From positions 1 to 64,000 of the forward strand of contig JACQFP010000086.1 of NCBI GenBank assembly GCA_016200005.1: a stretch of DNA of 64,000 nt. The letters run 5' to 3'. The stretch is from Verrucomicrobiota bacterium (GTDB lineage Bacteria; Verrucomicrobiota; Verrucomicrobiia; Limisphaerales; PALSA-1396). Under the pieces are notes generated by a model. The model was not told the DNA's origin and made no database searches. It worked only from the letters and a program-made list of their open reading frames with translations. The translations under genes and the position numbers were made by a program. Below are positions 1-64,000 of this stretch, piece after piece; within the stretch, counting starts at the first letter, position 1; each line of letters begins with the position of its first letter.

Positions 1-5
1 CTGGC

Positions 6-80
6 TCAGCGCCGCCGGCGCCGAGCCGAAAATAAAAAACAGAAAACCGCCAGACCAATAACAAAAAACAACATAACCAT
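6..80 (-). CDS. possible 24-aa single-span membrane peptide
   Basis: A short reading frame encodes one hydrophobic stretch (residues 1-18) followed by five arginines and a stop. A purine-rich AAAGGGG lies about 6 nt before the ATG. The hydrophobic-then-arginine pattern resembles the tail of a sortase- or exosortase-type anchored protein, but an in-frame stop upstream means it is not the end of a longer gene here. It lies downstream of the methyltransferase gene on the same strand. It may be a chance frame; I do not recognise it. Confidence 0.2.
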   Translation of the reverse strand: MVMLFFVIGLAVFCFLFSARRRRR

Positions 81-201
81 GACCGCCCCTTTGTAGTGTA
101 ATTAAACCGCGGCTGAGGTCATTGATTCAAAAACGCGCCGTTATCCACCGATCGATCAGCAATTCGACGTAACAACAGACCTGTCACAGTCGATTCACAC
201 T

Positions 202-1149
202 TCAATTTTGCAACGTGAAAACCACGAGCCAGTCCTCTTTCACGACGCGGCAACATCTTTCGCACAAATGTTTCTGAAACCCGGTGTAGTGCTCAAGCCA
301 CCAAAACGCCGGCCAGGCAAAAGCAATGTATTGCGCGCCGGACTTGCGCAATCGCTCCAGCTCGCGGATCGCAATCGCATCATCTTCTGGTGGACCCCAA
401 TAGTTTCCGTTTTTTTCCAGAAAAGGAATCAAGCGTGTGTGTGGCAATTCTGTGCGCAGTTGCTCGTCATCCACAAGTATGAACGGCACCGAGGTTGGAA
501 TCAGTCGGACCAATGCCTCGCGGCATTTTTGCAAGCGACGGGTGTTGGTTTGGTTCATCGGCATCGGTGGCGTACAGACTGGCACCGGCACGCTGGCTTT
601 CACGATCACTGCCAGTAACGTCGCACGGTCGATTACTTTCACCGTTGCATTGTCGAATTGATGAAAATCCTTCGCTGCCCATAAGCTGCGATGTCGCTCT
701 AGTTCATTGCCGCACAAATCCTCCTGCCAGGTTTCGTATTTCGGTGTAGTGACGATGACGGCCTTCCGGGCTTTCTTCAGCGCCGCGCGTAACAACTGGA
801 ACCCTGCTGGCTTTGTGAAGTGTTCGATCACATCGCCAATGAACACGAGGTCGTATGGAGGAAGTTTTTTCATCAGCGCGCGCGCGTCGCCCACAAAAAT
901 GTTGTTATAGAGATAGCGGTGCATCGGCGTCAGATAATCGGCATGCCCTTCAATACCATCAATCCGCACGCGCCAATTTCGGCGCTGGTATCGCGCGGGA
1001 TCTTTCTCAGCTTCGTTGATGTCGGTGTATTCCCGAAACAGGTGGCCCCATTTGCCGAAACCCACGCCGACATCCAAAATTGACTTAGGGTTGAATTGGC
1101 GAATCAGATGGATGACGGTCGGAATTGTGTTGGGACGACTGCTTGGCAT
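202..1149 (-). CDS. class I SAM methyltransferase with extra C-terminal domain
   Basis: The 315-aa protein starts with a Rossmann-type SAM-binding core. Residues about 22-34 carry the DVGVGFGKWG glycine motif, and VFIGDVIEH near residue 105 is the post-motif II strand. Residues about 200-315 form a separate segment ending in a conserved block (NYWGPPEDD, AFAWPAFWWLEHY) that I associate with proteins of glycan clusters. It is the last large gene of the minus-strand glycan operon, 55 nt beyond the GT4 gene. A role in methylating a sugar or a lipid-linked glycan is inferred from context; the substrate is unknown. Confidence 0.75.
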   Translation of the reverse strand: MPSSRPNTIPTVIHLIRQFNPKSILDVGVGFGKWGHLFREYTDINEAEKDPARYQRRNWRVRIDGIEGHADYLTPMHRYLYNNIFVGDARALMKKLPPYDLVFIGDVIEHFTKPAGFQLLRAALKKARKAVIVTTPKYETWQEDLCGNELERHRSLWAAKDFHQFDNATVKVIDRATLLAVIVKASVPVPVCTPPMPMNQTNTRRLQKCREALVRLIPTSVPFILVDDEQLRTELPHTRLIPFLEKNGNYWGPPEDDAIAIRELERLRKSGAQYIAFAWPAFWWLEHYTGFQKHLCERCCRVVKEDWLVVFTLQN

Positions 1150-1204
1150 TGGAGTTGAATTTATTCCAACATGAATTCAGTGGCAATTCATTAACGGAGG
1201 AAAC

Positions 1205-2539
1205 TCACTGGCGATTGGATCGAAACGACTCAACCACGCGCTCATAAAGTTCGACGAGCTGTCGGTTCAACTGAAGAATGTCGTAGCGTGCCCCGACAAA
1301 CGCCCGGCCCGCCCGGCCCATTTCTGGCCAGACTTCCGGATGCGCAACGAGAAATTCGATCCGCTCCGCCATTGCGACGACGTCGCGCTCCGGCACGAGG
1401 AATCCGGACTTGCCCGGCAACATTCCTTCCGGCAACGCGCCGTGTTGAGTCGCGATGACCGGCAGACCGCAGGCTTGGGCTTCTTGCATAAACAAACCTT
1501 GACCCTCTTGATCGCCTTCGACGCTAACGCTGCCGAGCAACGCGAGATGAGCCTCGCGCAGGAGGTCGCGAATGAACGCGCCGTCGCGCGCACCGTGCAT
1601 TATCACCACGTTCCTCAACCCAAGCTCGGCGATGAGCTGCTCCAGCTTGTTGCGCAACGCGCCTTCACCGACGATGTCGTAGCGTAATTCAGGATGGCGC
1701 TCGCGGACCTTGGCGACGGCTCGCAACGCGAACTCGTGCCCTTTGATCTCGACGAGCCGCGCGACCGTGAGCAACCGCACGGGCTCATTCGGGCGGCGCG
1801 TGCGTTCGGAAAACGGAAATGCTGCGAGATCCAACCCGACTGGCAGCAGTTTCAATTTGGAAAGCGGACAACCGAGTTGCGCCACCCGATTGTGCGTGAA
1901 CTCGCTGTTTACCGTCACGGCATCGGCGGTGCCAAAAAGTTTTTCATACACACCCACGCCCTGTTTACGCGGAAACGTGGTGAAGTCATAGCCATGAAAG
2001 CTCACCACGAACGGCGCGCGCCAGAGTTCACGCGCGAAACGAAAGCTGTTGCCATTCGGCCCGAAGTGGGCGTGCAGCACGTCGTAAGGGCCGCGCTTCC
2101 CCAAAAGTTTCGCCAGGCGATACAAGATCGAAAGACTCGCGGCCTGAAAACCGTATTCCGACCAGCGCAGCGTTTGAAGGGCGAGTCCGGGTTTGCGCGC
2201 CAGGCAGCCCAACAGCGGCCAGAGAGCGCGTGCAGCGCGAACTGAGTTGTGAACCGAAGTGCTCGCGCCCGGAATCCAGATCCTGCCCGTCAACGGCCAG
2301 ACCGGCAACTCCCAGGGAGCGCACTCAGGCGGCAGGTCCATGAAGGTCGTTCGCTCCAACAAGCGGTGGCTTGCGACCTCGGGTTGCGCGGGTGTGTCGT
2401 TCGGCGCACGAGTGTCCGCGAAGATTTCAACCTCGTGACCGAGATCGAGCAACCCGGTGATCTGCCGCAAGATGAAGGTCTCCGAAATGACGGGAAAACT
2501 GCCGACAAAGAACGCGATGCGCAACGGGCGGTCCATCAC
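1205..2539 (-). CDS. GT4 family glycosyltransferase
   Basis: The 444-aa protein has the two-domain GT-B layout of family 4 transferases. The N-terminal half has the AFFVGSFPVISETFILRQ opening seen in colanic-acid-type transferases (WcaL/AmsK-like), then HAHFGPNG and FHGYDFT. The C-terminal half has LLTVARLVEIKGHE and the nucleotide-sugar E-x7-E region around MQEAQACGLPVIATQHGALPE. It should move a sugar from an activated donor to a growing surface glycan at the cytoplasmic membrane. Its start overlaps the stop of the PIG-L gene by 4 nt, so the two are probably translationally coupled. Confidence 0.88.
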   Translation of the reverse strand: MMDRPLRIAFFVGSFPVISETFILRQITGLLDLGHEVEIFADTRAPNDTPAQPEVASHRLLERTTFMDLPPECAPWELPVWPLTGRIWIPGASTSVHNSVRAARALWPLLGCLARKPGLALQTLRWSEYGFQAASLSILYRLAKLLGKRGPYDVLHAHFGPNGNSFRFARELWRAPFVVSFHGYDFTTFPRKQGVGVYEKLFGTADAVTVNSEFTHNRVAQLGCPLSKLKLLPVGLDLAAFPFSERTRRPNEPVRLLTVARLVEIKGHEFALRAVAKVRERHPELRYDIVGEGALRNKLEQLIAELGLRNVVIMHGARDGAFIRDLLREAHLALLGSVSVEGDQEGQGLFMQEAQACGLPVIATQHGALPEGMLPGKSGFLVPERDVVAMAERIEFLVAHPEVWPEMGRAGRAFVGARYDILQLNRQLVELYERVVESFRSNRQ

Positions 2540-3168
2540 GTTGCCTTCAACTGAATCGACTGAAACACTTCCGCGTAACGGCAGCGGCCCGCCAGCGCAC
2601 CGCGAAACTGGTTCAGTCCGATCACGGCCCGTTCGTAATCGAACTCATTCAACTGCGAGCGATGCGCCCTCAAAGCGCGCAGCTTGCGCGGCATGACCGC
2701 TGTGATGTCTTCCACTTGGTCAAATTCCGCGAGTGGCGTCCAGACTTCGTAAGCGCGCAACTCCGGTTTTGAAATGCGACAGCGTTTTAACGCGACCTTC
2801 AGCACCGGGAGCGCGGCTTGGTGATCGGGATGTCCATCTTGGGGATGTGGCAGGTAGATGAGTTTTGGCTTCTCCTGTTCCAACACCAGACGCAGCGCCG
2901 CCGCAACTTTGACGAGATGCTCGCCCAACATCCAGTCCGGCTGGCGCAAAAAAAACAGTTCTTCCAGCCCCAGCATTTTCGCCGCTTTACGCGCCTCGGC
3001 TTCGCGGATTCTCCAGGCTTCTTCCCGCGGCAAACGTTTGAGGCCGAGTTCACCCGAAGTCAAAAACACGGCTGACACGCGATTGCCCTGGCGCACATGC
3101 AGACAGACAGCGCCGCCGCAGCCGATGACTTCGTCGTCCGGGTGAGGCGCGATGATCAGAACGTTCAT
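2536..3168 (-). CDS. PIG-L/LmbE family N-acetyl sugar deacetylase
   Basis: The 210-aa protein has the two zinc-site signatures of the PIG-L/LmbE family: APHPDDEVIGCGG at residues 7-19 and HPQDGHPDH near residue 107. The length is typical. Family members remove N-acetyl groups from GlcNAc-containing glycolipids or thiol glycosides. Placed between two GT4 genes and overlapping each by 4 nt, it most likely deacetylates a hexosamine of the glycan made by this operon. No signal peptide is seen, so it should act in the cytoplasm. Confidence 0.88.
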   Translation of the reverse strand: MNVLIIAPHPDDEVIGCGGAVCLHVRQGNRVSAVFLTSGELGLKRLPREEAWRIREAEARKAAKMLGLEELFFLRQPDWMLGEHLVKVAAALRLVLEQEKPKLIYLPHPQDGHPDHQAALPVLKVALKRCRISKPELRAYEVWTPLAEFDQVEDITAVMPRKLRALRAHRSQLNEFDYERAVIGLNQFRGALAGRCRYAEVFQSIQLKAT

Positions 3169-4184
3169 GACTTTTTCTTCGCCGCCAACTGCGCGTAAAG
3201 CGCCACGTATTCGCGCGCCATGCGTTCCGCCGAGAAACCATGCATCGCCCGGTCATGAATTCTCCTCCGGTCGAGCGCGAGGCAATTCGGAATCACCGAA
3301 ACGAATTCCTCCCTCGTCGCGGCCATGCAGCCCGAGACACCTTCCTCCACAATTTCCGGCACGGCACCGAGTTTCATGGCGGCGACCGGCGTGCCGCAAA
3401 GCATCGCTTCCACGAGCACCAAACCGAAGGCTTCGGGGTATTGAATCGGGTAGAGCAAAGCCCGTGCGCCACCGAGCAAACAATCGCGTTCCTTGCCGGT
3501 CACATAGCCGACATAGTCCACGTTCTTGCCGTCCACGAGCGGCTGAATGTTTTCGCGGAAGTAGGGATTTGACGGCCCAGCCATCACGAGGCGTAACCCG
3601 AGTTTCCGCGCGGCTTCGATGGCCAGCAACGGGCCTTTGCCTGAAACAAAACGACCTAGGTAGCACACGTAGTCCTCCGGTTGTTCACGCAAGGTGAACT
3701 GCGCCGTATCCACGCCGTGCGGAATTATTGCCGACGGCTTGAGCGCAGGAAATGCGCTCCATTGATGACGCGAAATCGCCGTCACGCACGACTGCGGCGC
3801 GGCGCACCAAAGCTTCGCCGAATCATCATCCGGCACGATGTGCGTGGTGTGCACCATCGGCGCGCGCGCGAATGGTTGCAGCGGAATCCCCCAGAGATAC
3901 GCATGACTGTGCAGCACGTCGAAGCGATCCGATTGTTCAACGGCCTTGCAGAGATTCACCCATTCGCACAGATGCCAGTCCTCCAGCGCTCCTTTTTGCG
4001 CGTAAGGACCAGGCATCGTGACCACCACTTCGCCATCCGCCTCTGAACCCGCGATGCCGAAGACGGTGACTTCGTGGCCGAGTCGCGTGAGTTCACGCGT
4101 CAGCAGCCAGATCAACGACTCGACGCTGCCCCCGGTTTCCTGGCGGACCGGAGCTGACAGCGTGGAGATTTGGGCGATGCGCAT
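3165..4184 (-). CDS. GT4 family glycosyltransferase
   Basis: The 339-aa GT-B protein begins MRIAQISTLSAPVRQETGG. The frame stays open further upstream, but that extension overlaps the coding part of the previous gene and looks like translated antisense, so I place the start at 4184, 2 nt after the upstream stop. Motifs are HSHAYLWG and the NIIPHGVDTAQF-like strand in the middle, CYLGRFVSGKGP, and the donor-site region PEAFGLVLVEAMLCGTPV with its E-x7-E pair. It resembles short GT4 enzymes that act on simple acceptors. The role in the glycan operon is inferred. Confidence 0.87.
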   Translation of the reverse strand: MRIAQISTLSAPVRQETGGSVESLIWLLTRELTRLGHEVTVFGIAGSEADGEVVVTMPGPYAQKGALEDWHLCEWVNLCKAVEQSDRFDVLHSHAYLWGIPLQPFARAPMVHTTHIVPDDDSAKLWCAAPQSCVTAISRHQWSAFPALKPSAIIPHGVDTAQFTLREQPEDYVCYLGRFVSGKGPLLAIEAARKLGLRLVMAGPSNPYFRENIQPLVDGKNVDYVGYVTGKERDCLLGGARALLYPIQYPEAFGLVLVEAMLCGTPVAAMKLGAVPEIVEEGVSGCMAATREEFVSVIPNCLALDRRRIHDRAMHGFSAERMAREYVALYAQLAAKKKS

Positions 4185-4186
4185 GT

Positions 4187-5323
4187 TCAGTTCATGGCCG
4201 CGTCCAGCAACTGCGGCAAGATTTTTTCCGTCGCGAATAATTCCTCCGCCAAGCGACGCGCGGCGCGGCGGTGCTTTTCGTAATCGGCGTTGGTCGTCTC
4301 GATACAGCGCAGCGCGGCATCCGGATCCGTGAACGTCAGCAGCCCCTCGCCCACGGGCAACCAGTCGGCCAATCCCGTGTCCTCGATCAACACCGGCCGC
4401 CCGCTGGCAAGGTAGCACACACTGCGGTCGCTGAACCAGCCGCCGCGCATGGCGACGTAACCGTTCTTCGGCACGCTGAATTCGCCACGCGATTGCTGAA
4501 TGAACTCGCGATACGATTGCGGCGTGCGCGAAACGATTTCGCCGTGAACGGTTTCCCAGCCGTGACTTGTGAGCGTTTCCGGCTTGATGCCCATTTGCGC
4601 GATGCAAAACTTTTGCGCCGTGCGTTTTGGCAAATCGAAATAGCGCGGGAATTCCTTGTCGCGCTGGCCGTAGCTGACTCCTCGATGCGCGACTTCCTTG
4701 AATCCCTGCCAACGCATGACCGAGGTGAAATGCGTCGCCGACGTGTCCACCACCGGCCACTCGGGCAGGTAAACAGGCGGAAGCGTTTTCAACCACGGGC
4801 CGCCGTCGTTTGGGATCGCGCAGTCTGGTGCGCCGAGGCGTTGCGCGTATGTGAACCGACGTTCCACATGCGCAATGCCTTCGGCCAATCCTGCGTCACC
4901 ATTGGCGATGGCGATTTGCGTGAAGCCCGGGTCAACATCAATGAACGCGCGGCGCCGCGGCAGCTCGTATTCCTTGCGCCAGTTCCAAAACGGAGCGGCC
5001 CGCATGATGAGCAGATCAGCGCGGGAACAGATTTCCTGGAACTGATCGAGCGGCATGCCGACCGAGCGGTAGTTGTCGCGATAAATCCAGCGGTCACCGA
5101 AACCGAACGGTTCGAGACAGGCACGCACGTAGGCAGCGGGATAATCGAGTTCGTGCGTCCAATCCTCCTTTTCCCAGATGTAAACCCACGAGGACTTGCC
5201 GCAATCTTCGAGATAAACCACGTCGTGTCCGAGCGCGCGCAATCCGAGGAGGTATTGCAGGCCGGCCCACGCCTGCCCGCCGAGGCCGGAACGACCAATG
5301 GTGCCTGCAAAAATAATGGTCAT
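4187..5323 (-). CDS. CgeB-like glycosyltransferase (paralog of 6582-7760)
   Basis: This 378-aa protein opens with a GTIGRSGLGGQAW loop and a GHDVVYLED strand, typical of a GT-B N-terminal domain. The C-terminal half has QQSRGEFSVPKNGYV, WFSDRSVCYLASGRPV and EDTG, matching the Glyco_trans_1_2/CgeB-like donor-binding fold. The protein at 6582-7760 shares these blocks in the same order, so the two are clear paralogs. Substrate and linkage cannot be read from the sequence. It lies 6 nt downstream of the methyltransferase gene in the operon. Confidence 0.7.
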   Translation of the reverse strand: MTIIFAGTIGRSGLGGQAWAGLQYLLGLRALGHDVVYLEDCGKSSWVYIWEKEDWTHELDYPAAYVRACLEPFGFGDRWIYRDNYRSVGMPLDQFQEICSRADLLIMRAAPFWNWRKEYELPRRRAFIDVDPGFTQIAIANGDAGLAEGIAHVERRFTYAQRLGAPDCAIPNDGGPWLKTLPPVYLPEWPVVDTSATHFTSVMRWQGFKEVAHRGVSYGQRDKEFPRYFDLPKRTAQKFCIAQMGIKPETLTSHGWETVHGEIVSRTPQSYREFIQQSRGEFSVPKNGYVAMRGGWFSDRSVCYLASGRPVLIEDTGLADWLPVGEGLLTFTDPDAALRCIETTNADYEKHRRAARRLAEELFATEKILPQLLDAAMN

Positions 5324-5329
5324 GAGCAG

Positions 5330-6571
5330 TTAGAGATAATTCTCCGGCAGATCGAGCACCACGCGGCGCCGGGCCAATTCACGCAATTCTTCTCCAACGC
5401 CACTGCCGTTCAAGCCCTTCACCTGCGACTCCGTCAACGTCAGTCGTTCGGGCAGGTAGCGCCGGCAGGCGGCGAATTCTTCCGCGTATTCCGGTGAAGG
5501 GAACTGGAGCGTCCAGGAATTCGCCGAGCCGTTGTCCGCGCGCCGATAAAGCGGGTTCAACACCGGCCGCCGTACGAACGGATAGTCGCCCGGCAATTGG
5601 TAGTCACGAAACAAACCTTCCAACTCGCTCGCAATGGCGATTAGCGTCGGCTCAGTAGCCAGCTCGGCATCGGCATGATCCAGTGACAGCGCAATCGGAC
5701 GATCGGCCAGAATCGCGTTGAGCACGGCACTCTCCGCGAAAAGCCGCGCGGGAATTTCCTCGAAAAGACCTCGCCAGTCCGCCGGTTCGAGCGGCGATCC
5801 GGCGGAGGCGTTTTCACAAAGCGCGTTGTGCAAAGCAGTGACCACGATCGCGCCCTCGCGACCGACGAGCCGGGTCATTTCGCCAGCCGCCAGCCGGCGC
5901 GGCCAGACGTAATGGAGCGCGTCCGCGCAGACGATGAGCGAAAAACTTCTGCGCGCGAATGGCAGCGGCAGGGCGGCATCGCAACAAATCGCGCGGCATT
6001 CTGGAGCGACAAACTGCTTTGCCAGCCAGAGCTTCCAGAACTCCAGGTCAGCCAGCCAGACTTCGCCGTCTGGAGCGAGGTTGCACAGCGTGCGGGTGAG
6101 ATGACCGGCCCCGCCGCACAAATCGAGCATTCGTCCCTCGGTGCAGCGCGTGTCCTGGCTGAGCGCGTACAACAGACTTTCACTCACCAGAAAAGTCGGG
6201 TCGGAAAAACGGTAGAGGAAATAGTTGCCCTCGGGATTGGGGCTGAGAATTTCCAGCGCCTGCTGGCAGGTGAACGACCTCGTGTCGCGACGCAAGGCTT
6301 CAAATTGTTCCCGTCGCCGCCCTTCCAAGCCAAGCAGTGTGAAGAGCGCCTCATCCGCCTTGCCGACGTCCAACAAACCGAGCGCCGCCCGTGCCGTCTG
6401 CCCGGTCCGCAGGTAAGGAATGCCGGCCACGACCGGATAAGCGCAGCACGCGCAGCCGAGCAGGCCCGTCTGCAACCTGCCTTGCACCATCTCCAGTGCG
6501 GCGCTTTGCTCCAGCTTCAATTGGCCGCCGCAGAAAGGGCAGTGCAATAATTTCAAAGAGGCGAGTTCCAT
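5330..6571 (-). CDS. SAM methyltransferase with Trm112-like zinc-ribbon start
   Basis: The 413-aa protein begins with a small Cys-rich module (CPFC near residue 11, CACC near residue 40, then PVVAGIPYL), as in the Trm112p-like domain before many bacterial methyltransferases. A class I SAM domain follows, with MLDLCGGAGHLTR near residue 148 and LADLEFWKLW. The C-terminal 150 residues are not recognised. It sits between the two paralogous CgeB-like transferases, within 10 nt of each, so it probably modifies the same glycan precursor. The exact methyl acceptor is unknown. Confidence 0.72.
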   Translation of the reverse strand: MELASLKLLHCPFCGGQLKLEQSAALEMVQGRLQTGLLGCACCAYPVVAGIPYLRTGQTARAALGLLDVGKADEALFTLLGLEGRRREQFEALRRDTRSFTCQQALEILSPNPEGNYFLYRFSDPTFLVSESLLYALSQDTRCTEGRMLDLCGGAGHLTRTLCNLAPDGEVWLADLEFWKLWLAKQFVAPECRAICCDAALPLPFARRSFSLIVCADALHYVWPRRLAAGEMTRLVGREGAIVVTALHNALCENASAGSPLEPADWRGLFEEIPARLFAESAVLNAILADRPIALSLDHADAELATEPTLIAIASELEGLFRDYQLPGDYPFVRRPVLNPLYRRADNGSANSWTLQFPSPEYAEEFAACRRYLPERLTLTESQVKGLNGSGVGEELRELARRRVVLDLPENYL

Positions 6572-6581
6572 CAGTTCCTTC

Positions 6582-7760
6582 TCACAACCCGGCGCGCTTC
6601 ATCAGGCTGTCCAACACCTTCTCCGCGGCGAAATATTCCGTCGCGATTTCGGCGGCGGCACGGCAGTTGCCCTCGTAGTCGCTTTCAACGGCATCCACGG
6701 CGGCGAGAATATCGTCCATCGTTTTGAAACCAAACAAACCTTTACCACTCGGCAGGAACTTGCTGAAGCCGGTTTCTTGCGTGATTACGGGCCGACCCGC
6801 GGCAAGATAACATGCGGTGCGATCACTGAACCATCCGGTGTTTGGGCGGACATACTGATCACGCGCCACCGTGAATTCACCGCGCGATTGCTGGATGTAT
6901 TGCCGGTAGAGATCAGCGTCACGTGAAATCTCCACCGAGCCGGTCTGCCGCCAGCCGTGGTCGCGCAAAAGCTTTTGCACGTCCTCGCCCACGCTGGTCG
7001 CCAGTTCAAAAGATTGCGAAGGACGGCGTCGCGGCAAGTCCAGAAACTTTTCGAACTCGCGATCCTTCGTCCAATGCCACGTGTCACCGCGCCATTCCAG
7101 ATTCTTGCCCTTGTTGTGCCACGTTGTGATCGTGGTGTAAGCCGACCCGCCCGTTGGACCGCCCGCGTTCCAAAGTTCAATCGCCACCGGCTGGCGCGTC
7201 GGCAGCCACTTGAATTTCTCGATTGGCGTGTCGCAATCCGGCGCGCCGAGGTTTTCGCCAAAGCTGAAGTGCGTGTCATGCGCGGCCAGCATGTCAATCA
7301 TTCCCTGATCGCCTTTCGCGACCTTGACCTGGGATGCGAACGGGTCGGACTCCACGTAGATGCGGCGTTTGATGACGCGATGTTCGTCGCGGATTTCCTG
7401 CGCGCCGGTGACATTGAGGAATGCGTCGGCTTCGCGATAAAGCTGGAGGATTTGCGCTTCCGTCATGCCGTAACATTTGCCGTCAGGATATTTTCCGCGA
7501 AACGCCCAACGACCCGCAAATCCATGCACTTCGAGGTAGGGCAGGACCATTTTCAGATTACCGGTCACGTCGGGACTGAACTCGTTGAGGACCGGGTCGT
7601 AAATCCAGCGGCCCGAATCCTCGACGTAGTAAACATCGTAGCCCAGTTTGCGCAGGCCGATCAGGTAATGGAGAAACTGGTAGGCCACGCCCGCCAGCGG
7701 ATACCAGAACAAGATGCCGAATACTATGATTTTGCCTTTGCGTGGAGTGGTAGTGGGCAT
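6582..7760 (-). CDS. CgeB-like glycosyltransferase (paralog of 4187-5323)
   Basis: The 392-aa protein starts with a GVAYQFLHYLIGLRKLGYDVYYVED block that matches its paralog. It shares the C-terminal QQSRGEFTVARDQYV, WFSDRTACYLAAGRPV and QETGFSKFLP blocks. Both proteins also carry an LGAPDC element near the domain boundary. The fold is most like GT-B transferases with a Glyco_trans_1_2 C-terminal domain. The two copies flank a methyltransferase, which suggests duplication within the operon and successive transfers of related sugars. The function is inferred from fold and context only. Confidence 0.7.
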   Translation of the reverse strand: MPTTTPRKGKIIVFGILFWYPLAGVAYQFLHYLIGLRKLGYDVYYVEDSGRWIYDPVLNEFSPDVTGNLKMVLPYLEVHGFAGRWAFRGKYPDGKCYGMTEAQILQLYREADAFLNVTGAQEIRDEHRVIKRRIYVESDPFASQVKVAKGDQGMIDMLAAHDTHFSFGENLGAPDCDTPIEKFKWLPTRQPVAIELWNAGGPTGGSAYTTITTWHNKGKNLEWRGDTWHWTKDREFEKFLDLPRRRPSQSFELATSVGEDVQKLLRDHGWRQTGSVEISRDADLYRQYIQQSRGEFTVARDQYVRPNTGWFSDRTACYLAAGRPVITQETGFSKFLPSGKGLFGFKTMDDILAAVDAVESDYEGNCRAAAEIATEYFAAEKVLDSLMKRAGL

Positions 7761-7774
7761 CGGATCGTGAAAAA

Positions 7775-8380
7775 TTAAGTCGTTGAAGTGCTGGTGGGCG
7801 AATCGGGATCGAGTTGGCGAATGACCCGGGCCGGATTACCCGCGACAACCGTGAAAGGCGGCACGTCGGTCGTCACTACCGAACGCGCCCCCACCACGGC
7901 GCCTTCGCCGATTGTCACGCCCGGCAGAATGCAGGAATCAAATCCGACCCAAACTTTGTTGCCGATGCGGATCGGTTGGGTGGGAGCATAGTTGACCGCA
8001 TGGCGTGGTTTCCGGGTGTGCACGCGTTCCAATTCTCGTCGCCTCGCTTCCGTTTCGAGCGGCAGCCGTCTCGTGTCCATTAACACAACATTCCAGGAGA
8101 TGAGGCAATAGTCGCCGATGGATATTTCCGAGTCGCAAATGATGCGTGCGCCGTTCATGAGCGTGAACTCGCCGACGCTCACTCGCGCCCGCGGACCGAG
8201 GTCGAACATGACGCCAAGGTAAATGGATGCCCCGCGCCCGATGCGAACGGCGTCGCTCGCCGCACTGCGGCAGAGTTGGAAACTGTAAGTCGTCTCCAGG
8301 TAAGCCTCGGCGTCCACGGACACGTTTTCGGGGACTCGCCCCGGAAACCAATCCCACGGCAATGTGCGGTCAGCGTTCAA
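7775..8380 (-). CDS. hexapeptide-repeat (LbH) acyltransferase
   Basis: The 201-aa protein has left-handed beta-helix hexapeptide turns from about residue 45 to 185 (IGRGASIYLGV, IGDYCLISWNVVLMD, IGNKVWVGFDSCILPGVTIGEGAVVGA) and ends VVAGNPARVIR, as in the CysE/LacA/WecD group. I choose a TTG start at 8380: it overlaps the upstream TGA stop as TTGA, and any longer frame would be antiparallel junk over the neighbour. It probably O- or N-acetylates a sugar. It lies 14 nt upstream of the CgeB-like gene. Confidence 0.82.
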   Translation of the reverse strand: MNADRTLPWDWFPGRVPENVSVDAEAYLETTYSFQLCRSAASDAVRIGRGASIYLGVMFDLGPRARVSVGEFTLMNGARIICDSEISIGDYCLISWNVVLMDTRRLPLETEARRRELERVHTRKPRHAVNYAPTQPIRIGNKVWVGFDSCILPGVTIGEGAVVGARSVVTTDVPPFTVVAGNPARVIRQLDPDSPTSTSTT

Positions 8381-8949
8381 GTGTTTTGGCCGATGATTTG
8401 CGCCGGGTTGCCCAGGACGCGGGCACCCGGCGGCACGTCGCGGGTGATGAGCGAACCGGCTTCGATGAAAGCTCCCGCGCCGATGTTCACGCCTTTGAGG
8501 ATCGTGGCGTTTGGTCCGATCCACACGTCGTCACCGATGATTACCGGCTTTTTGGCAATTGCTGGCCGTGGCCGTCCCTTGCCGAGAGGGGAACAAGCGA
8601 TGGCGTCCGCCACGCGTTCGGCGGGCGCAAGCGGATGAAAATCCGTGTCGGCCAACGTCGTGTTCCAACCGATGACGACGTAGTTGCCGATCCGCAACTC
8701 CAATTCACAGAGCAACACCGCGTTGGTGAAGTAGCAATAATCCCCAATGCTGACGCGGCCTTCGCGCCCGATGGCAAAGTGGACACCATCCATCGTGCAA
8801 TGCGCGCCGACGACGAGCGCTGGATCCTGTTTGCTCAGGAAACGTTTGAACGCGTAATCGGCGGTGACAAGGGAATTGAGCCCGAGGCGAACATTTGGGG
8901 GCAGCGGGCCGTGTGTCCAACCGGTCGTGATGGGTTGTGGTTCGCTCAT
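8377..8949 (-). CDS. hexapeptide-repeat (LbH) acyltransferase
   Basis: The 190-aa protein has repeated hexapeptide turns (IGREGRVSIGDYCYF, IGNYVVIGWNTTLAD, IGDDVWIGPNATILKGVNIGAGAFIEAG) and the family end motif RVLGNPAQII. It is related to the next gene and may be a tandem duplicate specialised for a second position or acyl donor. The stop codon is shared with the neighbour's TTG start (TTGA), which points to translational coupling. Acetyl-CoA is the usual donor in this family; the acceptor sugar is not evident. Confidence 0.85.
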   Translation of the reverse strand: MSEPQPITTGWTHGPLPPNVRLGLNSLVTADYAFKRFLSKQDPALVVGAHCTMDGVHFAIGREGRVSIGDYCYFTNAVLLCELELRIGNYVVIGWNTTLADTDFHPLAPAERVADAIACSPLGKGRPRPAIAKKPVIIGDDVWIGPNATILKGVNIGAGAFIEAGSLITRDVPPGARVLGNPAQIIGQNT

Positions 8950-8962
8950 CGGTTATCCGCTG

Positions 8963-10777
8963 TCACTGGTTGCCTGATTGAAGCTCGTGAAACCGCGCAT
9001 ACACGCCGCCGCGGGTGATCAATTCCGCGTGCGTCCCGCTTTCCGTGATCTGTCCATCCTTCAATGCCACGATGTGATCCGCGCGCCGCACCGTAGAGAG
9101 CCGATGCGCGATGATAAACGTGGTGCGATTGCGGGTCAACCGCTCCAGCGCCTCCAGCAAGCTGCGTTCAGTCTCAACGTCAAGCGCGCTCGTCGGCTCG
9201 TCGAGGATCAGGATGGGCGCGTTCTTGAGCAACGCCCGCGCGATCGAGAGGCGTTGCCGCTCGCCGCCGGACAACGTGCCACCACGTTCGCCAACGACCG
9301 TGTTGTAACCATCGGGCAATCGCAGGATGAACTCATGTGCATTCGCGGCCTGGGCGGCGGCTTCGATCTGCTCAAAGCTGGCGTGCGGGCATCCATAAGC
9401 AATGTTCTCAGCCACCGTCATCGGAAACAAAAATGGCTCCTGCAAAACAAGGGCGACCTGACTCCGCAAGCTTTTCAACTGGACATCACGCACATCATGT
9501 CCGTCCACCAGTACCCGCCCCTCCCACGGATCAAAGAACCGCGGAATCAGGCTGACCAGACTACTCTTGCCTGCGCCCGTTGCGCCGACGAGTGCCAGCG
9601 TCTGGCCGGGAAGCACGTCGAGCGAAATGTTCCGCAGCACAGGGCGCCCAGGCTCGTAGCCGAAAGTGACGTTTTCCATCTGCAGATGGCCGCGCGGCGC
9701 GCTGAGCGGCGTGGCCCCCGGTTTATCGGCGACTCTGGTTTCAGTTTGCAGCACTTCCCAAACGCGCCGCGCACTGCCGGCCGCACCCTGAATAGTCGAA
9801 CTGGTGTACATGATTGATTCCAACGGCGCGTATAGAGAACCGAGATAAGACAGGAAGGCAATGATCGCTCCCACGCTCAGTTGTCCAGCCAGAGCGTGCT
9901 GCGTCCCGAACCACAAAATCCCTGCCGTTCCCAACGCAGTAGCCAGACCGATCAAAATCTTGAACTGCATCTGCACGCTCGTCAGTGTGAGTGTCGCGGC
10001 GATCGTATCGCGGGTGGTCTGCGCGAAGCGCTGGTCATCGTATTCTTCACGGCCGAATGCCTGCACGACCGGAATGGCAGCGAACGTTTGCTCGACCACT
10101 TCATACATTTTGCCCTCCACTTCCTGTTGCTTATAGCTGAGGTCCATCATCGGGCTGGCGTAGCGATGGAACACAAACATCATGCAAGGCGCAACCGCCA
10201 GCGACAGCAACGCGAGCGTGGCATCGATGTGCCAGAGAATCCAAAACATGGCCGCAAGGCTGACGATGGATGACGCCACCGGCAGCAACGCGTCTTTGAC
10301 GATGATCGAGGCGCAGGCGCAATCGGAGGTGACGCGACGGATGTTGTCGCCAACCGATTTCCGCGCGTGAAAGTGAAGCGAGAGTTGCTGAAGCTTGGCG
10401 AACAAATCACCGGCCAAATCATAAGTCATCCGCTGGCCGAGGCTGATGTTGCCGTAGGCCGTTGCCAGACCGACCGCCCAACTCAACAGAAAAATCAAGA
10501 CGGTGGCAGCGACGCTCCAGCCAATCAGATTGAACGGTGTCGCAGCACCAGGCAGCGACTCAACAAAACCAGCCAATCCTGGCGGCATCACTTTCCCCTG
10601 TAGCACATAGTCGATGAGGAAAACCATCGGCCACGGTTTGAGCACATCCAGACCAACTTTGAGGAGCAGACTGCCGATTACCGCTACCAGCGGTGTCCAA
10701 CGGCGCAGCGCATAACCCATCGCCCAGCGGCACAAGCGCAGCAGCGTCAGATCAGCATTGGAGATGTTGTGAGTCAT
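8963..10777 (-). CDS. ABC exporter, fused permease-ATPase (MsbA/LipA type)
   Basis: The 604-aa half-transporter has six hydrophobic segments in its first 320 residues and a C-terminal nucleotide-binding domain. Walker A is GATGAGKSS, the signature is LSGGERQRLS and Walker B is ILILDEPTSALD, followed by the H-loop IAHRLST. The gene overlaps its upstream ABC neighbour by 4 nt (ATGA) and has the same layout, so the two may pair as a heterodimer. Both keep an intact-looking Walker B glutamate. Export or flipping of a lipid-linked glycan is the likely job, inferred from the surrounding transferases. Confidence 0.9.
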   Translation of the reverse strand: MTHNISNADLTLLRLCRWAMGYALRRWTPLVAVIGSLLLKVGLDVLKPWPMVFLIDYVLQGKVMPPGLAGFVESLPGAATPFNLIGWSVAATVLIFLLSWAVGLATAYGNISLGQRMTYDLAGDLFAKLQQLSLHFHARKSVGDNIRRVTSDCACASIIVKDALLPVASSIVSLAAMFWILWHIDATLALLSLAVAPCMMFVFHRYASPMMDLSYKQQEVEGKMYEVVEQTFAAIPVVQAFGREEYDDQRFAQTTRDTIAATLTLTSVQMQFKILIGLATALGTAGILWFGTQHALAGQLSVGAIIAFLSYLGSLYAPLESIMYTSSTIQGAAGSARRVWEVLQTETRVADKPGATPLSAPRGHLQMENVTFGYEPGRPVLRNISLDVLPGQTLALVGATGAGKSSLVSLIPRFFDPWEGRVLVDGHDVRDVQLKSLRSQVALVLQEPFLFPMTVAENIAYGCPHASFEQIEAAAQAANAHEFILRLPDGYNTVVGERGGTLSGGERQRLSIARALLKNAPILILDEPTSALDVETERSLLEALERLTRNRTTFIIAHRLSTVRRADHIVALKDGQITESGTHAELITRGGVYARFHELQSGNQ

Positions 10778-12582
10778 GATTCCAGCGCCACGGCTGCGAT
10801 TGGCGCTCCGGCTTCGTTTTGAATTTGGTGGAGATGCGCGTAGTGGCCCTGCTGCGCGAGCAATTCACCATGCGTCCCGCTCTCTACAATGTGACCCTGC
10901 CCGATCACGGCAATACGATCCGCGAATCGCACGGTCGAAAGTCGATGCGCGATGAGGAAAGTGGTGCGGCCATTCATCAAGCGCCGTAACGCTCCGATGA
11001 TCAACCGCTCCGTCTCCGAGTCGAGCGCGCTGGTCGGCTCGTCCAGAATCAGAATGGGCGGGTCCTTCAATAAAGCGCGGGCAATCGCCAGGCGCTGCCG
11101 TTCGCCGCCGGACAGCGTGGTGCCGCGCTCGCCGAGCACCGTGTCATAGCCTTGCGGCAGAGCGGCGATGAATTCGTGGGCATTGGCGGCGCGCGCAGCC
11201 GCTTCAATCTCCGCGCGGGTTGCGCCAGGACGTCCGTAGGCAATGTTCTCGGCGACTGAAATTGGAAACAGAAATGGCTCCTGCAACACGATGCCAACCT
11301 GGTCGCGCAAGCTCTTGAGCCTGACGTTGCGCACGTCGTGACCATCAATCAACACCCGTCCTTCCCACGGATCGTCGAAACGCGGTACCAGGTTCACCAA
11401 AGTCGTCTTGCCCGCGCCAGTCGCCCCGACGATGGCAAGGGTTTGCCCGGCTGGCACGTCGAGCGAAATGTTTTTGAGCACGGGCCGGCCCGGCTCGTAG
11501 CCGGCGGTCACGTTTTCCAATTGCACCCGTCCGCGCACGGGCGCCAGCGGCTCGGCGTCCGGCGTTTCAGACACTTCGGGCGCTGTGTCGAGCACCTCCA
11601 CGACGCGCTGCGCGCTCGCGCTCAAGCCCTGGAGCGTCGTATAAAGATTGGCGAACACTTTCATCTGGGTCTGTAAAGAATTCAGATAAACAAGAAATAC
11701 CAGAATGCTGCCGAGGCTGAGCGTTCCGCCGAGCACATGGCGCGCGCCAACCCAGAGAATCACACCCGTGCCCAGCGTGGTGATGAGGCCGGAACTCAGA
11801 CTGTTGACGCTGCCGATCAACGCGCTGCGCTGTTGTGACCGGATGGCCGCATCAGCAAATCTCTGAAAGCGGGAACTCTCCCGTTCCTCCTGGGCGAAGG
11901 CCTGCACCACCGGAATGCCGGTCAAGGTCTGCTGGATGTGCGCCTGAATGCGGCTCTCAATCTCCCGTTTCAATCTGGCGGCGGCCCGCAATGGTTTTCC
12001 GACAAGGAACGAAACTCCGACCATGAACGGCGCGGTTGCCAACGCCAGGAACGTGAGCGTTACATCCAGTTGCGCCATGAGGAAAATCATCGCCGCCATC
12101 GTGAGGACTGCATGGGCGGGAGCGAACAGGAGCGTATCGACGACTTGATACACACACCAACTGTCCACGGTGACGCGGCTCATGTGATCTCCCACCGCCG
12201 TGCGCTTGTGGAAAACCAGTGAGCGGCGTTGAAGTCGCGCAAAGAGGTCTTCGGCCAGGTCGTACACCATGCGGCGGCCCGCGGCGATCCAGGCCCAGGT
12301 GAGCGCCGCGTCCACCGCGCAGTTCAAAGCGAACAAGGCAAGCCCGCCAACGACGATCACCACCAACAGAACCGTAGGCGTGGGACTGAGATTTAATGTG
12401 TGAAAGCCATTTTCCAGAACGACTGGCAAAGGAGTTGTCCCCAGCACATGGTCGATGAGCAGTTTCATCGGCCAGGGTTGCACGGCGGCGAGGGCGGCCG
12501 CCGAGAGCGTGAGGACGAAAATCCGGATCAAAGAGGCCCGCTGTCGCCGCGCATATTGGAGAAGCCGCAGGTAATTATGCAT
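10774..12582 (-). CDS. ABC exporter, fused permease-ATPase (MsbA type), first gene of glycan operon
   Basis: The 602-aa half-transporter has the exporter layout: transmembrane region to about residue 320, then an ATPase with Walker A GATGAGKTT, signature LSGGERQRLA and Walker B ILILDEPTSALD. It resembles its downstream partner throughout (both have the ENVT-GYEPGRPVL-NISLDV stretch ahead of Walker A), which points to duplication. It is the most upstream gene of the packed minus-strand run that extends to the methyltransferase ending at 202. A promoter should lie in the 82 nt before it, or further up. Confidence 0.9.
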   Translation of the reverse strand: MHNYLRLLQYARRQRASLIRIFVLTLSAAALAAVQPWPMKLLIDHVLGTTPLPVVLENGFHTLNLSPTPTVLLVVIVVGGLALFALNCAVDAALTWAWIAAGRRMVYDLAEDLFARLQRRSLVFHKRTAVGDHMSRVTVDSWCVYQVVDTLLFAPAHAVLTMAAMIFLMAQLDVTLTFLALATAPFMVGVSFLVGKPLRAAARLKREIESRIQAHIQQTLTGIPVVQAFAQEERESSRFQRFADAAIRSQQRSALIGSVNSLSSGLITTLGTGVILWVGARHVLGGTLSLGSILVFLVYLNSLQTQMKVFANLYTTLQGLSASAQRVVEVLDTAPEVSETPDAEPLAPVRGRVQLENVTAGYEPGRPVLKNISLDVPAGQTLAIVGATGAGKTTLVNLVPRFDDPWEGRVLIDGHDVRNVRLKSLRDQVGIVLQEPFLFPISVAENIAYGRPGATRAEIEAAARAANAHEFIAALPQGYDTVLGERGTTLSGGERQRLAIARALLKDPPILILDEPTSALDSETERLIIGALRRLMNGRTTFLIAHRLSTVRFADRIAVIGQGHIVESGTHGELLAQQGHYAHLHQIQNEAGAPIAAVALES

Positions 12583-12664
12583 GTGCTGTCTGCGGTCGGT
12601 TTAACATGGGCCGGCCAAAGGAACAAGCGCGCGCGCGTTGAGCGCCCGGCACGTCTCCCTGAGT

Positions 12665-14425
12665 TCACTGTGTTTGCACGCGATAGAATCTTTGCCCAGA
12701 ACCAACGTTTAGGTTCGTTACACTGACCGTCGCGCCGGTGCCCGGCAAGTTCGTAACGGTTCCCCAAGTGGACGCCGGCAAGGCATCGGCGTACTCGACA
12801 ATGTAGTTGTGACCGGACTGGGTCAGGAAGGAGAATACAAAGTCACTCCCGGTTTTCATTGGATTAGTGATGGTAACAGGCAGGGCGTCTGACGCGCCAC
12901 CTTGGAGCGTGGCCGACTGCAAGGTGACGTTGCCAAAATCTTGATCGTAAAGAAACAACGACCGGTATTGGACGATGAGACTTTGACCAGATGAAGCAGC
13001 CGAGTAATCCAGCGTGTAAACCACATAGTTATCGCCATAAACATTACTCACCGAGGTGTCAGTGTAGGCTTGCGCACTGAAGTCGCTCAAATAAGCCTGA
13101 AAATTACCCTTTGCTCCATACAATCCCGCATAAATCTTCAATCGACGGGGTGTCGTATCGGCAGGTGCTATGATTTTGAACCCATTCCCAACTCCCGTGA
13201 TGAAGACTCCCGTCGGTGTGTCCGTTGCGCTGGCAGTGGGGGTTCCGTCGCTCCAGGAAAAGACAGTGTAGTTATTGGAATATTGCTGCGCAGCATTTGT
13301 GCCCAACACGGTGAAGTCGCTGATTTTTTGCGTCACCACGCTCTTGTGATCAAAACTGTTGGAAGCGACCAATCCCCAATGGGACCAGTCCGCTGTGCCT
13401 TCAGACGTCAGATTCACAGCGCCTGGCGGCACGGCGTTGCTTCCCGAAAGAGAGCCGCCCGAGGTGTTCACAAATATTTCCACGGGTTGGGAATACGAAA
13501 AGTCTGCTTGATTGTCCGTGGCCACAGCCGTCAACACATGATAGCCGGCTGGAACGTTGTTCCACGTAAAGCTGTAAGGACTACCGGTCATGTCTTCGCC
13601 CAATTTGTTGGCCCCGTCGTAGAATTCAACCTTGGTCACTGATCCATCCAAATCGGAGGCATCCGCGTTGATGGTGATGTTGGCTCCCGCAGTGTAAGTG
13701 GCATTGTTCGTCGGACTGGTGATGGAGACAATCGGCGGGTTATTGGCCCCCACCGCAGTCAGAGCAGCCGACTGCAGGGTCACGTTGCCGGACGGATCGA
13801 AGAAAGTATTGAGCTTCCATCTGATGGTCAGGGTCTGGCCGGCTGAATTGGCGGCATACTCGATGGCGTAAACTGCGCTCTGACCACTGCGAACATTGCT
13901 CAATGACGAATTGCTGTAGGCCGTGGCGCTTCCATCGCTCAGACTGGCTTCAAATTGACCCTTGGCCGCGTAGGCTCCGACATACACCTTCAAGGTACGG
14001 ATGTTTGTATCAGCCGGGACAGTGATTTCAAATCCGGTGCCAATTTGAGGTGTTCCATAAGCCCAGACTCCGGTGGTTGTGTTTGTAACACTGGTCGTGG
14101 GCGTGCCATCACTCCAACTATAGCCGTTGGCATTATCACCGAATTGATAAACAAAGACAAAAGCATTGGTCTCGTTGGTCGGGTAGAGAGCCGTGAAGTC
14201 GCTGATCAGCGGCGTCACCCCCGTCTTTCGATCCAGGCTGGTTTCGGTGTAAAGGCCCCAGTGCACCCAGTCCAACGGCCCGGCGGCACTGAGATTGATG
14301 TCCGCTCCAGCCGCGATGTCAGCGAACGTCCCGGTGAGCGTTCCTCCGGGGAGTTCATTGGCACAATACCAAATGAGTGCGGCAATCGCTAATGCCTTGA
14401 AAGAGAATCGTGGCTTGTGAAACAT
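12665..14425 (-). CDS. secreted protein: duplicated module flanking an Ig-like domain
   Basis: The 586-aa protein starts with a signal-peptide-like stretch (residues 8-27). It then shows a module of about 200 residues (27-225; DWVHWGLY, ISDFTALY, LKVYVGAYAAKGQFEASLSDGSA), a bacterial Ig-like domain (about 231-320; PPIVSITSPTNNATYTAG, VEFYDGANKLGE), a second copy of the first module (about 325-520; DWSHWGLV, LKIYAGLYGAKGNFQAYLSDFSA) and a tail ending SGHNYIVEYADAL and GQRFYRVQ, a C-terminus common in Verrucomicrobia. The module may be a lectin-like jelly roll. Function unknown; an extracellular or surface location is likely. Confidence 0.75.
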   Translation of the reverse strand: MFHKPRFSFKALAIAALIWYCANELPGGTLTGTFADIAAGADINLSAAGPLDWVHWGLYTETSLDRKTGVTPLISDFTALYPTNETNAFVFVYQFGDNANGYSWSDGTPTTSVTNTTTGVWAYGTPQIGTGFEITVPADTNIRTLKVYVGAYAAKGQFEASLSDGSATAYSNSSLSNVRSGQSAVYAIEYAANSAGQTLTIRWKLNTFFDPSGNVTLQSAALTAVGANNPPIVSITSPTNNATYTAGANITINADASDLDGSVTKVEFYDGANKLGEDMTGSPYSFTWNNVPAGYHVLTAVATDNQADFSYSQPVEIFVNTSGGSLSGSNAVPPGAVNLTSEGTADWSHWGLVASNSFDHKSVVTQKISDFTVLGTNAAQQYSNNYTVFSWSDGTPTASATDTPTGVFITGVGNGFKIIAPADTTPRRLKIYAGLYGAKGNFQAYLSDFSAQAYTDTSVSNVYGDNYVVYTLDYSAASSGQSLIVQYRSLFLYDQDFGNVTLQSATLQGGASDALPVTITNPMKTGSDFVFSFLTQSGHNYIVEYADALPASTWGTVTNLPGTGATVSVTNLNVGSGQRFYRVQTQ

Positions 14426-14461
14426 ACGAGTCTAAGAAACTTAAACTGCGGAAAGTCCGGG

Positions 14462-15166
14462 CTACCACTTCACCGCTTGCACGTGCCAGTCGAAGAACAG
14501 CTTGTTGCGCACGGCACCATGCACCGGTTTGTTTGGCAAGTCGGTCCACCAGGTCACGGAGGGATTCAAACTCGGCACGGCCTGATCCACGTCCGTGATT
14601 GCGAATATCTGGGACGGCCCTACGTAGGTGTCCAAGTCCGAGTATCTCACAGGCGGAATGGCCGGAGCACCGCCCACTTCCGGATAGCCAAACGGCGGCA
14701 CCCGGTTCAGCGGGTTCGGATCGAGATCATCATTGAGAAGATAAATCTTCCGGCCCATCAGGGAACTCGCATCCGGTGCAAAATGCGCGTAGCCCGGACA
14801 GACAAAGGTCTTGGCGATGACGGTCTTGCCGGACGGCACCGGCTCGCCGAGGTACGTCGCGATGTAATAGATCAGTTCATCGCCTGAATTCTTGTCGTAG
14901 CTGGCCCGCGCTCCCGCCCAAACCGGGCCGGGCAGTTTTTGCTGGCTGTCATCGACGTAAAGTTGCAGCGCGATCCCGACCTGTTTGAGGTTCGACATGC
15001 AATTGATCGCGTAGGCTTTTCGCTTTGCGCTGGCCAGCGCCGGCAGCAGCAACGCCGCCAGAAGGGCAATGATGGCGATGACCACCAGGAGTTCAATCAA
15101 TGTGAATGCAAAGCGCCTGCGCGAAGAACCAAACCGAGCCTTCCTTGATAATGTTCTCATAAACAC
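14462..15166 (-). CDS. type II-secretion-like pseudopilin (DUF1559-like)
   Basis: The 234-aa protein has a short basic leader, the prepilin cleavage/methylation motif [20 protein letters not shown] at about residues 20-39, and the [20 protein letters not shown] segment found in verrucomicrobial and planctomycetal pseudopilins. Near the C-terminus, [19 protein letters not shown] corresponds to the H-X9-DG region, with W replacing G. Such proteins occur in large families in these phyla and are processed by prepilin peptidase. The role is unknown. The gene is 36 nt upstream of the secreted Ig-domain gene, so the two may be co-transcribed. Confidence 0.85.
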
Positions 15167-15359
15167 AGTGTGCTTTTGCAGCTCTCTCCTTATTACTTAT
15201 CAATTCCTGCTTACACCCGATACAACGAGCTTCTTGCGTGAAACAAACAACGCATACTATTTATCACAAAATCCCGGCCGCGCAAATCAGAATTGAGTGA
15301 AAGTTTCCAACGCTTCAAAAAGATTTGCCGCGCAGGAGGCTTTGGCGTAAACAACCGCC
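15167..15359. promoter_or_regulatory. divergent intergenic region between pseudopilin and membrane-protein genes
   Basis: This 193-nt AT-richer gap separates a minus-strand gene (start 15166) from a plus-strand gene (start 15360), so it should contain promoters for both directions. No confident -35/-10 pair, operator or riboswitch was recognised. It contains A/T tracts such as ACTATTTATCACAAAA but nothing I can assign. Confidence 0.35.
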
Positions 15360-15734
15360 ATGCGATTCCTTCGCCGAAATCAGTATCTGCTCTGCTTTCT
15401 GGCCGTGCTGGTTTTTTCCTGCGTGATGGTGCTCAGGCAGCTTATGGCCAATCAGTCGGCGCATGTTGAAATGCGCGAAGATTTCCTACTGCTTCACGAT
15501 CGGGGCGAAGCAAAAGCATCCGAACGGCTCTACCAGTTGCTGATCCAACAACTCCCCGACTTGAGCGACAAGAGCCTGGTGGACGACCTGCAACGCACCA
15601 GCCTGCTGGTGGATTTGAAAACCCCTGACCTCCAAAATTTGGTTTGGAAGTATGGCGTGAGCGTGAAAAGGGAGTTGCAGAAAAGATCGGAACGACGCCT
15701 CTCCCGCGCTCTTGAGCGCGCGGAAAAGCAGTAG
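15360..15734 (+). CDS. small membrane-anchored hypothetical protein
   Basis: The 124-aa protein has a basic start (MRFLRRNQ), one membrane segment at about residues 9-27 (YLLCFLAVLVFSCVMVL), and a charged, probably helical tail ending in an Arg/Lys/Glu-rich coiled-coil-like stretch. I do not recognise a family. It lies 41 nt upstream of the GH-GT2 fusion gene in the same direction and may be its operon partner at the inner membrane. Confidence 0.55.
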   Translation: MRFLRRNQYLLCFLAVLVFSCVMVLRQLMANQSAHVEMREDFLLLHDRGEAKASERLYQLLIQQLPDLSDKSLVDDLQRTSLLVDLKTPDLQNLVWKYGVSVKRELQKRSERRLSRALERAEKQ

Positions 15735-15775
15735 GACGGGTCGCCGCCGTCGCGGCCGTGAATTGGGGAATTTGA

Positions 15776-18298
15776 ATGTCCGGTTCAACTGATACCTCGG
15801 CGAGAGTGAGCGTGGACGGAAAATTCTTTCGTCTCGGCCCTCGCAAATTCCACGCGAAAGGAATCACCTATGGGCCTTTTGCGCCAAACGCGAATGGGGA
15901 AATGTTTGCGACTCCGCAGCAGACCGCGCGCGACTTCAAGCTGATCAACGAACTCGGCGCCAACTTTCTCCGCGTCTATTACGTGCCGCCCATCTGGTTT
16001 CTCGATCTGGCAGCGGAACACGGACTCAAAATTCTGATCGACATTCCCTGGCCGAAGCACCTCTGCTTTCTCGATTTGGAACGCTCCCAGGAAGAGGCTC
16101 GCCAGACGGTTCGCCAGGCGGTGAGCGTCTCCAAAGGTCATCCGGCCGTCTTGGCTTACAGCGTCGTGAACGAGATCTCTGCCGAGATTGTGCGTTGGAG
16201 CGGCGTGGCTCGCGTGGAGAAATTCATCGATGAACTGGTTGACGAGGCGAAAGCAGTTGACCCCGGCTGTCTATGCACTTTCACCTCGTTTCCGCCGACG
16301 GAATTTTTGCGGTCGGAGAACATCGACTTCGTTTGTTTCAATCTCTATCTGCACGAGCGAAAACCTTTTGAGGGTTACCTTGCGAGACTGCAAACTCTTG
16401 CTGGCGCCAAGCCGCTGCTCCTGGGAGAGTTTGGGATGGATTCCATCCGGGAAGGCGAAACCGCAAAATGCGACTTCCTGAACTGGCAGATTGAACTGGC
16501 TTTCCGCGCGGGTCTGGCCGGCACCGTCGTATTCAGCTTCACTGACGATTGGTTTCGCGGCGGCCTGCAGATTGAAGATTGGGGGTTCGGTGTCACCACG
16601 CGCGAGCGACAGCCCAAGGAATCCTTTCATGCCGTCCAGCGTCAGTATCACCTCGCACCGCATTATCCGTCGGCGCGAACGGTCAAGGTTTCGGTCGTCG
16701 TGGCCACCTTCAATGGCGCCCGCACGCTGCAGAATTGTCTCGCCTCACTCACCCGGCTGAATTACCCGGACTACGAAGTCATTCTCGTGGACGACGGTTC
16801 GACGGATCGGACGCCGGACATTGCGGCTGCGTTCCCTTCGGTCCGCTACATCCGGCAAACCAACCAGGGTCTCTCCGCGGCGCGCAACACCGCCATCCAG
16901 GCGGCCACCGGGGAGCTTGTGGCTTTCACCGATGACGATTGTCGCGCCGATGAAGACTGGCTTTATTATCTGGTCAACGATTTATTGCGCGGCGATTTCG
17001 TGGGAATTGGTGGTCACAACTTTCTGCCGCCGGAAGACTCGTATGTGGCCGCCGCCGTCGTGGTGTCACCGGGCGGGCCGGCGCACGTCATGTTGACCGA
17101 TCGCGAAGCCGAGCACATACCGGGATGCAACATGGCTTTTTACAAATGGGCCCTGGAACAGATCGGAATGTTTGATCCCCAATTCCGAAAGGCCGGGGAC
17201 GACGTGGACGTCTGCTGGCGTTTGCAGGACAGCAATTTCAAAATCGGATTCAGCGCCGCCGGGTTTGTCTGGCACTACCGCCGTTCCACGGTAAAAGCCT
17301 ATCTCAAACAACAAACGGGTTACGGTGAAGCCGAGGCGCTCCTCATTCGCAAACATCCGGAACACTTCAATTCGTTGGGCGGCGGCATCTGGCGGGGGCG
17401 CATCTACGCGCCGTCGTATTCTGGTCTGCTCCTGCGCGGCGCGGTAATCTATCACGGCGTTTTCGGGAGCGGCTTTTTCCAACGCCTCTATGCGCCGGAC
17501 CCGGTGCAACCGCTCTTGTTTTGCACTTCGCTTGGCTACCAGGTTTTCCTCAACCTCCCGCTCTTGCTCCTGGCGATTTATTTTGACGCGTTCCTGCCGC
17601 TGGCGGGCGTCAGCCTGGGACTTTCGATCGGCGCCTGCGCATTGGCCGCCGGACAGGCGAAATTGCCCAGACAAAAACGGCGGCTTTGGTCCCGCCCCCT
17701 GGTGGCGCTCTTGTTCTTCCTCCAGCCCGTGGTTCGAGGGTGGGCACGCTTCAAGTGGAGCTTCAATCTTCTCTCGGGACAGAAGCCCGTGCCGATTCAA
17801 CCGACTCAGCCAGCCCGGGCCTGGGAAACGCCGGAAACCACCGTGTATTGGTCGAAGGGCGACGTGGACCGTTACCGCTTCCTTGACGGCATCTTGTCGA
17901 AACTGGAGCAGGCCGGTTGGAGTTTCAAGACCGACACCGGCTGGACCACCTACGACGTGGAAATACCCACCAACCTCTGGACCCGCTTGAGACTTACGAC
18001 GGTCGGAGAAGAATTGGAACAGCATAAACGAACCCTGCGTTGTCGCGTTCGCGGCCTCTGGTCATTGCCGGCGAAGCTCGTCTTTGGGATTGCGACTTCC
18101 GGCGTGCTGGCACTCATCGCGATGTTTGCCGGGACGAATCCATGGATGTGGATGAGCTTGACGGCGTTGCCGTTGATCGGTTGGTGGTTTGAAGATGAAA
18201 GGCAGGAGTATGAAAGGGCTTTGACGGTATTGATCGACGCGGTTGCCCGCGAACAGGTGCTGGTGAAACTCGAACCGACGAATCCGGCGAAGACTTAA
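15776..18298 (+). CDS. glycoside hydrolase-like domain fused to membrane GT2 glycosyltransferase
   Basis: The 840-aa protein joins two enzymes. Residues 1-300 look like a clan-A TIM-barrel glycoside hydrolase: FHAKGITYGPF at the start, YSVVNEISAE with candidate acid/base E133, and LLLGEFGMDS with candidate nucleophile E218. Residues 304-540 are a GT2 domain: VSVVVATFNGARTL, VDDGSTDRTP, FTDDDC at 384-389 and GDDVDVCWRLQ. Several membrane spans follow (about 575-625, 645-670 and 765-800). Glycan synthesis coupled to trimming is possible but untested. There is no obvious signal peptide, so the hydrolase domain would face the cytoplasm unless the topology is unusual. Confidence 0.8.
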   Translation: MSGSTDTSARVSVDGKFFRLGPRKFHAKGITYGPFAPNANGEMFATPQQTARDFKLINELGANFLRVYYVPPIWFLDLAAEHGLKILIDIPWPKHLCFLDLERSQEEARQTVRQAVSVSKGHPAVLAYSVVNEISAEIVRWSGVARVEKFIDELVDEAKAVDPGCLCTFTSFPPTEFLRSENIDFVCFNLYLHERKPFEGYLARLQTLAGAKPLLLGEFGMDSIREGETAKCDFLNWQIELAFRAGLAGTVVFSFTDDWFRGGLQIEDWGFGVTTRERQPKESFHAVQRQYHLAPHYPSARTVKVSVVVATFNGARTLQNCLASLTRLNYPDYEVILVDDGSTDRTPDIAAAFPSVRYIRQTNQGLSAARNTAIQAATGELVAFTDDDCRADEDWLYYLVNDLLRGDFVGIGGHNFLPPEDSYVAAAVVVSPGGPAHVMLTDREAEHIPGCNMAFYKWALEQIGMFDPQFRKAGDDVDVCWRLQDSNFKIGFSAAGFVWHYRRSTVKAYLKQQTGYGEAEALLIRKHPEHFNSLGGGIWRGRIYAPSYSGLLLRGAVIYHGVFGSGFFQRLYAPDPVQPLLFCTSLGYQVFLNLPLLLLAIYFDAFLPLAGVSLGLSIGACALAAGQAKLPRQKRRLWSRPLVALLFFLQPVVRGWARFKWSFNLLSGQKPVPIQPTQPARAWETPETTVYWSKGDVDRYRFLDGILSKLEQAGWSFKTDTGWTTYDVEIPTNLWTRLRLTTVGEELEQHKRTLRCRVRGLWSLPAKLVFGIATSGVLALIAMFAGTNPWMWMSLTALPLIGWWFEDERQEYERALTVLIDAVAREQVLVKLEPTNPAKT

Positions 18299-18341
18299 AA
18301 CCTGTTTGAGGTTTGCCGATTCGTCCTGTTACCCTTTTCAC

Positions 18342-20372
18342 ATGTCGCGCGATTATGTGCTGCAATCCTTCCGTTCGCCCGTCCATTTGCAGATTGATTA
18401 TGCCAAGGAACTCAACCCGCAACAGCTCGCGGCCGTGACCGCGCCGCCGGGTCCAGCGCTCGTCATCGCGGGTGCGGGTTCGGGCAAGACCCGCACCCTG
18501 ACCTATCGCGTCGCCTTCCTGCTCGAACAAGGCATCCCCGCCGACCGCATCCTGTTGCTTACGTTCACCAATAAGGCCGCTCGCGAGATGATGCGTCGCG
18601 TGGCGGATTTGTTGGGGAAGGAAATGCCGGCGTTGTGGGGCGGGACGTTTCATTCCATCGGCAACCGCATCCTCCGGGCGCACGCGGACCTGATGGGTTA
18701 CCAACGCGATTTCACGATCATGGACCGCGAGGACGCCAAGGATTTGATCGATGCCTGCGTGGGTGAGGCGGAAATCGACGTGAAGGCCGCGCGTTTTCCG
18801 AAAGGAGAAGTGCTGGGCGATATTTTTTCGCTGGCGCTCAACACACACGAATCCATCCCGGACATCTTGGATAAACAATATGATTACTTCGCCACGCTGG
18901 CGCCCCAGATCGAGGACGTGCAACGGCGATACGCCGCCCGCAAACGCGCCACCAACGCGATGGATTTCGACGATTTGCTTTCGCTCTGGCTCAAGCTGCT
19001 GCAAGACCACGCCGAAGTGCGCGAACATTACCAGCGTCGGTTTCAGTTCGTCCTGGTGGACGAATATCAGGACACAAACCAGCTTCAAGGCGACCTCATC
19101 GACTTGCTCGCCGGGCGGCATCACAACATCATGGTGGTCGGCGACGATGCGCAAAGCATCTACGCCTGGCGCGGCGCGAATTTCCAAAACATCCTGAAGT
19201 TTTCCGAACGCCATCCGGAAACCAAAACTTACAAAATCGAAACCAATTACCGCAGCACTCCAGAAATCCTCGACGTCGCGAACGCCGCCATAGCGCGCAA
19301 CCTCAAACAATTCGCCAAGCACCTCGCGCCCGTCCGCAAATCCGGGATGAAACCAGTGCTCGTGACTTGCGTCGAAGCAGCGGAGCAGGCCGCTTTCGTG
19401 GCCCAGCGCGTATTGGAACTTCGTGAAGAAGGCATTAACCCGAACCAGATGGCGGTGCTGTACCGTTCCCACTTCCACGCGCTGGAACTGCAACTGGAAC
19501 TGACGCGGCGCAACATCCCGTTCAGCATCACCAGCGGCATCCGCTTCTTCGAACAGGCGCACGTCAAGGACGTGGCCGCGTATCTGAAACTGGTTGCCAA
19601 TCCGCGCGACGAACTGAGTTTCAAGCGGCTGGTTCAACTGTTGCCCGGCATTGGACGAAAAGGAGCGGACAAACTCTGGAACGAGTTCAGTTCAAAATTC
19701 AAAATTCAAAATTCAAAGCTGAAGAGCGATCATCCGTTGGCCGATGCCATGCAAGCTTGCGCCACCGGCGTCCCGAAGAAAGCTGCCGTGGCCTGGGCGC
19801 AATTCGTTGCCACCATCGCTCAACTGGAAGCCGAGCCTATCCGAGGCAAAACCGCCGACATGATCAACGTCGTTCTCGAAGCAGGCTACGAGGATTACTT
19901 GCAGGAAACCTACGCCAACTTTCGCAACCGCCTGGAAGACCTGGAACAACTGGCCACGTTCGCGCGGCAGTTCGAGTCGTTGGAAGATTTTCTGACCCAG
20001 CTCGCCTTGCTGACGAACGTGGAAGCCGAAGACAATCAACCGGCGGACAACGACCATGAAAAAATCCGCCTCTCCACGATTCACCAGGCCAAGGGGCTGG
20101 AGTTCGACGTGGTCTTCATCATCATGCTTTGTGAAGGACTGTTTCCATCCGCGCGTTCGCTGGAGAATCTGGAAGGAGAAGAGGAGGAGCGCCGGCTTTT
20201 TTACGTCGCCATCACGCGGGCGCGCAACGAACTTTATCTGAGCTATCCGCTGATGCGGGCAATGCGAAGCAGCACCGGTGACCTGATGCAACAACCCTCG
20301 CGTTTTCTCGGCGAAATCCCCAAAGAACTGATCGACGAGTGGAATCTCAAGCCGTTCAATCCGTACGGGTGA
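18342..20372 (+). CDS. UvrD/PcrA-type SF1 DNA helicase
   Basis: The 676-aa protein carries the superfamily 1A motif series: LNPQQLAAV (Q motif), GAGSGKTRT (Walker A), LTFTNKAA (Ia), VDEYQDTN (II), VVGDDAQSIYAWRGA (III), TNYRST (IV), STIHQAKGLEFDVVF (V) and YVAITRARNEL (VI). The length is normal for the family. I chose ATG 18342 rather than an upstream in-frame codon because MSRDYVLQ gives a compact N-terminus. It unwinds duplex DNA 3'-5' in repair or replication restart. A heptanucleotide tract adds a short Lys/Gln/Asn-rich insert near residue 450. Confidence 0.92.
   Translation: MSRDYVLQSFRSPVHLQIDYAKELNPQQLAAVTAPPGPALVIAGAGSGKTRTLTYRVAFLLEQGIPADRILLLTFTNKAAREMMRRVADLLGKEMPALWGGTFHSIGNRILRAHADLMGYQRDFTIMDREDAKDLIDACVGEAEIDVKAARFPKGEVLGDIFSLALNTHESIPDILDKQYDYFATLAPQIEDVQRRYAARKRATNAMDFDDLLSLWLKLLQDHAEVREHYQRRFQFVLVDEYQDTNQLQGDLIDLLAGRHHNIMVVGDDAQSIYAWRGANFQNILKFSERHPETKTYKIETNYRSTPEILDVANAAIARNLKQFAKHLAPVRKSGMKPVLVTCVEAAEQAAFVAQRVLELREEGINPNQMAVLYRSHFHALELQLELTRRNIPFSITSGIRFFEQAHVKDVAAYLKLVANPRDELSFKRLVQLLPGIGRKGADKLWNEFSSKFKIQNSKLKSDHPLADAMQACATGVPKKAAVAWAQFVATIAQLEAEPIRGKTADMINVVLEAGYEDYLQETYANFRNRLEDLEQLATFARQFESLEDFLTQLALLTNVEAEDNQPADNDHEKIRLSTIHQAKGLEFDVVFIIMLCEGLFPSARSLENLEGEEEERRLFYVAITRARNELYLSYPLMRAMRSSTGDLMQQPSRFLGEIPKELIDEWNLKPFNPYG
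19691..19717 (+). repeat. period-7 tandem repeat (AATTCAA) inside helicase gene
   Basis: TTCAAAATTCAAAATTCAAA and the following bases form about four copies of a 7-nt unit. They encode SSKFKIQNSKLK, a low-complexity insert within the helicase 2B-like region. The tract keeps the reading frame. Confidence 0.85.
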
Positions 20373-20411
20373 TCAACCACATCGGCGACACTTGGTTGCC
20401 GCAATCACCTC

Positions 20412-21353
20412 TTACGACCCTGCCCGCACGGGAACTGGCGTCGCAACCGGCACCGCGTTGGTGTGCGGAAAATCGGTGGACAAATAATGGACCAATGAAG
20501 TGATCTGTTCCTTGTTCAATGGACCGCCGTGTTCTTGGGCAAACGCGGGCATCAGTGTGCCGGCTTTACCTTCGGTGACCCATTGCGCCCAATAAGCCGG
20601 CGTCGTGGGTACTTTGGGCACGTGCAGATCCGGCACCATCGTGGCGCGATGCTCGGCATCGTGGCAAATGGCGCAACCACCCTGATAAAGTTCCTTGCCC
20701 ATCTTGGCGACAGTCGGCTCAACATGGCATTTCGCACAATCGCCTTTGAAAACCGCCTGCCGGTCGGCCATCGCCGCGCGCATGTTCTGGCTCCGGTTCA
20801 CCGCACCCGCCACCTGCGGTGGTTGCGGCGGCGGTGTCGGAATGTTGACTTTGACCAGCAACGTTTTCACGCCGGTATTGCCGGCCACGGTGACGGTCTT
20901 GATCACGGTCCCGAATTTGCCCGCGAGGTTGACGGACACATCGATGGCTCCGTTTGTCCCCGGCGCAAGATGCCAGGGCTGCGGCGGCGTCTTGGCCAGC
21001 GTACAACCACAGGAGGTGCGAACGCTGTCGATCACAACTTCCGAGGGCGAAACATTCGTCAGGTTGAAGGTCAAATTGGCGGTAGGCTCGCCGAGTTTCG
21101 CAGTGTATTCCTTGCTGTCGGCATCCCACACCAAAGAACTGGCGGCGAGCGTCGGCGCGCTGGCGATTGCAGGCGTCGCAGTGAGGGGAGTCACGGGCCG
21201 GCTCGGCTGCGTTGGGAGCGTCAACAGGACCGGCGGTCTTACCGGGGGTTGCGGTCTTTCAGGACCGGGTGCGAAAGGTTGCGCCAGCACTGCCGTGGTG
21301 GCAGCCAACCATAGCGCCGCCAATACTTTGCCGATACGTCTGTTCAGTTGCAT
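20412..21353 (-). CDS. DUF1573 domain fused to cytochrome c domain
   Basis: The 313-aa protein has a signal peptide (residues 1-25, cut near LAQ), a proline-rich linker, a DUF1573-like Ig-fold domain (about 75-170) with the typical TSCGCT motif, and a C-terminal cytochrome c region with two haem sites (CAKCH 206-210 and CAICH 227-231) and a late Met region (GTLMPAF). It should be a periplasmic redox protein. Its neighbour, 135 nt beyond on the same strand, is another cytochrome-domain protein. The electron partner is unknown. Confidence 0.82.
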   Translation of the reverse strand: MQLNRRIGKVLAALWLAATTAVLAQPFAPGPERPQPPVRPPVLLTLPTQPSRPVTPLTATPAIASAPTLAASSLVWDADSKEYTAKLGEPTANLTFNLTNVSPSEVVIDSVRTSCGCTLAKTPPQPWHLAPGTNGAIDVSVNLAGKFGTVIKTVTVAGNTGVKTLLVKVNIPTPPPQPPQVAGAVNRSQNMRAAMADRQAVFKGDCAKCHVEPTVAKMGKELYQGGCAICHDAEHRATMVPDLHVPKVPTTPAYWAQWVTEGKAGTLMPAFAQEHGGPLNKEQITSLVHYLSTDFPHTNAVPVATPVPVRAGS

Positions 21354-21488
21354 AATCTCATTGAATGTAGCGAAACCCTAACCGATCCAAGCCAGTTTGA
21401 CGAGAAGATTTTGACGCGCCTTGCCTCCCGGTTCGATTTTGACGAAGCCATACCGCGTGATTTGTTTCTTGAAACTCAATCCGCTGTC

Positions 21489-24344
21489 TCAGTCCACATA
21501 AATCAGTTCGTTGGCCAACAGCAATATTTGCGCGTATTTCTGCCAGGCGTCTAGGTGCCCGGTCGATGATGATGGCGCGGCATTTTGCGATTCGGCAAAT
21601 TGATGCGCGAGTTTGATTTCATCATTGGTCGGGTCGCGTTGGAAGGCGAGTTCGTACAGCAGGCGGATGCGTTGCTCCTCAGTGTGCGCCGCCTTGAAGT
21701 CGGGCCGCGCCACGAGATGTTTTGCCAGTTGCACCACAAAGGGGCTGTTCATCAGGAACAACGCTTGCTGGGGAACAGTGGTGAAAAAACGCTGCGGACT
21801 CGTGGTGTCGGGACTCGCAAAGTCAAACGTGCGATAAAGGTTTGGAAGATTTTGACGGTCGATGTAACCATAGACCGTGCGGCGCGTGCTGAACGGCTCG
21901 GTGATGAGATCGACGGAGTGCCCGCCCGCAGTAAGGTCAAGTTTCCCGGCCACGGCGAGCAAGGTATCGCGCATCGCCTCAAAGTCGAGGCGGCGACGAT
22001 TCATCTTCCAGAGCAGTTGATTGCCCGGGTCAAGACTGGCGTTGCGCGGGTTGTCGTCGCTGCATTGCTGGTACGTGCTCGAAAGCACGATCCAACGATG
22101 CAGTTTTTTCAACGACCAACCTTCGTCCATGAGGCGCGCCGCGAGGTAATCGAGCAACTCCGGATGGGTCGGTGGCTCGGAACGCATCCCGAAATCGCTC
22201 GGCGTGTGCACCAGACCCGCGCCGAAATGCTCCAGCCAGATGCGATTCACGATCACGCGCGCGGTGAGCGGGTTGTCACGGCTGGCAATGGCGCGGGCCA
22301 GTTCCAAGCGGCCGCTTCCTTTTTGAAACGGCTTGCGAGCGCGGCCAGCGACGACTTCCACAAACTGGCGCGGCACTTCCGGGCCTTGATTGCCGGCATT
22401 GCCGCGAATGAAGACATGCGGTTCGGTGGGCGTCGCGTTGTCCACCAATGCCATCGCTCGCGGCGGCGCGCCGGGGTGCGTGGCTTCCAACTCGTCCAGT
22501 TTTCTGCGGAGCGCGCGCACTTTCTGGATCGACTTCACATCGAACAATCGCTCCACCTCACCGTCCGAAATCCTTGCGGGCGCATCGTCCGCGTAAAGCA
22601 CCTGTCGCAACGCTTCCTGGTCGGCTTCTGGCAATGTCGTCGGAGCAGGACCCTTGGTTTGGCCCTCTGGACCAATGATCTTTTTGTTCGCTTCGCATAC
22701 CTCCTGCCAGCTCTTGTCGGCCTCATCGAGTAATTTGCCGTAGCGTTCCGCCACTTCCTTCATCGAAGTCGGCGCGTTGCTGGAAAACGCTTTTGCTACG
22801 AGCGGGTTGATGTGTTTGCTCGCGTCCTCATTGGCGGCAAATCGCGCAGCCAACTCCTTGGCCCGCGCGGGGAATTCGCTTTCGGACAAATCCGCAAAGG
22901 CAAACCACGGGGCAAAAATCGGATGATGTTGCTTCCTCCAGTTTTCCAGACTGCTGACCCAATGTTGCGCCACTCCGGGGTCAAGTTTGCGTTCGCGCGC
23001 CAACCCCTCAGCCTTCGACTTGTCCGCCATGCGCGCCGTTTCCCAAGCCGTCAGCAGATAATCACCGGCGCGTTGGCGCAGTTGCGCGCGGGCGTTGGCC
23101 GCCGTGGTCGCGCGATAATCATTCAGTTCGTCATCCCGTTTTTCTCGTTCCGCCAGATATTCATTGTAAGCCGGCGGTTGCGTATTCTTTCCCAGCAACG
23201 GTTTCTCCGACGGCTCGGAGGAGCTGGCGAAAACTCCATAGAGCGAATAATAATCCTTGGTCGGAATCGGATCGAATTTGTGATCGTGGCAACGCGCGCA
23301 GGCCACCGTCAACGCCATGGTGCCGCGCATCACGACGTCGATGCGGTCGTCGATGATGTCGGGTTGGTTGTTCAGGAATCGCCGGCCCAACGTCAGAAAA
23401 CCGAGCGCGGCGAGCGGACGCTTGTCTTCACCGAGGTCCAACTGATCAGCCGCAATCTGCTGAATCAGAAATTGGTCGTAGGGCAGATCTTCATTGAGCG
23501 CGCGGATAACGTAATCCCGGTAGGTGTAGGAATACGGATAGCGCCGCTCCTCGTCGCCGGCCAGGTAACCCTTGGTGTCCGCGTAGCGCGCGACATCGAG
23601 CCAGTGGCGTCCCCAACGCTCACCGTATCTGGGCGACGCCAGCAAACGATCAACCACTTTCGAATAGGCTTCGGACGATTTGTCGGCAACGAACGCTACA
23701 ACTTCCTGCGGCGTCGGCGGCAGGCCCGCCAAATCAAACGTGACGCGTCGGATCAAAGTGCGTCTGTCCGCCTGGCGCGAAGGTGACATGTTTTTGGCCT
23801 CCAGCTTGGCGAGGATGAAATTATCAACCGGTGTCTGCACCCAGCGCTGGTTCTTAACGACGGGCACTGCGGGTCGCTTGACCGGCTGAAAGGCCCAATG
23901 TTGTTGATTTGAGAGTTGAGAGTTGAGAGTTGAGAGTTTGTCGGCGCGTGGATCGGGCGCGCCCATTTTCACCCAGGCTTCAAGGTCGGCGATTTTTTCG
24001 GCGGAGAGTTTCTTGTTCTTGGGCGGCATCTGCAAATCCTTGTCCGTGTATCGCACGGCCTTGATCAGCAGACTTTTCTCCGGATCGCCAGGGACAATGG
24101 ACGGGCCGGTGTCGCCGCCCTTGAGCAAATTGTCGCGGGTGTCGAGCCGCAAACCGCCTTTGATTTTTTCACTCTCTGCGCTGTGGCACTTGTAGCAGTG
24201 GTCCACCAGCAACGGACGAATCTTCTTCTCGAAAAACTCGACGCCAACAGCGTCAGGCTGCGTTGCCTGCGCGCCTTCCGCCATGGACAACCACAACATG
24301 ATACCGCTGAGAACTGCGAACTCGATTGACAATCGTAATCTCAC
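21489..24344 (-). CDS. PSCyt1/DUF1549/DUF1553 planctomycete-type cytochrome protein
   Basis: The protein of about 951 aa has a signal peptide (SIEFAVLSGIMLWLSMAEGAQA), an N-terminal cytochrome c domain with CYKCH near residue 50 and QMPP nearby, then DUF1549 (PVDNFILAKLEAK, GERWGRHWLDVARYADT, CARCHDHKFDPI) and DUF1553 (NPLTARVIVNRIWLEHFG, RRRLDFEAMRDTLLA, DTTSPQRFFTTVPQQALFLMN). The frame is open further upstream, but that part lies over a palindrome and repeat, so I place a GTG start at 24344. Such proteins pair with DUF1501 and occur beside polysaccharide or sulfatase loci; the biochemical role is not established. Confidence 0.85.
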   Translation of the reverse strand: MRLRLSIEFAVLSGIMLWLSMAEGAQATQPDAVGVEFFEKKIRPLLVDHCYKCHSAESEKIKGGLRLDTRDNLLKGGDTGPSIVPGDPEKSLLIKAVRYTDKDLQMPPKNKKLSAEKIADLEAWVKMGAPDPRADKLSTLNSQLSNQQHWAFQPVKRPAVPVVKNQRWVQTPVDNFILAKLEAKNMSPSRQADRRTLIRRVTFDLAGLPPTPQEVVAFVADKSSEAYSKVVDRLLASPRYGERWGRHWLDVARYADTKGYLAGDEERRYPYSYTYRDYVIRALNEDLPYDQFLIQQIAADQLDLGEDKRPLAALGFLTLGRRFLNNQPDIIDDRIDVVMRGTMALTVACARCHDHKFDPIPTKDYYSLYGVFASSSEPSEKPLLGKNTQPPAYNEYLAEREKRDDELNDYRATTAANARAQLRQRAGDYLLTAWETARMADKSKAEGLARERKLDPGVAQHWVSSLENWRKQHHPIFAPWFAFADLSESEFPARAKELAARFAANEDASKHINPLVAKAFSSNAPTSMKEVAERYGKLLDEADKSWQEVCEANKKIIGPEGQTKGPAPTTLPEADQEALRQVLYADDAPARISDGEVERLFDVKSIQKVRALRRKLDELEATHPGAPPRAMALVDNATPTEPHVFIRGNAGNQGPEVPRQFVEVVAGRARKPFQKGSGRLELARAIASRDNPLTARVIVNRIWLEHFGAGLVHTPSDFGMRSEPPTHPELLDYLAARLMDEGWSLKKLHRWIVLSSTYQQCSDDNPRNASLDPGNQLLWKMNRRRLDFEAMRDTLLAVAGKLDLTAGGHSVDLITEPFSTRRTVYGYIDRQNLPNLYRTFDFASPDTTSPQRFFTTVPQQALFLMNSPFVVQLAKHLVARPDFKAAHTEEQRIRLLYELAFQRDPTNDEIKLAHQFAESQNAAPSSSTGHLDAWQKYAQILLLANELIYVD
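23909..23939 (-). repeat. period-7 tandem repeat (AACTCTC) inside PSCyt1 gene
   Basis: About four copies of a 7-nt unit (GAGAGTT on the plus strand) encode KLSTLNSQLSN in the linker between the cytochrome and DUF1549 domains. The tract is in frame. Confidence 0.85.
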
Positions 24345-24410
24345 TGAACACGCAAAATATTGCCGACATGCCGCCAAAAACAAACTGTTTTCGTTTTGTT
24401 TTTCGGGGAG

Positions 24411-24449
24411 TCTCCACAATCTCAAAATCGCGCATCGGAACCATGAACC
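24411..24449 (+). repeat. copy 1 of a dispersed conserved motif of about 40 bp
   Basis: The core AAATCGCGCATCGG plus flanking bases (AATCTC before, CCATGAAC after) closely matches the minus strand at 56298-56341 and, more loosely, 34001-34043. This copy lies upstream of the PSCyt1 gene and abuts a 52-bp palindrome. Confidence 0.7.
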
Positions 24450-24499
24450 ACACAAGCCAACCTTTTGTCGCATATGCGACAAAAGGTTGGCTTGTGTGG
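24448..24499. repeat. perfect 52-bp palindrome
   Basis: The two 26-nt halves are exact reverse complements around a central CATATG, with no loop. The left half begins CCACACAAGCCAACC and runs into TTTTGTCGCAT. It lies 104 nt upstream of the chosen start of the PSCyt1 gene. It could be a repeat-derived cruciform, a very long operator or an assembly fold-back. Confidence 0.9.
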
Positions 24500-24620
24500 G
24501 CCGGCCACCGTGCACAATCGTTGCGTACTCTGTTCAGCACCGTTGGGATGAGAATTGAGTTTGGCCGGTGCCGCCGACCCAGGGTCGTGCCGCTCTCAGT
24601 TCAATCGCATCATTCCAGCT

Positions 24621-25640
24621 TCAGGCTTGCTGACGAATGTGCACCCAGGTGTGGACGTGCGGTTCGCCGCGGAAATACCAAATCATCGCCGGGCCTTCGA
24701 TCTGCCACACGTCCCACACGCCGTCGTTGCCGATGTCCTGGTTCTTGTAGAACGACATATGCAGGTTATCAAATCCGTTTGCCTCGACCAGCTTCAGCGC
24801 CTCGTCCGCGTCGGCTTTGCGGAACGGCGCGAGCACGTCAGCCATGACTTTGCGAACTTCCGCCTTCTGGTCGCGGGACAACGCGCTGAGCGGAATGCCG
24901 GGCAAACCGGCTTTCCTGCCGGTGAGCTTGACGGTGTCCGTGCCCGTCTCCTCGCGCGCGTCGCCCAGCAGCGCCATCTCCCGCTGTTTGCCGTCGAGCA
25001 TTTTGAAAACTTCATTCGCGCGCAACGCCTGATACCAATAAATGTTTCCCGGATGATTCGGCTTCTCGTTGAAACCCTGCGCCGCGTGCCCGTAAAAAAT
25101 CGGGCCGCCAAACGCCGCGCCTTCCACCGAATCGCCGTCGCAACGCCGCGTGACGTGACGTCCGGTCAGGACGAACTCGAACTTGCCCTTGCCCGGCTCG
25201 CCAAACAGCGCAATCGAAGAGCCGCCAAACCCTTCCCTGCCGGCGTCGTGCTCCACCTGCTGCATGACCTTCGCCGCGTATTCGGGACTGTGCAGGTCCA
25301 GGAAGATTTCGCGGATCATGGCCTGTTGATCGGCGTTGAAAAATTGAGCAACCGCCTTGTCCGTGATGTGCCAGTTGTTATCGACCTTGGAACGCAACGG
25401 ATGATCGAAAGGAAAAACCACCACCTTCCGTTGCTCTTCGGTCAGGCTTTTGTACAACGTGGCGACCAATGTTTCCGCTTGCGGTTTTCTGACTACGATT
25501 GTTTGAAGGCGTTCGGCCGCCAATGCCGGGAGCGCTCCGGTGGCCGCGACCGCCAGCCCGCTCACGGTGGTTTTGAGAAATGTCCTGCGGGTGATTTCGC
25601 TGCAACAGTCGCAGCCCTCGGAGAAAAGCGGAGGTGTCAT
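24621..25640 (-). CDS. Tat-exported DUF3500 family protein
   Basis: The 339-aa protein starts with a twin-arginine signal (TRRTFLKTTVSGLAVAA, about residues 18-34). The body matches the DUF3500 pattern: SLTEEQRKVVVFPFDHP, NWHIT, FEFVLTGRHVTRRCDGDS, GPIFYGH and the final WYFRGEPHVHTWVHI. The family is secreted, His-rich and uncharacterised biochemically. It sits with the PSCyt1 and DUF1501 genes on the same strand, so an extracytoplasmic degradative role is plausible. No enzyme activity can be claimed. Confidence 0.75.
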   Translation of the reverse strand: MTPPLFSEGCDCCSEITRRTFLKTTVSGLAVAATGALPALAAERLQTIVVRKPQAETLVATLYKSLTEEQRKVVVFPFDHPLRSKVDNNWHITDKAVAQFFNADQQAMIREIFLDLHSPEYAAKVMQQVEHDAGREGFGGSSIALFGEPGKGKFEFVLTGRHVTRRCDGDSVEGAAFGGPIFYGHAAQGFNEKPNHPGNIYWYQALRANEVFKMLDGKQREMALLGDAREETGTDTVKLTGRKAGLPGIPLSALSRDQKAEVRKVMADVLAPFRKADADEALKLVEANGFDNLHMSFYKNQDIGNDGVWDVWQIEGPAMIWYFRGEPHVHTWVHIRQQA

Positions 25641-25991
25641 GAGGAAACTTTACCGCAAAATCGCAACGCCGCCACAACAATTTCGGACGCTCCGAATGTG
25701 GCGGCAAGATTAAGTCGGAGGATTGCGCCAATCAAAAGGTTCAACATAAAGGCGTCAAGATGCCCAAGGGCATGGAAAGCTGGAGAGCTTTTTTGCGTCT
25801 CTGTGACTTTGGCGACTTGGCGTCACGATCGCTTCTCGATTCCAAAATTGATGATTCCAAGCGAAATCAAACCTTGACGTCCACCCCGCCCGTAACAACC
25901 CTGACGGCATGAGCGCCGGCCGGAAAAAGGTCTTCGTGATATTCGCTCAAACAGGCAGTAACAACCATAGTTTTGATCTCAAGCTAGATTC
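25641..25991. other. 351-nt gene-free region upstream of repeat-domain membrane gene
   Basis: No open frame of note. It holds fragments of the 'GCGTCTCTGTGACTTTGGCG' type of degenerate repeat common in these genomes (about 25796-25826) and a small hairpin with a T run (25776-25794) that has no upstream gene to terminate. It must contain promoters for the divergent DUF3500 gene and the plus-strand gene at 25992; I could not pick either. Confidence 0.4.
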
Positions 25992-27662
25992 ATGAGTGAG
26001 AAATCAGAAATGAAGCCATTTTCTCTCAACTTTACCCCATTATTTTTCACGGTTGTAGCGGGGATCATCGTTGCACTGTTTGCCTGGTGGCTCAACAGCG
26101 AGAAATTCGATTTAAGATACACGCTTTCCGAAAAAATCCCTTTGCGCTTTGGCGGCGCGTCGGAAGAAGCAGTTCAACAAATCGAGGTGAAGAATCTAAG
26201 CAAGAGGCCGATTGAAAGAATTCAAGTAAAGTTGCCTCCTCAGTTGACGACGTACGAAGTCTCGAAGAATTCACAGGCCGATCAGTTTGAGCATTTCAAG
26301 AACGCGCAGAGCGAGGAGTTCATTTACCCGACGTTGCCACCGCAAGGTTCGTTTCGCATCGTCTTCAAGACACCTGGGGAGGGAGTTGCAAAGAGCCAAG
26401 TTCAGGTTACCCACAACAAAGGAGAGGCAACGTACGCATTGGAGACGGGAGGAAGATCAACATCTGTCTTTGCTTGGGCTGCATTGCTTGGCCCTGCCAT
26501 TTGGCTCTTTTTGTCCTTCTTTTCACTCAGGTCGACACTCATCGACTCTTGGAGCTCCGACGCAGAATACCGGAGCGAGCGGGTTGTAAGACGGTCGATT
26601 CCGTTTTACATGTCCAACGAGAAGTGGGCTGAAATCCGTACCAAGGCAATTGCGAACCTTGGGAAATACCCTTATGAAAGTGTGCATGATGATATCGAGG
26701 ATTTGAGTTGCTATAAATGGCTTAACCGCGAAAAGCCGAATTTCCTGTCAGGTGATGAGTGGGACGTGCTGCGGAAAGCTTCGACAGAGCGTCTTCGTGC
26801 AGCTTTTGGCAAACGCTTGGAGAGTTTTTGGTCTGGTGATGAAGTTCCAAGGTATCTTCGAATCAAGAAGCCAGTGCAATATGCTTCTGGCAAATGGGAA
26901 GAGTTGCGCGTCGAATTACAGGAGAAGTTCCTTCGCAGAAGAGCCAGCGAGGGGTACGATAACCCTGTCCTAAAGTTACAGGAAACCAAGCCCGAGGGAA
27001 TAGAGCAGCCTGAATGGACCAAGAGCCAGGCAAAGCTCATTCAGCGTTTGGCCTCCCAACTATATGACGCGGCGCTACGTGAAGACTCTCCACTGAGCTA
27101 CGTCAAGAAGCAAAACCTGAACGTTCTCCCTAAAGACACTGCTGACGAATTGCTGAACAAAGCATACAAGGCTGAACTGAAAAGAATTCCGGACTTGGTC
27201 GTTGACGCGAACGCGGAAAAATTCCTCGGTGACGGAAAACCAGCATGGATGTCCGATGAAGATTATTCGACATATAAACAAAAAGCTGAACGTACGTTGC
27301 GAGTTGCAAAGAAGGACGTCCTCAATGGTCTCCTTGAACGCATACTCTTTAATGTTCAGCTACCCAAGAAGGAGTTGGAAGTGCTTGACTCCGAATTGCA
27401 AGAAAAGCTAAGAAAAATGGACGAAGAGATCAGGCTCGCGAAAGAGAAGAACCGTTCCGAAGCCGAAAGAATTTCAAAGGAATCCCAGGAACTCGCAAGC
27501 GACAGAGAGAAAGTTCTGAAGCAATTGCAGATCTTGAATAACCTGTTTACGGATCCACTTTCGATTGATCGCGTTGAATCCTACGATAACCCCTTCGCGT
27601 CCGGTAATTTCGAATTATTGAGGAAAGTTTCAATGACTTTACGCGCGGCGGACAAGCGTTGA
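25992..27662 (+). CDS. membrane protein with six ~43-aa 'EW' repeats and coiled coil, unrecognised
   Basis: I do not recognise this 556-aa protein. It has membrane segments at about 14-34 and 157-178, with a domain of about 120 residues between them (probably an outward beta domain, EVKNLSKRPIERIQVKLPP). From residue 206 to about 450 it repeats a unit seen as MSNEKWAEIRTKA, LSGDEWDVLRKAS, ASGKWEELRVELQ, IEQPEWTKSQAKL, a weak LPKDTADELLNKA and MSDEDYSTYKQKA. The aromatic positions 212, 257, 302, 342 and 426 are 40-45 residues apart, counting the weak fifth copy. A coiled coil follows at 456-518. Base composition is AT-richer than the neighbours, suggesting transfer. The conserved opposite-strand family genes continue on its far side. 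Confidence 0.7.
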   Translation: MSEKSEMKPFSLNFTPLFFTVVAGIIVALFAWWLNSEKFDLRYTLSEKIPLRFGGASEEAVQQIEVKNLSKRPIERIQVKLPPQLTTYEVSKNSQADQFEHFKNAQSEEFIYPTLPPQGSFRIVFKTPGEGVAKSQVQVTHNKGEATYALETGGRSTSVFAWAALLGPAIWLFLSFFSLRSTLIDSWSSDAEYRSERVVRRSIPFYMSNEKWAEIRTKAIANLGKYPYESVHDDIEDLSCYKWLNREKPNFLSGDEWDVLRKASTERLRAAFGKRLESFWSGDEVPRYLRIKKPVQYASGKWEELRVELQEKFLRRRASEGYDNPVLKLQETKPEGIEQPEWTKSQAKLIQRLASQLYDAALREDSPLSYVKKQNLNVLPKDTADELLNKAYKAELKRIPDLVVDANAEKFLGDGKPAWMSDEDYSTYKQKAERTLRVAKKDVLNGLLERILFNVQLPKKELEVLDSELQEKLRKMDEEIRLAKEKNRSEAERISKESQELASDREKVLKQLQILNNLFTDPLSIDRVESYDNPFASGNFELLRKVSMTLRAADKR

Positions 27663-27704
27663 GAGTTTTCCAATATCGGTTTGCAAGGGTTCGCGTCCGA
27701 ACAT

Positions 27705-29159
27705 TTACGCCAAAAGTTCGGGGATGACTTTCGCTTCGCTCACGACGGCGTCGGTCAGACTGTCTTCCCGACCTTCGTGCGGATGCGTCAGTTTCAAATG
27801 ATTCAAACCGAGCGCCTGAAGCAGCGTCGCGTGAAGATCGTAAACCCGCACCGGGTCCTGCACGGACTTGTAACCAAAATCGTCCGTGCCGCCGTGCGCG
27901 TATCCTTTCTTGAAACCACCGCCGGCCAGCCAGAGTGAAAACGCGTGGCGATTGTGGTCGCGACCGTCCTTGCCCTGGGAAATGGGCAGCCGGCCAAACT
28001 CGCCGCTCCAGAGGACGATGGTGGAATCCAGCAGGCCGCGCTGTTTCAAATCGAGCACGAGCGCGGCGCTCGGTTGATCGGTCATCAGGCAAAGGTCTTT
28101 GAGTTTTTCGGCATTTTTATCGTGCGTATCCCACGGCTGGCCGCTCAAATAAATCTGCACGAAACGCACGCCCTGTTCGACGAGCCGCCGCGCCATGAGA
28201 CAACGCTTGGCGTAATTGGCGGTCGCGGAATTCGCGTGGTCGAGGCCGTAGAGTTTTCTGGTTTCAGCGGACTCCTGCGTGAGGTCCAGCGCGTCGCTGA
28301 CCGAGGTTTGCATCCGGGCGGCCATTTCGTAATTGCTGATACGCGCCTGCAATTCGGAATTCTCCGGGTGATCGCGCAGATGCGACGCGTTTAGTTTCTC
28401 CAGCAGGTTGAGCTGGTTCGCCCGCGCGGGCGCCGGGATGTCTTCCGGCGTGGACAGATTAAAAATGGGCGAACCGGATGAACGGATTTGTGTGCCCTGA
28501 TAAATCGCGGGCAGCCAGCCGCTCGTCCAGTTGCGAATGCCATCGACCGGCAGTCCCGCCGGGTCAGACAACACGACGTAAGCCGGCAAATCCTGTCGCT
28601 CCGTTCCCAAGCCGTAAGTGACCCACGAACCCCACGTGGGCCTGCCTCCCTGAAATTTGCCGCTGTGAATGATGCGCAGCGCGGACTCGTGATCGACGGA
28701 ATCCGTGACCATCGAACGCACCAGCGTGATTTCATCGGTGATGCCAGCGACGCGCGGGAGCAGTTCGGAAAACTCCGTTCCTGCCTGGCCGTGCTTTGCA
28801 AACTTGAACGGCGACTGCAAAAGTTTGCCGGCCTGCTTGTCGAAATGAATTTCCAGGTCTTTGCCCGGATAATCCTGTCCATCGCGCTTGTTCAATTCCG
28901 GTTTGGGATCGAACAAGTCCATCTGACTCGGCCCGCCGTGCTGGAACAGGCAGATGACGGCCTTGGCCTTGGCGGGAAAATGCGGCGGCTTGGGAGCTAG
29001 CGGGTGCGCGGCCTGGATGAGTTTGGTGGCCGGAGCAGCGCGCCCTTCGAGCGCCAGCAAATGAGAAAGCGCGAGCCAGCCGAGTCCGCCGGCCGTGTAG
29101 CCGAGGAACGCGCGCCGGTTCAACTGGAACTCACGGTTTTTCATGGTGAATACTTTCAC
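27705..29159 (-). CDS. DUF1501 family Tat-exported protein
   Basis: The 484-aa protein starts with a twin-arginine signal (NRRAFLGYTAGGLGWLALS). It matches DUF1501 throughout: ICLFQHGGPSQMDLFDPKPELN near the start, VRSMVTDSVDHESALR, HSGKFQGGRPTWGSWV, RLVEQGVRFVQIYL, and WSGEFGRLPISQGKDGRDHN near the end. DUF1501 proteins belong to the sulfatase-like fold and usually follow a PSCyt1/DUF1549/DUF1553 gene. Here the expected partner (21489-24344) is on the same strand, but two other genes lie between. The function is not established. Confidence 0.88.
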   Translation of the reverse strand: MKVFTMKNREFQLNRRAFLGYTAGGLGWLALSHLLALEGRAAPATKLIQAAHPLAPKPPHFPAKAKAVICLFQHGGPSQMDLFDPKPELNKRDGQDYPGKDLEIHFDKQAGKLLQSPFKFAKHGQAGTEFSELLPRVAGITDEITLVRSMVTDSVDHESALRIIHSGKFQGGRPTWGSWVTYGLGTERQDLPAYVVLSDPAGLPVDGIRNWTSGWLPAIYQGTQIRSSGSPIFNLSTPEDIPAPARANQLNLLEKLNASHLRDHPENSELQARISNYEMAARMQTSVSDALDLTQESAETRKLYGLDHANSATANYAKRCLMARRLVEQGVRFVQIYLSGQPWDTHDKNAEKLKDLCLMTDQPSAALVLDLKQRGLLDSTIVLWSGEFGRLPISQGKDGRDHNRHAFSLWLAGGGFKKGYAHGGTDDFGYKSVQDPVRVYDLHATLLQALGLNHLKLTHPHEGREDSLTDAVVSEAKVIPELLA

Positions 29160-29293
29160 AGTTTAACCTGACGCGGCGTAGCCGCAACCAAAACCATTCT
29201 ATCTTCAAGACGGGGTGGCAGCGAAGGTGCAAGCAGCGCGTCAAACAATTTTCTGTCGAAACCCAGGATTTACCACTATCTTCGGCAAGCAAT

Positions 29294-30757
29294 ATGTGCT
29301 GCAACCCTACGGTTGAACTTGTCGGTTCGAAGCTTCTGGCGAAATTCTGCGCGATCGTTTTGCTCGCTTCGGGCGTCGTTGACGCCGCCCAAAGCAGTCC
29401 AGCGACAGCCGGGAAGGCAGCCTTTCGCGCCGGTGCCGCGACCAGCAACGTCACGCCCCCGCTGGGTCTCTCCATCAACGGCGGTATGCAGAACGTCACG
29501 GCGCGCCACATCCACGACGAATTGCATGCCCGTTGCCTCGCGCTCGACGACGGTCAAACGCGGCTCGCGCTCGTCGTGGTGGATAGTTGCATGATTCCGC
29601 GTGAGATTTTCGACGCGGCCAAACAGAAGATTCAGCAACAAACCGGAATTCCTGCTGACCACATCTTGATGTCCGCCACGCACACGCACTCTGCGCCTGC
29701 CTCCACCTCGGTGTTCCAAAGTGACCCCGACGAGGCATACGAAAAATTTCTGGCGACGCGAATCGCCGACGGCGTCCGGCGCGCCGTCAACAATCTCGCG
29801 CCGGCGAAGATCGGCTGGGGCTTCGGGAAAGTGCCCGACCAGGTTTTCAATCGACGTTGGAAGATGAAACCGGGCACGGCGCTGAAGAATCCGTTTGGTG
29901 GAATCGATCAGGTGAAGATGAATCCCGGCGTCGGCGATCTCAACCTGCTCGAACCCGCCGGACCGACGGATCCCGAACTCTCGATTGTTTCAGTCCAGTC
30001 GGCGGACGGGCATCCGCTGGCGTTGCTGGCGAATTATTCGTTGCACTATTGCGGCGGAGTTGGCGCGGGACACATCTCGGCGGATTACTACGGCATGTTC
30101 GCCGACCGCGTGCAGCAATTGCTCGGCGCGGACCGGCAGGACCCGCCGTTCGTCGCGATGATGTCCAATGGCACGAGCGGCAACATCAACAACATCAATT
30201 TTCGTGGCGGACAACCCAAACAACCGTCTTACGGCCAGATGCGGCTGGTGGCCAAGGAGGTCGCCGATGAAGCAGGGCGCGTTTACAAAACAATACAGCA
30301 TCAAGGTTGGGTGCCGCTCGGCGCGGTCCAAAAAGAAATCCAGCTCGGCGTCCGCCTGCCGTCCACAGACGAGGTGGAGCGCGCCAGACAAATCATGGCC
30401 GAGTCCAAGACACCCGTAATGCAGACGCTGGAACAAATTTATGCACGTGAAACGGTGCTGATAAGTTCCTATCCGCCGCAAGTGCCAGTGATTCTTCAAG
30501 TGTTGCGCATCGGCGATTTGCGCATCGCGGCCATCCCGTGTGAGGTGTTTGTCGAAATCGGGCTTGAACTGAAACAGAAGAATCCGCCGATGTTCACCAT
30601 CGAATTGGCCAACGGTTACCACGGTTATTTGCCCACGGTGGAGCATCACAAGTTGGGCGGCTACGAAACCTGGCGGGCGCGCTCGAGTTATTTGGAGCTC
30701 GAAGCCGCGCCGAAGATTGTGGACACGATGACGGAATTGTTCGGACGGTTGAAGTAA
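29294..30757 (+). CDS. secreted neutral/alkaline ceramidase-like protein
   Basis: The 487-aa protein has a signal peptide (about residues 12-32) and the N-terminal ceramidase-domain pattern: FRAGAATSNVTPP, HDELHARCLALDDG, ILMSATHTHSAP (the zinc-site HxH) and LANYSLHYCGG. NGYHGYLPTVEHHKLGGYE is the late conserved block. Many bacterial relatives are annotated neutral/alkaline non-lysosomal ceramidase but are shorter than true ceramidases and of unproven substrate. It is divergent from the DUF1501 gene, with about 135 nt between them. Confidence 0.78.
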   Translation: MCCNPTVELVGSKLLAKFCAIVLLASGVVDAAQSSPATAGKAAFRAGAATSNVTPPLGLSINGGMQNVTARHIHDELHARCLALDDGQTRLALVVVDSCMIPREIFDAAKQKIQQQTGIPADHILMSATHTHSAPASTSVFQSDPDEAYEKFLATRIADGVRRAVNNLAPAKIGWGFGKVPDQVFNRRWKMKPGTALKNPFGGIDQVKMNPGVGDLNLLEPAGPTDPELSIVSVQSADGHPLALLANYSLHYCGGVGAGHISADYYGMFADRVQQLLGADRQDPPFVAMMSNGTSGNINNINFRGGQPKQPSYGQMRLVAKEVADEAGRVYKTIQHQGWVPLGAVQKEIQLGVRLPSTDEVERARQIMAESKTPVMQTLEQIYARETVLISSYPPQVPVILQVLRIGDLRIAAIPCEVFVEIGLELKQKNPPMFTIELANGYHGYLPTVEHHKLGGYETWRARSSYLELEAAPKIVDTMTELFGRLK

Positions 30758-30860
30758 CGACACGCGTCCTTGTTTGTCCGTCACCGCACAATTTTGACCC
30801 GCCACGACTGTCACCCGCAAGCTTGCTGCTTCCGCGCGCAACTGCTATCAACACCACCTC

Positions 30861-31610
30861 TTGACGACGGAAATTGTCAATCCCAGGTCCTCAGTCACCG
30901 GCACCGGACGAAAAGTCTTTCACGTTCGCGGCCTGACGAAGGTTTATGGCATGGGCGAGGCGGAGGTGCATGCGCTGGCGGGCGTGGACCTGGATCTTTA
31001 CGAAGGCGAACTCGTCGTGCTGCTCGGCCCGTCGGGCAGCGGCAAAACGACGTTGCTGAACAATCTCGGCGGATTGGACCTCCCGACCGCCGGCGAATTG
31101 CGCTATCACGATTTCGACCTCACAACCGCCGACGAAACAGCGCTCACGCGTTTCCGCCGAGACTCGGTGGGTTTCATCTTCCAGTTTTACAATTTGATTC
31201 CCAGCCTCACGGCGCGCGAGAACGTGGCGCTCATCACTGAAATCGCGCGTGATCCGATGCCACCGGAAGACGCCTTGAACATGGTGAACCTCGGCGCACG
31301 GCTTGATCATTTTCCCGCGCAACTTTCCGGCGGCGAACAGCAGCGCGTAGCCATCGCCCGGGCCATCGCCAAGCGCCCGGAAGTTTTGCTCTGCGACGAA
31401 CCGACCGGCGCACTCGATGTGCGCACGGGCATCGTCGTGCTGGAAGCCATCGAGCGCGTGAATCGCGAACTGGGCACGCTGACTGTCGTCATCACGCACA
31501 ACGCCGTCATGGCCGACATGGCCGACCGCGTGATCAATTTATCAGATGGCCGCGTGCTCAACGAGCGTCGCAATTCCAAACGCGCCGCCCCAAGCACCTT
31601 GAACTGGTGA
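30861..31610 (+). CDS. ABC transporter ATPase (MacB/LolD type)
   Basis: The 249-aa protein has Walker [10 protein letters not shown], a Q-loop region [14 protein letters not shown], signature [10 protein letters not shown] and Walker [12 protein letters not shown], with the LolD/MacB-type FQFYNLIP and TGALD features. The start codon is TTG at 30861. It ends 1 nt into the ATG of the permease gene (TGATG), so translation is coupled. With the permease and the membrane-fusion protein it forms a mechanotransmission-type export system. Confidence 0.9.
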
Positions 31611-33976
31611 TGATCTCCAACCTCGATCGCAAACTGCTGCGCGACCTGAACCGAATGAAAGGCCAGGTGGTCGCGGTTGCGCTGGTCATGGCGTGCGGAC
31701 TGGCCATGCTTATCATGGCGCGCAGCCTGATTTATTCGCTGGAAAGCACGCGGCAGGAATATTACGAGGCGCATCGGTTCGCGGAAGTGTTCGTGCACTT
31801 GAAACGCGCGCCCAACGCGCTGGCCGCGCGCCTTGCGGAAGTGCCCGGCGTCGGCACCGCCCAGGCCGGCATCTCCGTGCAGGTCACCCTCGATCTGGAG
31901 GGCCTTGATGAACCGGCCAGCGGCCAGGTGCGTTCGCTGCCGGATTTCGGCACGCCGGAATTGAACCGGCTGTTCCTGCGCAAGGGAAGCTGGCTCCCAC
32001 CGGGCAGCCGCGGCGAAGTGCTCGTGAGCGAGGCGTTCGCGGAGGCCAACCAATTGCATCCGGGCGACAAGCTGGCGATGTTGTTGAACGGACGGCGAAA
32101 AGAATTCCGCATCGCCGGGATTGTGCTTTCGCCGGAAATCGTTTTTGAAGCGCGTCCCGGCGCGGCGTTGCCGGACAACCGCACCTACGGCACGTTCTGG
32201 ATGCCGTATAAGGAAATCGCCACCGCGTTCGACCTTTACGGCGCTTTCAATTATCTCACGCTCAAGCTTGCGCCCGGCGCCCTGCCGCGCCCGGTGATCG
32301 CCGAAGTGGATCGCCTGCTTGAACCCTACGGCGGGCGTGGGGCGTACAGCCGGGCCGATCATCCGTCGCACATCCGCGTCTCGGACGAGATCCGCATCTT
32401 GCAAACACTGTCCATTGGATTCCCGCTCGTGTTTCTGAGTGTGGCGGCGTTCATGACCAATGCGGTGTTGTCGCGGTTGCTGACCTTGCAGCGCGAACAG
32501 ATAGCCATCCTCAAGGCGTTTGGTTTTGCGAACCGGCAAATCGTCCTGCACTACCTCAAGTTTGCGTTCGTGATGGTGGCGGGCGGCGCGGCGATTGGCA
32601 CGCTGGCCGGGGTGGCGCTGGGCCATCGGCTCGTGGCGATGTATCACATGTTTTTTCGCTTCCCGGATTTGTATTTCCGGTTCGACCGCTCGGCGGTGGT
32701 GCTGGCGCTCGCCGTGGGCGCAGGCGCCGCGTTGCTGGGCGTGTTCAGTGCGGTGCGGCGCGCGGCCAAACTCCCGCCCGCGGAAGCCATGCGGCCCGAA
32801 CCGCCGGCAACTTTCCGCCCGGCGCTGGTCGAGCGAACGGGCATCGGTCACTTGTTCTCCCTATCGTTCCGCATCGCTGTGCGGAACCTGGAGCGGCGTC
32901 CGGCGCAGGCGTTGTTCACCGTGGCCGGATTGACACTGGCCACGGGCATTTTGATCGTGCCGAATTGCTTTCGCGACAGCGTGGCGGAGATCCTCGGTTT
33001 CCAATGGGACGTGATCGAACGGCAGGACATGGACCTGGGCTTGTTCGAGCCGGCCGGCGTGCAGGTGCGCGACCTGCTCCGGCAACTGCCCGGCGTCCTC
33101 ACCGTCGAGCCGTTCCGCGGCGCGGCGGCGCGGATTCGCTTCGGGCATCGCAGCCGGCAGATCGGCATTCGCGGGTTGCCGTCCGACACCGCGCACAGTC
33201 GCGTGATTGACGCGCATTATCACGAGATCGTGGTGCCGCCGGAAGGACTCATCGTTTCCGCCAAGCTCGCCGAGGTGCTGGATGCGCGGGTCGGCGACGA
33301 ACTCACGGTGGAATTCCTGGAAGGCCGCCGGCGCGTGCGGACCGTGCCGCTGCTGGGCGTGTCCGAGGACCTCACCGGGATCGGGGCGCACATGGACCTG
33401 CGGGCGTTGAACCGCTTGCTGGGCGAGGGTGACGTGATGAACGGCGCGAGCTTCACCATTGACATGGCGCGGCGCGCGGAGTTTTTGCACGCGTTGAAAG
33501 AGATTCCGCGCATCAGTTGGGTGGGCATCAAGGAAACGTTGCGCGAGAATTTCCGCCGGACCACGGCGGCCAGCATCAACCTCATCCAAAGCATCTATCT
33601 TACGTTTGCGGTCGTCGTCGCGTTCGGAGTGGTGTACAACAACGCCCGCATCTCGCTGGCCGAGCGGGCGCGGGAACTGGCCACATTGCGGGTGATCGGA
33701 TTCTCCGAACGCGAAGTGGGCGCGGTGCTGATCACGGAACTGGCCATCCTCGCCTTGATCGCGTTGCCGTTGGGGCTGCTGCTGGGCACGGGTTTCGCCA
33801 AAGGCATCGTCAGTGCGGTGAACACGGAGACGGTGCGGTTGCCGGTGATTTTCACGCTGCACAACTACGCCTTCGCCACAATGATCGTGGCGCTGGCCTC
33901 GGCCATTTCGGCGCTGTTGGTTTTGCGGCGTTTGAAGCAACTCAATCTGATCAGCGCGTTGAAAGCGCCTGAATGA
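31610..33976 (+). CDS. FtsX/MacB-type ABC transporter permease, two FtsX domains
   Basis: The 788-aa protein has eight hydrophobic spans in the arrangement of an eight-span FtsX-type permease: one near the N-terminus, three at about 270-385, one near 440, and three from about 660 to the end. Large extracytoplasmic domains follow span 1 and span 5. Both FtsX domains have the LKAFGF and LRVIGFSEREVGAVLITE coupling segments. I start at ATG 31610, overlapping the ATPase stop; GTG 31607 is also possible. The substrate is unknown. Confidence 0.87.
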   Translation: MISNLDRKLLRDLNRMKGQVVAVALVMACGLAMLIMARSLIYSLESTRQEYYEAHRFAEVFVHLKRAPNALAARLAEVPGVGTAQAGISVQVTLDLEGLDEPASGQVRSLPDFGTPELNRLFLRKGSWLPPGSRGEVLVSEAFAEANQLHPGDKLAMLLNGRRKEFRIAGIVLSPEIVFEARPGAALPDNRTYGTFWMPYKEIATAFDLYGAFNYLTLKLAPGALPRPVIAEVDRLLEPYGGRGAYSRADHPSHIRVSDEIRILQTLSIGFPLVFLSVAAFMTNAVLSRLLTLQREQIAILKAFGFANRQIVLHYLKFAFVMVAGGAAIGTLAGVALGHRLVAMYHMFFRFPDLYFRFDRSAVVLALAVGAGAALLGVFSAVRRAAKLPPAEAMRPEPPATFRPALVERTGIGHLFSLSFRIAVRNLERRPAQALFTVAGLTLATGILIVPNCFRDSVAEILGFQWDVIERQDMDLGLFEPAGVQVRDLLRQLPGVLTVEPFRGAAARIRFGHRSRQIGIRGLPSDTAHSRVIDAHYHEIVVPPEGLIVSAKLAEVLDARVGDELTVEFLEGRRRVRTVPLLGVSEDLTGIGAHMDLRALNRLLGEGDVMNGASFTIDMARRAEFLHALKEIPRISWVGIKETLRENFRRTTAASINLIQSIYLTFAVVVAFGVVYNNARISLAERARELATLRVIGFSEREVGAVLITELAILALIALPLGLLLGTGFAKGIVSAVNTETVRLPVIFTLHNYAFATMIVALASAISALLVLRRLKQLNLISALKAPE

Positions 33977-34000
33977 AGAAAGCAAACGGATCAATCATGG

Positions 34001-34043
34001 GTGACCGCCACGATTTTGGAATTGCGCATTGGAGCCACAGACC
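34001..34043 (+). repeat. copy 3 (diverged) of the dispersed motif
   Basis: GTGACCGCCACGATTTTGG then AATTGCGCATTGGAGCCA aligns with the cores at 24411-24449 and 56298-56341 with several changes. It sits between the permease and adaptor genes, 28 nt before a REPIN-like element. Confidence 0.5.
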
Positions 34044-34071
34044 CAATTGGGCTAATGTTGTCGCGCCAGCG

Positions 34072-34153
34072 TCTTGGACTGCGCCAGTCCTCTGGCGCTT
34101 TCAATTGGAGGATCCGCGTTTCAAAAGCGCCAGAGGACCGGCGCAGACCAAAA
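34072..34153. repeat. REPIN-like double hairpin element (GCGCCAG type)
   Basis: Two 30-nt inverted arms (34072-34101 and 34124-34153, 3 mismatches) flank a 22-nt spacer. Each arm is itself a hairpin: GCGCCAG, a 4-nt loop, then CTGGCGC (left arm, perfect). The geometry and the flanking TTGGA and AAAGCG match the element at 56391-56488. It separates the permease from the adaptor gene without an obvious terminator. Confidence 0.85.
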
Positions 34154-34196
34154 CCTTGCGGTAGTTCGGATGGTTCACGGAAGTCCAGCATTGCTC

Positions 34197-35423
34197 ATGA
34201 CCTCAACCCCATCTCCAAGTCCCGCTCCGACAGCGGCCCGGCGCAACCACCGCCGCCCGAAACGCTGGTTGCCCTGGCTGGGCGCGGCGCTGCTGCTGGC
34301 GCTGATCGTCATCGGCTTCTTGCCGCGGCCGCTTCCCGTGGAAACGGCGCGCGTCACACAAGGCGCCCTGCGCGCCACCGTGAATGAGGAAGGCAAGACC
34401 CGCATCAAGCAACGTTATGTCGTGTCCGCGCCGGTCACGGGTCATCTGCGGCGGATTCCCTTCAAGGCTGGTGCGGAAATCGAAGCGGGCAAGACCGTGC
34501 TGGCCGTGATTGATCCCGTTGCACCGGCGATGCTGGACGCGCGCAATCGCGCGCTGGCCGAGGCGCGGCGCGACACCGCGGCGGCGAACCTCGACCGCGC
34601 GCGTGAAGCACAGCGGTTCGCCGCGAATGAATTGCGCCGCATTGAGAAACTATTTGCGGACAAATCCGTTTCACAGCAGGACCTGGAGAACGCACAATGG
34701 CGCGAGACATCCGCAGCGAAGGATTTGACGGTCGCCGAAAGCGCGTTGCGCCAGGCTGAGACCGAATTGAGAGAGTTCCCGTCCGGCGAAGGTGCGACGA
34801 CGAATTGGGTTCGCGCGCCGGTGGAGGTCACGTCGCCGACGAGCGGGAGAGTGTTGCACGTGTTCGAGGAGAGCACACGGGTGGTCGCGGCGGGAACGCC
34901 GCTGGTGGATGTTGGCGATCCGGCGGATCTGGAAGCGATCATTGAAGTTCTTTCCCGTGATGGGGCCGCGATTGGGCCGGGCGCAAAGGTGGAGCTGGAA
35001 CAATGGGGAGGGGGGCAACCGTTGGAGGCGCGTGTAAGGTTGGTTGAACCGGCCGCGTTCCTGAAAATCTCGGCGCTAGGCGTCGAAGAACAACGCGTAA
35101 ACGTGGTGGTGGATTTCGTCACACCGTACGAACAGCGGCGCAATCTGGGCGACAACTTTCGGGTGGAGGCGCGCATTGTGGTATGGGAAACCGACCGCGC
35201 GCTTAAAGCCCCCGCGGGGGCGCTGTTCCGGCGCGGGCAGAACTGGGCGGCGTTTGTGCTGGCCGGTGGCCGGGCGGAGTTACGCCGCGTGCAGGTGGGG
35301 CGCACCAGCGGCAGCGAGATGCAAATCCTCGATGGCTTGAAGGAGGGCGAGGAAGTCATTCTCTACCCTGGCGACCGCGTCCACGAACGGCAACGCGTGA
35401 GACCAATCCAGGTTGCGCAGTAG
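34197..35423 (+). CDS. periplasmic adaptor (HlyD/MacA-type membrane fusion protein)
   Basis: The 408-aa protein has a basic N-terminus, one membrane anchor (about residues 26-42, LPWLGAALLLALIVIGFL), a biotinyl-lipoyl-like half (VSAPVTGHLRRIPFKAG), a helical hairpin (ARNRALAEARRDTAAANLDRA through ETELREF), and the second lipoyl half (VTSPTSGRVLHVFEES), followed by a beta-barrel and membrane-proximal domain. The chosen ATG starts MTSTPSPSPAP; codons further upstream fall in the repeat element. It should link the upstream ATPase and permease to an outer-membrane partner, which is not in the window. Confidence 0.86.
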   Translation: MTSTPSPSPAPTAARRNHRRPKRWLPWLGAALLLALIVIGFLPRPLPVETARVTQGALRATVNEEGKTRIKQRYVVSAPVTGHLRRIPFKAGAEIEAGKTVLAVIDPVAPAMLDARNRALAEARRDTAAANLDRAREAQRFAANELRRIEKLFADKSVSQQDLENAQWRETSAAKDLTVAESALRQAETELREFPSGEGATTNWVRAPVEVTSPTSGRVLHVFEESTRVVAAGTPLVDVGDPADLEAIIEVLSRDGAAIGPGAKVELEQWGGGQPLEARVRLVEPAAFLKISALGVEEQRVNVVVDFVTPYEQRRNLGDNFRVEARIVVWETDRALKAPAGALFRRGQNWAAFVLAGGRAELRRVQVGRTSGSEMQILDGLKEGEEVILYPGDRVHERQRVRPIQVAQ

Positions 35424-35485
35424 CGTCTGGAGCGCAAGCCATCCCCGCTCGTAGCGGCTTGAATGCGGGGAACTCATGAGGTTGC

Positions 35486-36034
35486 ATCAAGTCGCGGAAC
35501 GCTGCGGACGGGGACCGCCCCTACACGCCCGCAAGCCTGCTGCTCATCGCCGGCAGCAACGCGTTGCCCAGCCTGGCGTTCACGGCGGCGGCCGGCGACA
35601 CGCCGACGGTGTGCGTGCCGTTCCAGTTGCTCGCCACGGCGGCGGACGCGGATGGCGTGGTCACCAACCTGGCCATGCTGCTAGACGGCGCCGCCATCGC
35701 CAGCGGAAACCCCGAAAGCTTTCGGGGCTGTCACCCACGGTGGAGCTGGACTTTCCGGGCGCATACATGTTCACCGCGCACGCGGATGACAACGCAGGCG
35801 GCGTATCCGTTGCACTGGATCATCTCCGGCGGCTTCCGGACGAACCGCGTGTTCAAGCTCTGCATGGCGGGTGAGACGAGCCGCAGCTACCAAGTCCTCG
35901 CCAGCATGAACCTGGCCGCGACCAACTGGCTTCCCATCGGCGTGATCGAATCCACGAATGGAATCTGGAGATTTCTGGATACTGGAGCGAGCAATCAGCC
36001 GTTGCGCTTTTATCGCGCGGAGCAATTACCGTAG
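35486..36034 (+). pseudogene. decayed secreted-protein gene with Ig-like and C-terminal RFYR region
   Basis: Pieces of one protein appear in alternating frames. TPTVCVPFQLLATAADADG and NLAMLLDGAAIASG read in one frame, LSPTVELDFPGAYMFTAHADDN in another, and QVLASMNLAATNWLPIG then LRFYRAEQ in the first frame again. This is the order of a bacterial Ig-like domain followed by the C-terminus common to verrucomicrobial secreted proteins. The first shift coincides with an inserted 18-bp palindrome. No intact start or signal peptide is visible, so the gene is also truncated at the 5' end. Confidence 0.65.
35710..35727. repeat. 18-bp perfect palindrome inserted in the pseudogene
   Basis: CCCCGAAAGCTTTCGGGG reads the same on both strands. 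The protein frame before it (AIASG) and after it (LSPTVELDF) do not match, so the palindrome and a few flanking bases appear to be an insertion that broke the gene. Confidence 0.8.
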
Positions 36035-36156
36035 GACAGCGCATCCTTGCCTGTCTCCCTTTTCCTGCCATCAATTTTCCTGTCATAGCTTTGTGCGCGT
36101 CTCGCCTGTCTCTGTTTTTGAATGAGGTGTGAGACAGGCTGGAAGCACTGTCCTAC
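36031..36156. repeat. REPIN/MITE-like element with GTAG-type ends
   Basis: The 126-bp element has imperfect inverted ends of about 26 nt: GTAGGACAGCGCATCC onward at 36031-36057, and its partner ending CACTGTCCTAC at 36131-36156. Each end is itself a hairpin (GACAG, loop of 10-11 nt, CTGTC), and the outermost tetranucleotide is GTAG, the classical REP signature. The left end overlaps the last codon region of the pseudogene. The right end stops 2 nt before the xylulokinase stop codon. Confidence 0.8.
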
Positions 36157-36158
36157 GT

Positions 36159-37685
36159 TTAATCCAGCACAAATTTCCGATGCTTCGCAAAGACGCCCCG
36201 CAGCGACTTCGACAATTCATCCTGGATTTCCTGCAGCTCGCGATACACCGCCACGTTCTTCTTGTTCGGTTGTGCCGTTTCCGTCGGGTTGAGTTGCACG
36301 AACTGGTCGGTGATTTCTTGAATCGAGATTTTTGCGCCCTGCTGGCGTCGCCAACACCAGAGCGCCTGCAATGCCGCGCCATAAGCCGCGCCTTCACTCA
36401 CTTTCAACGTCACGACTTCCGCATCAAAAATATCCGCCATGATTTGTCGCCACGTTTTGGACTGCGCGCCGCCGCCGGTGGCGCGAATTTGCGTTGGCTT
36501 CACCCCAAGTTCCGCGAGCCGGCGCAGACCGTAATTCATTCCCAGCGTCACTCCTTCCATCGCCGCGCGCGCGAAATTCTCCGGGCTCCAGCTTTTTTGA
36601 TTTACTCCCAGCAAAACGCCCGTTCCATCCGGGACATTCGGCGTGCGTTCCCCTTCCAGATACGGCAACAGCATCAGGCCGCCGGCGCCAATGGGCACGC
36701 GGTCAATCGCGGCGGAGAATTTTTCGTGCGTCCAGCCGATGTAATTACGCATCAGTTCCGTGGCGACGGTGACGTTCATCGTGCAGAGCAACGGCAGCCA
36801 GCGATTGGTCGAATCACAGAACGCGCCGACCTCGCCTTGCGGATCGATGACCGGTTTTTCCGCGCAGGCGTAAATCGTCCCGCTCGTGCCGAAGCTGGCG
36901 GTGATAACGCCCTCGCGTGTGTTGCCGGTGCCGATGGCCCCCATCATGTTGTCACCGCCACCGGCGCTGACCAGCACATCCGGATTCAAATCGAGTTGTC
37001 TCGCGGTTGACGCCTGCAATCGCCCGGCGGGTTGATCGCTGGAAATAAGAAATGGCAGTTTGCCGGCGAGTTCGCGATCGATCGCGTCGAGGACGGCGCC
37101 CGACCATTTGCGTTTGCGCACGTCAAGCAATGCCGTGCCGCTGGCGTCGCCGTATTCCATTACCTTCTCGCCGGTGAGCCAGAAATTCAGATAGTCATGT
37201 GGCAACAGGACGGTGGCGAGTTGCCGATAATTTTTCGGCTCATTGTTTTTTAGCCAGAGAATTTTCGGCGCGGTGTAACCCGGTAACATTGCATTGCCCA
37301 AGGCTTTGATTGTTTTCTTAAGTCCGCCCAACTTCTCCGTGATTTCTTCGCACTCCGCGGCGGTGGAAGTGTCGCACCAAAGTTTGGCCGGACGGATGAC
37401 TTCACCGCTTTTGTCGAGGGGAACAAACCCATGCTGCTGGCCGCTCACGCCGATGGCCTTGACTTCGACGGCGATGGCCTTGGCCTGTCGCATCGCGGAG
37501 CGAATGGCACTGCCAGTGGCGTCACGCCAGGTGTGCGGGTGTTGTTCCTTGGCGCCGGGCGGCAGGTCGGGAATCAAATCATAAGCCTGCGCGGCGGACG
37601 CCAGCACTTTGCCGTCCCGTGAATCCACCACCAAAACCTTGGTCGATTGCGTGCCGCTGTCGATGCCGAGAATGAGTGCTCGCAT
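36159..37685 (-). CDS. xylB: xylulokinase
   Basis: The 508-aa FGGY-family kinase has GIDSGTQSTKVLVVD at the start (phosphate 1 loop), GVSGQQHGFVPLDK (the xylulokinase-type sugar-site block), GGGDNMMGAIGTG, and the late FGGY block ATGGGAQSKTWRQIMADI. Length and motifs fit xylulokinase, which phosphorylates D-xylulose with ATP in xylose catabolism. No xylose isomerase is in the window, so a related pentulose cannot be excluded. I start at ATG 37685 (MRALILGIDSG); the upstream ATG gives an atypical extension. It is divergent from the amidohydrolase gene. Confidence 0.9.
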   Translation of the reverse strand: MRALILGIDSGTQSTKVLVVDSRDGKVLASAAQAYDLIPDLPPGAKEQHPHTWRDATGSAIRSAMRQAKAIAVEVKAIGVSGQQHGFVPLDKSGEVIRPAKLWCDTSTAAECEEITEKLGGLKKTIKALGNAMLPGYTAPKILWLKNNEPKNYRQLATVLLPHDYLNFWLTGEKVMEYGDASGTALLDVRKRKWSGAVLDAIDRELAGKLPFLISSDQPAGRLQASTARQLDLNPDVLVSAGGGDNMMGAIGTGNTREGVITASFGTSGTIYACAEKPVIDPQGEVGAFCDSTNRWLPLLCTMNVTVATELMRNYIGWTHEKFSAAIDRVPIGAGGLMLLPYLEGERTPNVPDGTGVLLGVNQKSWSPENFARAAMEGVTLGMNYGLRRLAELGVKPTQIRATGGGAQSKTWRQIMADIFDAEVVTLKVSEGAAYGAALQALWCWRRQQGAKISIQEITDQFVQLNPTETAQPNKKNVAVYRELQEIQDELSKSLRGVFAKHRKFVLD

Positions 37686-37862
37686 GACAGAATGATTAAC
37701 CGCGAAAGACGCGGAAGGCACGAAAAACTTTCCAGCAGAGCGCCGCCACCGCGTTCGGAATTCCGTCCTCCAGGCGGTTTTACACTCGGGCCGCGTGAAC
37801 GCGTTACTTCAAACCTCCCGCTTGTATTCAACCCGTCGAGTTTGCATACTCAGTTGCAGTTA

Positions 37863-40793
37863 ATGATCACGAACGACAAGTCATTCAGTCGCTGGACGCT
37901 GCTATTTCTTCTTTTCATTCTTCACTGTTTCTCTTTAGTCGTTCCGTTGCGTGGCGTTGAACTGCTGCCGCCGGGGTTTCGTCCGCTGCCGCTTGGTGTT
38001 CATGCGTTGGTCGGCGGCAAAGTTGTGGTTAAGCCGGGTGAGGTTTTCGATCCGGCCACGATCGTCATTCGCGACGGCTTGATTCAAGGGGTGGGCAAAG
38101 ATGTGGTCGCGCCGCCGGACGCGCGGATTTGGGACATGAAAGGGCTGACGATTTACGCGGGCTTCATTGATCCTTACTTGATGCCGACGGCAACCAATCC
38201 GCCGGTCTCGACCAGCAAGACCGAGCCAATTGGTCTGACTTCCGGCATTAAATTCTTTGGCGTGCCGGGCCAGGAAACCGATCCGGGCAGCCGCGGTCCG
38301 GGATCACAAATCTCCACGCTCACGCCTGAACGTCGCGTCGCGCAAAGCTATTCGTCCGACGCCAAGACACTTGAGTCGATGCGCGAACTTGGCTTCACCA
38401 CCGCGAACGTTGTGCCGGCAAAAGGAATTCTGCGCGGCACCAGCGCGTTCGTGGCGCTCTCGGACACCGAACCGAATCGCGCCATCATGAAGCCGGATGT
38501 CTTCCAGCACATCGCCTTCGACACTGATGACCGCAAGGAGGGCGAGTATCCCGAATCGTTCATGGGCGTCGTCGCGGCGGTGCGGCAAAGTTTTTTCGAC
38601 ACGCAACATTACATCCTCGATCACGCCGATTATCTGAAAAAGCCGGAGGGTCGCAAGCGTCCTGAGTTCAATCCCGCGCTGGAAGCGTTGACACCGGCCA
38701 GCGAAAAGAAAATGCGCGTGGCGTTCGAGCCGGGCAGCGTGTTGATGGCCGACCGCGCGGCGCGGGTCGCGGGCGAATTGAATCTGGATTTTGTCCTGGT
38801 CTCAAACGGACAGGAATGGCGTCGGCCTGATCTGGCCAAGCGCACGGGCGCGCCGTTCATCGTGCCGGTGAATTTTCCCGAGTTGCCGAAACTGCCGGAC
38901 GAGGACGATTGGGAACAGGTTTCGCTGGACGAATTTCGCGCGTGGGATTGGGCCGCGGAAAATCCCGCGCTGCTACGGCAGCAGGGATTGGATGTGGCGC
39001 TGACGACTTACGGCCTCAAGGAGAAAAAAGATTTCCGAAAGAATCTGCGACTGGCGTTGGATCGCGGGTTATCCGAAGCGGACGCGCTGGCGGCGTTGAC
39101 GACCATTCCCGCAAAACTGTGCGGATTGGAAAAACTGCTGGGCACAGTGGAAACCAACAAGCTGGCGAATCTGACTGTAGTGGACGGGAAGGGTTATTTT
39201 GATCCCGAATCGAAAGTCCGCGAGGTGTGGATTGACGGGCGCAACTACCACGCGCAAGCGACCAAAGAAGGCGAGAAGGAAGCGAAGAAGGAGGATGCGA
39301 CGGAAAAAGACAAAGAAGCCAAGGCCAAGGCCGAGAAGGAAAAGAAAGTAACCGAGTTGAAGGAGCTTCAGAAGAAGCGCGTGGCACGCTCGCCTCTTGA
39401 GGGGCGTGGGTCGATTACGAATCCACCGGCAGTCACAATTCATAACGCGACAATCTGGACGTGTGGAATGCAAGGGCGTTTGGAGAACGAAGATGTCACG
39501 ATGAAGGGCGATAGGATTGTGGCCATTGGGAAAGAGCGAATTAGGATGATCTCCGACATCGTTCCATCACTGCTGGAGATGGACGGTCGCGGTCTTCACA
39601 TCACCCCCGGCCTGATCGACTGCCACAACCACAGCATGATTCTTGGCAACGTGAATGAAGCTACCATCCCGTCTTCGGCCATGGTGCGAATCGGCGATGT
39701 CATCAATTCGGAGACGGACAACATTCACTGGCAATTGGCTGGTGGGGTAACAGTGGCGAATGAGCTGCACGGTTCGGCTAATCCCATCGGCGGACAAAAC
39801 CAGGTCATCAAACTGCGCGACGGCGCCAGCCCGGAAGGGCTGAAGTTTGAAGGCGCGCCGCCCGGAATCAAGTTCGCCCTCGGCGAAAACGTCAAGCAAT
39901 CCAACTGGGGCGACAAGAACATCACGCGCTTTCCGCAAACGCGCATGGGCGTGCCGACGTTCATGGCCAATCGTTTCATTGCCGCGCAACAGTACCTCAA
40001 GGAGATGGACAACAAGAATGGCAGTGTTCCACCGCGCCGCGACCTCGAACTCGAAGCCATTGGCGAAATCATTCAGGGGAAGCGTTGGATTCATTGCCAC
40101 TCGTATCGGCAGGATGAAATCCTCGCGTTCTTGCGGACGATGGAAAGTTTCAATGTCAAGGTCGGCACGCTCCAACACGTCCTTGAAGGCTACAAGGTCG
40201 CCGATGAAATCGCGAAACACGGCGCGGGCGCATCCACGTTCTCCGATTGGTGGGCTTACAAGTTCGAGGTCTATGACGCCATTCCTTACAACGGCAGCCT
40301 GATGCGTGATCGTGGCGTGCTGGTGTCCTTCAACTCCGATTCCTCCGACCTCGCGCGCCGACTGAACACCGAAGCGGCCAAGGCTGTGAAATACGGCGAC
40401 ACACCGGAGGAGGAGGCGCTCAAGTTCGTAACGATCAACCCCGCGAAACAACTCCATATCGATCAACGCGTCGGTTCACTTGAACCGGGCAAGGACGCGG
40501 ACTTCGTGGTCTGGTCCGGTCCGCCGCTAGATTCACGCAGCGTGGTCTTGCAGACGTGGATTGATGGGAAAAAATATTTCGATCGCGCGCTTGATGCGCA
40601 ACGAACGGCGGCGCTTGAAAAAGAGCGGACTGACTTGCTGGCGAAGGCGAAGAAGTTGGCGAAGCTTTCCGGCGGTGGTGGAATTGGCGGCGGCGACGGG
40701 GACAAAGGCGATGATTCATTTTTCCGCGTTGCGATTGAGCACAAGTACGATGGGAAGGAGCGGCATTGCCTCGATGAAGGAGGCAGCCGATGA
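37863..40793 (+). CDS. secreted tandem amidohydrolase: inactive-looking N-half, active-looking C-half
   Basis: The 976-aa protein has a signal peptide (residues 9-31) and two amidohydrolase-superfamily modules. In module 1 (about 40-470) the metal-binding HxH position reads AGFIDPYLMP, with no histidines. In module 2 (about 525-930) it reads PGLIDCHNH (H588, H590), with later ligand candidates CHSYRQ, LQHVLEG and the Asp in FNSDSSD. A Lys/Glu-rich linker joins them (about 470-510). ATG 37863 is chosen because it precedes the signal peptide. It overlaps the next amidohydrolase gene by 4 nt. Substrate unknown; relatives are imidazolonepropionase- or dipeptidase-like. Confidence 0.85.
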   Translation: MITNDKSFSRWTLLFLLFILHCFSLVVPLRGVELLPPGFRPLPLGVHALVGGKVVVKPGEVFDPATIVIRDGLIQGVGKDVVAPPDARIWDMKGLTIYAGFIDPYLMPTATNPPVSTSKTEPIGLTSGIKFFGVPGQETDPGSRGPGSQISTLTPERRVAQSYSSDAKTLESMRELGFTTANVVPAKGILRGTSAFVALSDTEPNRAIMKPDVFQHIAFDTDDRKEGEYPESFMGVVAAVRQSFFDTQHYILDHADYLKKPEGRKRPEFNPALEALTPASEKKMRVAFEPGSVLMADRAARVAGELNLDFVLVSNGQEWRRPDLAKRTGAPFIVPVNFPELPKLPDEDDWEQVSLDEFRAWDWAAENPALLRQQGLDVALTTYGLKEKKDFRKNLRLALDRGLSEADALAALTTIPAKLCGLEKLLGTVETNKLANLTVVDGKGYFDPESKVREVWIDGRNYHAQATKEGEKEAKKEDATEKDKEAKAKAEKEKKVTELKELQKKRVARSPLEGRGSITNPPAVTIHNATIWTCGMQGRLENEDVTMKGDRIVAIGKERIRMISDIVPSLLEMDGRGLHITPGLIDCHNHSMILGNVNEATIPSSAMVRIGDVINSETDNIHWQLAGGVTVANELHGSANPIGGQNQVIKLRDGASPEGLKFEGAPPGIKFALGENVKQSNWGDKNITRFPQTRMGVPTFMANRFIAAQQYLKEMDNKNGSVPPRRDLELEAIGEIIQGKRWIHCHSYRQDEILAFLRTMESFNVKVGTLQHVLEGYKVADEIAKHGAGASTFSDWWAYKFEVYDAIPYNGSLMRDRGVLVSFNSDSSDLARRLNTEAAKAVKYGDTPEEEALKFVTINPAKQLHIDQRVGSLEPGKDADFVVWSGPPLDSRSVVLQTWIDGKKYFDRALDAQRTAALEKERTDLLAKAKKLAKLSGGGGIGGGDGDKGDDSFFRVAIEHKYDGKERHCLDEGGSR

Positions 40794-42115
40794 AGTTTTC
40801 GATTTACGATTTACGATTTGCGATTTGCGGCGTGGTGGGCGCGGGTCTGTTGAGCGCCACGTCGCTTCAGGCGGAAGCTTTGCTTCTGAGCAACGCCGTC
40901 GTTCATACCGTCACGGGCAAGACACTTTCGCCCGGTCAGGTTCTCGTCAAGGATGGCAAGATTGATGCGGTCGGCGCGTCGCTGGTAGTTGGCGGCGTCA
41001 AGGTTGTGGACTTGAATGGCCAGCATCTTTATCCCGGTCTGATCGCGTTGAACACCTCACTGGGTTTGGTCGAAATCGGCGCGGTTCGCGCGACGCGGGA
41101 CACGACGGAAGTCGGTGAGTTCACACCGGATGTTCAGTCATGGACTGCCATCAATCCGGATTCGGAGTTGATTCCGGTGGCGCGGTTCAACGGCGTCGCT
41201 TACGCGCAGCCGGTGCCGCAGGGCGGCATAGTTGCCGGACAATCCGGTCTGGTGGTTTTGGAGGGCTGGACTTGGGAGCAGATGACAATCAAGAGGCCCG
41301 TGGCGTTGCATCTGTTCTGGCCGCAGATGGAACTGGACACGCGTCCCAAGGAGGAATGGGAGGACAAATCAAAATGGAAATCCGTTGAGGAGCAGGGGAA
41401 GGAGCGACAGAAGAAATTGAAAGGGCTGGACGATTTCTTTGCCGAAGCGCGCGCTTATGAGAAGGCCCGTCAGGCCGCCGGCAAGAATGGCGTCGTTGAT
41501 CCGGGCTTGAGTCCGTCCTGGGAAGCGATGCGGCCCTACGTTCGCGGCGAACTGCCGTTGATGGTCCACGCGGATGAGATTCGCCAGATCAGAACGGCCG
41601 TTCTTTGGGCGCAGACCAACCAATACAAAATGATTCTGGCCGGCGGACGCGACTCTTGGAAAGCGGCGGACCTGCTGGCGACCAACAAAGTTCCTGTCGT
41701 TTACGATCAGGTGTTCGGCCTGCCACCGCGGGACACAGATGCTTACGACATTCAATTCAGGACACCGGAAATTCTGCACAAGGCCGGGGTGAAAGTCGTG
41801 TTCAGCGTTGGGCCGGGCGATGCGTCATTGGTTAAGAACATTCCTTACGCTGCGGCGCAGGCTGTCGCGTTTGGGCTGCCGGAGCTTGAGGCGCTCAAAG
41901 GCATGACGCTTTATCCCGCGCAGTTGCTAGGGGTCGCGGACCGGCTCGGCTCGATTGAGGTCGGCAAGGAGGCGACGCTGTTTGTGGCCGACGGAAACAT
42001 TCTGGACATCCGCTCCAACGTGAAGCGGATGTGGATTACCGGCAAGGAAATCAGTTTGGAAAATCGACACACACGGCTCTACGAGAAATACCGCAACCGG
42101 CCATTGCCCAAATGA
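40790..42115 (+). CDS. secreted amidohydrolase-like protein lacking HxH ligands
   Basis: The 441-aa protein has a signal peptide whose start (FSIYDLRFAIC) is encoded by a period-7 repeat tract. The fold pattern is amidohydrolase (LLLSNAVVHTVTGKTLSPG, YPGLIALNTSLGLVE, LYPAQLLGVADRLGSIEVG), but the usual HxH position reads LIALNTS. MVHADEIRQ keeps one later His. It overlaps the double amidohydrolase by 4 nt and probably forms a complex with it as a non-catalytic subunit. That role is inferred from co-translation and the missing ligands. Confidence 0.8.
   Translation: MKFSIYDLRFAICGVVGAGLLSATSLQAEALLLSNAVVHTVTGKTLSPGQVLVKDGKIDAVGASLVVGGVKVVDLNGQHLYPGLIALNTSLGLVEIGAVRATRDTTEVGEFTPDVQSWTAINPDSELIPVARFNGVAYAQPVPQGGIVAGQSGLVVLEGWTWEQMTIKRPVALHLFWPQMELDTRPKEEWEDKSKWKSVEEQGKERQKKLKGLDDFFAEARAYEKARQAAGKNGVVDPGLSPSWEAMRPYVRGELPLMVHADEIRQIRTAVLWAQTNQYKMILAGGRDSWKAADLLATNKVPVVYDQVFGLPPRDTDAYDIQFRTPEILHKAGVKVVFSVGPGDASLVKNIPYAAAQAVAFGLPELEALKGMTLYPAQLLGVADRLGSIEVGKEATLFVADGNILDIRSNVKRMWITGKEISLENRHTRLYEKYRNRPLPK
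40799..40830 (+). repeat. period-7 tandem repeat (GATTTAC/GATTTGC) forming a signal peptide start
   Basis: Four copies of a 7-nt unit, two GATTTAC and two GATTTGC, encode the hydrophobic IYDLRFAIC at the beginning of the amidohydrolase-like protein. The coding start lies 9 nt before the tract. Confidence 0.85.
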
Positions 42116-42172
42116 TTTTCAGCAGGCGGTGATCGGTTTTCGTCTTGTCTCGTCTTCGCTTAAAATTTTTGT

Positions 42173-42202
42173 TTGACCCGATTTACTTGTGGTTGCAATT
42201 TT
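42173..42202 (+). promoter_or_regulatory. possible sigma70-like promoter for DUF1326 gene
   Basis: TTGACC (42173-42178) is followed, 17-18 nt on, by the AT-rich CAATTTTAAA. It lies in the 193-nt gap before the DUF1326 gene, whose ATG is preceded by an AAAGGA ribosome site. The -10 match is weak and promoter consensus in this phylum is poorly known. Confidence 0.25.
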
Positions 42203-42308
42203 AAAGGCATCTACCCAAAACCCAGGCCGACATGGGAAGTCTTGGTCGCCTCTCCAAGCGACCGGGCGAAGCAGTCAACACAATGGGTGAAGAGAAAGGA
42301 AAATTGGT

Positions 42309-42929
42309 ATGACATCAGACAACAAAGTCAAATGGTCGTTTGAAGCTGATTACCTTCAGGCCTGCAGTTGTGACTATGGGTGCCCGTGCGAATTCGAAGC
42401 GCCGCCAGCGCGCGGCTTCTGCCAGGGCCTGGGAGCGTGGAAGATCAACCGCGGCAATTACGGGGACGTCTTGTTGAATGGTCTGGCGCTGGCCTTCGCC
42501 CTTCATACCCCGGAAGAAATGCACAAAGGCAACGGCACCGGCGTTTACTTCATTGATGAGAAGGCGACACCTCAACAACGCGACGCGCTGCAAAAAATCG
42601 CCACGGCCCACGATGGCGGCATGCCTTTCGAGGTGTTAAAGGCCGTCATCACCAAGTGGTTGCCGCCGCAGTTCGTGCCCTTTCGATTCCACCTGAACGG
42701 CAAGAACAGCAGTGTCAAAGTCGGCAACGCCCTCACCATTGCCTGTGAACCGATCAAGAATCCGGTGTCGGGCGAACCGGAGAGCGTTCGTATTGTTCAC
42801 GCAACGGGTTTTATTTTCAAGGATGCGGAAGTCGTCTCCGCCCGCGAATGTGAGAGCACCGTGGCGGATTTTGCCTTCTCGTGGCCGAACAAAGCGGGAT
42901 TCGTTTCGCAGATCAAGTACGGGAATTGA
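42309..42929 (+). CDS. DUF1326 family protein
   Basis: The 206-aa protein has the family opening SFEADYLQACSCDYGCPCEF with its Cys cluster (CSCDYGCPC), then NRGNYGDVLLNGL, HKGNGTGVYFIDEKAT and HATGFIFKDAEVV. The family is uncharacterised, and its genes are usually next to DUF2182 membrane-protein genes. Here the DUF2182 gene lies at 48591, with five genes between. The Cys cluster suggests metal binding. There is a good ribosome site (AAAGGA) before the ATG. Confidence 0.85.
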   Translation: MTSDNKVKWSFEADYLQACSCDYGCPCEFEAPPARGFCQGLGAWKINRGNYGDVLLNGLALAFALHTPEEMHKGNGTGVYFIDEKATPQQRDALQKIATAHDGGMPFEVLKAVITKWLPPQFVPFRFHLNGKNSSVKVGNALTIACEPIKNPVSGEPESVRIVHATGFIFKDAEVVSARECESTVADFAFSWPNKAGFVSQIKYGN

Positions 42930-43012
42930 TTTTGTTCGCACGGGCCGAAGCACAGAAAGTTGCGATCGCTGGTAACAAGAAGGCGTTTCCATTGTACCGA
43001 GGAATTCCAGAT

Positions 43013-44701
43013 ATGAAAACTTCAACTCATTTGTTCATAACTACACTCCTGGCTGGTTTCACATTTGCCGCGCCAGGCGCAAGTGCGCAAGTCACCACCC
43101 ACCCGAAACCCGCCCGGTTGTTGCCCGGGCTTGGCAGGGTGCATCATCCGGTTTCGACCAAAAGCGGAACGGCGCTACGCTATTTTGATCAAGGCCTGGC
43201 CCTGGTCTTCGCGTTCAATCACGAGGCTGCTGTCCGCTCCTTCAAACGCGCCGCCGAATACGATCCGGACCTGGCGATGGCCCAGTGGGGCATCGCGTTG
43301 GCGCTGGGGCCGAACATCAATCTCGATGTCGATCCAGAGCGCGAGAAAGCGGCCTACGAAGCCGCGCAACAGGCCTTGTCCCTCGCCGCCAAAGCGCCGG
43401 AGCATGAGCGGGCCTACATCGAGGCGTTGACGAAACGGTATTCCATTGATCCCAAAGCGGACCTGAAGAAGCTTGCGGTTGATTTCAAAAACGCCATGGG
43501 TGAAGTGTCGAAGCGTTATCCCGATGACTTGGACGCCGCCACGCTCTACGCTGAGAGCGCGATGGACCTCCGACCCTGGCAACTTTGGAGCGCCGATGGT
43601 AAACCGGCGGAAGGCACGGAGGAAATCGTAGCTGTGCTGGAATCTGTGCTGCGACGCGAACCCGATCACCTCGGCGCCAATCATTACTACATCCACGCCG
43701 TTGAAGCCTCACCGCATCCGGAGCGCGCGCTGCCCTGTGCGCAGCGACTCGAATCGTTGGCGCCCGCCGCAGGCCACCTCGTCCACATGCCGGCGCACAT
43801 CTACATGCGTGTCGGGGACTATGCCGCCGCCGCGCGCCGCAACGAGTTCGCTGCGACTGCCGATCAGGAATACATCCAGACTTGCGGCGTGCAAGGCGTT
43901 TATCCGATGTTATATTACAGTCACAATCTTCATTTCCTCGCCATCGCGCATGGCTTGCAGGGACGTTTTGCCGACGCCAAGCGAGCGGCGGACAAACTCG
44001 CCGCCCATGTCGGACCGCACGTAAAGGAAATCCCGTTGCTTGAAGGTTTCATGCCGACGCCGACTCTGATCCTGGTCATGTTCGGCCGTTGGAATGACAT
44101 CTTGAGATCACCCGAGCCGGCTCCGGAAATGAAGACCACCACAGCCTTGTGGCATTTCGCGCGCGGCATGGCGGCCGTCTCGACCGGCAAACTTGAACAG
44201 GCCCAGAAGGAGCATCAGGCCTTGGTCGCTGCCAAAAGCGCAATTCCCCCCGAGGCCATGTATGGCCCGCTCAACCGCGTGAGTGACATTTTGAAAATTG
44301 CCGATGGGCTGCTCGGAGCGAAAATCGCCGTCCCGCACCGCGACACGCAATCCGCCATCGCACTACTCGAACAGGCCGCCCAAGTGGAGGACAGCCTCAA
44401 CTACACCGAGCCGCCCGACTGGTATATTTACAGCCGGGAGGCGCTGGGGAGCGTGCTGTTGGCGAATCGCGATTATATCAAGGCGGAAAAAGTTTTCCGC
44501 GACGATCTGGAACGCAATCCCCGCAAAGGCCGCGCGCTTTTCGGGTTGTATCAAAGTTTGAAGGCCCAGGGAAAAAACGACGCCGCCCAATCGGTCAGGA
44601 CCGAATTTGAAACCGCGTGGAAAAATGCCGACACCACGCTGAGAGCAGAAGAAACCTTTTGGAACAACCCGACACGCCTGGTCCTACAGACCGCGCCGTG
44701 A
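43013..44701 (+). CDS. secreted TPR-repeat protein
   Basis: The 562-aa protein has a signal peptide (residues 1-25, ending ASAQ) and helical repeats of the TPR/Sel1-like class: ALRYFDQGLALVFAFNHEAAVRSFKRAAEYDPDLAMAQW near the start, AEKVFRDDLERNPRKGRALF near the end. HYYIHAVEASPHPERAL and HLVHMPAHIYMRVGDYAAA in the middle are typical of the periplasmic TPR family found beside redox and cupin genes. ATG 43013 was chosen for the signal peptide; GAGGAA precedes it. Function unknown, probably scaffolding or binding outside the cytoplasm. Confidence 0.78.
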   Translation: MKTSTHLFITTLLAGFTFAAPGASAQVTTHPKPARLLPGLGRVHHPVSTKSGTALRYFDQGLALVFAFNHEAAVRSFKRAAEYDPDLAMAQWGIALALGPNINLDVDPEREKAAYEAAQQALSLAAKAPEHERAYIEALTKRYSIDPKADLKKLAVDFKNAMGEVSKRYPDDLDAATLYAESAMDLRPWQLWSADGKPAEGTEEIVAVLESVLRREPDHLGANHYYIHAVEASPHPERALPCAQRLESLAPAAGHLVHMPAHIYMRVGDYAAAARRNEFAATADQEYIQTCGVQGVYPMLYYSHNLHFLAIAHGLQGRFADAKRAADKLAAHVGPHVKEIPLLEGFMPTPTLILVMFGRWNDILRSPEPAPEMKTTTALWHFARGMAAVSTGKLEQAQKEHQALVAAKSAIPPEAMYGPLNRVSDILKIADGLLGAKIAVPHRDTQSAIALLEQAAQVEDSLNYTEPPDWYIYSREALGSVLLANRDYIKAEKVFRDDLERNPRKGRALFGLYQSLKAQGKNDAAQSVRTEFETAWKNADTTLRAEETFWNNPTRLVLQTAP

Positions 44702-44776
44702 ACTGGAACACGTCCCAACACCATCGGAAAGAACCTGGCGGAAATCACCAACCCAACCAGAAAGGAGAAAACAAGA

Positions 44777-45916
44777 ATGAAAACGGCAAATGGAAAAATT
44801 ATTGTGCTCGCCAGTGTCTTGCTGGCATCGACCCCCGGTGTGGCGCCGGCGCAAGACCCGGTGCAAGTCGCGCCCGAAACCTACAAGGTGGTGCTCGACA
44901 CCCCGCGCGTCCGTGTGCTCGAAATCAAGCTGCCGCCCGGTGGCAAGTCACCGATGCATTCGCACCCTGCTTTTATCATCTACAGTTTCAATGCGAACAA
45001 AACGAAATTTACTTTGCCCGACGGTACCACCCGCGAGGTGTCCATGAAGCCGGGTGAAATCGCCTGGAGTGAAGCCACCTCTCATGCTGCCGAGAATGTG
45101 GGCGGCACCGCGGCCCACATTCTCAACATTGAACTCAAGGAGCCGCCGGCCAAGACCAAAATCTCGCTCCAATCTCGGATGGATCCCGTCAGGGTGAACC
45201 CGGGGAAATACAAAGCTGTGTTCGAAAACGAGCGGGTGCGTGTGCTGGAGTACCGCGACAAGCCTGGTGATAAGGCCCTGATGCACTCGCACCCCGACCA
45301 CCTTGTTTATGCCTTGAGTGATTTGCAGCGCCGATTCACTTTTCCCGACGGCAAAACCGCTGACCTCAGGCAGGAGGGTGGCAGCGCGGTCTGGGTAAAT
45401 GCCGAAACCCATGCCGGGGAAAATACCGGCCAGACCGACACACACGTCTTGATCGTGGAATTGAAAGACCAACCCGCCGCACACACTTCCTCCGCATCAA
45501 GTGCATCGGCGGGTGCGATGAGTGTGCGATTCCAGGATGCGAAATGGGAAAAGATGCTGCCTGAACTCGAAAAAGATTCACCGGAGATTTCCATTCTGCG
45601 GGTGGACCCGAAGACACAGGCCGCGCAGCTTCTTATCCGCACCCCAGCCGCGATGCATGTGCCCAAACACTGGCACGCGGCCAATGAGACACACACCATG
45701 ATCATCGGCACGGCGACTTTCGAATGTGACGGCGAGCGGGTGACCCTCGGCCCGGGTTCATTTAATTACATTCCCGGCAAAATGGTTCACCAGGCCTGGA
45801 CCTCCGCCGGCAGCGTTGTGTTCATCACCGTGGACCACGCTTGGGACATCAACTGGGTGGAAGGCCCGCCGAAAGCGTCGGATGTGGGCGTTGCTCCTCC
45901 CGACCCGGCAAAGTAA
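44777..45916 (+). CDS. secreted triple-cupin protein
   Basis: The 379-aa protein has a signal peptide (about residues 1-26) and three cupin domains. Domains 1 (about 33-120) and 2 (about 137-230) are close copies, with RVRVLEIKLPPG/RVRVLEYRDKPG, MHSHP at the first cupin motif, and FTLPDG/FTFPDG. Domain 3 (about 250-360) is different, with HVPKHWHAANETHTMIIG and PGKMVHQAW, like ChrR/DUF4437-type cupins. The His sets suggest metal sites. A strong AAAGGAG ribosome site precedes the ATG. It lies 75 nt downstream of the TPR gene; the substrate is unknown. Confidence 0.8.
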   Translation: MKTANGKIIVLASVLLASTPGVAPAQDPVQVAPETYKVVLDTPRVRVLEIKLPPGGKSPMHSHPAFIIYSFNANKTKFTLPDGTTREVSMKPGEIAWSEATSHAAENVGGTAAHILNIELKEPPAKTKISLQSRMDPVRVNPGKYKAVFENERVRVLEYRDKPGDKALMHSHPDHLVYALSDLQRRFTFPDGKTADLRQEGGSAVWVNAETHAGENTGQTDTHVLIVELKDQPAAHTSSASSASAGAMSVRFQDAKWEKMLPELEKDSPEISILRVDPKTQAAQLLIRTPAAMHVPKHWHAANETHTMIIGTATFECDGERVTLGPGSFNYIPGKMVHQAWTSAGSVVFITVDHAWDINWVEGPPKASDVGVAPPDPAK

Positions 45917-46068
45917 GGGACGGCGCCATGAATGCAGAGTCCAATGGCATCCCCCCATTTTCCTGGTGGCCTTGTTTTTGGCAACCAGTGCGAAGAGTGT
46001 GCAGGAACCGGACGTAATGAAACCCGAAGTTCGTTTCGGTAACGTCGCCGACGCGGAGGAAAGACCCT

Positions 46069-47091
46069 ATGTTAAGGACACATCTGTGTGAATTGCTGGG
46101 CATTGAGGTGCCGATCCTCTCGGCGCCCATGGGCCCGAACATCAGCGGCCCGGAACTGGCCGCCGCCGTGAGCAATGCCGGCGGCCTGGGCATCATGCAG
46201 GCGCAATTGGCCCCGCCGCCGTTGTTGCGGCAGGAGATTTATCGCCTGCGCGAATTGACCGACAAGCCCTTCGGCGTGAATTTCATTTTGCACTTTCCGC
46301 ACCAGGAAAGCATCGCGGTTTGCCTGCAAGAGCGCGTGCCGGTCTTGATGTTTTTTTGGGGCGATCCGTCACCGTTCGTCGCGCGGGCACATGCGGCTGG
46401 CGCGAAAGTGCTTCATCAGGTCGGCTCGGTTGAGGGCGCACGTCAGGCCACTCGCGCGGGCGTGGACGTCCTCGTTGCCCAAGGCGTGGAAGCGGGCGGC
46501 CACCTCGCGGGCGAGGTAACGACGATGGCACTGGTGCCGCGGGTGGTGGATGCCGTCGCGCCGACACCGATGGTGGCGGCGGACGGCATCGCCGATGCGC
46601 GCGGACTCGTGGCTGCGCTGGCGTCGGGTGCCGAGGCGGTCATGCTCGGCACACGATTTCTGGCGACCCCCGAGGCCAACGCGCATCCGGTTTACAAAAT
46701 GAAACTCGTCGCGGCCACGGAGGAAGACACGGTGCGCACGACGTTGTTCGGGCACGAATGGCCCAACGCGCCGCATCGCACGCTGCGCACGCCGTTCGTG
46801 CGGGAGTGGCTGGGGCAGGAAGCCCGGGCGCAGGAGTCACGGCCCGATGAACCGTTGATTGGCCAGACGCGCGTTGCGGGTCAAACGATTCCGCTGCCGC
46901 GTTTCATGGGTTTGCCACCGTGCGCCGATGCGAGCGGTGACGTTGAGTCCATGAATTTTCTCGCGGGCCAGAGCGTCGGCCTGGTGCACGAAATCAAACC
47001 GGCCGCCGCAATCGTCTGCGAGATGGTCGAGCAGGCAACCCAGATCATCGGGCAGCGTCTCAATAACGCGCTCGGCGCAGCGAGCGTGTGA
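46069..47091 (+). CDS. nitronate monooxygenase-family (2-nitropropane dioxygenase-like) flavoprotein
   Basis: The 340-aa protein has the NMO-type TIM barrel: LCELLGIEVPILSAPMG at the start, GGLGIMQAQL, GVEAGGHLAGE (FMN-phosphate strand), PMVAADGIADARGLVAAL, and GAEAVMLGTRFLATPEA. Length and motifs fit nitronate monooxygenase or enoyl-reductase-like class members using FMN. A GGAGG-type ribosome site precedes the ATG. In class I enzymes the catalytic His is in the GGH element, which is present. The true substrate is uncertain, since many relatives act on other compounds. Confidence 0.82.
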   Translation: MLRTHLCELLGIEVPILSAPMGPNISGPELAAAVSNAGGLGIMQAQLAPPPLLRQEIYRLRELTDKPFGVNFILHFPHQESIAVCLQERVPVLMFFWGDPSPFVARAHAAGAKVLHQVGSVEGARQATRAGVDVLVAQGVEAGGHLAGEVTTMALVPRVVDAVAPTPMVAADGIADARGLVAALASGAEAVMLGTRFLATPEANAHPVYKMKLVAATEEDTVRTTLFGHEWPNAPHRTLRTPFVREWLGQEARAQESRPDEPLIGQTRVAGQTIPLPRFMGLPPCADASGDVESMNFLAGQSVGLVHEIKPAAAIVCEMVEQATQIIGQRLNNALGAASV

Positions 47092-47187
47092 GGCTTGAAC
47101 TGCGACCAGATGAGAGACCGCCGAGAAATACGGGAGCGGCGAATTTATTCGCAACCGCGCAATGGAATTTAATCTGAGGCAAACATT

Positions 47188-48006
47188 ATGAGCAATCCCG
47201 GTGATGATAAAGTCTTCAACGGCTCGATTCCGAAGCTTTACGAAACGTATCTGGTGACGTTGATTTTCGCGCCCTACGCAGCAGACCTGGCGAATCGACT
47301 GACTTCGCGAACGCCTACCCGCGTGCTCGAGATGGCCGCCGGCACGGGTGTCCTGACTCGCCGGCTGGCATCCGTTTTACCCGAAAGCGTCTCGGTCGTC
47401 GCCACCGACCTGAATCGGCCGATGCTGGAACTGGCTCGCGCGATTGGAACCAAGCGCCCAGTCGAGTGGCGTCACGCTGATGCCCTGCAACTACCCTTCG
47501 CGGACGAAACGTTTGACGCTGTCGTGTGCCAGTTTGGTGTCATGTTCTTCCCTGAAAAGTCGAAGGCGTTTTCGGAGGCGCGTCGGGTCCTCAGGCCGGG
47601 AGGCGTCTTTATTTTCAACGTGTGGGACCGGATCGAAGAAAACCAATTTGCTGAAACCGTGACGGTGGCACTGGAACCGCTGTTTCCCAAGGACCCACCG
47701 CGCTTCCTGGCTCGCACACCCCACGGCTATTACGACCGTTCGACCATCGAACGAGACCTTGCCAAAGGCGGTTTCACTGCGTCACCGCAAATGGATACCG
47801 TTGCCGCCCGCAGTCGGGCAGAATCTCCACGCATCCCGGCGGTCGCCTACTGCCAGGGGACGCCGCTGCGCAACGAGATTGAAGCGCGCGACGGCTCGCA
47901 GCTCGGCGAAGCAACGAAGCGGGCGGCGGAAGCGATCGCCCGGCGATTCGGGCGCGGCGTTGTGGACGGGAAGATTCAGGCGCACATTGTGACCATGGAA
48001 AACTAG
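47188..48006 (+). CDS. class I SAM methyltransferase (UbiE-like)
   Basis: The 272-aa protein has VLEMAAGTGVLTRRLA (motif I), VATDLNRPMLELAR and WRHADALQLPFADETFDAVVCQFGVMFF (motifs II and III), as in ubiquinone/menaquinone-type and type 11 methyltransferases. The C-terminal 80 residues carry no recognised family. It lies between the flavoprotein and VOC genes, 14 nt before the latter. The substrate is a small molecule or lipid, not determined. Confidence 0.8.
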   Translation: MSNPGDDKVFNGSIPKLYETYLVTLIFAPYAADLANRLTSRTPTRVLEMAAGTGVLTRRLASVLPESVSVVATDLNRPMLELARAIGTKRPVEWRHADALQLPFADETFDAVVCQFGVMFFPEKSKAFSEARRVLRPGGVFIFNVWDRIEENQFAETVTVALEPLFPKDPPRFLARTPHGYYDRSTIERDLAKGGFTASPQMDTVAARSRAESPRIPAVAYCQGTPLRNEIEARDGSQLGEATKRAAEAIARRFGRGVVDGKIQAHIVTMEN

Positions 48007-48020
48007 TTGGCGGTTGAAAC

Positions 48021-48482
48021 ATGCATCTGTACGAAACGCATATCCCGGTCGCAGATACAAACGTTTCCGAGGTTTTTTACCGGGAAGTGGTGGGGTTGCC
48101 TTTCGCTTATCGCGATCCGACCCGGGACATTGTGTTTATGTGGGCGGATGAGAAAAAGAAAGGCATGATCGGATTGTGGGGGCCGACCACGGGATTCGGA
48201 CGGCAAAACGGGATCATTACTCCATGCCATTTTGCATTCGCGGTTTTGTTCGAAGAGTTGCTGGGCGCAATCGAGAAGTTGAACGAATGCGGAATCGAAA
48301 CCCGCGGATTTGGTGGCGAGCCGTGCGGCGAACCCAGTGTGATTGGGTGGATGCCCGCGGCGCAAATCTATTTTCGCGATCCGGACGGGCATTCGCTGGA
48401 ATTCATCTCAATTCTGCCGGACCCACCAAACCCAAGCTTTCATGGGCCTTACTCCGAATGGAGAAAATTGACCACAGACTAG
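48021..48482 (+). CDS. VOC/glyoxalase superfamily protein
   Basis: The 153-aa protein shows two VOC halves: HLYETHIPVADTNVSEVFYREVVGLPF at the start with a candidate metal His (H7), and FRDPDGHSLEFISIL near the end with the candidate Glu. The middle has CHFAFAVLFEEL. It fits the fosfomycin-resistance/lactoylglutathione-lyase-like small enzymes. The function cannot be narrowed from sequence; it follows the methyltransferase gene after 14 nt. Confidence 0.78.
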   Translation: MHLYETHIPVADTNVSEVFYREVVGLPFAYRDPTRDIVFMWADEKKKGMIGLWGPTTGFGRQNGIITPCHFAFAVLFEELLGAIEKLNECGIETRGFGGEPCGEPSVIGWMPAAQIYFRDPDGHSLEFISILPDPPNPSFHGPYSEWRKLTTD

Positions 48483-48590
48483 CTTAGCGAACGTGATTGC
48501 GTGTTCTGCGTGGCGAACTAACGAAACAGCCGTCCGGGTGTTTGTGTGATTGACGATTGGCGATAGCGGACCAACGATTGTGACAGATTT

Positions 48591-49385
48591 ATGACTACGT
48601 TTAACGACGCCCTCGAAACCATCTTGAAGCGCGATCGCGCAGTCGTGCTGCTCGGCCTGGCAGGTGTGACCGCGCTGGCATGGAGTTATCTCTTCTACGA
48701 CGCGTGGCACATGCAACACCCGGAGACCGGCCTGGCATTGTGTTGTGTCCCACAAACTCACGCCTGGACGGCGCGCGAAGTTTTTTTCCTGTTCCTGATG
48801 TGGACGTTGATGATGGTCGCAATGATGGTGCCGTCGGTTGCGCCAATGGTGTTGATGGTTGCCAACCTCAATCGAAAACGGCGGCTGCAGGAAAACCCGT
48901 GTGTCCCGACGGGAATGTTTCTGCTGGGCTATCTGGCGGTGTGGACGATTTTCAGCGCGCTGGCCGCCCTCGCGCAATGGGCCTTGCACGCGACCGCGCT
49001 GCTATCACCCATGATGGTCAGCACCAGCCCGATCCTCGGCGGCCTTCTGCTGATTGCCGCCGGCGTGTTCCAATGGACGCCGCTCAAGAACGCCTGCCTG
49101 ACTCATTGCCGCTCGCCGTTGAGTTTTCTGATGACCGATTGGCGCGAAGGCAGCCGCGGCGCATTCTTCATGGGGCTCAAGCACGGCGCGTACTGCACCG
49201 GTTGTTGCTGGATTCTGATGGCTCTGTTGTTTGTGGCCGGCGTGATGAACCTGTGGTGGGTCGCCATTCTCGCCATCTTTGTGCTCGTGGAAAAAATCGC
49301 GCCGAAAGGGCTTGTGATCGGCCGGAGTGCCGGGGTGTTGTTCGCGTTTTGGGGCGCGTGGTTAATCGTTGATCGAATGATTTGA
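48591..49385 (+). CDS. DUF2182 family membrane protein
   Basis: The 264-aa integral membrane protein has about six hydrophobic segments and the family motifs MWTLMMVAMMVPSVAPMVL, NACLTHCRSP, the HGAYCTGCCW cluster and VEKIAPKG. The Cys/His pairs in membrane-boundary loops suggest metal binding. DUF2182 genes normally adjoin DUF1326 genes; the DUF1326 gene here is at 42309, so the pair has been pulled apart by five genes or the cluster is an expanded operon. No biochemical role is established. Confidence 0.85.
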   Translation: MTTFNDALETILKRDRAVVLLGLAGVTALAWSYLFYDAWHMQHPETGLALCCVPQTHAWTAREVFFLFLMWTLMMVAMMVPSVAPMVLMVANLNRKRRLQENPCVPTGMFLLGYLAVWTIFSALAALAQWALHATALLSPMMVSTSPILGGLLLIAAGVFQWTPLKNACLTHCRSPLSFLMTDWREGSRGAFFMGLKHGAYCTGCCWILMALLFVAGVMNLWWVAILAIFVLVEKIAPKGLVIGRSAGVLFAFWGAWLIVDRMI

Positions 49386-49400
49386 GCTGCGATGATTGCT

Positions 49401-50225
49401 TCAGGTTGAGCGCTGCGGTTTCTCGAATCCCAACTCACCCAACCACGGCAGTCGCCGGCGCACGGCGGGTTTCAAGCCGAATGGTTCGATGGCGTGCTGG
49501 CGGATGTGAGCGATGGCGTCGTCCACCGAGTCCGTTGCATAAATCAACTTGAGGTCCTCGGGACTGATGGTGCCCGCGCGGGCCATCTTCTGGATGAAGC
49601 CGGTCAGCCCGTGCCAGTAATCCGTCCCCATCATGACGATGGGAAAGTGTTGAATCTTGCCGGTCTGAATCAGCGTCAGCGCCTCGAACAGTTCGTCCAC
49701 CGTGCCCGCCCCGCCGGGGAAGACGACGAAAGCGTAACTGTATTTGATGAGCAACGTTTTACGGACGAAGAAATAGTACAAGGTCACGGAGCGGTCGAGG
49801 TAGGAGTTTGACTTTTGCTCGAAGGGAAGCTCGATGTTGCACCCGACAGAACGTCCGCCCGCGTCTTTCGCGCCGCGATTGGCGGCCTCCATGATGCCCG
49901 GACCGCCGCCGGTCATGATCGTGAAACCGAGCCGCGCCGTCGCCGCGCCCATCTGCCGTGCCAACTGGTAATACGGATCACCTTCGCGCGTACGCGCCGA
50001 ACCGAACATGGTGACGCATGGCCCGACGAAATGAAGCACGCGAAATCCGCGCAGAAAATCCCGCATCACCCGGAGCAGGGTCACCAATTCACTGGTGCGC
50101 GAGCGCGGCCCTTCGAGCATCAGCCGATCGGCCTCGCCACTCGCGGCACCGGGCGCGGCCGCATTCGCCGGGTGCGACTCGCCCGCCCGGTGGTCGTTGG
50201 GAAACTCGTCAATCTCTGGTTTCAT
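49401..50225 (-). CDS. LOG family protein (cytokinin riboside 5'-monophosphate phosphoribohydrolase-like)
   Basis: The 274-aa protein has the LOG signature pair: TMFGSARTREGDP, then GGGPGIMEAANRGA and PGGAGTVDELFE. Such Rossmann-fold enzymes hydrolyse nucleoside 5'-monophosphates to base and ribose phosphate. I start at ATG 50225, since longer options add an unlikely basic extension. It is convergent with the DUF2182 gene and shares its strand with the ROK gene upstream. Confidence 0.85.
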   Translation of the reverse strand: MKPEIDEFPNDHRAGESHPANAAAPGAASGEADRLMLEGPRSRTSELVTLLRVMRDFLRGFRVLHFVGPCVTMFGSARTREGDPYYQLARQMGAATARLGFTIMTGGGPGIMEAANRGAKDAGGRSVGCNIELPFEQKSNSYLDRSVTLYYFFVRKTLLIKYSYAFVVFPGGAGTVDELFEALTLIQTGKIQHFPIVMMGTDYWHGLTGFIQKMARAGTISPEDLKLIYATDSVDDAIAHIRQHAIEPFGLKPAVRRRLPWLGELGFEKPQRST

Positions 50226-50312
50226 GCTCCCCCAGATTACGGTGGCGCCCCGGCTTTGAACAGCCCATCTGATCGGGGATTTCGGAATTTGAAGTGAGCC
50301 GCCCAACGGCGG

Positions 50313-51239
50313 CTAGGTAATCGTTTTGCCCGCCCTGGCGAGCAACAGCGCGCCCACGGGCACCGCGTCTTCGCCCAGTTGCGCAAGACAAACACGCGGT
50401 CCGGGGGCAAACGCCTCCATCACGTAGCTGCGCAGCGCATTTTCAACCGCCGTCCGCAATGGCTCGCCCACCAGCGACAATCCACCGCCCATGACGATGA
50501 CTTCGGGATGAAACAAATGCACGACGTGCGACAAGGCAAAGGCCAGGTCCTGCGCCGTCTCCTGGAGAATCCGCCGGGCCGCTCCGTCGCCCTGCAGCAA
50601 GGCGGCAGCGAGGTGTTTCGCCTCGCCACCGGGGCTTCCACGGACGAACCGATTAAGCGCACTTTCCGGCTCGGTTGTTTTCAGCGCGCGAATTTTTTCG
50701 TCCACCGCCCAGCCCGAACAGCGGGATTCGACGGTCGTCTTGTCGCGTTCCAGCAGCACGTGACCAAACTCCACCTCGCCCGGCTTTGCGCCGTGATAGA
50801 TTTTCCCGTCCACCACCAGTCCCCCCCCCACGCCGCTACCCATGTTGAAGTAGAAAGCCGGGTTGCATCCGCGGCCTGCGCCGCGCAAGGCTTCACCAAG
50901 CGCCGCTGCGTTCGAGTCGTTCTCCACCACCACGGGCGCGTTGGTGAGCGAATGAAGCCAGTCGCCCAGTTCAAAATCCGTCCAACCTTCGACCTGGTGC
51001 GAGCAACAGATTTTTCCCGTTCGCCAATCCACCGGCCCGCCAAAGCCGACGCCAATGGCGGCGAGCTGTGTGCTTTTCAATTCGCCAAGCGCCGATTCGA
51101 TCTGACGGCGTATGCCGACGCCCCCTTCGGCTGGATTCACGCTGACGCGATGACGTTGAATGATGCTCGCCTGCTGGTCGCCCACCACGATTTGCAATTT
51201 GCTGCCGCCGATTTCGATGGCGAGATACACTTGCTTCAT
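50313..51239 (-). CDS. ROK family sugar kinase or regulator-like protein, reduced zinc motif
   Basis: The 308-aa protein begins with the ATP-binding AIEIGGSKLQIVVGD and has GFGGPVDWRTG, VVENDSNAAALGE (the catalytic Asp in END), NMGSGVGGGLVVDG and VIMGGGLSLVGEPL, all ROK features. The usual zinc cluster (HxxxxxxxxxCxCGxxGC) is reduced to GHVLL...SRCSGWAVDE, with a single Cys. It likely phosphorylates a hexose or an N-acetylhexosamine. There is no DNA-binding N-terminus, so it is an enzyme rather than an NagC-type repressor. Confidence 0.83.
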   Translation of the reverse strand: MKQVYLAIEIGGSKLQIVVGDQQASIIQRHRVSVNPAEGGVGIRRQIESALGELKSTQLAAIGVGFGGPVDWRTGKICCSHQVEGWTDFELGDWLHSLTNAPVVVENDSNAAALGEALRGAGRGCNPAFYFNMGSGVGGGLVVDGKIYHGAKPGEVEFGHVLLERDKTTVESRCSGWAVDEKIRALKTTEPESALNRFVRGSPGGEAKHLAAALLQGDGAARRILQETAQDLAFALSHVVHLFHPEVIVMGGGLSLVGEPLRTAVENALRSYVMEAFAPGPRVCLAQLGEDAVPVGALLLARAGKTIT

Positions 51240-51419
51240 GCGTTTTATTCAGCCACAGATCGGCGAAGAGGAAACGCGGAAAAATAGGGCGGAAGGTGTC
51301 AGGGACACAAAACCGTTGACCCGTTGCGGCTGTCCACTGTCCTTAAATCCTGCGTCAGAAGGGTGCGAAGTGTCGCTAAACTCCGCAACCGCTGAAGCAG
51401 TTGTTGGGGCAAACATATC
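51240..51419. other. gene-free stretch between ROK and DegT genes
   Basis: 180 nt with no convincing frame. It has a purine-rich segment with GGCGAAGAGGAAACGCGG that resembles the degenerate short repeats of these genomes, but no hairpin or promoter I can support. Confidence 0.3.
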
Positions 51420-52610
51420 TTACGGCTTTTGCAGTTGCCGGATGCTGGCGATCAAATAGTCAAGGGCTTCGCGGGTTTGGCGCGGGTTGATGGGAAGCGT
51501 GACGAGGCGCTCGGCCATGGCTTCGGCCACGGGGAATTGTCCCTTCTTGAAACCACGTTTCCGAAAAGCGGTTGAGTAATGCAGCGGGGTGTAATGCGTG
51601 CCGACTTTGATGCCGCGTTCGTGCAGCATCGCGTAAATAAAATCGTCGCGGCTCATTCCGAATTCGGCGGGAATGATTTGCACGGGGTAAAGGTGGAAGA
51701 CGTGTTTGTTGCCCGGCGCAACCGTCGGCAACGTCAATCCCGGCACGTCGCGGAGTCCAGCAGTCAGATAGGCGGCGTTGTCGATGCGGCGTTGGTTGAG
51801 CGTGTCGAGTTTCTTCAACTGGATGATGCCGACGGCCGCCTGCATGTCCGTCATGCGGAAGTTGTAGCCGCAGTCATCGAAATCCTGCCACCAAAACCGT
51901 TTGCCCATCGGGAACTTCGTCTCGTCGAGCGAACAATATTTCGTGCTCTTGCCATAGACGCGCGTGCAATGGGAACGGTAGAGCGCAATTTTTTCAAACA
52001 GCGCGGCGTCGTTGGTGACGATCATGCCGCCCTCGCCCAGCGTGGACATATTTTTCTGTTCGTGAAAACTGAAGCAGCCGGTCGTCCCAATGCTGCCGGC
52101 CTTGCGTCCTTTGTATTCCGCGCCGACCGCGTGGCAGGCATCTTCAATCACCGCAAACCCGTGTCGCTTGGCGAGCGCGAGAATGGCGTTCATCTCGCAG
52201 CACTGGCCATAAAGGTGGACCGGCAGCACGGCCCTCGTGTTGGGCGTAAGTTTCTCCTCCAGCTTTTTCGGATCGAGGTTGCAGGTAACAGGATCGATAT
52301 CAACGAAATCAACTTCAGCGCCGAGCGTCGCACCGGCGGCGGCAGTGGCGATCCACGTCAACGGCGTGGTTAGGACGCGGTCGCCGCGTTTGATGTCGAG
52401 GGCGACGAGCGACAGGAAGAGCGCCGCGGTGCCGTTGCTGCAGGCGCGGGCGTGAGTCGTGCCGCAATACGCGGCGAAGTCCTTCTCAAACTGGATGCAC
52501 GCGTCACCGCTCGTTGGCGCGCCCTGGCGCAACACTTCGATCATGGCGCGCTCTTCCTCCGGGCCGTATTCGCTGCCGAATTTGATTTGCAGATCGTGTT
52601 GAATCTTCAT
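51420..52610 (-). CDS. DegT/DnrJ/EryC1/StrS-type sugar aminotransferase
   Basis: The 396-aa protein has the family pattern: NGTAALFLSLVALDIKRGD, VLTTPLTWIATAAA, DIDPVTCNLDPKKLEEKLT, AVIEDACHAVGAEYKGRKAGS, and the PLP-lysine region FSFHEQKNMSTLGEGGM. It transfers an amino group to a keto sugar. I use the ATG at 52610 (MKIQHDLQIK). The next gene upstream, 4 nt away, is an RmlD-like reductase, so the pair probably makes a nucleotide amino-deoxysugar, inferred. Confidence 0.9.
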   Translation of the reverse strand: MKIQHDLQIKFGSEYGPEEERAMIEVLRQGAPTSGDACIQFEKDFAAYCGTTHARACSNGTAALFLSLVALDIKRGDRVLTTPLTWIATAAAGATLGAEVDFVDIDPVTCNLDPKKLEEKLTPNTRAVLPVHLYGQCCEMNAILALAKRHGFAVIEDACHAVGAEYKGRKAGSIGTTGCFSFHEQKNMSTLGEGGMIVTNDAALFEKIALYRSHCTRVYGKSTKYCSLDETKFPMGKRFWWQDFDDCGYNFRMTDMQAAVGIIQLKKLDTLNQRRIDNAAYLTAGLRDVPGLTLPTVAPGNKHVFHLYPVQIIPAEFGMSRDDFIYAMLHERGIKVGTHYTPLHYSTAFRKRGFKKGQFPVAEAMAERLVTLPINPRQTREALDYLIASIRQLQKP

Positions 52611-52614
52611 GCGC

Positions 52615-53520
52615 TCAAGGCGAGGTGATTCTTCTTGATTGCAGCGCCAACGCAAGTCCTTCGTCGAGACTGAGCATCGGCGTCTTAAGTTCGGCGCGGG
52701 CCTTGGTGTTGTCGAGCGAAACATTTCTGGGTCGGGGCGCGCGGCCCGGCATGTCGCTGGAATCCGTGGCGATGATTTGCTGTTTCGGAAAACCGAGACG
52801 CACAGCAATACGCTGCGCCATTGCGAAACGGCTGAGACTGTCGTTGCCGGCGAGGTGAAAAATGCCGGAGTGACTACCTACGGCCAGTTCGATCAATGCG
52901 CGCGCGACGGTGATGACATCAACCGGTGTGCGGATTTCGTTGGTGGGGAAAGTAACTTCGCGACCGGCTTTGAGCGTTGGAATCATGGTCGCCAGAAAAG
53001 AGTTGCCCTGGCTCAGCATCGGCAATCCGACGACGAGCGAGAGGCGGGCAATGATGCCGCTCGCGCCCAGTAGTGACACGATTTTTTCGGCTTCAACCTT
53101 GGTGGTTGCGTAGAAGTTGACGGGCCGGGGCATGTCCGTTTCACGATACGGCGCGTGTTCGCCATCGAACACCGTATCGCTGGAACAGAAAACCAGTTTG
53201 GCGCCGCTGCTCGCGCAGAGGTCGGCCAGCGTTTGCGTGATCCCGACGTTCACCTCACGGGCGATTTGCTGATGCGTCTCGCAATAATCAATGCTGGCCA
53301 GCGCGGCGGTGTGGATCACGGCGTCAGGTCGCACGCTCTGAAAAGTCTGACGGAGTTGTTCGGCCTCGGCGGAGTTGACCACGTGCCAATGCAAGTTCCT
53401 GCGCGGAGACGGGCCAGATTCGCGGGACAGCGCGTGCAATTCGCAATCGGGGTCAGCCTGCCAGATGACGTTGCTCGCCACGAAGCCATTGGCCCCGGTA
53501 ATGAGGATGCGTTTCGCCAT
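52615..53520 (-). CDS. RmlD-like NAD(P)-dependent sugar reductase/epimerase
   Basis: The 301-aa short-chain dehydrogenase-like protein has the nucleotide-binding GANGFVASN start, VIHTAALASIDYCE, VFCSSDTVFDGEHAPYRE and YATTKVEAEKIV with the catalytic Y-x3-K. The pattern fits dTDP-4-dehydrorhamnose reductase and related extended SDR enzymes. It starts at ATG 53520, next to the MFS gene (1-nt gap). It lies upstream of the DegT aminotransferase on the same strand, so a joint amino- or deoxysugar pathway is likely. Confidence 0.85.
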   Translation of the reverse strand: MAKRILITGANGFVASNVIWQADPDCELHALSRESGPSPRRNLHWHVVNSAEAEQLRQTFQSVRPDAVIHTAALASIDYCETHQQIAREVNVGITQTLADLCASSGAKLVFCSSDTVFDGEHAPYRETDMPRPVNFYATTKVEAEKIVSLLGASGIIARLSLVVGLPMLSQGNSFLATMIPTLKAGREVTFPTNEIRTPVDVITVARALIELAVGSHSGIFHLAGNDSLSRFAMAQRIAVRLGFPKQQIIATDSSDMPGRAPRPRNVSLDNTKARAELKTPMLSLDEGLALALQSRRITSP

Positions 53521-53521
53521 G

Positions 53522-54877
53522 CTATCCGTCCGGCCGCTTGCCGGCGTCGGCCACCGCTGCGTCGGCGGCACGATGTTTCTTGTGGGCTGCGTGGACGTAC
53601 CAGATGACGACGACCATCGTCAAAAGAAAGACGATGCTCATGGAAAGCGTAAGAATGTTCGCGTTCCGAATGGCGACATTGATGTCTTTGTTTCCCATGA
53701 TCCGGCCAATGACCTCCTCCTGGACCACCGGGCCGAGGCTGCCCACGCCGTTGACCAACCCGGCGACGGCCACGCCGTTTCGTTCGCCCGCGACTTGCAC
53801 CGAAGCGGCGCCGGCGAGAATCGTGTCCGGGCCGTAGATCATGAATCCCACGGCGCCGAAACAGAACGCGAGCGCGTACGGATTGGCGCCGAACACGACG
53901 ACCAGCACGTACCCGAGCACCATGCCGATGCCCATGATGAAACAGAGGATCTGCCATTGACCGCGAAACCAACGATCCAACGCCCAGCCCGCGATGATGG
54001 CCCCGGCCAGTCCGGCAAAATCGAAAATGCCGGAGTAATACGAAGCGCGCCCGACATCCATGCCTTGCAAATTCAAAAACGTCGGCAGCCAGGAATCCAG
54101 CGCATAGCGGAGAAATTTGACGGAGAAATAGCTGATGCCCATAATCATCACCACGGGGTTGACTGCGAGATGGAAGTACTGTCGAAGGGTGATGTGTTCC
54201 TCGGTGGACACTCGCACGGTGCGAGTGTCCTCCGTTTCCGGCTGGACGATGGGCGTCAGTCCCACGTCCTGGGGTTTGTTCCGTTGCCAGAAATAAATGA
54301 TCCACCAGATGCCGACGGTCAGAATCGTGCAGCCGAAAAAAGCGTAACGCCAACCGTATTTCGCGAGCAGGTAGCCGCCAATGCTTTTGACCAGCATGTT
54401 GCCGACAAGATAGTTCGTGGACCAGACGCCCATGATGCTGCCGCGTTCCTTTTTACGCAGCCATTCCGACACGCCGCCGACGCAACCGGGCCAGCCGGCC
54501 GCCTGCGCCAGTCCATTCACGAACATGAACACGAGAAACGTCCAATAGGAATTGGCGATGCCAAAAACGAAGTTGATGACAATCGAAGCGCCCAGCCCAC
54601 CGAGCAACAACACGCGCGGTCCCCATTTTCGTCCGATCATGCTGCTTAAGAACTGGCCGACCATGTAAGCCACGAGGTACGCCGTCCAGATGTGCGCAAT
54701 CTGGCTGAGGTCCACGTTGAATTCCTTGGCGAGGGGATTCTTGCAAATGGTGAAAACCTTCCGCGTCAGATAAAATCCCGCGTAGGCAAAGTAAGTGGAG
54801 ATCAAGATGCGCCAGCGCCAGAGGGACTGCTCGCGTGAGAGGGAGTCGCTCGTGGCAGACATCTGGGCGGTTTGCAT
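53522..54877 (-). CDS. MFS transporter, organophosphate:Pi antiporter-like (OPA family)
   Basis: The 451-aa protein has about 12 membrane spans, with the signature GFYLTRKVFTICKNPLAKEF near the start, GWPGCVGGVSEWLRKKERGS after span 4, and FMIYGPDTILAGAASVQVAG near span 10, a GlpT/UhpT-type block. OPA carriers exchange sugar phosphates or glycerol-3-phosphate for phosphate; the substrate here is not evident. It sits 1 nt from the RmlD-like gene, and a sugar-phosphate uptake role would fit that neighbourhood. Confidence 0.83.
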   Translation of the reverse strand: MQTAQMSATSDSLSREQSLWRWRILISTYFAYAGFYLTRKVFTICKNPLAKEFNVDLSQIAHIWTAYLVAYMVGQFLSSMIGRKWGPRVLLLGGLGASIVINFVFGIANSYWTFLVFMFVNGLAQAAGWPGCVGGVSEWLRKKERGSIMGVWSTNYLVGNMLVKSIGGYLLAKYGWRYAFFGCTILTVGIWWIIYFWQRNKPQDVGLTPIVQPETEDTRTVRVSTEEHITLRQYFHLAVNPVVMIMGISYFSVKFLRYALDSWLPTFLNLQGMDVGRASYYSGIFDFAGLAGAIIAGWALDRWFRGQWQILCFIMGIGMVLGYVLVVVFGANPYALAFCFGAVGFMIYGPDTILAGAASVQVAGERNGVAVAGLVNGVGSLGPVVQEEVIGRIMGNKDINVAIRNANILTLSMSIVFLLTMVVVIWYVHAAHKKHRAADAAVADAGKRPDG

Positions 54878-54965
54878 CCGGGAATTAAAAAGGCTTTCGC
54901 CCAGGCTTCAAGCTTGGAGTTTCAAAGGTGAATTGCGTGACGGCTTGGTGATTGGTGATTGGACA

Positions 54966-56207
54966 TCACGACAGCGCGTAGATGTGGGTGTCGAACGGAG
55001 CGAAGGAGTCGTGCAGTTTTCCTGGCGTCCATTCCACCGCGCGTGACTCGAACAAAACCTCGCAACGGCGAAAATGTTTCAGACCCGAAACTGTGACCTC
55101 GACCGGATTCTTGTCCGCGTTGACGGCGATAAGAACGACGCCGTTTTTCGTTGGCTTGGCGGTCCATTCGATTCCACGATCCAGACTGTGGCCGGTGTCG
55201 TGATACTCCGGGGAAAGATTCAGCTTCGCTTTCCGCGCCGCTAGAGCCTCCTTCAATTCACTCAACTCGCGCGCGACGGTTTTCAAATCGTTCCACAGTG
55301 GCGCTTCCGGCGGCGCGTAGGAAAGCCCCCAGTAGAGAAGTCCGTTGACGCCGTGAACGACAGATTGCCACGCCATGAAACGCAATTGTTGGCGTGTCGG
55401 ATACAAAGTCATTTTCGGATCTCGATCTTTTTCCCGCAGGTTCTCCCAGGCAAATGCCTGCAAGACGGTGAACACGACGCGTTTGGCGCCGGCAACCTCG
55501 CGCATCTTCGCGGCGTATTGGCCAACCTGGCTGATGTGCGGATTGAGGAAGTCTCCTTGCTGACCGTCCGGCCACAGCGCGTAGAGTTCCCGAATACCCG
55601 GTGGAATGACGGGATAAATGTCCGTTGCCACGATGTCAGCGCCGTCGTTGTAACGCCGCAACGTGGACACCAGATTCGTCGGAGAATGATTCAAGTACAA
55701 CGGATGCGCGGGATCGAGCTGTTTGACAAAGCGATACGACTCGATGATGTCGGCCGGAGGCACGCGCGCTTCGGTTTTTTTCCAGACAAAGGTAGGTTCG
55801 TCTTCGGTTTCCCAAAACAGCAGGGCCGGTTCATCTTTGAGCGCCAGTACCGTTTTGCGGATGCGGGCCTCGGCTTCCGCACGGTTGTGCGGCGAAATCG
55901 AACCCAGCGACGTCCAGCCGTAGAGTCCATGTTCGCGCGCCTTGGCGAAGTCGGCGGCGTTTGCCGGCAAATTCACGAGGTTGAATCCGGCGTTGCGGGT
56001 TTCTTCCAGAGGATTCGGGGCATTTGGCAACGAGTAAAGACCGAGGATGAATTCGCGCCGACCATTCACCACCAACATGCCGTCCGAATCCAACCGCACC
56101 GAACTGGCATTTTCGGCTGCCGATTTGGATGCGCTGGCGATCAGCCCACGTTCGCCGGCGCAAAGCGCGGATACCGCAATCGTCTTTAGAAATGCGCGTC
56201 GATTCAT
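54966..56207 (-). CDS. Tat-exported TIM-barrel glycoside hydrolase-like protein
   Basis: The 413-aa protein has a twin-arginine signal (NRRAFLKTIAVSALCAG) and an N-terminal segment like secreted hydrolases (LDSDGMLVVNGRREFILGLY), then repeated barrel strands: FNLVNLPANAADF, ALLFWETEDEP (acid/base-like Glu), IVATDIYPV, FTVLQAF, and GVNGLLYWGLSY. A short C-terminal beta domain (NGVVLIAVNADKNPVEVTV) closes it. It is probably a clan-A-like hydrolase of unknown substrate. It lies 88 nt upstream of the MFS gene on the same strand. Confidence 0.72.
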   Translation of the reverse strand: MNRRAFLKTIAVSALCAGERGLIASASKSAAENASSVRLDSDGMLVVNGRREFILGLYSLPNAPNPLEETRNAGFNLVNLPANAADFAKAREHGLYGWTSLGSISPHNRAEAEARIRKTVLALKDEPALLFWETEDEPTFVWKKTEARVPPADIIESYRFVKQLDPAHPLYLNHSPTNLVSTLRRYNDGADIVATDIYPVIPPGIRELYALWPDGQQGDFLNPHISQVGQYAAKMREVAGAKRVVFTVLQAFAWENLREKDRDPKMTLYPTRQQLRFMAWQSVVHGVNGLLYWGLSYAPPEAPLWNDLKTVARELSELKEALAARKAKLNLSPEYHDTGHSLDRGIEWTAKPTKNGVVLIAVNADKNPVEVTVSGLKHFRRCEVLFESRAVEWTPGKLHDSFAPFDTHIYALS

Positions 56208-56297
56208 AAGTTGTTAGACTGACCGGCAAAGAATGGTCGCAAACGAAACCAGCAACCCAGCCTTCGGCCACCCTGTCTATGAACTGCGTAGCGCGCC

Positions 56298-56341
56298 GGT
56301 TCATGGCACCGATGCGCGATTTCGAGATTATGGCGGCTATC
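56298..56341 (-). repeat. copy 2 of the dispersed conserved motif
   Basis: On the minus strand it reads AATCTCGAAATCGCGCATCG then GTGCCATGAACC, nearly the same as the plus strand at 24417-24449. It lies about 90 nt upstream of the start of the hydrolase-like gene. Confidence 0.7.
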
Positions 56342-56390
56342 CATGAAGTTCGATGCTTTCCATTCCGTCGAATACGCGCGGAGCGTTTGG

Positions 56391-56488
56391 AGTGCGGCGA
56401 CTTGTCGCCGCTGTTGCACGGGGCGTGTGGGGAAGGTACGCCCGCTCTGGAGCAAGCCCTCCCCAAAGCGGCGACCAGTCGCCGCACT
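56391..56488. repeat. REPIN-like double hairpin element (GCGGCGA type)
   Basis: Two 22-nt inverted arms (56391-56412 and 56467-56488, one mismatch) are separated by 54 nt. Each arm is a hairpin, GCGGCGA, 4-nt loop, TCGCCGC, with GGAG just before the left arm. The flanks TTTGGAGTGCG and AAAGCGGC match those of the element at 34072-34153. Confidence 0.85.
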
Positions 56489-56759
56489 GCTATGAGTTGG
56501 GTCAAGGCTGGTGAGGCGCTTGGCCAGTGTTTGTTTTTTATTAATAGCTGTTCTTGCCTTTTTCCTTTCCGGCGTGGGCCGAGTTGTAAAACGTTTTCTT
56601 GGCGCGGTCAACGGCGGCAGCCGTTGCTCTTCCTGCTATCCGTGCTCGCCCAATCTCCAAAGCGGGTCGTTGCCAACCCCAGTGCGGCTGCGGGCGCGCG
56701 CCGTTTCAAATCGTTTCGGTCTGCCTTCATTCAAAGTTTCAGTCTTGTATCGTGGCGGT

Positions 56760-57910
56760 GGGCAAACTTCAAGCCGCCGCGCCGACCATCGTCCAGCCGA
56801 AGGTTTCCGGGGGCACGCGATCGGTGCGCCAGCGCCACAGGTCCACCGCCATTTGCCGCGCCAGGGCCACGATGGCTTTCTTCTTCGCGGCCTTCGTCGC
56901 CTTCGGATTGCCCAACACGTCCTCCCATTTCTTGACCAGCGCACAGTCGCGTTGCCACACCACCAGCCGCCAGGCCAGTTCCACCAGCGCGGTGCGCCGC
57001 CGCACGTTGCCGTGTTTGGTGATGGGCAAGAGGTGCGTGCTCTTGCCGCTGGCGCTCACCCCGCCGCACAGGCCGGTGTAACTGCCGACTTGGCGCCGGT
57101 TTCGGAAACGATGCCAGTCACCGATCTCGCGTTCGACCACTTCGTAGGTCAGGCCACCCAAGCCTTTGGGACGCCGGGCGGGCGCGGCGGCTTCCAAGGC
57201 GGTGGTGGCCGCGTCCAGTTCGGCGGTCAAGGTGGCCAGCACGCGGCGGAAGCACTCCAACCGTTCAACCAGCCAGGCCGGGAGTTGGCGGTTGAGTTTG
57301 GACCAGCGTCGATCCTCCCACCAGCCCTTCTTTTCGCGCCGGCCCTGGGTGAGCAACAGGCTGCGGCCTTGCGCCGCCACGCGCTTGACCTCGCGTTTGA
57401 GTTGTTCCCGCTGGCGGCTTTCGCTGCGCTTTTGTTCCTCTGCCGGCGTGGGCACGCGCACGGTGGCCAGGGCGTGCGGGTTGCCGGCCACGTAACGATC
57501 CAGCCGCAGGGCCAGTTGTTTGGCGTCGCTCTTGTCGTGGTTGACGCCCTTGTGCTGTTCATCCAGGCAGACGGGTTGGACGACCAGGTTGTGGACGCCC
57601 AACGCCACCAAGTCGCGGTGCAGCCCATAGCCGAAGGGGCCGGCTTCGTAGCAACTATGCACCGCCTCGGCCAGCGGGAGCTGGGTCTTGATCCACGCCA
57701 GGAACTTGGCCGGCGTGAACTTTTGAGCCGGCTGGGGCGCGCTGTGGTCCAGGAGCCGCACAACAACGATGGTGTCGGCGTGAACGTCCAGGCCCAGTTT
57801 GAGGGTTTGCGGTTTTATGATTGCGGCTTGCGCCGCGCCAACTGCAGAAGTATTCAGGTTTTGTTTGATCATAGTGGTGGTGGGTGTAGCGCCTTTGCGC
57901 CCACCCGCCA
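56760..57910 (-). mobile_element. IS110-family insertion sequence, ends not defined
   Basis: The transposase gene fixes the position, but no terminal inverted repeat could be set, as expected for IS110 elements, which often lack them. A hairpin (stem GGTGGG 57879-57884 with CCCACC 57900-57905, plus an inner GCGC pair) lies just before the transposase start and may belong to the element's non-coding end. Exact ends need comparison with an empty site. Confidence 0.6.
56769..57872 (-). CDS. IS110-family transposase (DEDD type)
   Basis: The 367-aa protein starts with the RuvC-like half: KLGLDVHADTIVV (first Asp), CYEAGPFGYGLHRDL (Glu) and NHDKSDAKQLALRL (Asp pair). The C-terminal transposase_20 domain has LTYEVVEREIGDWHRF, VGSYTGLCGGVSASG and ITKHGNVRRRTALVELAW. 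Both halves look intact, so it may still be active. I chose ATG 57872; the frame continues 13 codons upstream over a hairpin. It lies between two gene groups and separates the oxidoreductase gene from any upstream promoter. Confidence 0.9.
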   Translation of the reverse strand: MIKQNLNTSAVGAAQAAIIKPQTLKLGLDVHADTIVVVRLLDHSAPQPAQKFTPAKFLAWIKTQLPLAEAVHSCYEAGPFGYGLHRDLVALGVHNLVVQPVCLDEQHKGVNHDKSDAKQLALRLDRYVAGNPHALATVRVPTPAEEQKRSESRQREQLKREVKRVAAQGRSLLLTQGRREKKGWWEDRRWSKLNRQLPAWLVERLECFRRVLATLTAELDAATTALEAAAPARRPKGLGGLTYEVVEREIGDWHRFRNRRQVGSYTGLCGGVSASGKSTHLLPITKHGNVRRRTALVELAWRLVVWQRDCALVKKWEDVLGNPKATKAAKKKAIVALARQMAVDLWRWRTDRVPPETFGWTMVGAAA

Positions 57911-58066
57911 ACTACTCATGTCATCTCCGAGACGCTTCGCGCACCCGCATTCCCTTTGGTTCAGGGGCGCAAGTCGTGTGCGAAGTCCGGGGAATTCTCT
58001 CCTTGACCGGCGTCAAGGCGTGTTTCTTTCCGGCGCTTCACCCTGCTGTCAAAACAAGGCAAATCT

Positions 58067-59305
58067 ATGAACCGCAATATTCCATTCAACCGCCGCAAGT
58101 TCCTCAAACACATTTCCGCCGGCACTGCCGGCATCGCTGCCGCGCCGTGGCTTGCCCGTGGCGCGGCGGGCGCGAAGGAACGCCTCAACCTCGGCCTCAT
58201 CGGCACGGGCGACCGCGGCTCGTACTTGATGAAGGAAATCATCGCGGCGAGCGGGAAGTGCAATGTGAACATCACCGCCGTCTGCGACGTGTGGAGAAAA
58301 AATCGGGAGGCTGCGGCAGCACAGGTGAAGCAACATTTCGGACGCGAGCCGAAGGGGTTCACGCGGTTTGGGGAATTGCTAGCGTCGCCCGACGTGGACG
58401 CCGTGGTGATCGCCACGCCGGATTTCAGTCACGGCCCCATTCTGGTCGCGGCGCTGGAGGCGGGAAAGGATGTCTATGTCGAAAAACCGATGACCATCGA
58501 CATCGCAACGGCCAACCAGGCGCTCGACCTAGCGCGCGCGAAAGACCGCGTCGTGCAAGCCGGCACGCAGCACCGGAGCGAAGGCCGCTACCGCAGCGCG
58601 GCGAAATTCGTGGCCACGGGCGCGCTCGGCAAGCTCAGCCGCATCACCGCCGCCATGGCAGTGAACGCCCCGCGATGGGCGCGCAAGTACGACGACTGCC
58701 ACGAAGCGGACGTGGATTGGGAGGCGTTCTGTCTGGGTCGGATTCATCGGCCATTCAACCCGCGCCTGCTCCGCTGCTGGCAACTTTTCCGCGACACCAC
58801 CAATGGCATCGCCGGTTTGTGGATGACGCATTACGCCGACTCGGTGCATCTGATCACTGGATCAAAATATCCGGCCAACGCCGTGGCCAATGGCGGCATC
58901 TATGTGTGGCGCGACGGACGCGAGCACACGGACACTTTTCAGGCGCTGCTCGAATATCCCGAAGGTTACCTTTTCGATTGGGGTATGTTCCTGGGCAATT
59001 CGGCGGGCATCCACTTCACCATGCACGGCACCCAGGGCACGCTCGACCTGGAGGCGTGGTCCTTCTCGACGGAAGGTGCGGCGGAAGTGAAGGTGGGCGA
59101 GGCCAAGACCACGAAATTAACGGTTGAACCGGACGTGAGTCACATGGAGAACTGGCTGCAATGCCTCCGTTCGCGCGCGAAACCGAATGCCGATATCCAG
59201 TTCGGCCATCAACATGCCGTCGCCACCATCATGGCCGCGACCGCCCTCGAAACCGGCCTCCGACAAAAGTGGGACTCCGCAAAACGCGAGCTGGTCGCGG
59301 GATGA
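58067..59305 (+). CDS. Tat-exported Gfo/Idh/MocA family oxidoreductase
   Basis: The 412-aa protein has a twin-arginine signal (NRRKFLKHISAGTAG) and the NAD(P)-binding GLIGTGDRGS, followed by VVIATPDFSHGPIL and the EKPMTIDI motif of Gfo/Idh/MocA. The C-terminal half has HYADSVHLITGSKYPANAVANGG. The export signal with a cofactor domain is typical of verrucomicrobial and planctomycetal relatives, which probably fold with cofactor before export. It acts on a sugar or sugar derivative. The IS110 element lies 155 nt upstream. It sits 4 nt before the enolase-family gene. Confidence 0.85.
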   Translation: MNRNIPFNRRKFLKHISAGTAGIAAAPWLARGAAGAKERLNLGLIGTGDRGSYLMKEIIAASGKCNVNITAVCDVWRKNREAAAAQVKQHFGREPKGFTRFGELLASPDVDAVVIATPDFSHGPILVAALEAGKDVYVEKPMTIDIATANQALDLARAKDRVVQAGTQHRSEGRYRSAAKFVATGALGKLSRITAAMAVNAPRWARKYDDCHEADVDWEAFCLGRIHRPFNPRLLRCWQLFRDTTNGIAGLWMTHYADSVHLITGSKYPANAVANGGIYVWRDGREHTDTFQALLEYPEGYLFDWGMFLGNSAGIHFTMHGTQGTLDLEAWSFSTEGAAEVKVGEAKTTKLTVEPDVSHMENWLQCLRSRAKPNADIQFGHQHAVATIMAATALETGLRQKWDSAKRELVAG

Positions 59306-59309
59306 ACTG

Positions 59310-60551
59310 ATGATACCATCAAGTTCATCGAATGCACTCAGCAGACGCCAGTTCGTTCACACCGTCGGGACAGCGGCAGCAGCGTTCGCCTTGCCTTGGC
59401 CCGCGCGGGCTGACCCGCTTATGAAAGTAAAAATCGCCAAAGTCGAAAGTTTTCCCATCAACTATCCGGTGGTTGGCCGGTTCAAGTTCTTCGAAGGGCC
59501 AAAGGGTCGCCCGTTGGGTCGGGCTGCCGTGGTCGTGAAGATTACCGCGGACGATGGCACCGTCGGCTGGGGCCAGAGCGTCCCATCGCCCCGGTGGAGT
59601 TACGAAACGTTGGAGACGGTTTACTCCACGCTCACGCGCCACCTCACACCGGAGTTGCTCGAACGCGACCCGTTTGACATCGAGGGCATCCACGCCGCGA
59701 TGAGCCGCGCCATTGCGCCGTCGTTCTCCACCGGCCAGCCGATTTGCAAGGCAGGCGTGGACCTCGCGCTGTTCGACCTCATGGGCAAGCTGCTCAAGCA
59801 GTCCGCCGCACAGCGATGGAATCGCAAAAGCCGCGACCGTCTCACATTGAGCTGGACACTCAATCCGCGCACGCCCGACGAAGTCGAACCGCTCATCGCG
59901 CAAGGCCGGGCGCGCGGCTACCGACACTTCAACGTCAAGATCGCGCCCGATCCGAAATTCGACCTTGAACTTTGCCGCCTCGTGAAACGCCTCGTGCCCG
60001 ACGGCTTTCTTTGGGCCGACGCCAACGGCGGCTACGACGAAGAGACCGCGCTGGCCGTCGCGCCCAAGCTGGCGGACATCGGTGTGCCCGTGCTCGAACA
60101 GCCGCTCCCAGCCAATCGCCTCACCGGCTATCGCCGCTTGAAGAAGCAGGGCGCGTTGCCCATCATCATGGACGAAGGCATCGTGTCGTCAGTCGAGTTG
60201 GAGGAATTCATCAAGCTCGACCTGCTCGACGGTGTGGCGATAAAGCCCGCCCGTTGCGGTGGCCTCACCGATGCGCGTCGCCAGATTGAAATCGTCCAGG
60301 GCGCCGGCTTGATGTTTCTCGGCAGCGGCCTGACCGACCCGGACCTTGCCCTGGCCGCTTCGCTCGCGCTCTACGGAGCTTACGATTTGAAATATCCCGC
60401 CGCCTTGAACGGCCCGCAGTTCCTCAGCGGCAGTATTCTCAAGCAGCCGTTCGAGGTGAAGGACGGCGAACTCGCAGTGCCGACCGGACACGGCCTGGGC
60501 GTCGAAGTGGATGAGGCGAAACTGCCGGAGTTGCTGGTGAAGGACGTGTGA
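59310..60551 (+). CDS. Tat-exported enolase-superfamily enzyme (mandelate racemase/muconate lactonizing type)
   Basis: The 413-aa protein has a twin-arginine-like signal (SRRQFVHTVGTAAAAFALP). The enolase-superfamily sites are HFNVKIAPD (Lys), WADANGGYDEE (Asp), LEQPLPANR (Glu), IIMDEGIVSS (Asp/Glu) and GVAIKPARCGG (Lys). This is the mandelate racemase/MLE subgroup, which dehydrates or epimerises sugar acids or cycloisomerises. It follows the oxidoreductase by 4 nt and precedes the PmoA-like gene, so all three may catabolise one sugar acid. Confidence 0.85.
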   Translation: MIPSSSSNALSRRQFVHTVGTAAAAFALPWPARADPLMKVKIAKVESFPINYPVVGRFKFFEGPKGRPLGRAAVVVKITADDGTVGWGQSVPSPRWSYETLETVYSTLTRHLTPELLERDPFDIEGIHAAMSRAIAPSFSTGQPICKAGVDLALFDLMGKLLKQSAAQRWNRKSRDRLTLSWTLNPRTPDEVEPLIAQGRARGYRHFNVKIAPDPKFDLELCRLVKRLVPDGFLWADANGGYDEETALAVAPKLADIGVPVLEQPLPANRLTGYRRLKKQGALPIIMDEGIVSSVELEEFIKLDLLDGVAIKPARCGGLTDARRQIEIVQGAGLMFLGSGLTDPDLALAASLALYGAYDLKYPAALNGPQFLSGSILKQPFEVKDGELAVPTGHGLGVEVDEAKLPELLVKDV

Positions 60552-60740
60552 AATCCGAAATCCGAAATCCGAAATCCGAAAGAAGCCCGAAATCCGAAGC
60601 CCGAAAGTTCGGCCTGGGGGATTTCCCGGGGAGTGTCGAGAGAAGCGCGCGAGGACAGATGGCGTTGTGCGGTGCGAAAGGCCTTCGGATTTCGGGATTC
60701 GGATTTCTTTCGGATTTCGGATTTCGGATTTCGGGCTTCA
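60546..60740. repeat. period-7 repeat arms in inverted orientation
   Basis: Tandem GAAATCC units (about 60546-60610) and tandem GGATTTC units (about 60684-60740) are inverse of each other, separated by about 73 nt that include a CCTGGGGGATTTCCCGGGG dyad. The whole can fold into a long imperfect hairpin. It overlaps the end of the enolase-family gene and the start of the PmoA-like gene. Confidence 0.85.
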
Positions 60741-61690
60741 TCTTCCCGCTCGCACTGGCAATTCATCTGAGCTTCGCCCTCGCCTCGCGTGCTGCCGAGC
60801 CTGCGCCCCGTCCCTCCTTCTTCTTCACCAACGTCACCGACAAGTCACTCGCCTTGTTCGAAGGCAGCCGGCCCGTGTTCGTTTACAACCACGGCGTTCT
60901 GCTCCAGCCTGGTGTGCCCGCCGACCGCGCCCGCAGCACTTACGTGCATCCGATCTACGGTCTCGATGGCGAGGTGCTCACTGACGATTTTCCGAAAGAC
61001 CACTACCATCATCGCGGACTTTTCTGGGCCTGGCCGCACGTCCGCATCGGCGAACAGCACTACGATCTTTGGGCGCTCAACGGAATCGAGCAACGCTTCG
61101 AACGCTGGCTCGCGCGCGAGGCCGACGCCAGCGGCGCGACACTCGGCGTGGAGAACGGTTGGTTTGTCGGTGATCGGAAGGTCATGCAGGAACGGGTCTG
61201 GCTCCACGCCTCGCCGTCGGGCAAAGACGAACGCGCGCTGGATGTCGAATTGACGTGGACGCCCGTCGGCGCGCCGCTCACGCTGGAAGGCGCCGAAGGC
61301 AAGAGCTATGGCGGATTGACACTCCGCTTCGCGCCCCGCACCAACACCGTCATCACCACGCCGCTGGGGCAGGGCGATAAGGACCTCAGCATCACGCGGC
61401 TCCCGTGGGCCGATCTCTCCGCGCGCTTCGCCGGACACGCGCAACCCAGCGGCGCCGCCATTTTCGTCGCGCCCGAGCATCCAGACTTTCCGCCGGAATG
61501 GCTCACGCGCCACTACGGCGTGTTGTGCCTCGGCTGGCCGGGTGTAGTTCCGAAAACATTTCAAGTCGGCGAAAACATTCGATGCCGTTACCGTGTGTGG
61601 ATTCATCGCGGCGCGCCGGACGTGGAAAAGGTAAAGCAAGCGTACCGGGCGTATGCGGAGCCGCAGCCCGTGAAGCGGGAGGGGAAATGA
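60659..61690 (+). CDS. PmoA-like (DUF6807) protein
   Basis: The 343-aa protein has a signal peptide partly encoded by the heptad tract, then the DUF6807 pattern: FVYNHGVLLQPG, RSTYVHPIYGLDGEVLTDDF with DHYHHRGLFWAWPHV (His cluster), NGWFVGDRKVMQERVWLHA and the ending PEHPDFPPEWLTRHYGVLC. The name PmoA for this family is historical and does not imply a methane monooxygenase subunit. ATG 60659 is the most likely start; upstream in-frame codons fall in the repeat. Its function is unproven, probably in sugar or lipid-linked catabolism. Confidence 0.78.
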   Translation: MALCGAKGLRISGFGFLSDFGFRISGFIFPLALAIHLSFALASRAAEPAPRPSFFFTNVTDKSLALFEGSRPVFVYNHGVLLQPGVPADRARSTYVHPIYGLDGEVLTDDFPKDHYHHRGLFWAWPHVRIGEQHYDLWALNGIEQRFERWLAREADASGATLGVENGWFVGDRKVMQERVWLHASPSGKDERALDVELTWTPVGAPLTLEGAEGKSYGGLTLRFAPRTNTVITTPLGQGDKDLSITRLPWADLSARFAGHAQPSGAAIFVAPEHPDFPPEWLTRHYGVLCLGWPGVVPKTFQVGENIRCRYRVWIHRGAPDVEKVKQAYRAYAEPQPVKREGK

Positions 61691-62219
61691 GGTAGTGGTA
61701 CAGTTTGAAGTTTTACGACTCGCCGCGCGCAGCCGATTTCCTTCTCCGCATCGGATGGGGAGAAGGTGGCCGCAGGCCGGATGAGGTGTCTGCACGCAAG
61801 GAATCGAACTCCATTTACATTCAAGTAATCGCCGGCCGTAGCCGGGAAATCGCCGCTGACATTCCGGCAACCTGGCCGGTCTGGTCATCGAGCTAAAGCC
61901 GCAAACCAGAAGGTGAATCGCGCTAGCGGGAAAGCTCCGTTGGGTCAATTGACTTTGGTGAAAACGCGTGAGTCATCGTTGCCGCTCTGGAGAAGTCCAG
62001 CGTCGGCGAGCCAAATCAGTTTTGGATGAAACCATGCCGCAAGGAAGGGTCGAATCGAAGCCTCGACTTCATTTGAACCGCTGATGAACGCTGATTGACG
62101 CCGATTATTTTCCCGCGCACACTCGCCGCATAATGACGACGCGAGCACTCAGTCCCGTGGCGCACTCAATGAGGAACAGCAGAAAGTCTCAAACCTCGGA
62201 GAGGTAGAGAAAGGATGCA
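61691..62219. other. 529-nt gene-free region before the nuclease-NTPase gene
   Basis: Contains CCTTCTCC/GGAGAAGG (61740-61747 with 61759-61766), a GC-rich palindromic repeat seen widely in bacterial genomes, followed by GGTGGCCGCAGGC. It also holds the degenerate GCTGATGAACGCTGATTGAC repeat (about 62080-62103). No terminator or promoter can be defined. Composition becomes AT-richer towards 62200. Confidence 0.5.
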
Positions 62220-64000
62220 ATGTCATCAAAAAAAGAAGCCAAAGCGAAGAAAGTAGCCGCAGAATTCACACTTGCACCAACGGACATAGATGCTGGCTTG
62301 ATGTGGCTTGAAGGACTTGGAGAAGCAAAGTTTCGGGATTCCGTGCTTCAAGAACTTTTTCGGAAAATGCGTGAAGAGGGGGAAATCGAATGGTTCGAAA
62401 ACATCCACGGCAGATTGGACAAGGGTGTGGACTACATTCTAGTCACGCAGTCGTCGCTGGAGAGAAAAGTTCTGGGAATTCAGGTTAAGGGAAAACAAAT
62501 TAGCAGAGCGGGAGGAAATGGTTCGCTCTCGGCCGTAGATATAGCGGGCGAGTGTGAGGCGGCAATGAAGCATGAGTTTCAAGTGCAGGGAGCGAAGCGG
62601 CGGCTTGACTCAATCGCCGTGTGGTCTTCGGCCCATATTACGCCCGATGCCGAAGAAGAGTTTACAAAACCCGGCCTCGCGTATCGCATACAGGTTAAGA
62701 AACCCAGAGACGTGTTTTCCCTGATCGAACAATTCGCGCCAGCACAGTTGGGCAATGTGCCTCAGCTTGCGCTTGTGAAGTATATCAAGGAGCAAGCCGA
62801 TCCAGAGCCAGAAGCGGTCCGTGTGTTTGGATGTCCGATAAATCCCAAAATCCATTTTCTCGAACCCGAGCTTTCAGAGTTTGCTCCAGCTTCTATGGAG
62901 AGCATGAAGACTGAAGGCGGGCATCTCCGGCCAAAGAAGTCTTCGGCCACACTAGATAAAATACTCGAAGACAGCAGACATACAGCACTGTTCGCAGGCG
63001 AATTAAGCGGAAAAAGTTATTTGCTAAAAAGGTGCAGGGCCGTTTTTGCAGAGCGCCGAAAACTTTCAATTCTTTTAGATGCGACCCAGTTGACAGAGAT
63101 TCCTCGCTCTGCGCAACGGTTGGTTTCAGACGCGTTGGAGTTTCTTTCTCCGCAACAAGCCGAATCATTCGCGCGGGGTGCGGGCGTCGTGCTTCTGATA
63201 GACAATGTTGACCGGATTCCTCAACCTGTCCGTGAATGGCTGTTCGCCCTCGACTCAAGGCAATTCAGGGTTATTGCAACCGGCAGGTCAATTCTTGTGC
63301 CACAGCAAGTCGCCACGGTTTACATCACAGGAACGAAACTGGGCAGTCTTCCAAGGTTTTTGCGAAGCCTGAATGTGCAACACAGCAAAGGACTCTTGGA
63401 CCGGGCTCAGTCTTTTATTGAGCGGACTTTGGCAACTTCACGCCTGCCAAAGAATGCATTCACCATTTCGATCATGTTGCAGGAATGTCAGCATGGAGGT
63501 TCAAAATTCAGCACGCCAACGATGGGGCGGCTGATTGAGCGATTTGTAGAACTGCAATTAGGGTCGCATTCAGATGCGACCTTCATGGTGGACTTTGAAA
63601 CCAAGCGCGACTTCCTCTCTCATTTGGCCGGGAGGGTTCAATCAGGGATGTCTTTGGTAGAATTCCGCCGGAGGCTCGCACGGTTTATTGAAGCCAGCAA
63701 ACATCCGCAAAGCGTAGAGGACTTTATCCAGGATCTTCGTAAGAGCGGAGTGTTTGTCTTCTGCGGGGACAAGGTGAAGTGGGCTCACCCGGCGTTTAAG
63801 CAATATTTTTGGGTTCGTAATTTGGTAAGCAACGGAAAGCACGAACTGATTGCAAAGGCACTTTGCCAGCGATTTAATCCAACCTTGGCTGCACTCGCTG
63901 GGTCACAAATAAAAGCCAAGGACCTTCCGGCTTTGATTCAACCTTTGATAGATGAAGTTTCCAGGACACCCCTTCCGAGCCTGCAATCTTTAGTTCCGGA
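62220..64000 (+). CDS. predicted PD-(D/E)XK nuclease-P-loop NTPase fusion, 3' truncated by window (candidate defence protein)
   Basis: Open for at least 593 codons to the window edge. Residues 35-135 look like a restriction-endonuclease fold: FRDSVLQELFRKM, KGVDYILV (D71) and GIQVKGK (Q88, K90), the D-x(16)-QxK pattern of Mrr-like nucleases. Residues 250-480 have a P-loop NTPase: AGELSGKS (260-266, Walker A) and VVLLIDNVD (323-331, Walker B), then an ATGRS sensor-like turn. A helical region follows. This layout is that of Avs-type STAND anti-phage proteins (nuclease, NTPase, then a sensor of repeats), but the sensor lies outside the window. Base composition is AT-richer than the left side. 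I started at ATG 62220 with GAGAAAGG upstream. Confidence 0.75.
   Translation, partial: MSSKKEAKAKKVAAEFTLAPTDIDAGLMWLEGLGEAKFRDSVLQELFRKMREEGEIEWFENIHGRLDKGVDYILVTQSSLERKVLGIQVKGKQISRAGGNGSLSAVDIAGECEAAMKHEFQVQGAKRRLDSIAVWSSAHITPDAEEEFTKPGLAYRIQVKKPRDVFSLIEQFAPAQLGNVPQLALVKYIKEQADPEPEAVRVFGCPINPKIHFLEPELSEFAPASMESMKTEGGHLRPKKSSATLDKILEDSRHTALFAGELSGKSYLLKRCRAVFAERRKLSILLDATQLTEIPRSAQRLVSDALEFLSPQQAESFARGAGVVLLIDNVDRIPQPVREWLFALDSRQFRVIATGRSILVPQQVATVYITGTKLGSLPRFLRSLNVQHSKGLLDRAQSFIERTLATSRLPKNAFTISIMLQECQHGGSKFSTPTMGRLIERFVELQLGSHSDATFMVDFETKRDFLSHLAGRVQSGMSLVEFRRRLARFIEASKHPQSVEDFIQDLRKSGVFVFCGDKVKWAHPAFKQYFWVRNLVSNGKHELIAKALCQRFNPTLAALAGSQIKAKDLPALIQPLIDEVSRTPLPSLQSLVP

What the first reader, a model, noticed from the sequence alone, without database searches (positions are those of the whole stretch)
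62220..64000. Possible Avs-like nuclease-STAND NTPase at the window edge
Reading the plus strand gives a long open frame to the end of the window. Its first domain has the D-x(n)-QxK arrangement of a PD-(D/E)XK nuclease (D71, Q88, K90), followed by a P-loop NTPase (GELSGKS, VVLLIDNVD). Nuclease plus STAND NTPase is the build of antiviral Avs proteins and several uncharacterised defence genes. The family match is inferred from motifs only; the NTPase could instead be of a different AAA or SMC-like type, and the sensor domain is out of view.
Basis: partly seen in the sequence, partly recalled or inferred. Interest (0 to 1): 0.85.

Follow-up and report, generated by a model that had tools for sequence, protein, structure and literature searches.

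The report
Bacterial NLR-like DNase immune protein
The gene at the window's edge encodes a bacterial cousin of our own inflammasome (NLR) proteins: a DNA-cutting domain joined to a NACHT-type ATPase, most likely an anti-phage alarm that destroys DNA on infection; this build is already known in bacteria, but this copy has an unfamiliar tail and no close relative was found.

Summary
The frame starts at 62220, has a ribosome-binding site, and closes beyond the window at contig position 64784: one 854-residue protein. Residues 42-174 are an Mrr-like PD-(D/E)XK nuclease domain with D71, Q88 and K90 in the catalytic places. Residues ~215-590 are a NACHT-type STAND NTPase; the predicted fold matches NLRP3/NOD2 at Z 16-17.5. 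Residues 42-597 align end to end with a nuclease-NACHT family whose closest characterised members are bNACHT25/32 (anti-phage DNases); D71 falls on the residue numbered D48 in two relatives, and D48A abolishes defence by bNACHT25/32. It is not an Avs: no Avs profile matches, and its tail is only ~294 residues. It is not DS-8: the NTPase is distantly related, the effector differs. The tail (561-854) matches nothing and has no NCH1 domain. The gene is GC-poor (0.50 against 0.62) and sits next to a type II restriction-modification system. No whole-length homologue turned up in three overlapping genome sets (196, 388, 320), plasmids, phages or viral contigs. Verdict: a divergent new member of a known kind, with an unassigned sensor. 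Anti-phage function is inferred, not shown.

The parts
62210..62215 (+). AAAGGA, likely ribosome-binding site, 5-10 bases before the ATG
   Evidence: read directly
62220..64000 (+). Open frame of the PD-(D/E)XK-NACHT protein, residues 1-593 of 854; the gene ends at contig C86 position 64784, outside the window
62343..62741 (+). Residues 42-174: Mrr-like PD-(D/E)XK nuclease domain (effector)
   Evidence: HMM of 5 nuclease-NACHT N-termini 21.2 bits, 0 of 1000 shuffles reach it; hhalign 93% over 42-174; wider HMM 23.6 bits; PF04471 E=0.008 on residues 1-160, below its cut-off
62430..62432 (+). D71, catalytic Asp; falls on the residue numbered D48 in two relatives (D48 is essential in bNACHT25/32)
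   Evidence: alignment; D48A result in PMC12169576
62481..62489 (+). Q88-V89-K90, the QxK half of the active site
62862..63989 (+). Residues ~215-590: NACHT-type STAND NTPase with its helical and winged-helix parts
   Evidence: AlphaFold2 model, pLDDT mostly 60-93 from residue 243 to about 580; VIA-align Z 17.5 to NLRP3 over 322 residues, rmsd 4.2; Foldseek hits NLRC4, NLRP3/7/9, Avs3, Avs4; hhalign to nuclease-NACHT core 96.6%
62994..63017 (+). Walker A, AGELSGKS (K265)
63186..63212 (+). Walker B, VVLLIDNVD (D328)
63900..64000 (+). Start of the C-terminal region (residues 561-854, the rest beyond the window to 64784): presumed sensor; no family match
   Evidence: Pfam, PADLOC: nothing useful even at E 10; hhalign 0.2% to DS-8-type and NCH1-bearing tails

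Best explanation
This is a single-gene bacterial NLR-like (bNACHT-type) immune protein. In the resting state the C-terminal region (561-854) and bound ADP would hold the NACHT module closed. A phage-derived cue, or a host factor disturbed by phage, reaches the C-terminal region; the NACHT module exchanges nucleotide and oligomerises; the N-terminal Mrr-like PD-(D/E)XK domains are brought together and cut DNA, stopping phage and probably the host cell. Shown here: the domain order, the intact catalytic and Walker residues, the NACHT fold, kinship over residues 42-597 with the nuclease-NACHT build of which tested examples exist, and the defence-gene neighbourhood. Inferred: DNase activity, oligomerisation, the trigger, and that the C-terminal region is the sensor.
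For: Intact D71/Q88/K90 and Walker A/B. Nuclease homology, 0 of 1000 shuffles. NACHT fold. Alignment over 42-597 with nuclease-NACHT proteins at 98.4% probability, with controls. D71 falls on the D48 position of two relatives; in bNACHT25/32 D48A abolishes phage defence and infection triggers DNA degradation (PMC12169576). Low GC against flanks, absent from the one same-genus genome held and from the relatives searched, next to a type II restriction-modification pair: the usual marks of a laterally moved defence gene.
Against: No experiment. Pfam's NACHT model does not match directly. The nuclease domain was not modelled confidently (pLDDT about 30-45, and 43.5 when folded alone), so its fold rests on profile alignment. 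The C-terminal region has no relative that could confirm a sensor. Several of the plasmid relatives lack the Q of QxK, so activity within the family may vary.
Confidence: 0.78

Rival explanations
1. It is an Avs (AVAST) protein: a STAND NTPase with a nuclease that directly binds a conserved phage protein (terminase or portal) through a TPR-like sensor.
For: Same order of parts, effector then STAND NTPase then sensor; Avs3 and Avs4 are among the Foldseek matches (8dgc, 8dgf).
Against: No Avs profile in PADLOC at E<=1; NLR NACHT structures match best; the tail is 294 residues with no TPR match, while the Avs chains are 1534-2028 residues long.
Confidence: 0.05
2. It belongs to the DS-8 family, a NACHT defence protein, with the metallophosphatase replaced by a nuclease.
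For: NF053861 (DS8_antiphage) matches at E=5e-11 over two stretches of the NTPase; hhalign 92% to the NTPase of DS-8 and TIR-type relatives. The DS-8 NTPase and tail do swap effectors: TIR versions exist.
Against: 41 bits against a cut-off of 790; an ordinary nuclease-NACHT protein scores the same (39.7 bits); the nuclease-NACHT profile fits better (96.6% against 92.3% on the NTPase); the tails do not align.
Confidence: 0.1
3. It is a modification-dependent or DNA-sensing restriction enzyme that uses the STAND-like NTPase as a motor or gate and acts on incoming DNA directly, possibly working with the neighbouring methyltransferase.
For: Mrr-like nucleases are often modification-dependent (own knowledge); a methyltransferase gene ends about 30 bp away on the opposite strand.
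Against: The neighbouring methyltransferase has its own restriction enzyme partner, as on other plasmids; the NTPase is NLR-type, not a translocase.
Confidence: 0.07

Closest known systems
bNACHT25 and bNACHT32 (clade 6 bNACHT proteins; PMC12169576)
   Same: N-terminal PD-(D/E)XK DNase, central NACHT module, C-terminal sensing region; the essential D48 matches D71 by position in family members; alignment with proteins of this build runs over residues 42-597.
   Different: No NCH1 C-terminal helical domain (Pfam, hhalign); sequence too far for Pfam's NACHT model; complete QxK.
DS-8 (NF053861; metallophosphatase-NACHT; PMC13092281)
   Same: NACHT NTPase related at profile level.
   Different: Metallophosphatase effector in DS-8, nuclease here; score far under cut-off; C-terminal region does not align.
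Avs3 / Avs4 (AVAST)
   Same: STAND NTPase with an N-terminal nuclease effector; shared NTPase fold.
   Different: No profile match; much shorter; no TPR match in the tail.
Uncharacterised nuclease-NACHT proteins: one in the same phylum (L098), and on plasmids of Deinococcus and Malaciobacter (L042, L043)
   Same: Same effector and NACHT order; L098 and the Deinococcus protein keep QxK.
   Different: About 15-25% identical to the focal protein; blastp of the focal protein against L098 finds no significant match.

Membership tests
PD-(D/E)XK-NACHT (bNACHT-type) immune proteins | N-terminal PD-(D/E)XK nuclease domain with catalytic residues | tested here: met
   Profile 21.2-23.6 bits, 0 of 1000 shuffles; D71, Q88, K90 aligned. 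By sequence profile only; the fold model of this domain was too weak to use
PD-(D/E)XK-NACHT (bNACHT-type) immune proteins | Central NACHT-type STAND NTPase | tested here: met
   Fold: Z 16-17.5 to NLRP3/NOD2 NACHT; hhalign 96.6% to nuclease-NACHT core. Pfam's NACHT model itself gives no hit
PD-(D/E)XK-NACHT (bNACHT-type) immune proteins | Anti-phage activity needing nuclease and NTPase | not testable with these tools
   Needs expression and phage challenge
bNACHT clade 6 (bNACHT25/32) | NCH1 C-terminal helical domain (PF22728) | tested here: not met
   No PF22728 hit for the tail at E<=10, while the L011 protein gives 5.6e-32; hhalign of the tails 0.2%
bNACHT clade 6 (bNACHT25/32) | Placement in clade 6 of the NACHT tree | not tested
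   No reference tree of bNACHT clades was on hand
Avs (AVAST) | Sequence match to Avs profiles | tested here: not met
   PADLOC: 0 families at E<=1
Avs (AVAST) | Long TPR-like C-terminal sensor | tested here: inconclusive
   No TPR hit in the 294-residue tail, but it could not be folded here and divergent repeats can escape profiles
DS-8 | N-terminal metallophosphatase | tested here: not met
   No metallophosphatase match; the N-terminus is a nuclease
DS-8 | NF053861 score over the curated cut-off (790 bits) | tested here: not met
   41 bits

The most novel reading that the evidence does not exclude
The protein is the first seen member of a NACHT-DNase lineage with a C-terminal sensor of a new kind (residues 561-854), which recognises a phage or host signal that no known bNACHT, Avs or DS-8 protein recognises.
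Probability: 0.3. Interest if true: 0.5.

Novelty: new member of a known kind. Interest (0 to 1): 0.36.

Why it matters
It extends NLR-like DNase immunity to a genome of the class Verrucomicrobiia with a protein that standard profiles miss: PADLOC and Pfam's NACHT model both pass over it. It offers a test of whether the nuclease-NACHT core works with an unrelated sensor, and so how freely these bacterial inflammasome cousins exchange their sensing parts.

Tried and rejected
Full-protein relatives: none in 196 + 388 + 320 genomes (overlapping sets), plasmids, phages, or viral and genome contigs by peptide pattern. DS-8 membership: first favoured because NF053861 gave E=5e-11, dropped when a plain nuclease-NACHT protein gave 1.3e-10 and the nuclease-NACHT profile fitted better. 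Solved-structure sequence search: only chance matches. VIA-align listed no nuclease match, which says nothing, as the nuclease part was barely tested. Empty-site test in the same-genus genome failed: neither flank has a counterpart there. No tRNA or Rfam RNA at the locus. Promoter and terminator scans were at or near shuffle level. The C-terminal region was not folded because the folder takes only window sequence and certain fetched loci.

Full report
OBSERVATION. The + strand frame from ATG 62220 is open to the end of the window (593 codons), with AAAGGA at 62210-62215. The window is the first 64 kb of contig C86 (125,750 bp) of a 6.54 Mb genome. Read beyond the edge, the frame ends at contig position 64784 and encodes 854 residues. 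The genome shares its class with G243, whose contig C102 has the same length as PBYS01000102.1, a Puniceicoccaceae MAG, and gave the identical protein. The host is therefore most likely a member of the Verrucomicrobiota, class Verrucomicrobiia; this is inference from that link.

NUCLEASE. Pfam's Mrr_cat (PF04471) gives E=0.008 on residues 1-160, below its cut-off. A stronger test used N-termini of five nuclease-NACHT proteins, four from plasmids and one from the same phylum: the profile scores the focal protein 21.2 bits, the best of 1000 shuffles 9.9, and hhalign aligns residues 42-174 at 93% (best of 60 shuffles 1.2%). Adding four further proteins raises it to 23.6 bits. The pattern HGxxxKGxD...GxQxKxxxI and the later helix and strand motifs are kept. 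The focal protein retains the full D...QxK, which some plasmid relatives have lost at the Q.

NTPASE. AlphaFold2 with 13 sequences gives usable confidence from residue about 243 to 580 (ten-residue blocks mostly 64-93). VIA-align puts NLRP3, NLRP1, NLRP9 and NOD2 first, Z 16.5-17.5 over about 320-340 residues at rmsd about 4-5, well above replication clamp loaders (Z about 10-11). Foldseek lists archaeal STAND-type ATPases, NLRC4, NLRPs, Avs3 and Avs4. So this is a STAND NTPase of the NACHT/NLR type and not an SMC or housekeeping AAA protein. Pfam's NACHT model itself does not match.

FAMILY. Against a profile of full-length nuclease-NACHT proteins the focal protein aligns over residues 42-597 at 98.4% probability (score 123.5; best of 60 shuffles 24.8; reversed 19.0). 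NCBIfam's DS8_antiphage model also matches the NTPase (E=5e-11), but at 41 bits against a 790 cut-off and no better than an ordinary nuclease-NACHT protein (39.7 bits). DS-8 is a metallophosphatase-NACHT protein (PMC13092281). The best characterised proteins of the present build are bNACHT25 and bNACHT32: PD-(D/E)XK DNase, NACHT, NCH1; D48A abolishes defence, and infection triggers DNA degradation (PMC12169576). In the Pseudomonas and Enterobacter plasmid relatives the aligned Asp is residue 48 and pairs with D71 here. I did not have the bNACHT25 sequence itself, so that equation is by position.

C-TERMINAL REGION. Residues 561-854 match nothing useful in Pfam or PADLOC and do not align with the tails of NCH1-bearing proteins or of the DS-8/TIR family (0.2% each). 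The only Pfam line, INTS5_N at E=0.079, is chance level. By position in STAND proteins it is the presumed sensor; that is inference.

NEIGHBOURHOOD. GC falls from about 0.62 to 0.50 over the gene and is 0.56-0.58 over the next two genes. Convergent with it, about 30 bp away, is a DNA methyltransferase (contig 64815-65858, minus; PF01555 and PADLOC MTase_II). Divergent from that is a protein with an HTH and a putative restriction domain (contig 65924-66820, plus). On the Acidiphilium plasmid pACMV5 the HTH and the restriction part are two separate genes next to the methyltransferase, and enterobacterial plasmids carry the pair. So the neighbour is most likely a type II restriction-modification system with a fused control domain. 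An IS110-type transposase lies at 56769-57911. Further right, 85.8-97.5 kb, is a type I system (HsdR, HsdS, HsdM) with an embedded AAA_13 candidate defence gene (PDC-S06) and a Fic protein.

DISTRIBUTION. No relative over the whole length was found in 196 close genomes, 388 of the phylum and 320 of the order (overlapping sets), nor in plasmids, phages or viral contigs. Profile searches do find other nuclease-NACHT proteins in the phylum (L011/L097, L098).

MECHANISM. Best model: sensor engagement by a phage-derived or phage-disturbed signal, NACHT nucleotide exchange and oligomerisation, activation of the clustered PD-(D/E)XK domains, DNA degradation and arrest or death of the infected cell. 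Domain order, intact motifs, NTPase fold and kinship are shown here; every step of activation is inferred from bNACHT25/32 and other STAND proteins.

JUDGEMENT. A divergent member of a known kind with an unassigned sensor. Interest is moderate: the build is known and experimentally characterised elsewhere; what is new is the sequence distance, the missing NCH1 and the tail.

Noticed in passing
contig C86 64815-66820 (L002 4816-6821), just beyond the window: Type II restriction-modification system: methyltransferase divergent from an HTH-restriction enzyme fusion; on Acidiphilium plasmid pACMV5 the HTH and the restriction part are separate genes (L109).
   Followed up: yes
contig C86 85758-97495 (L003 6259-17996): Type I restriction-modification operon (HsdR, HsdS, HsdM) with an embedded AAA_13 ATPase matching PADLOC candidate PDC-S06 (1e-290) and a Fic-domain gene.
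   Followed up: partly
L006 1078-3657; L055-L059; plasmids NZ_CP020429.2, NZ_CP034287.1, NZ_PP589746.1: The NACHT module and C-terminal region of DS-8 also occur with a TIR domain in place of the metallophosphatase (NF053861 positions 299-994 matched at 1e-142), in Bacillota, Vibrio, Bacteroidales, Fibrobacterales and Verrucomicrobiota: an apparent effector swap, and a likely unlabelled defence family.
   Followed up: partly
L104 1459-2211; L086 1483-2436 (minus); L106 1420-2448 (minus): The same Mrr-like nuclease domain with a QxK-type motif occurs in short proteins without a NACHT module in the same phylum.
   Followed up: partly
60548-60770: Copies of CGGATTTCGGATT and its reverse complement, facing each other about 150 bp apart, give an ORF start rich in ISDFGFR before the DUF6807 gene; similar stretches match in contigs C47 and C68. 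The true start of that gene is probably further downstream.
   Followed up: partly
56769-57911 (minus): IS110-family transposase (PF02371) about 4.3 kb upstream of the low-GC defence cluster.
   Followed up: no
L003 72-2441: A protein with the hydrazine synthase alpha middle domain (PF18582, 1.7e-22), of unclear role here.
   Followed up: no
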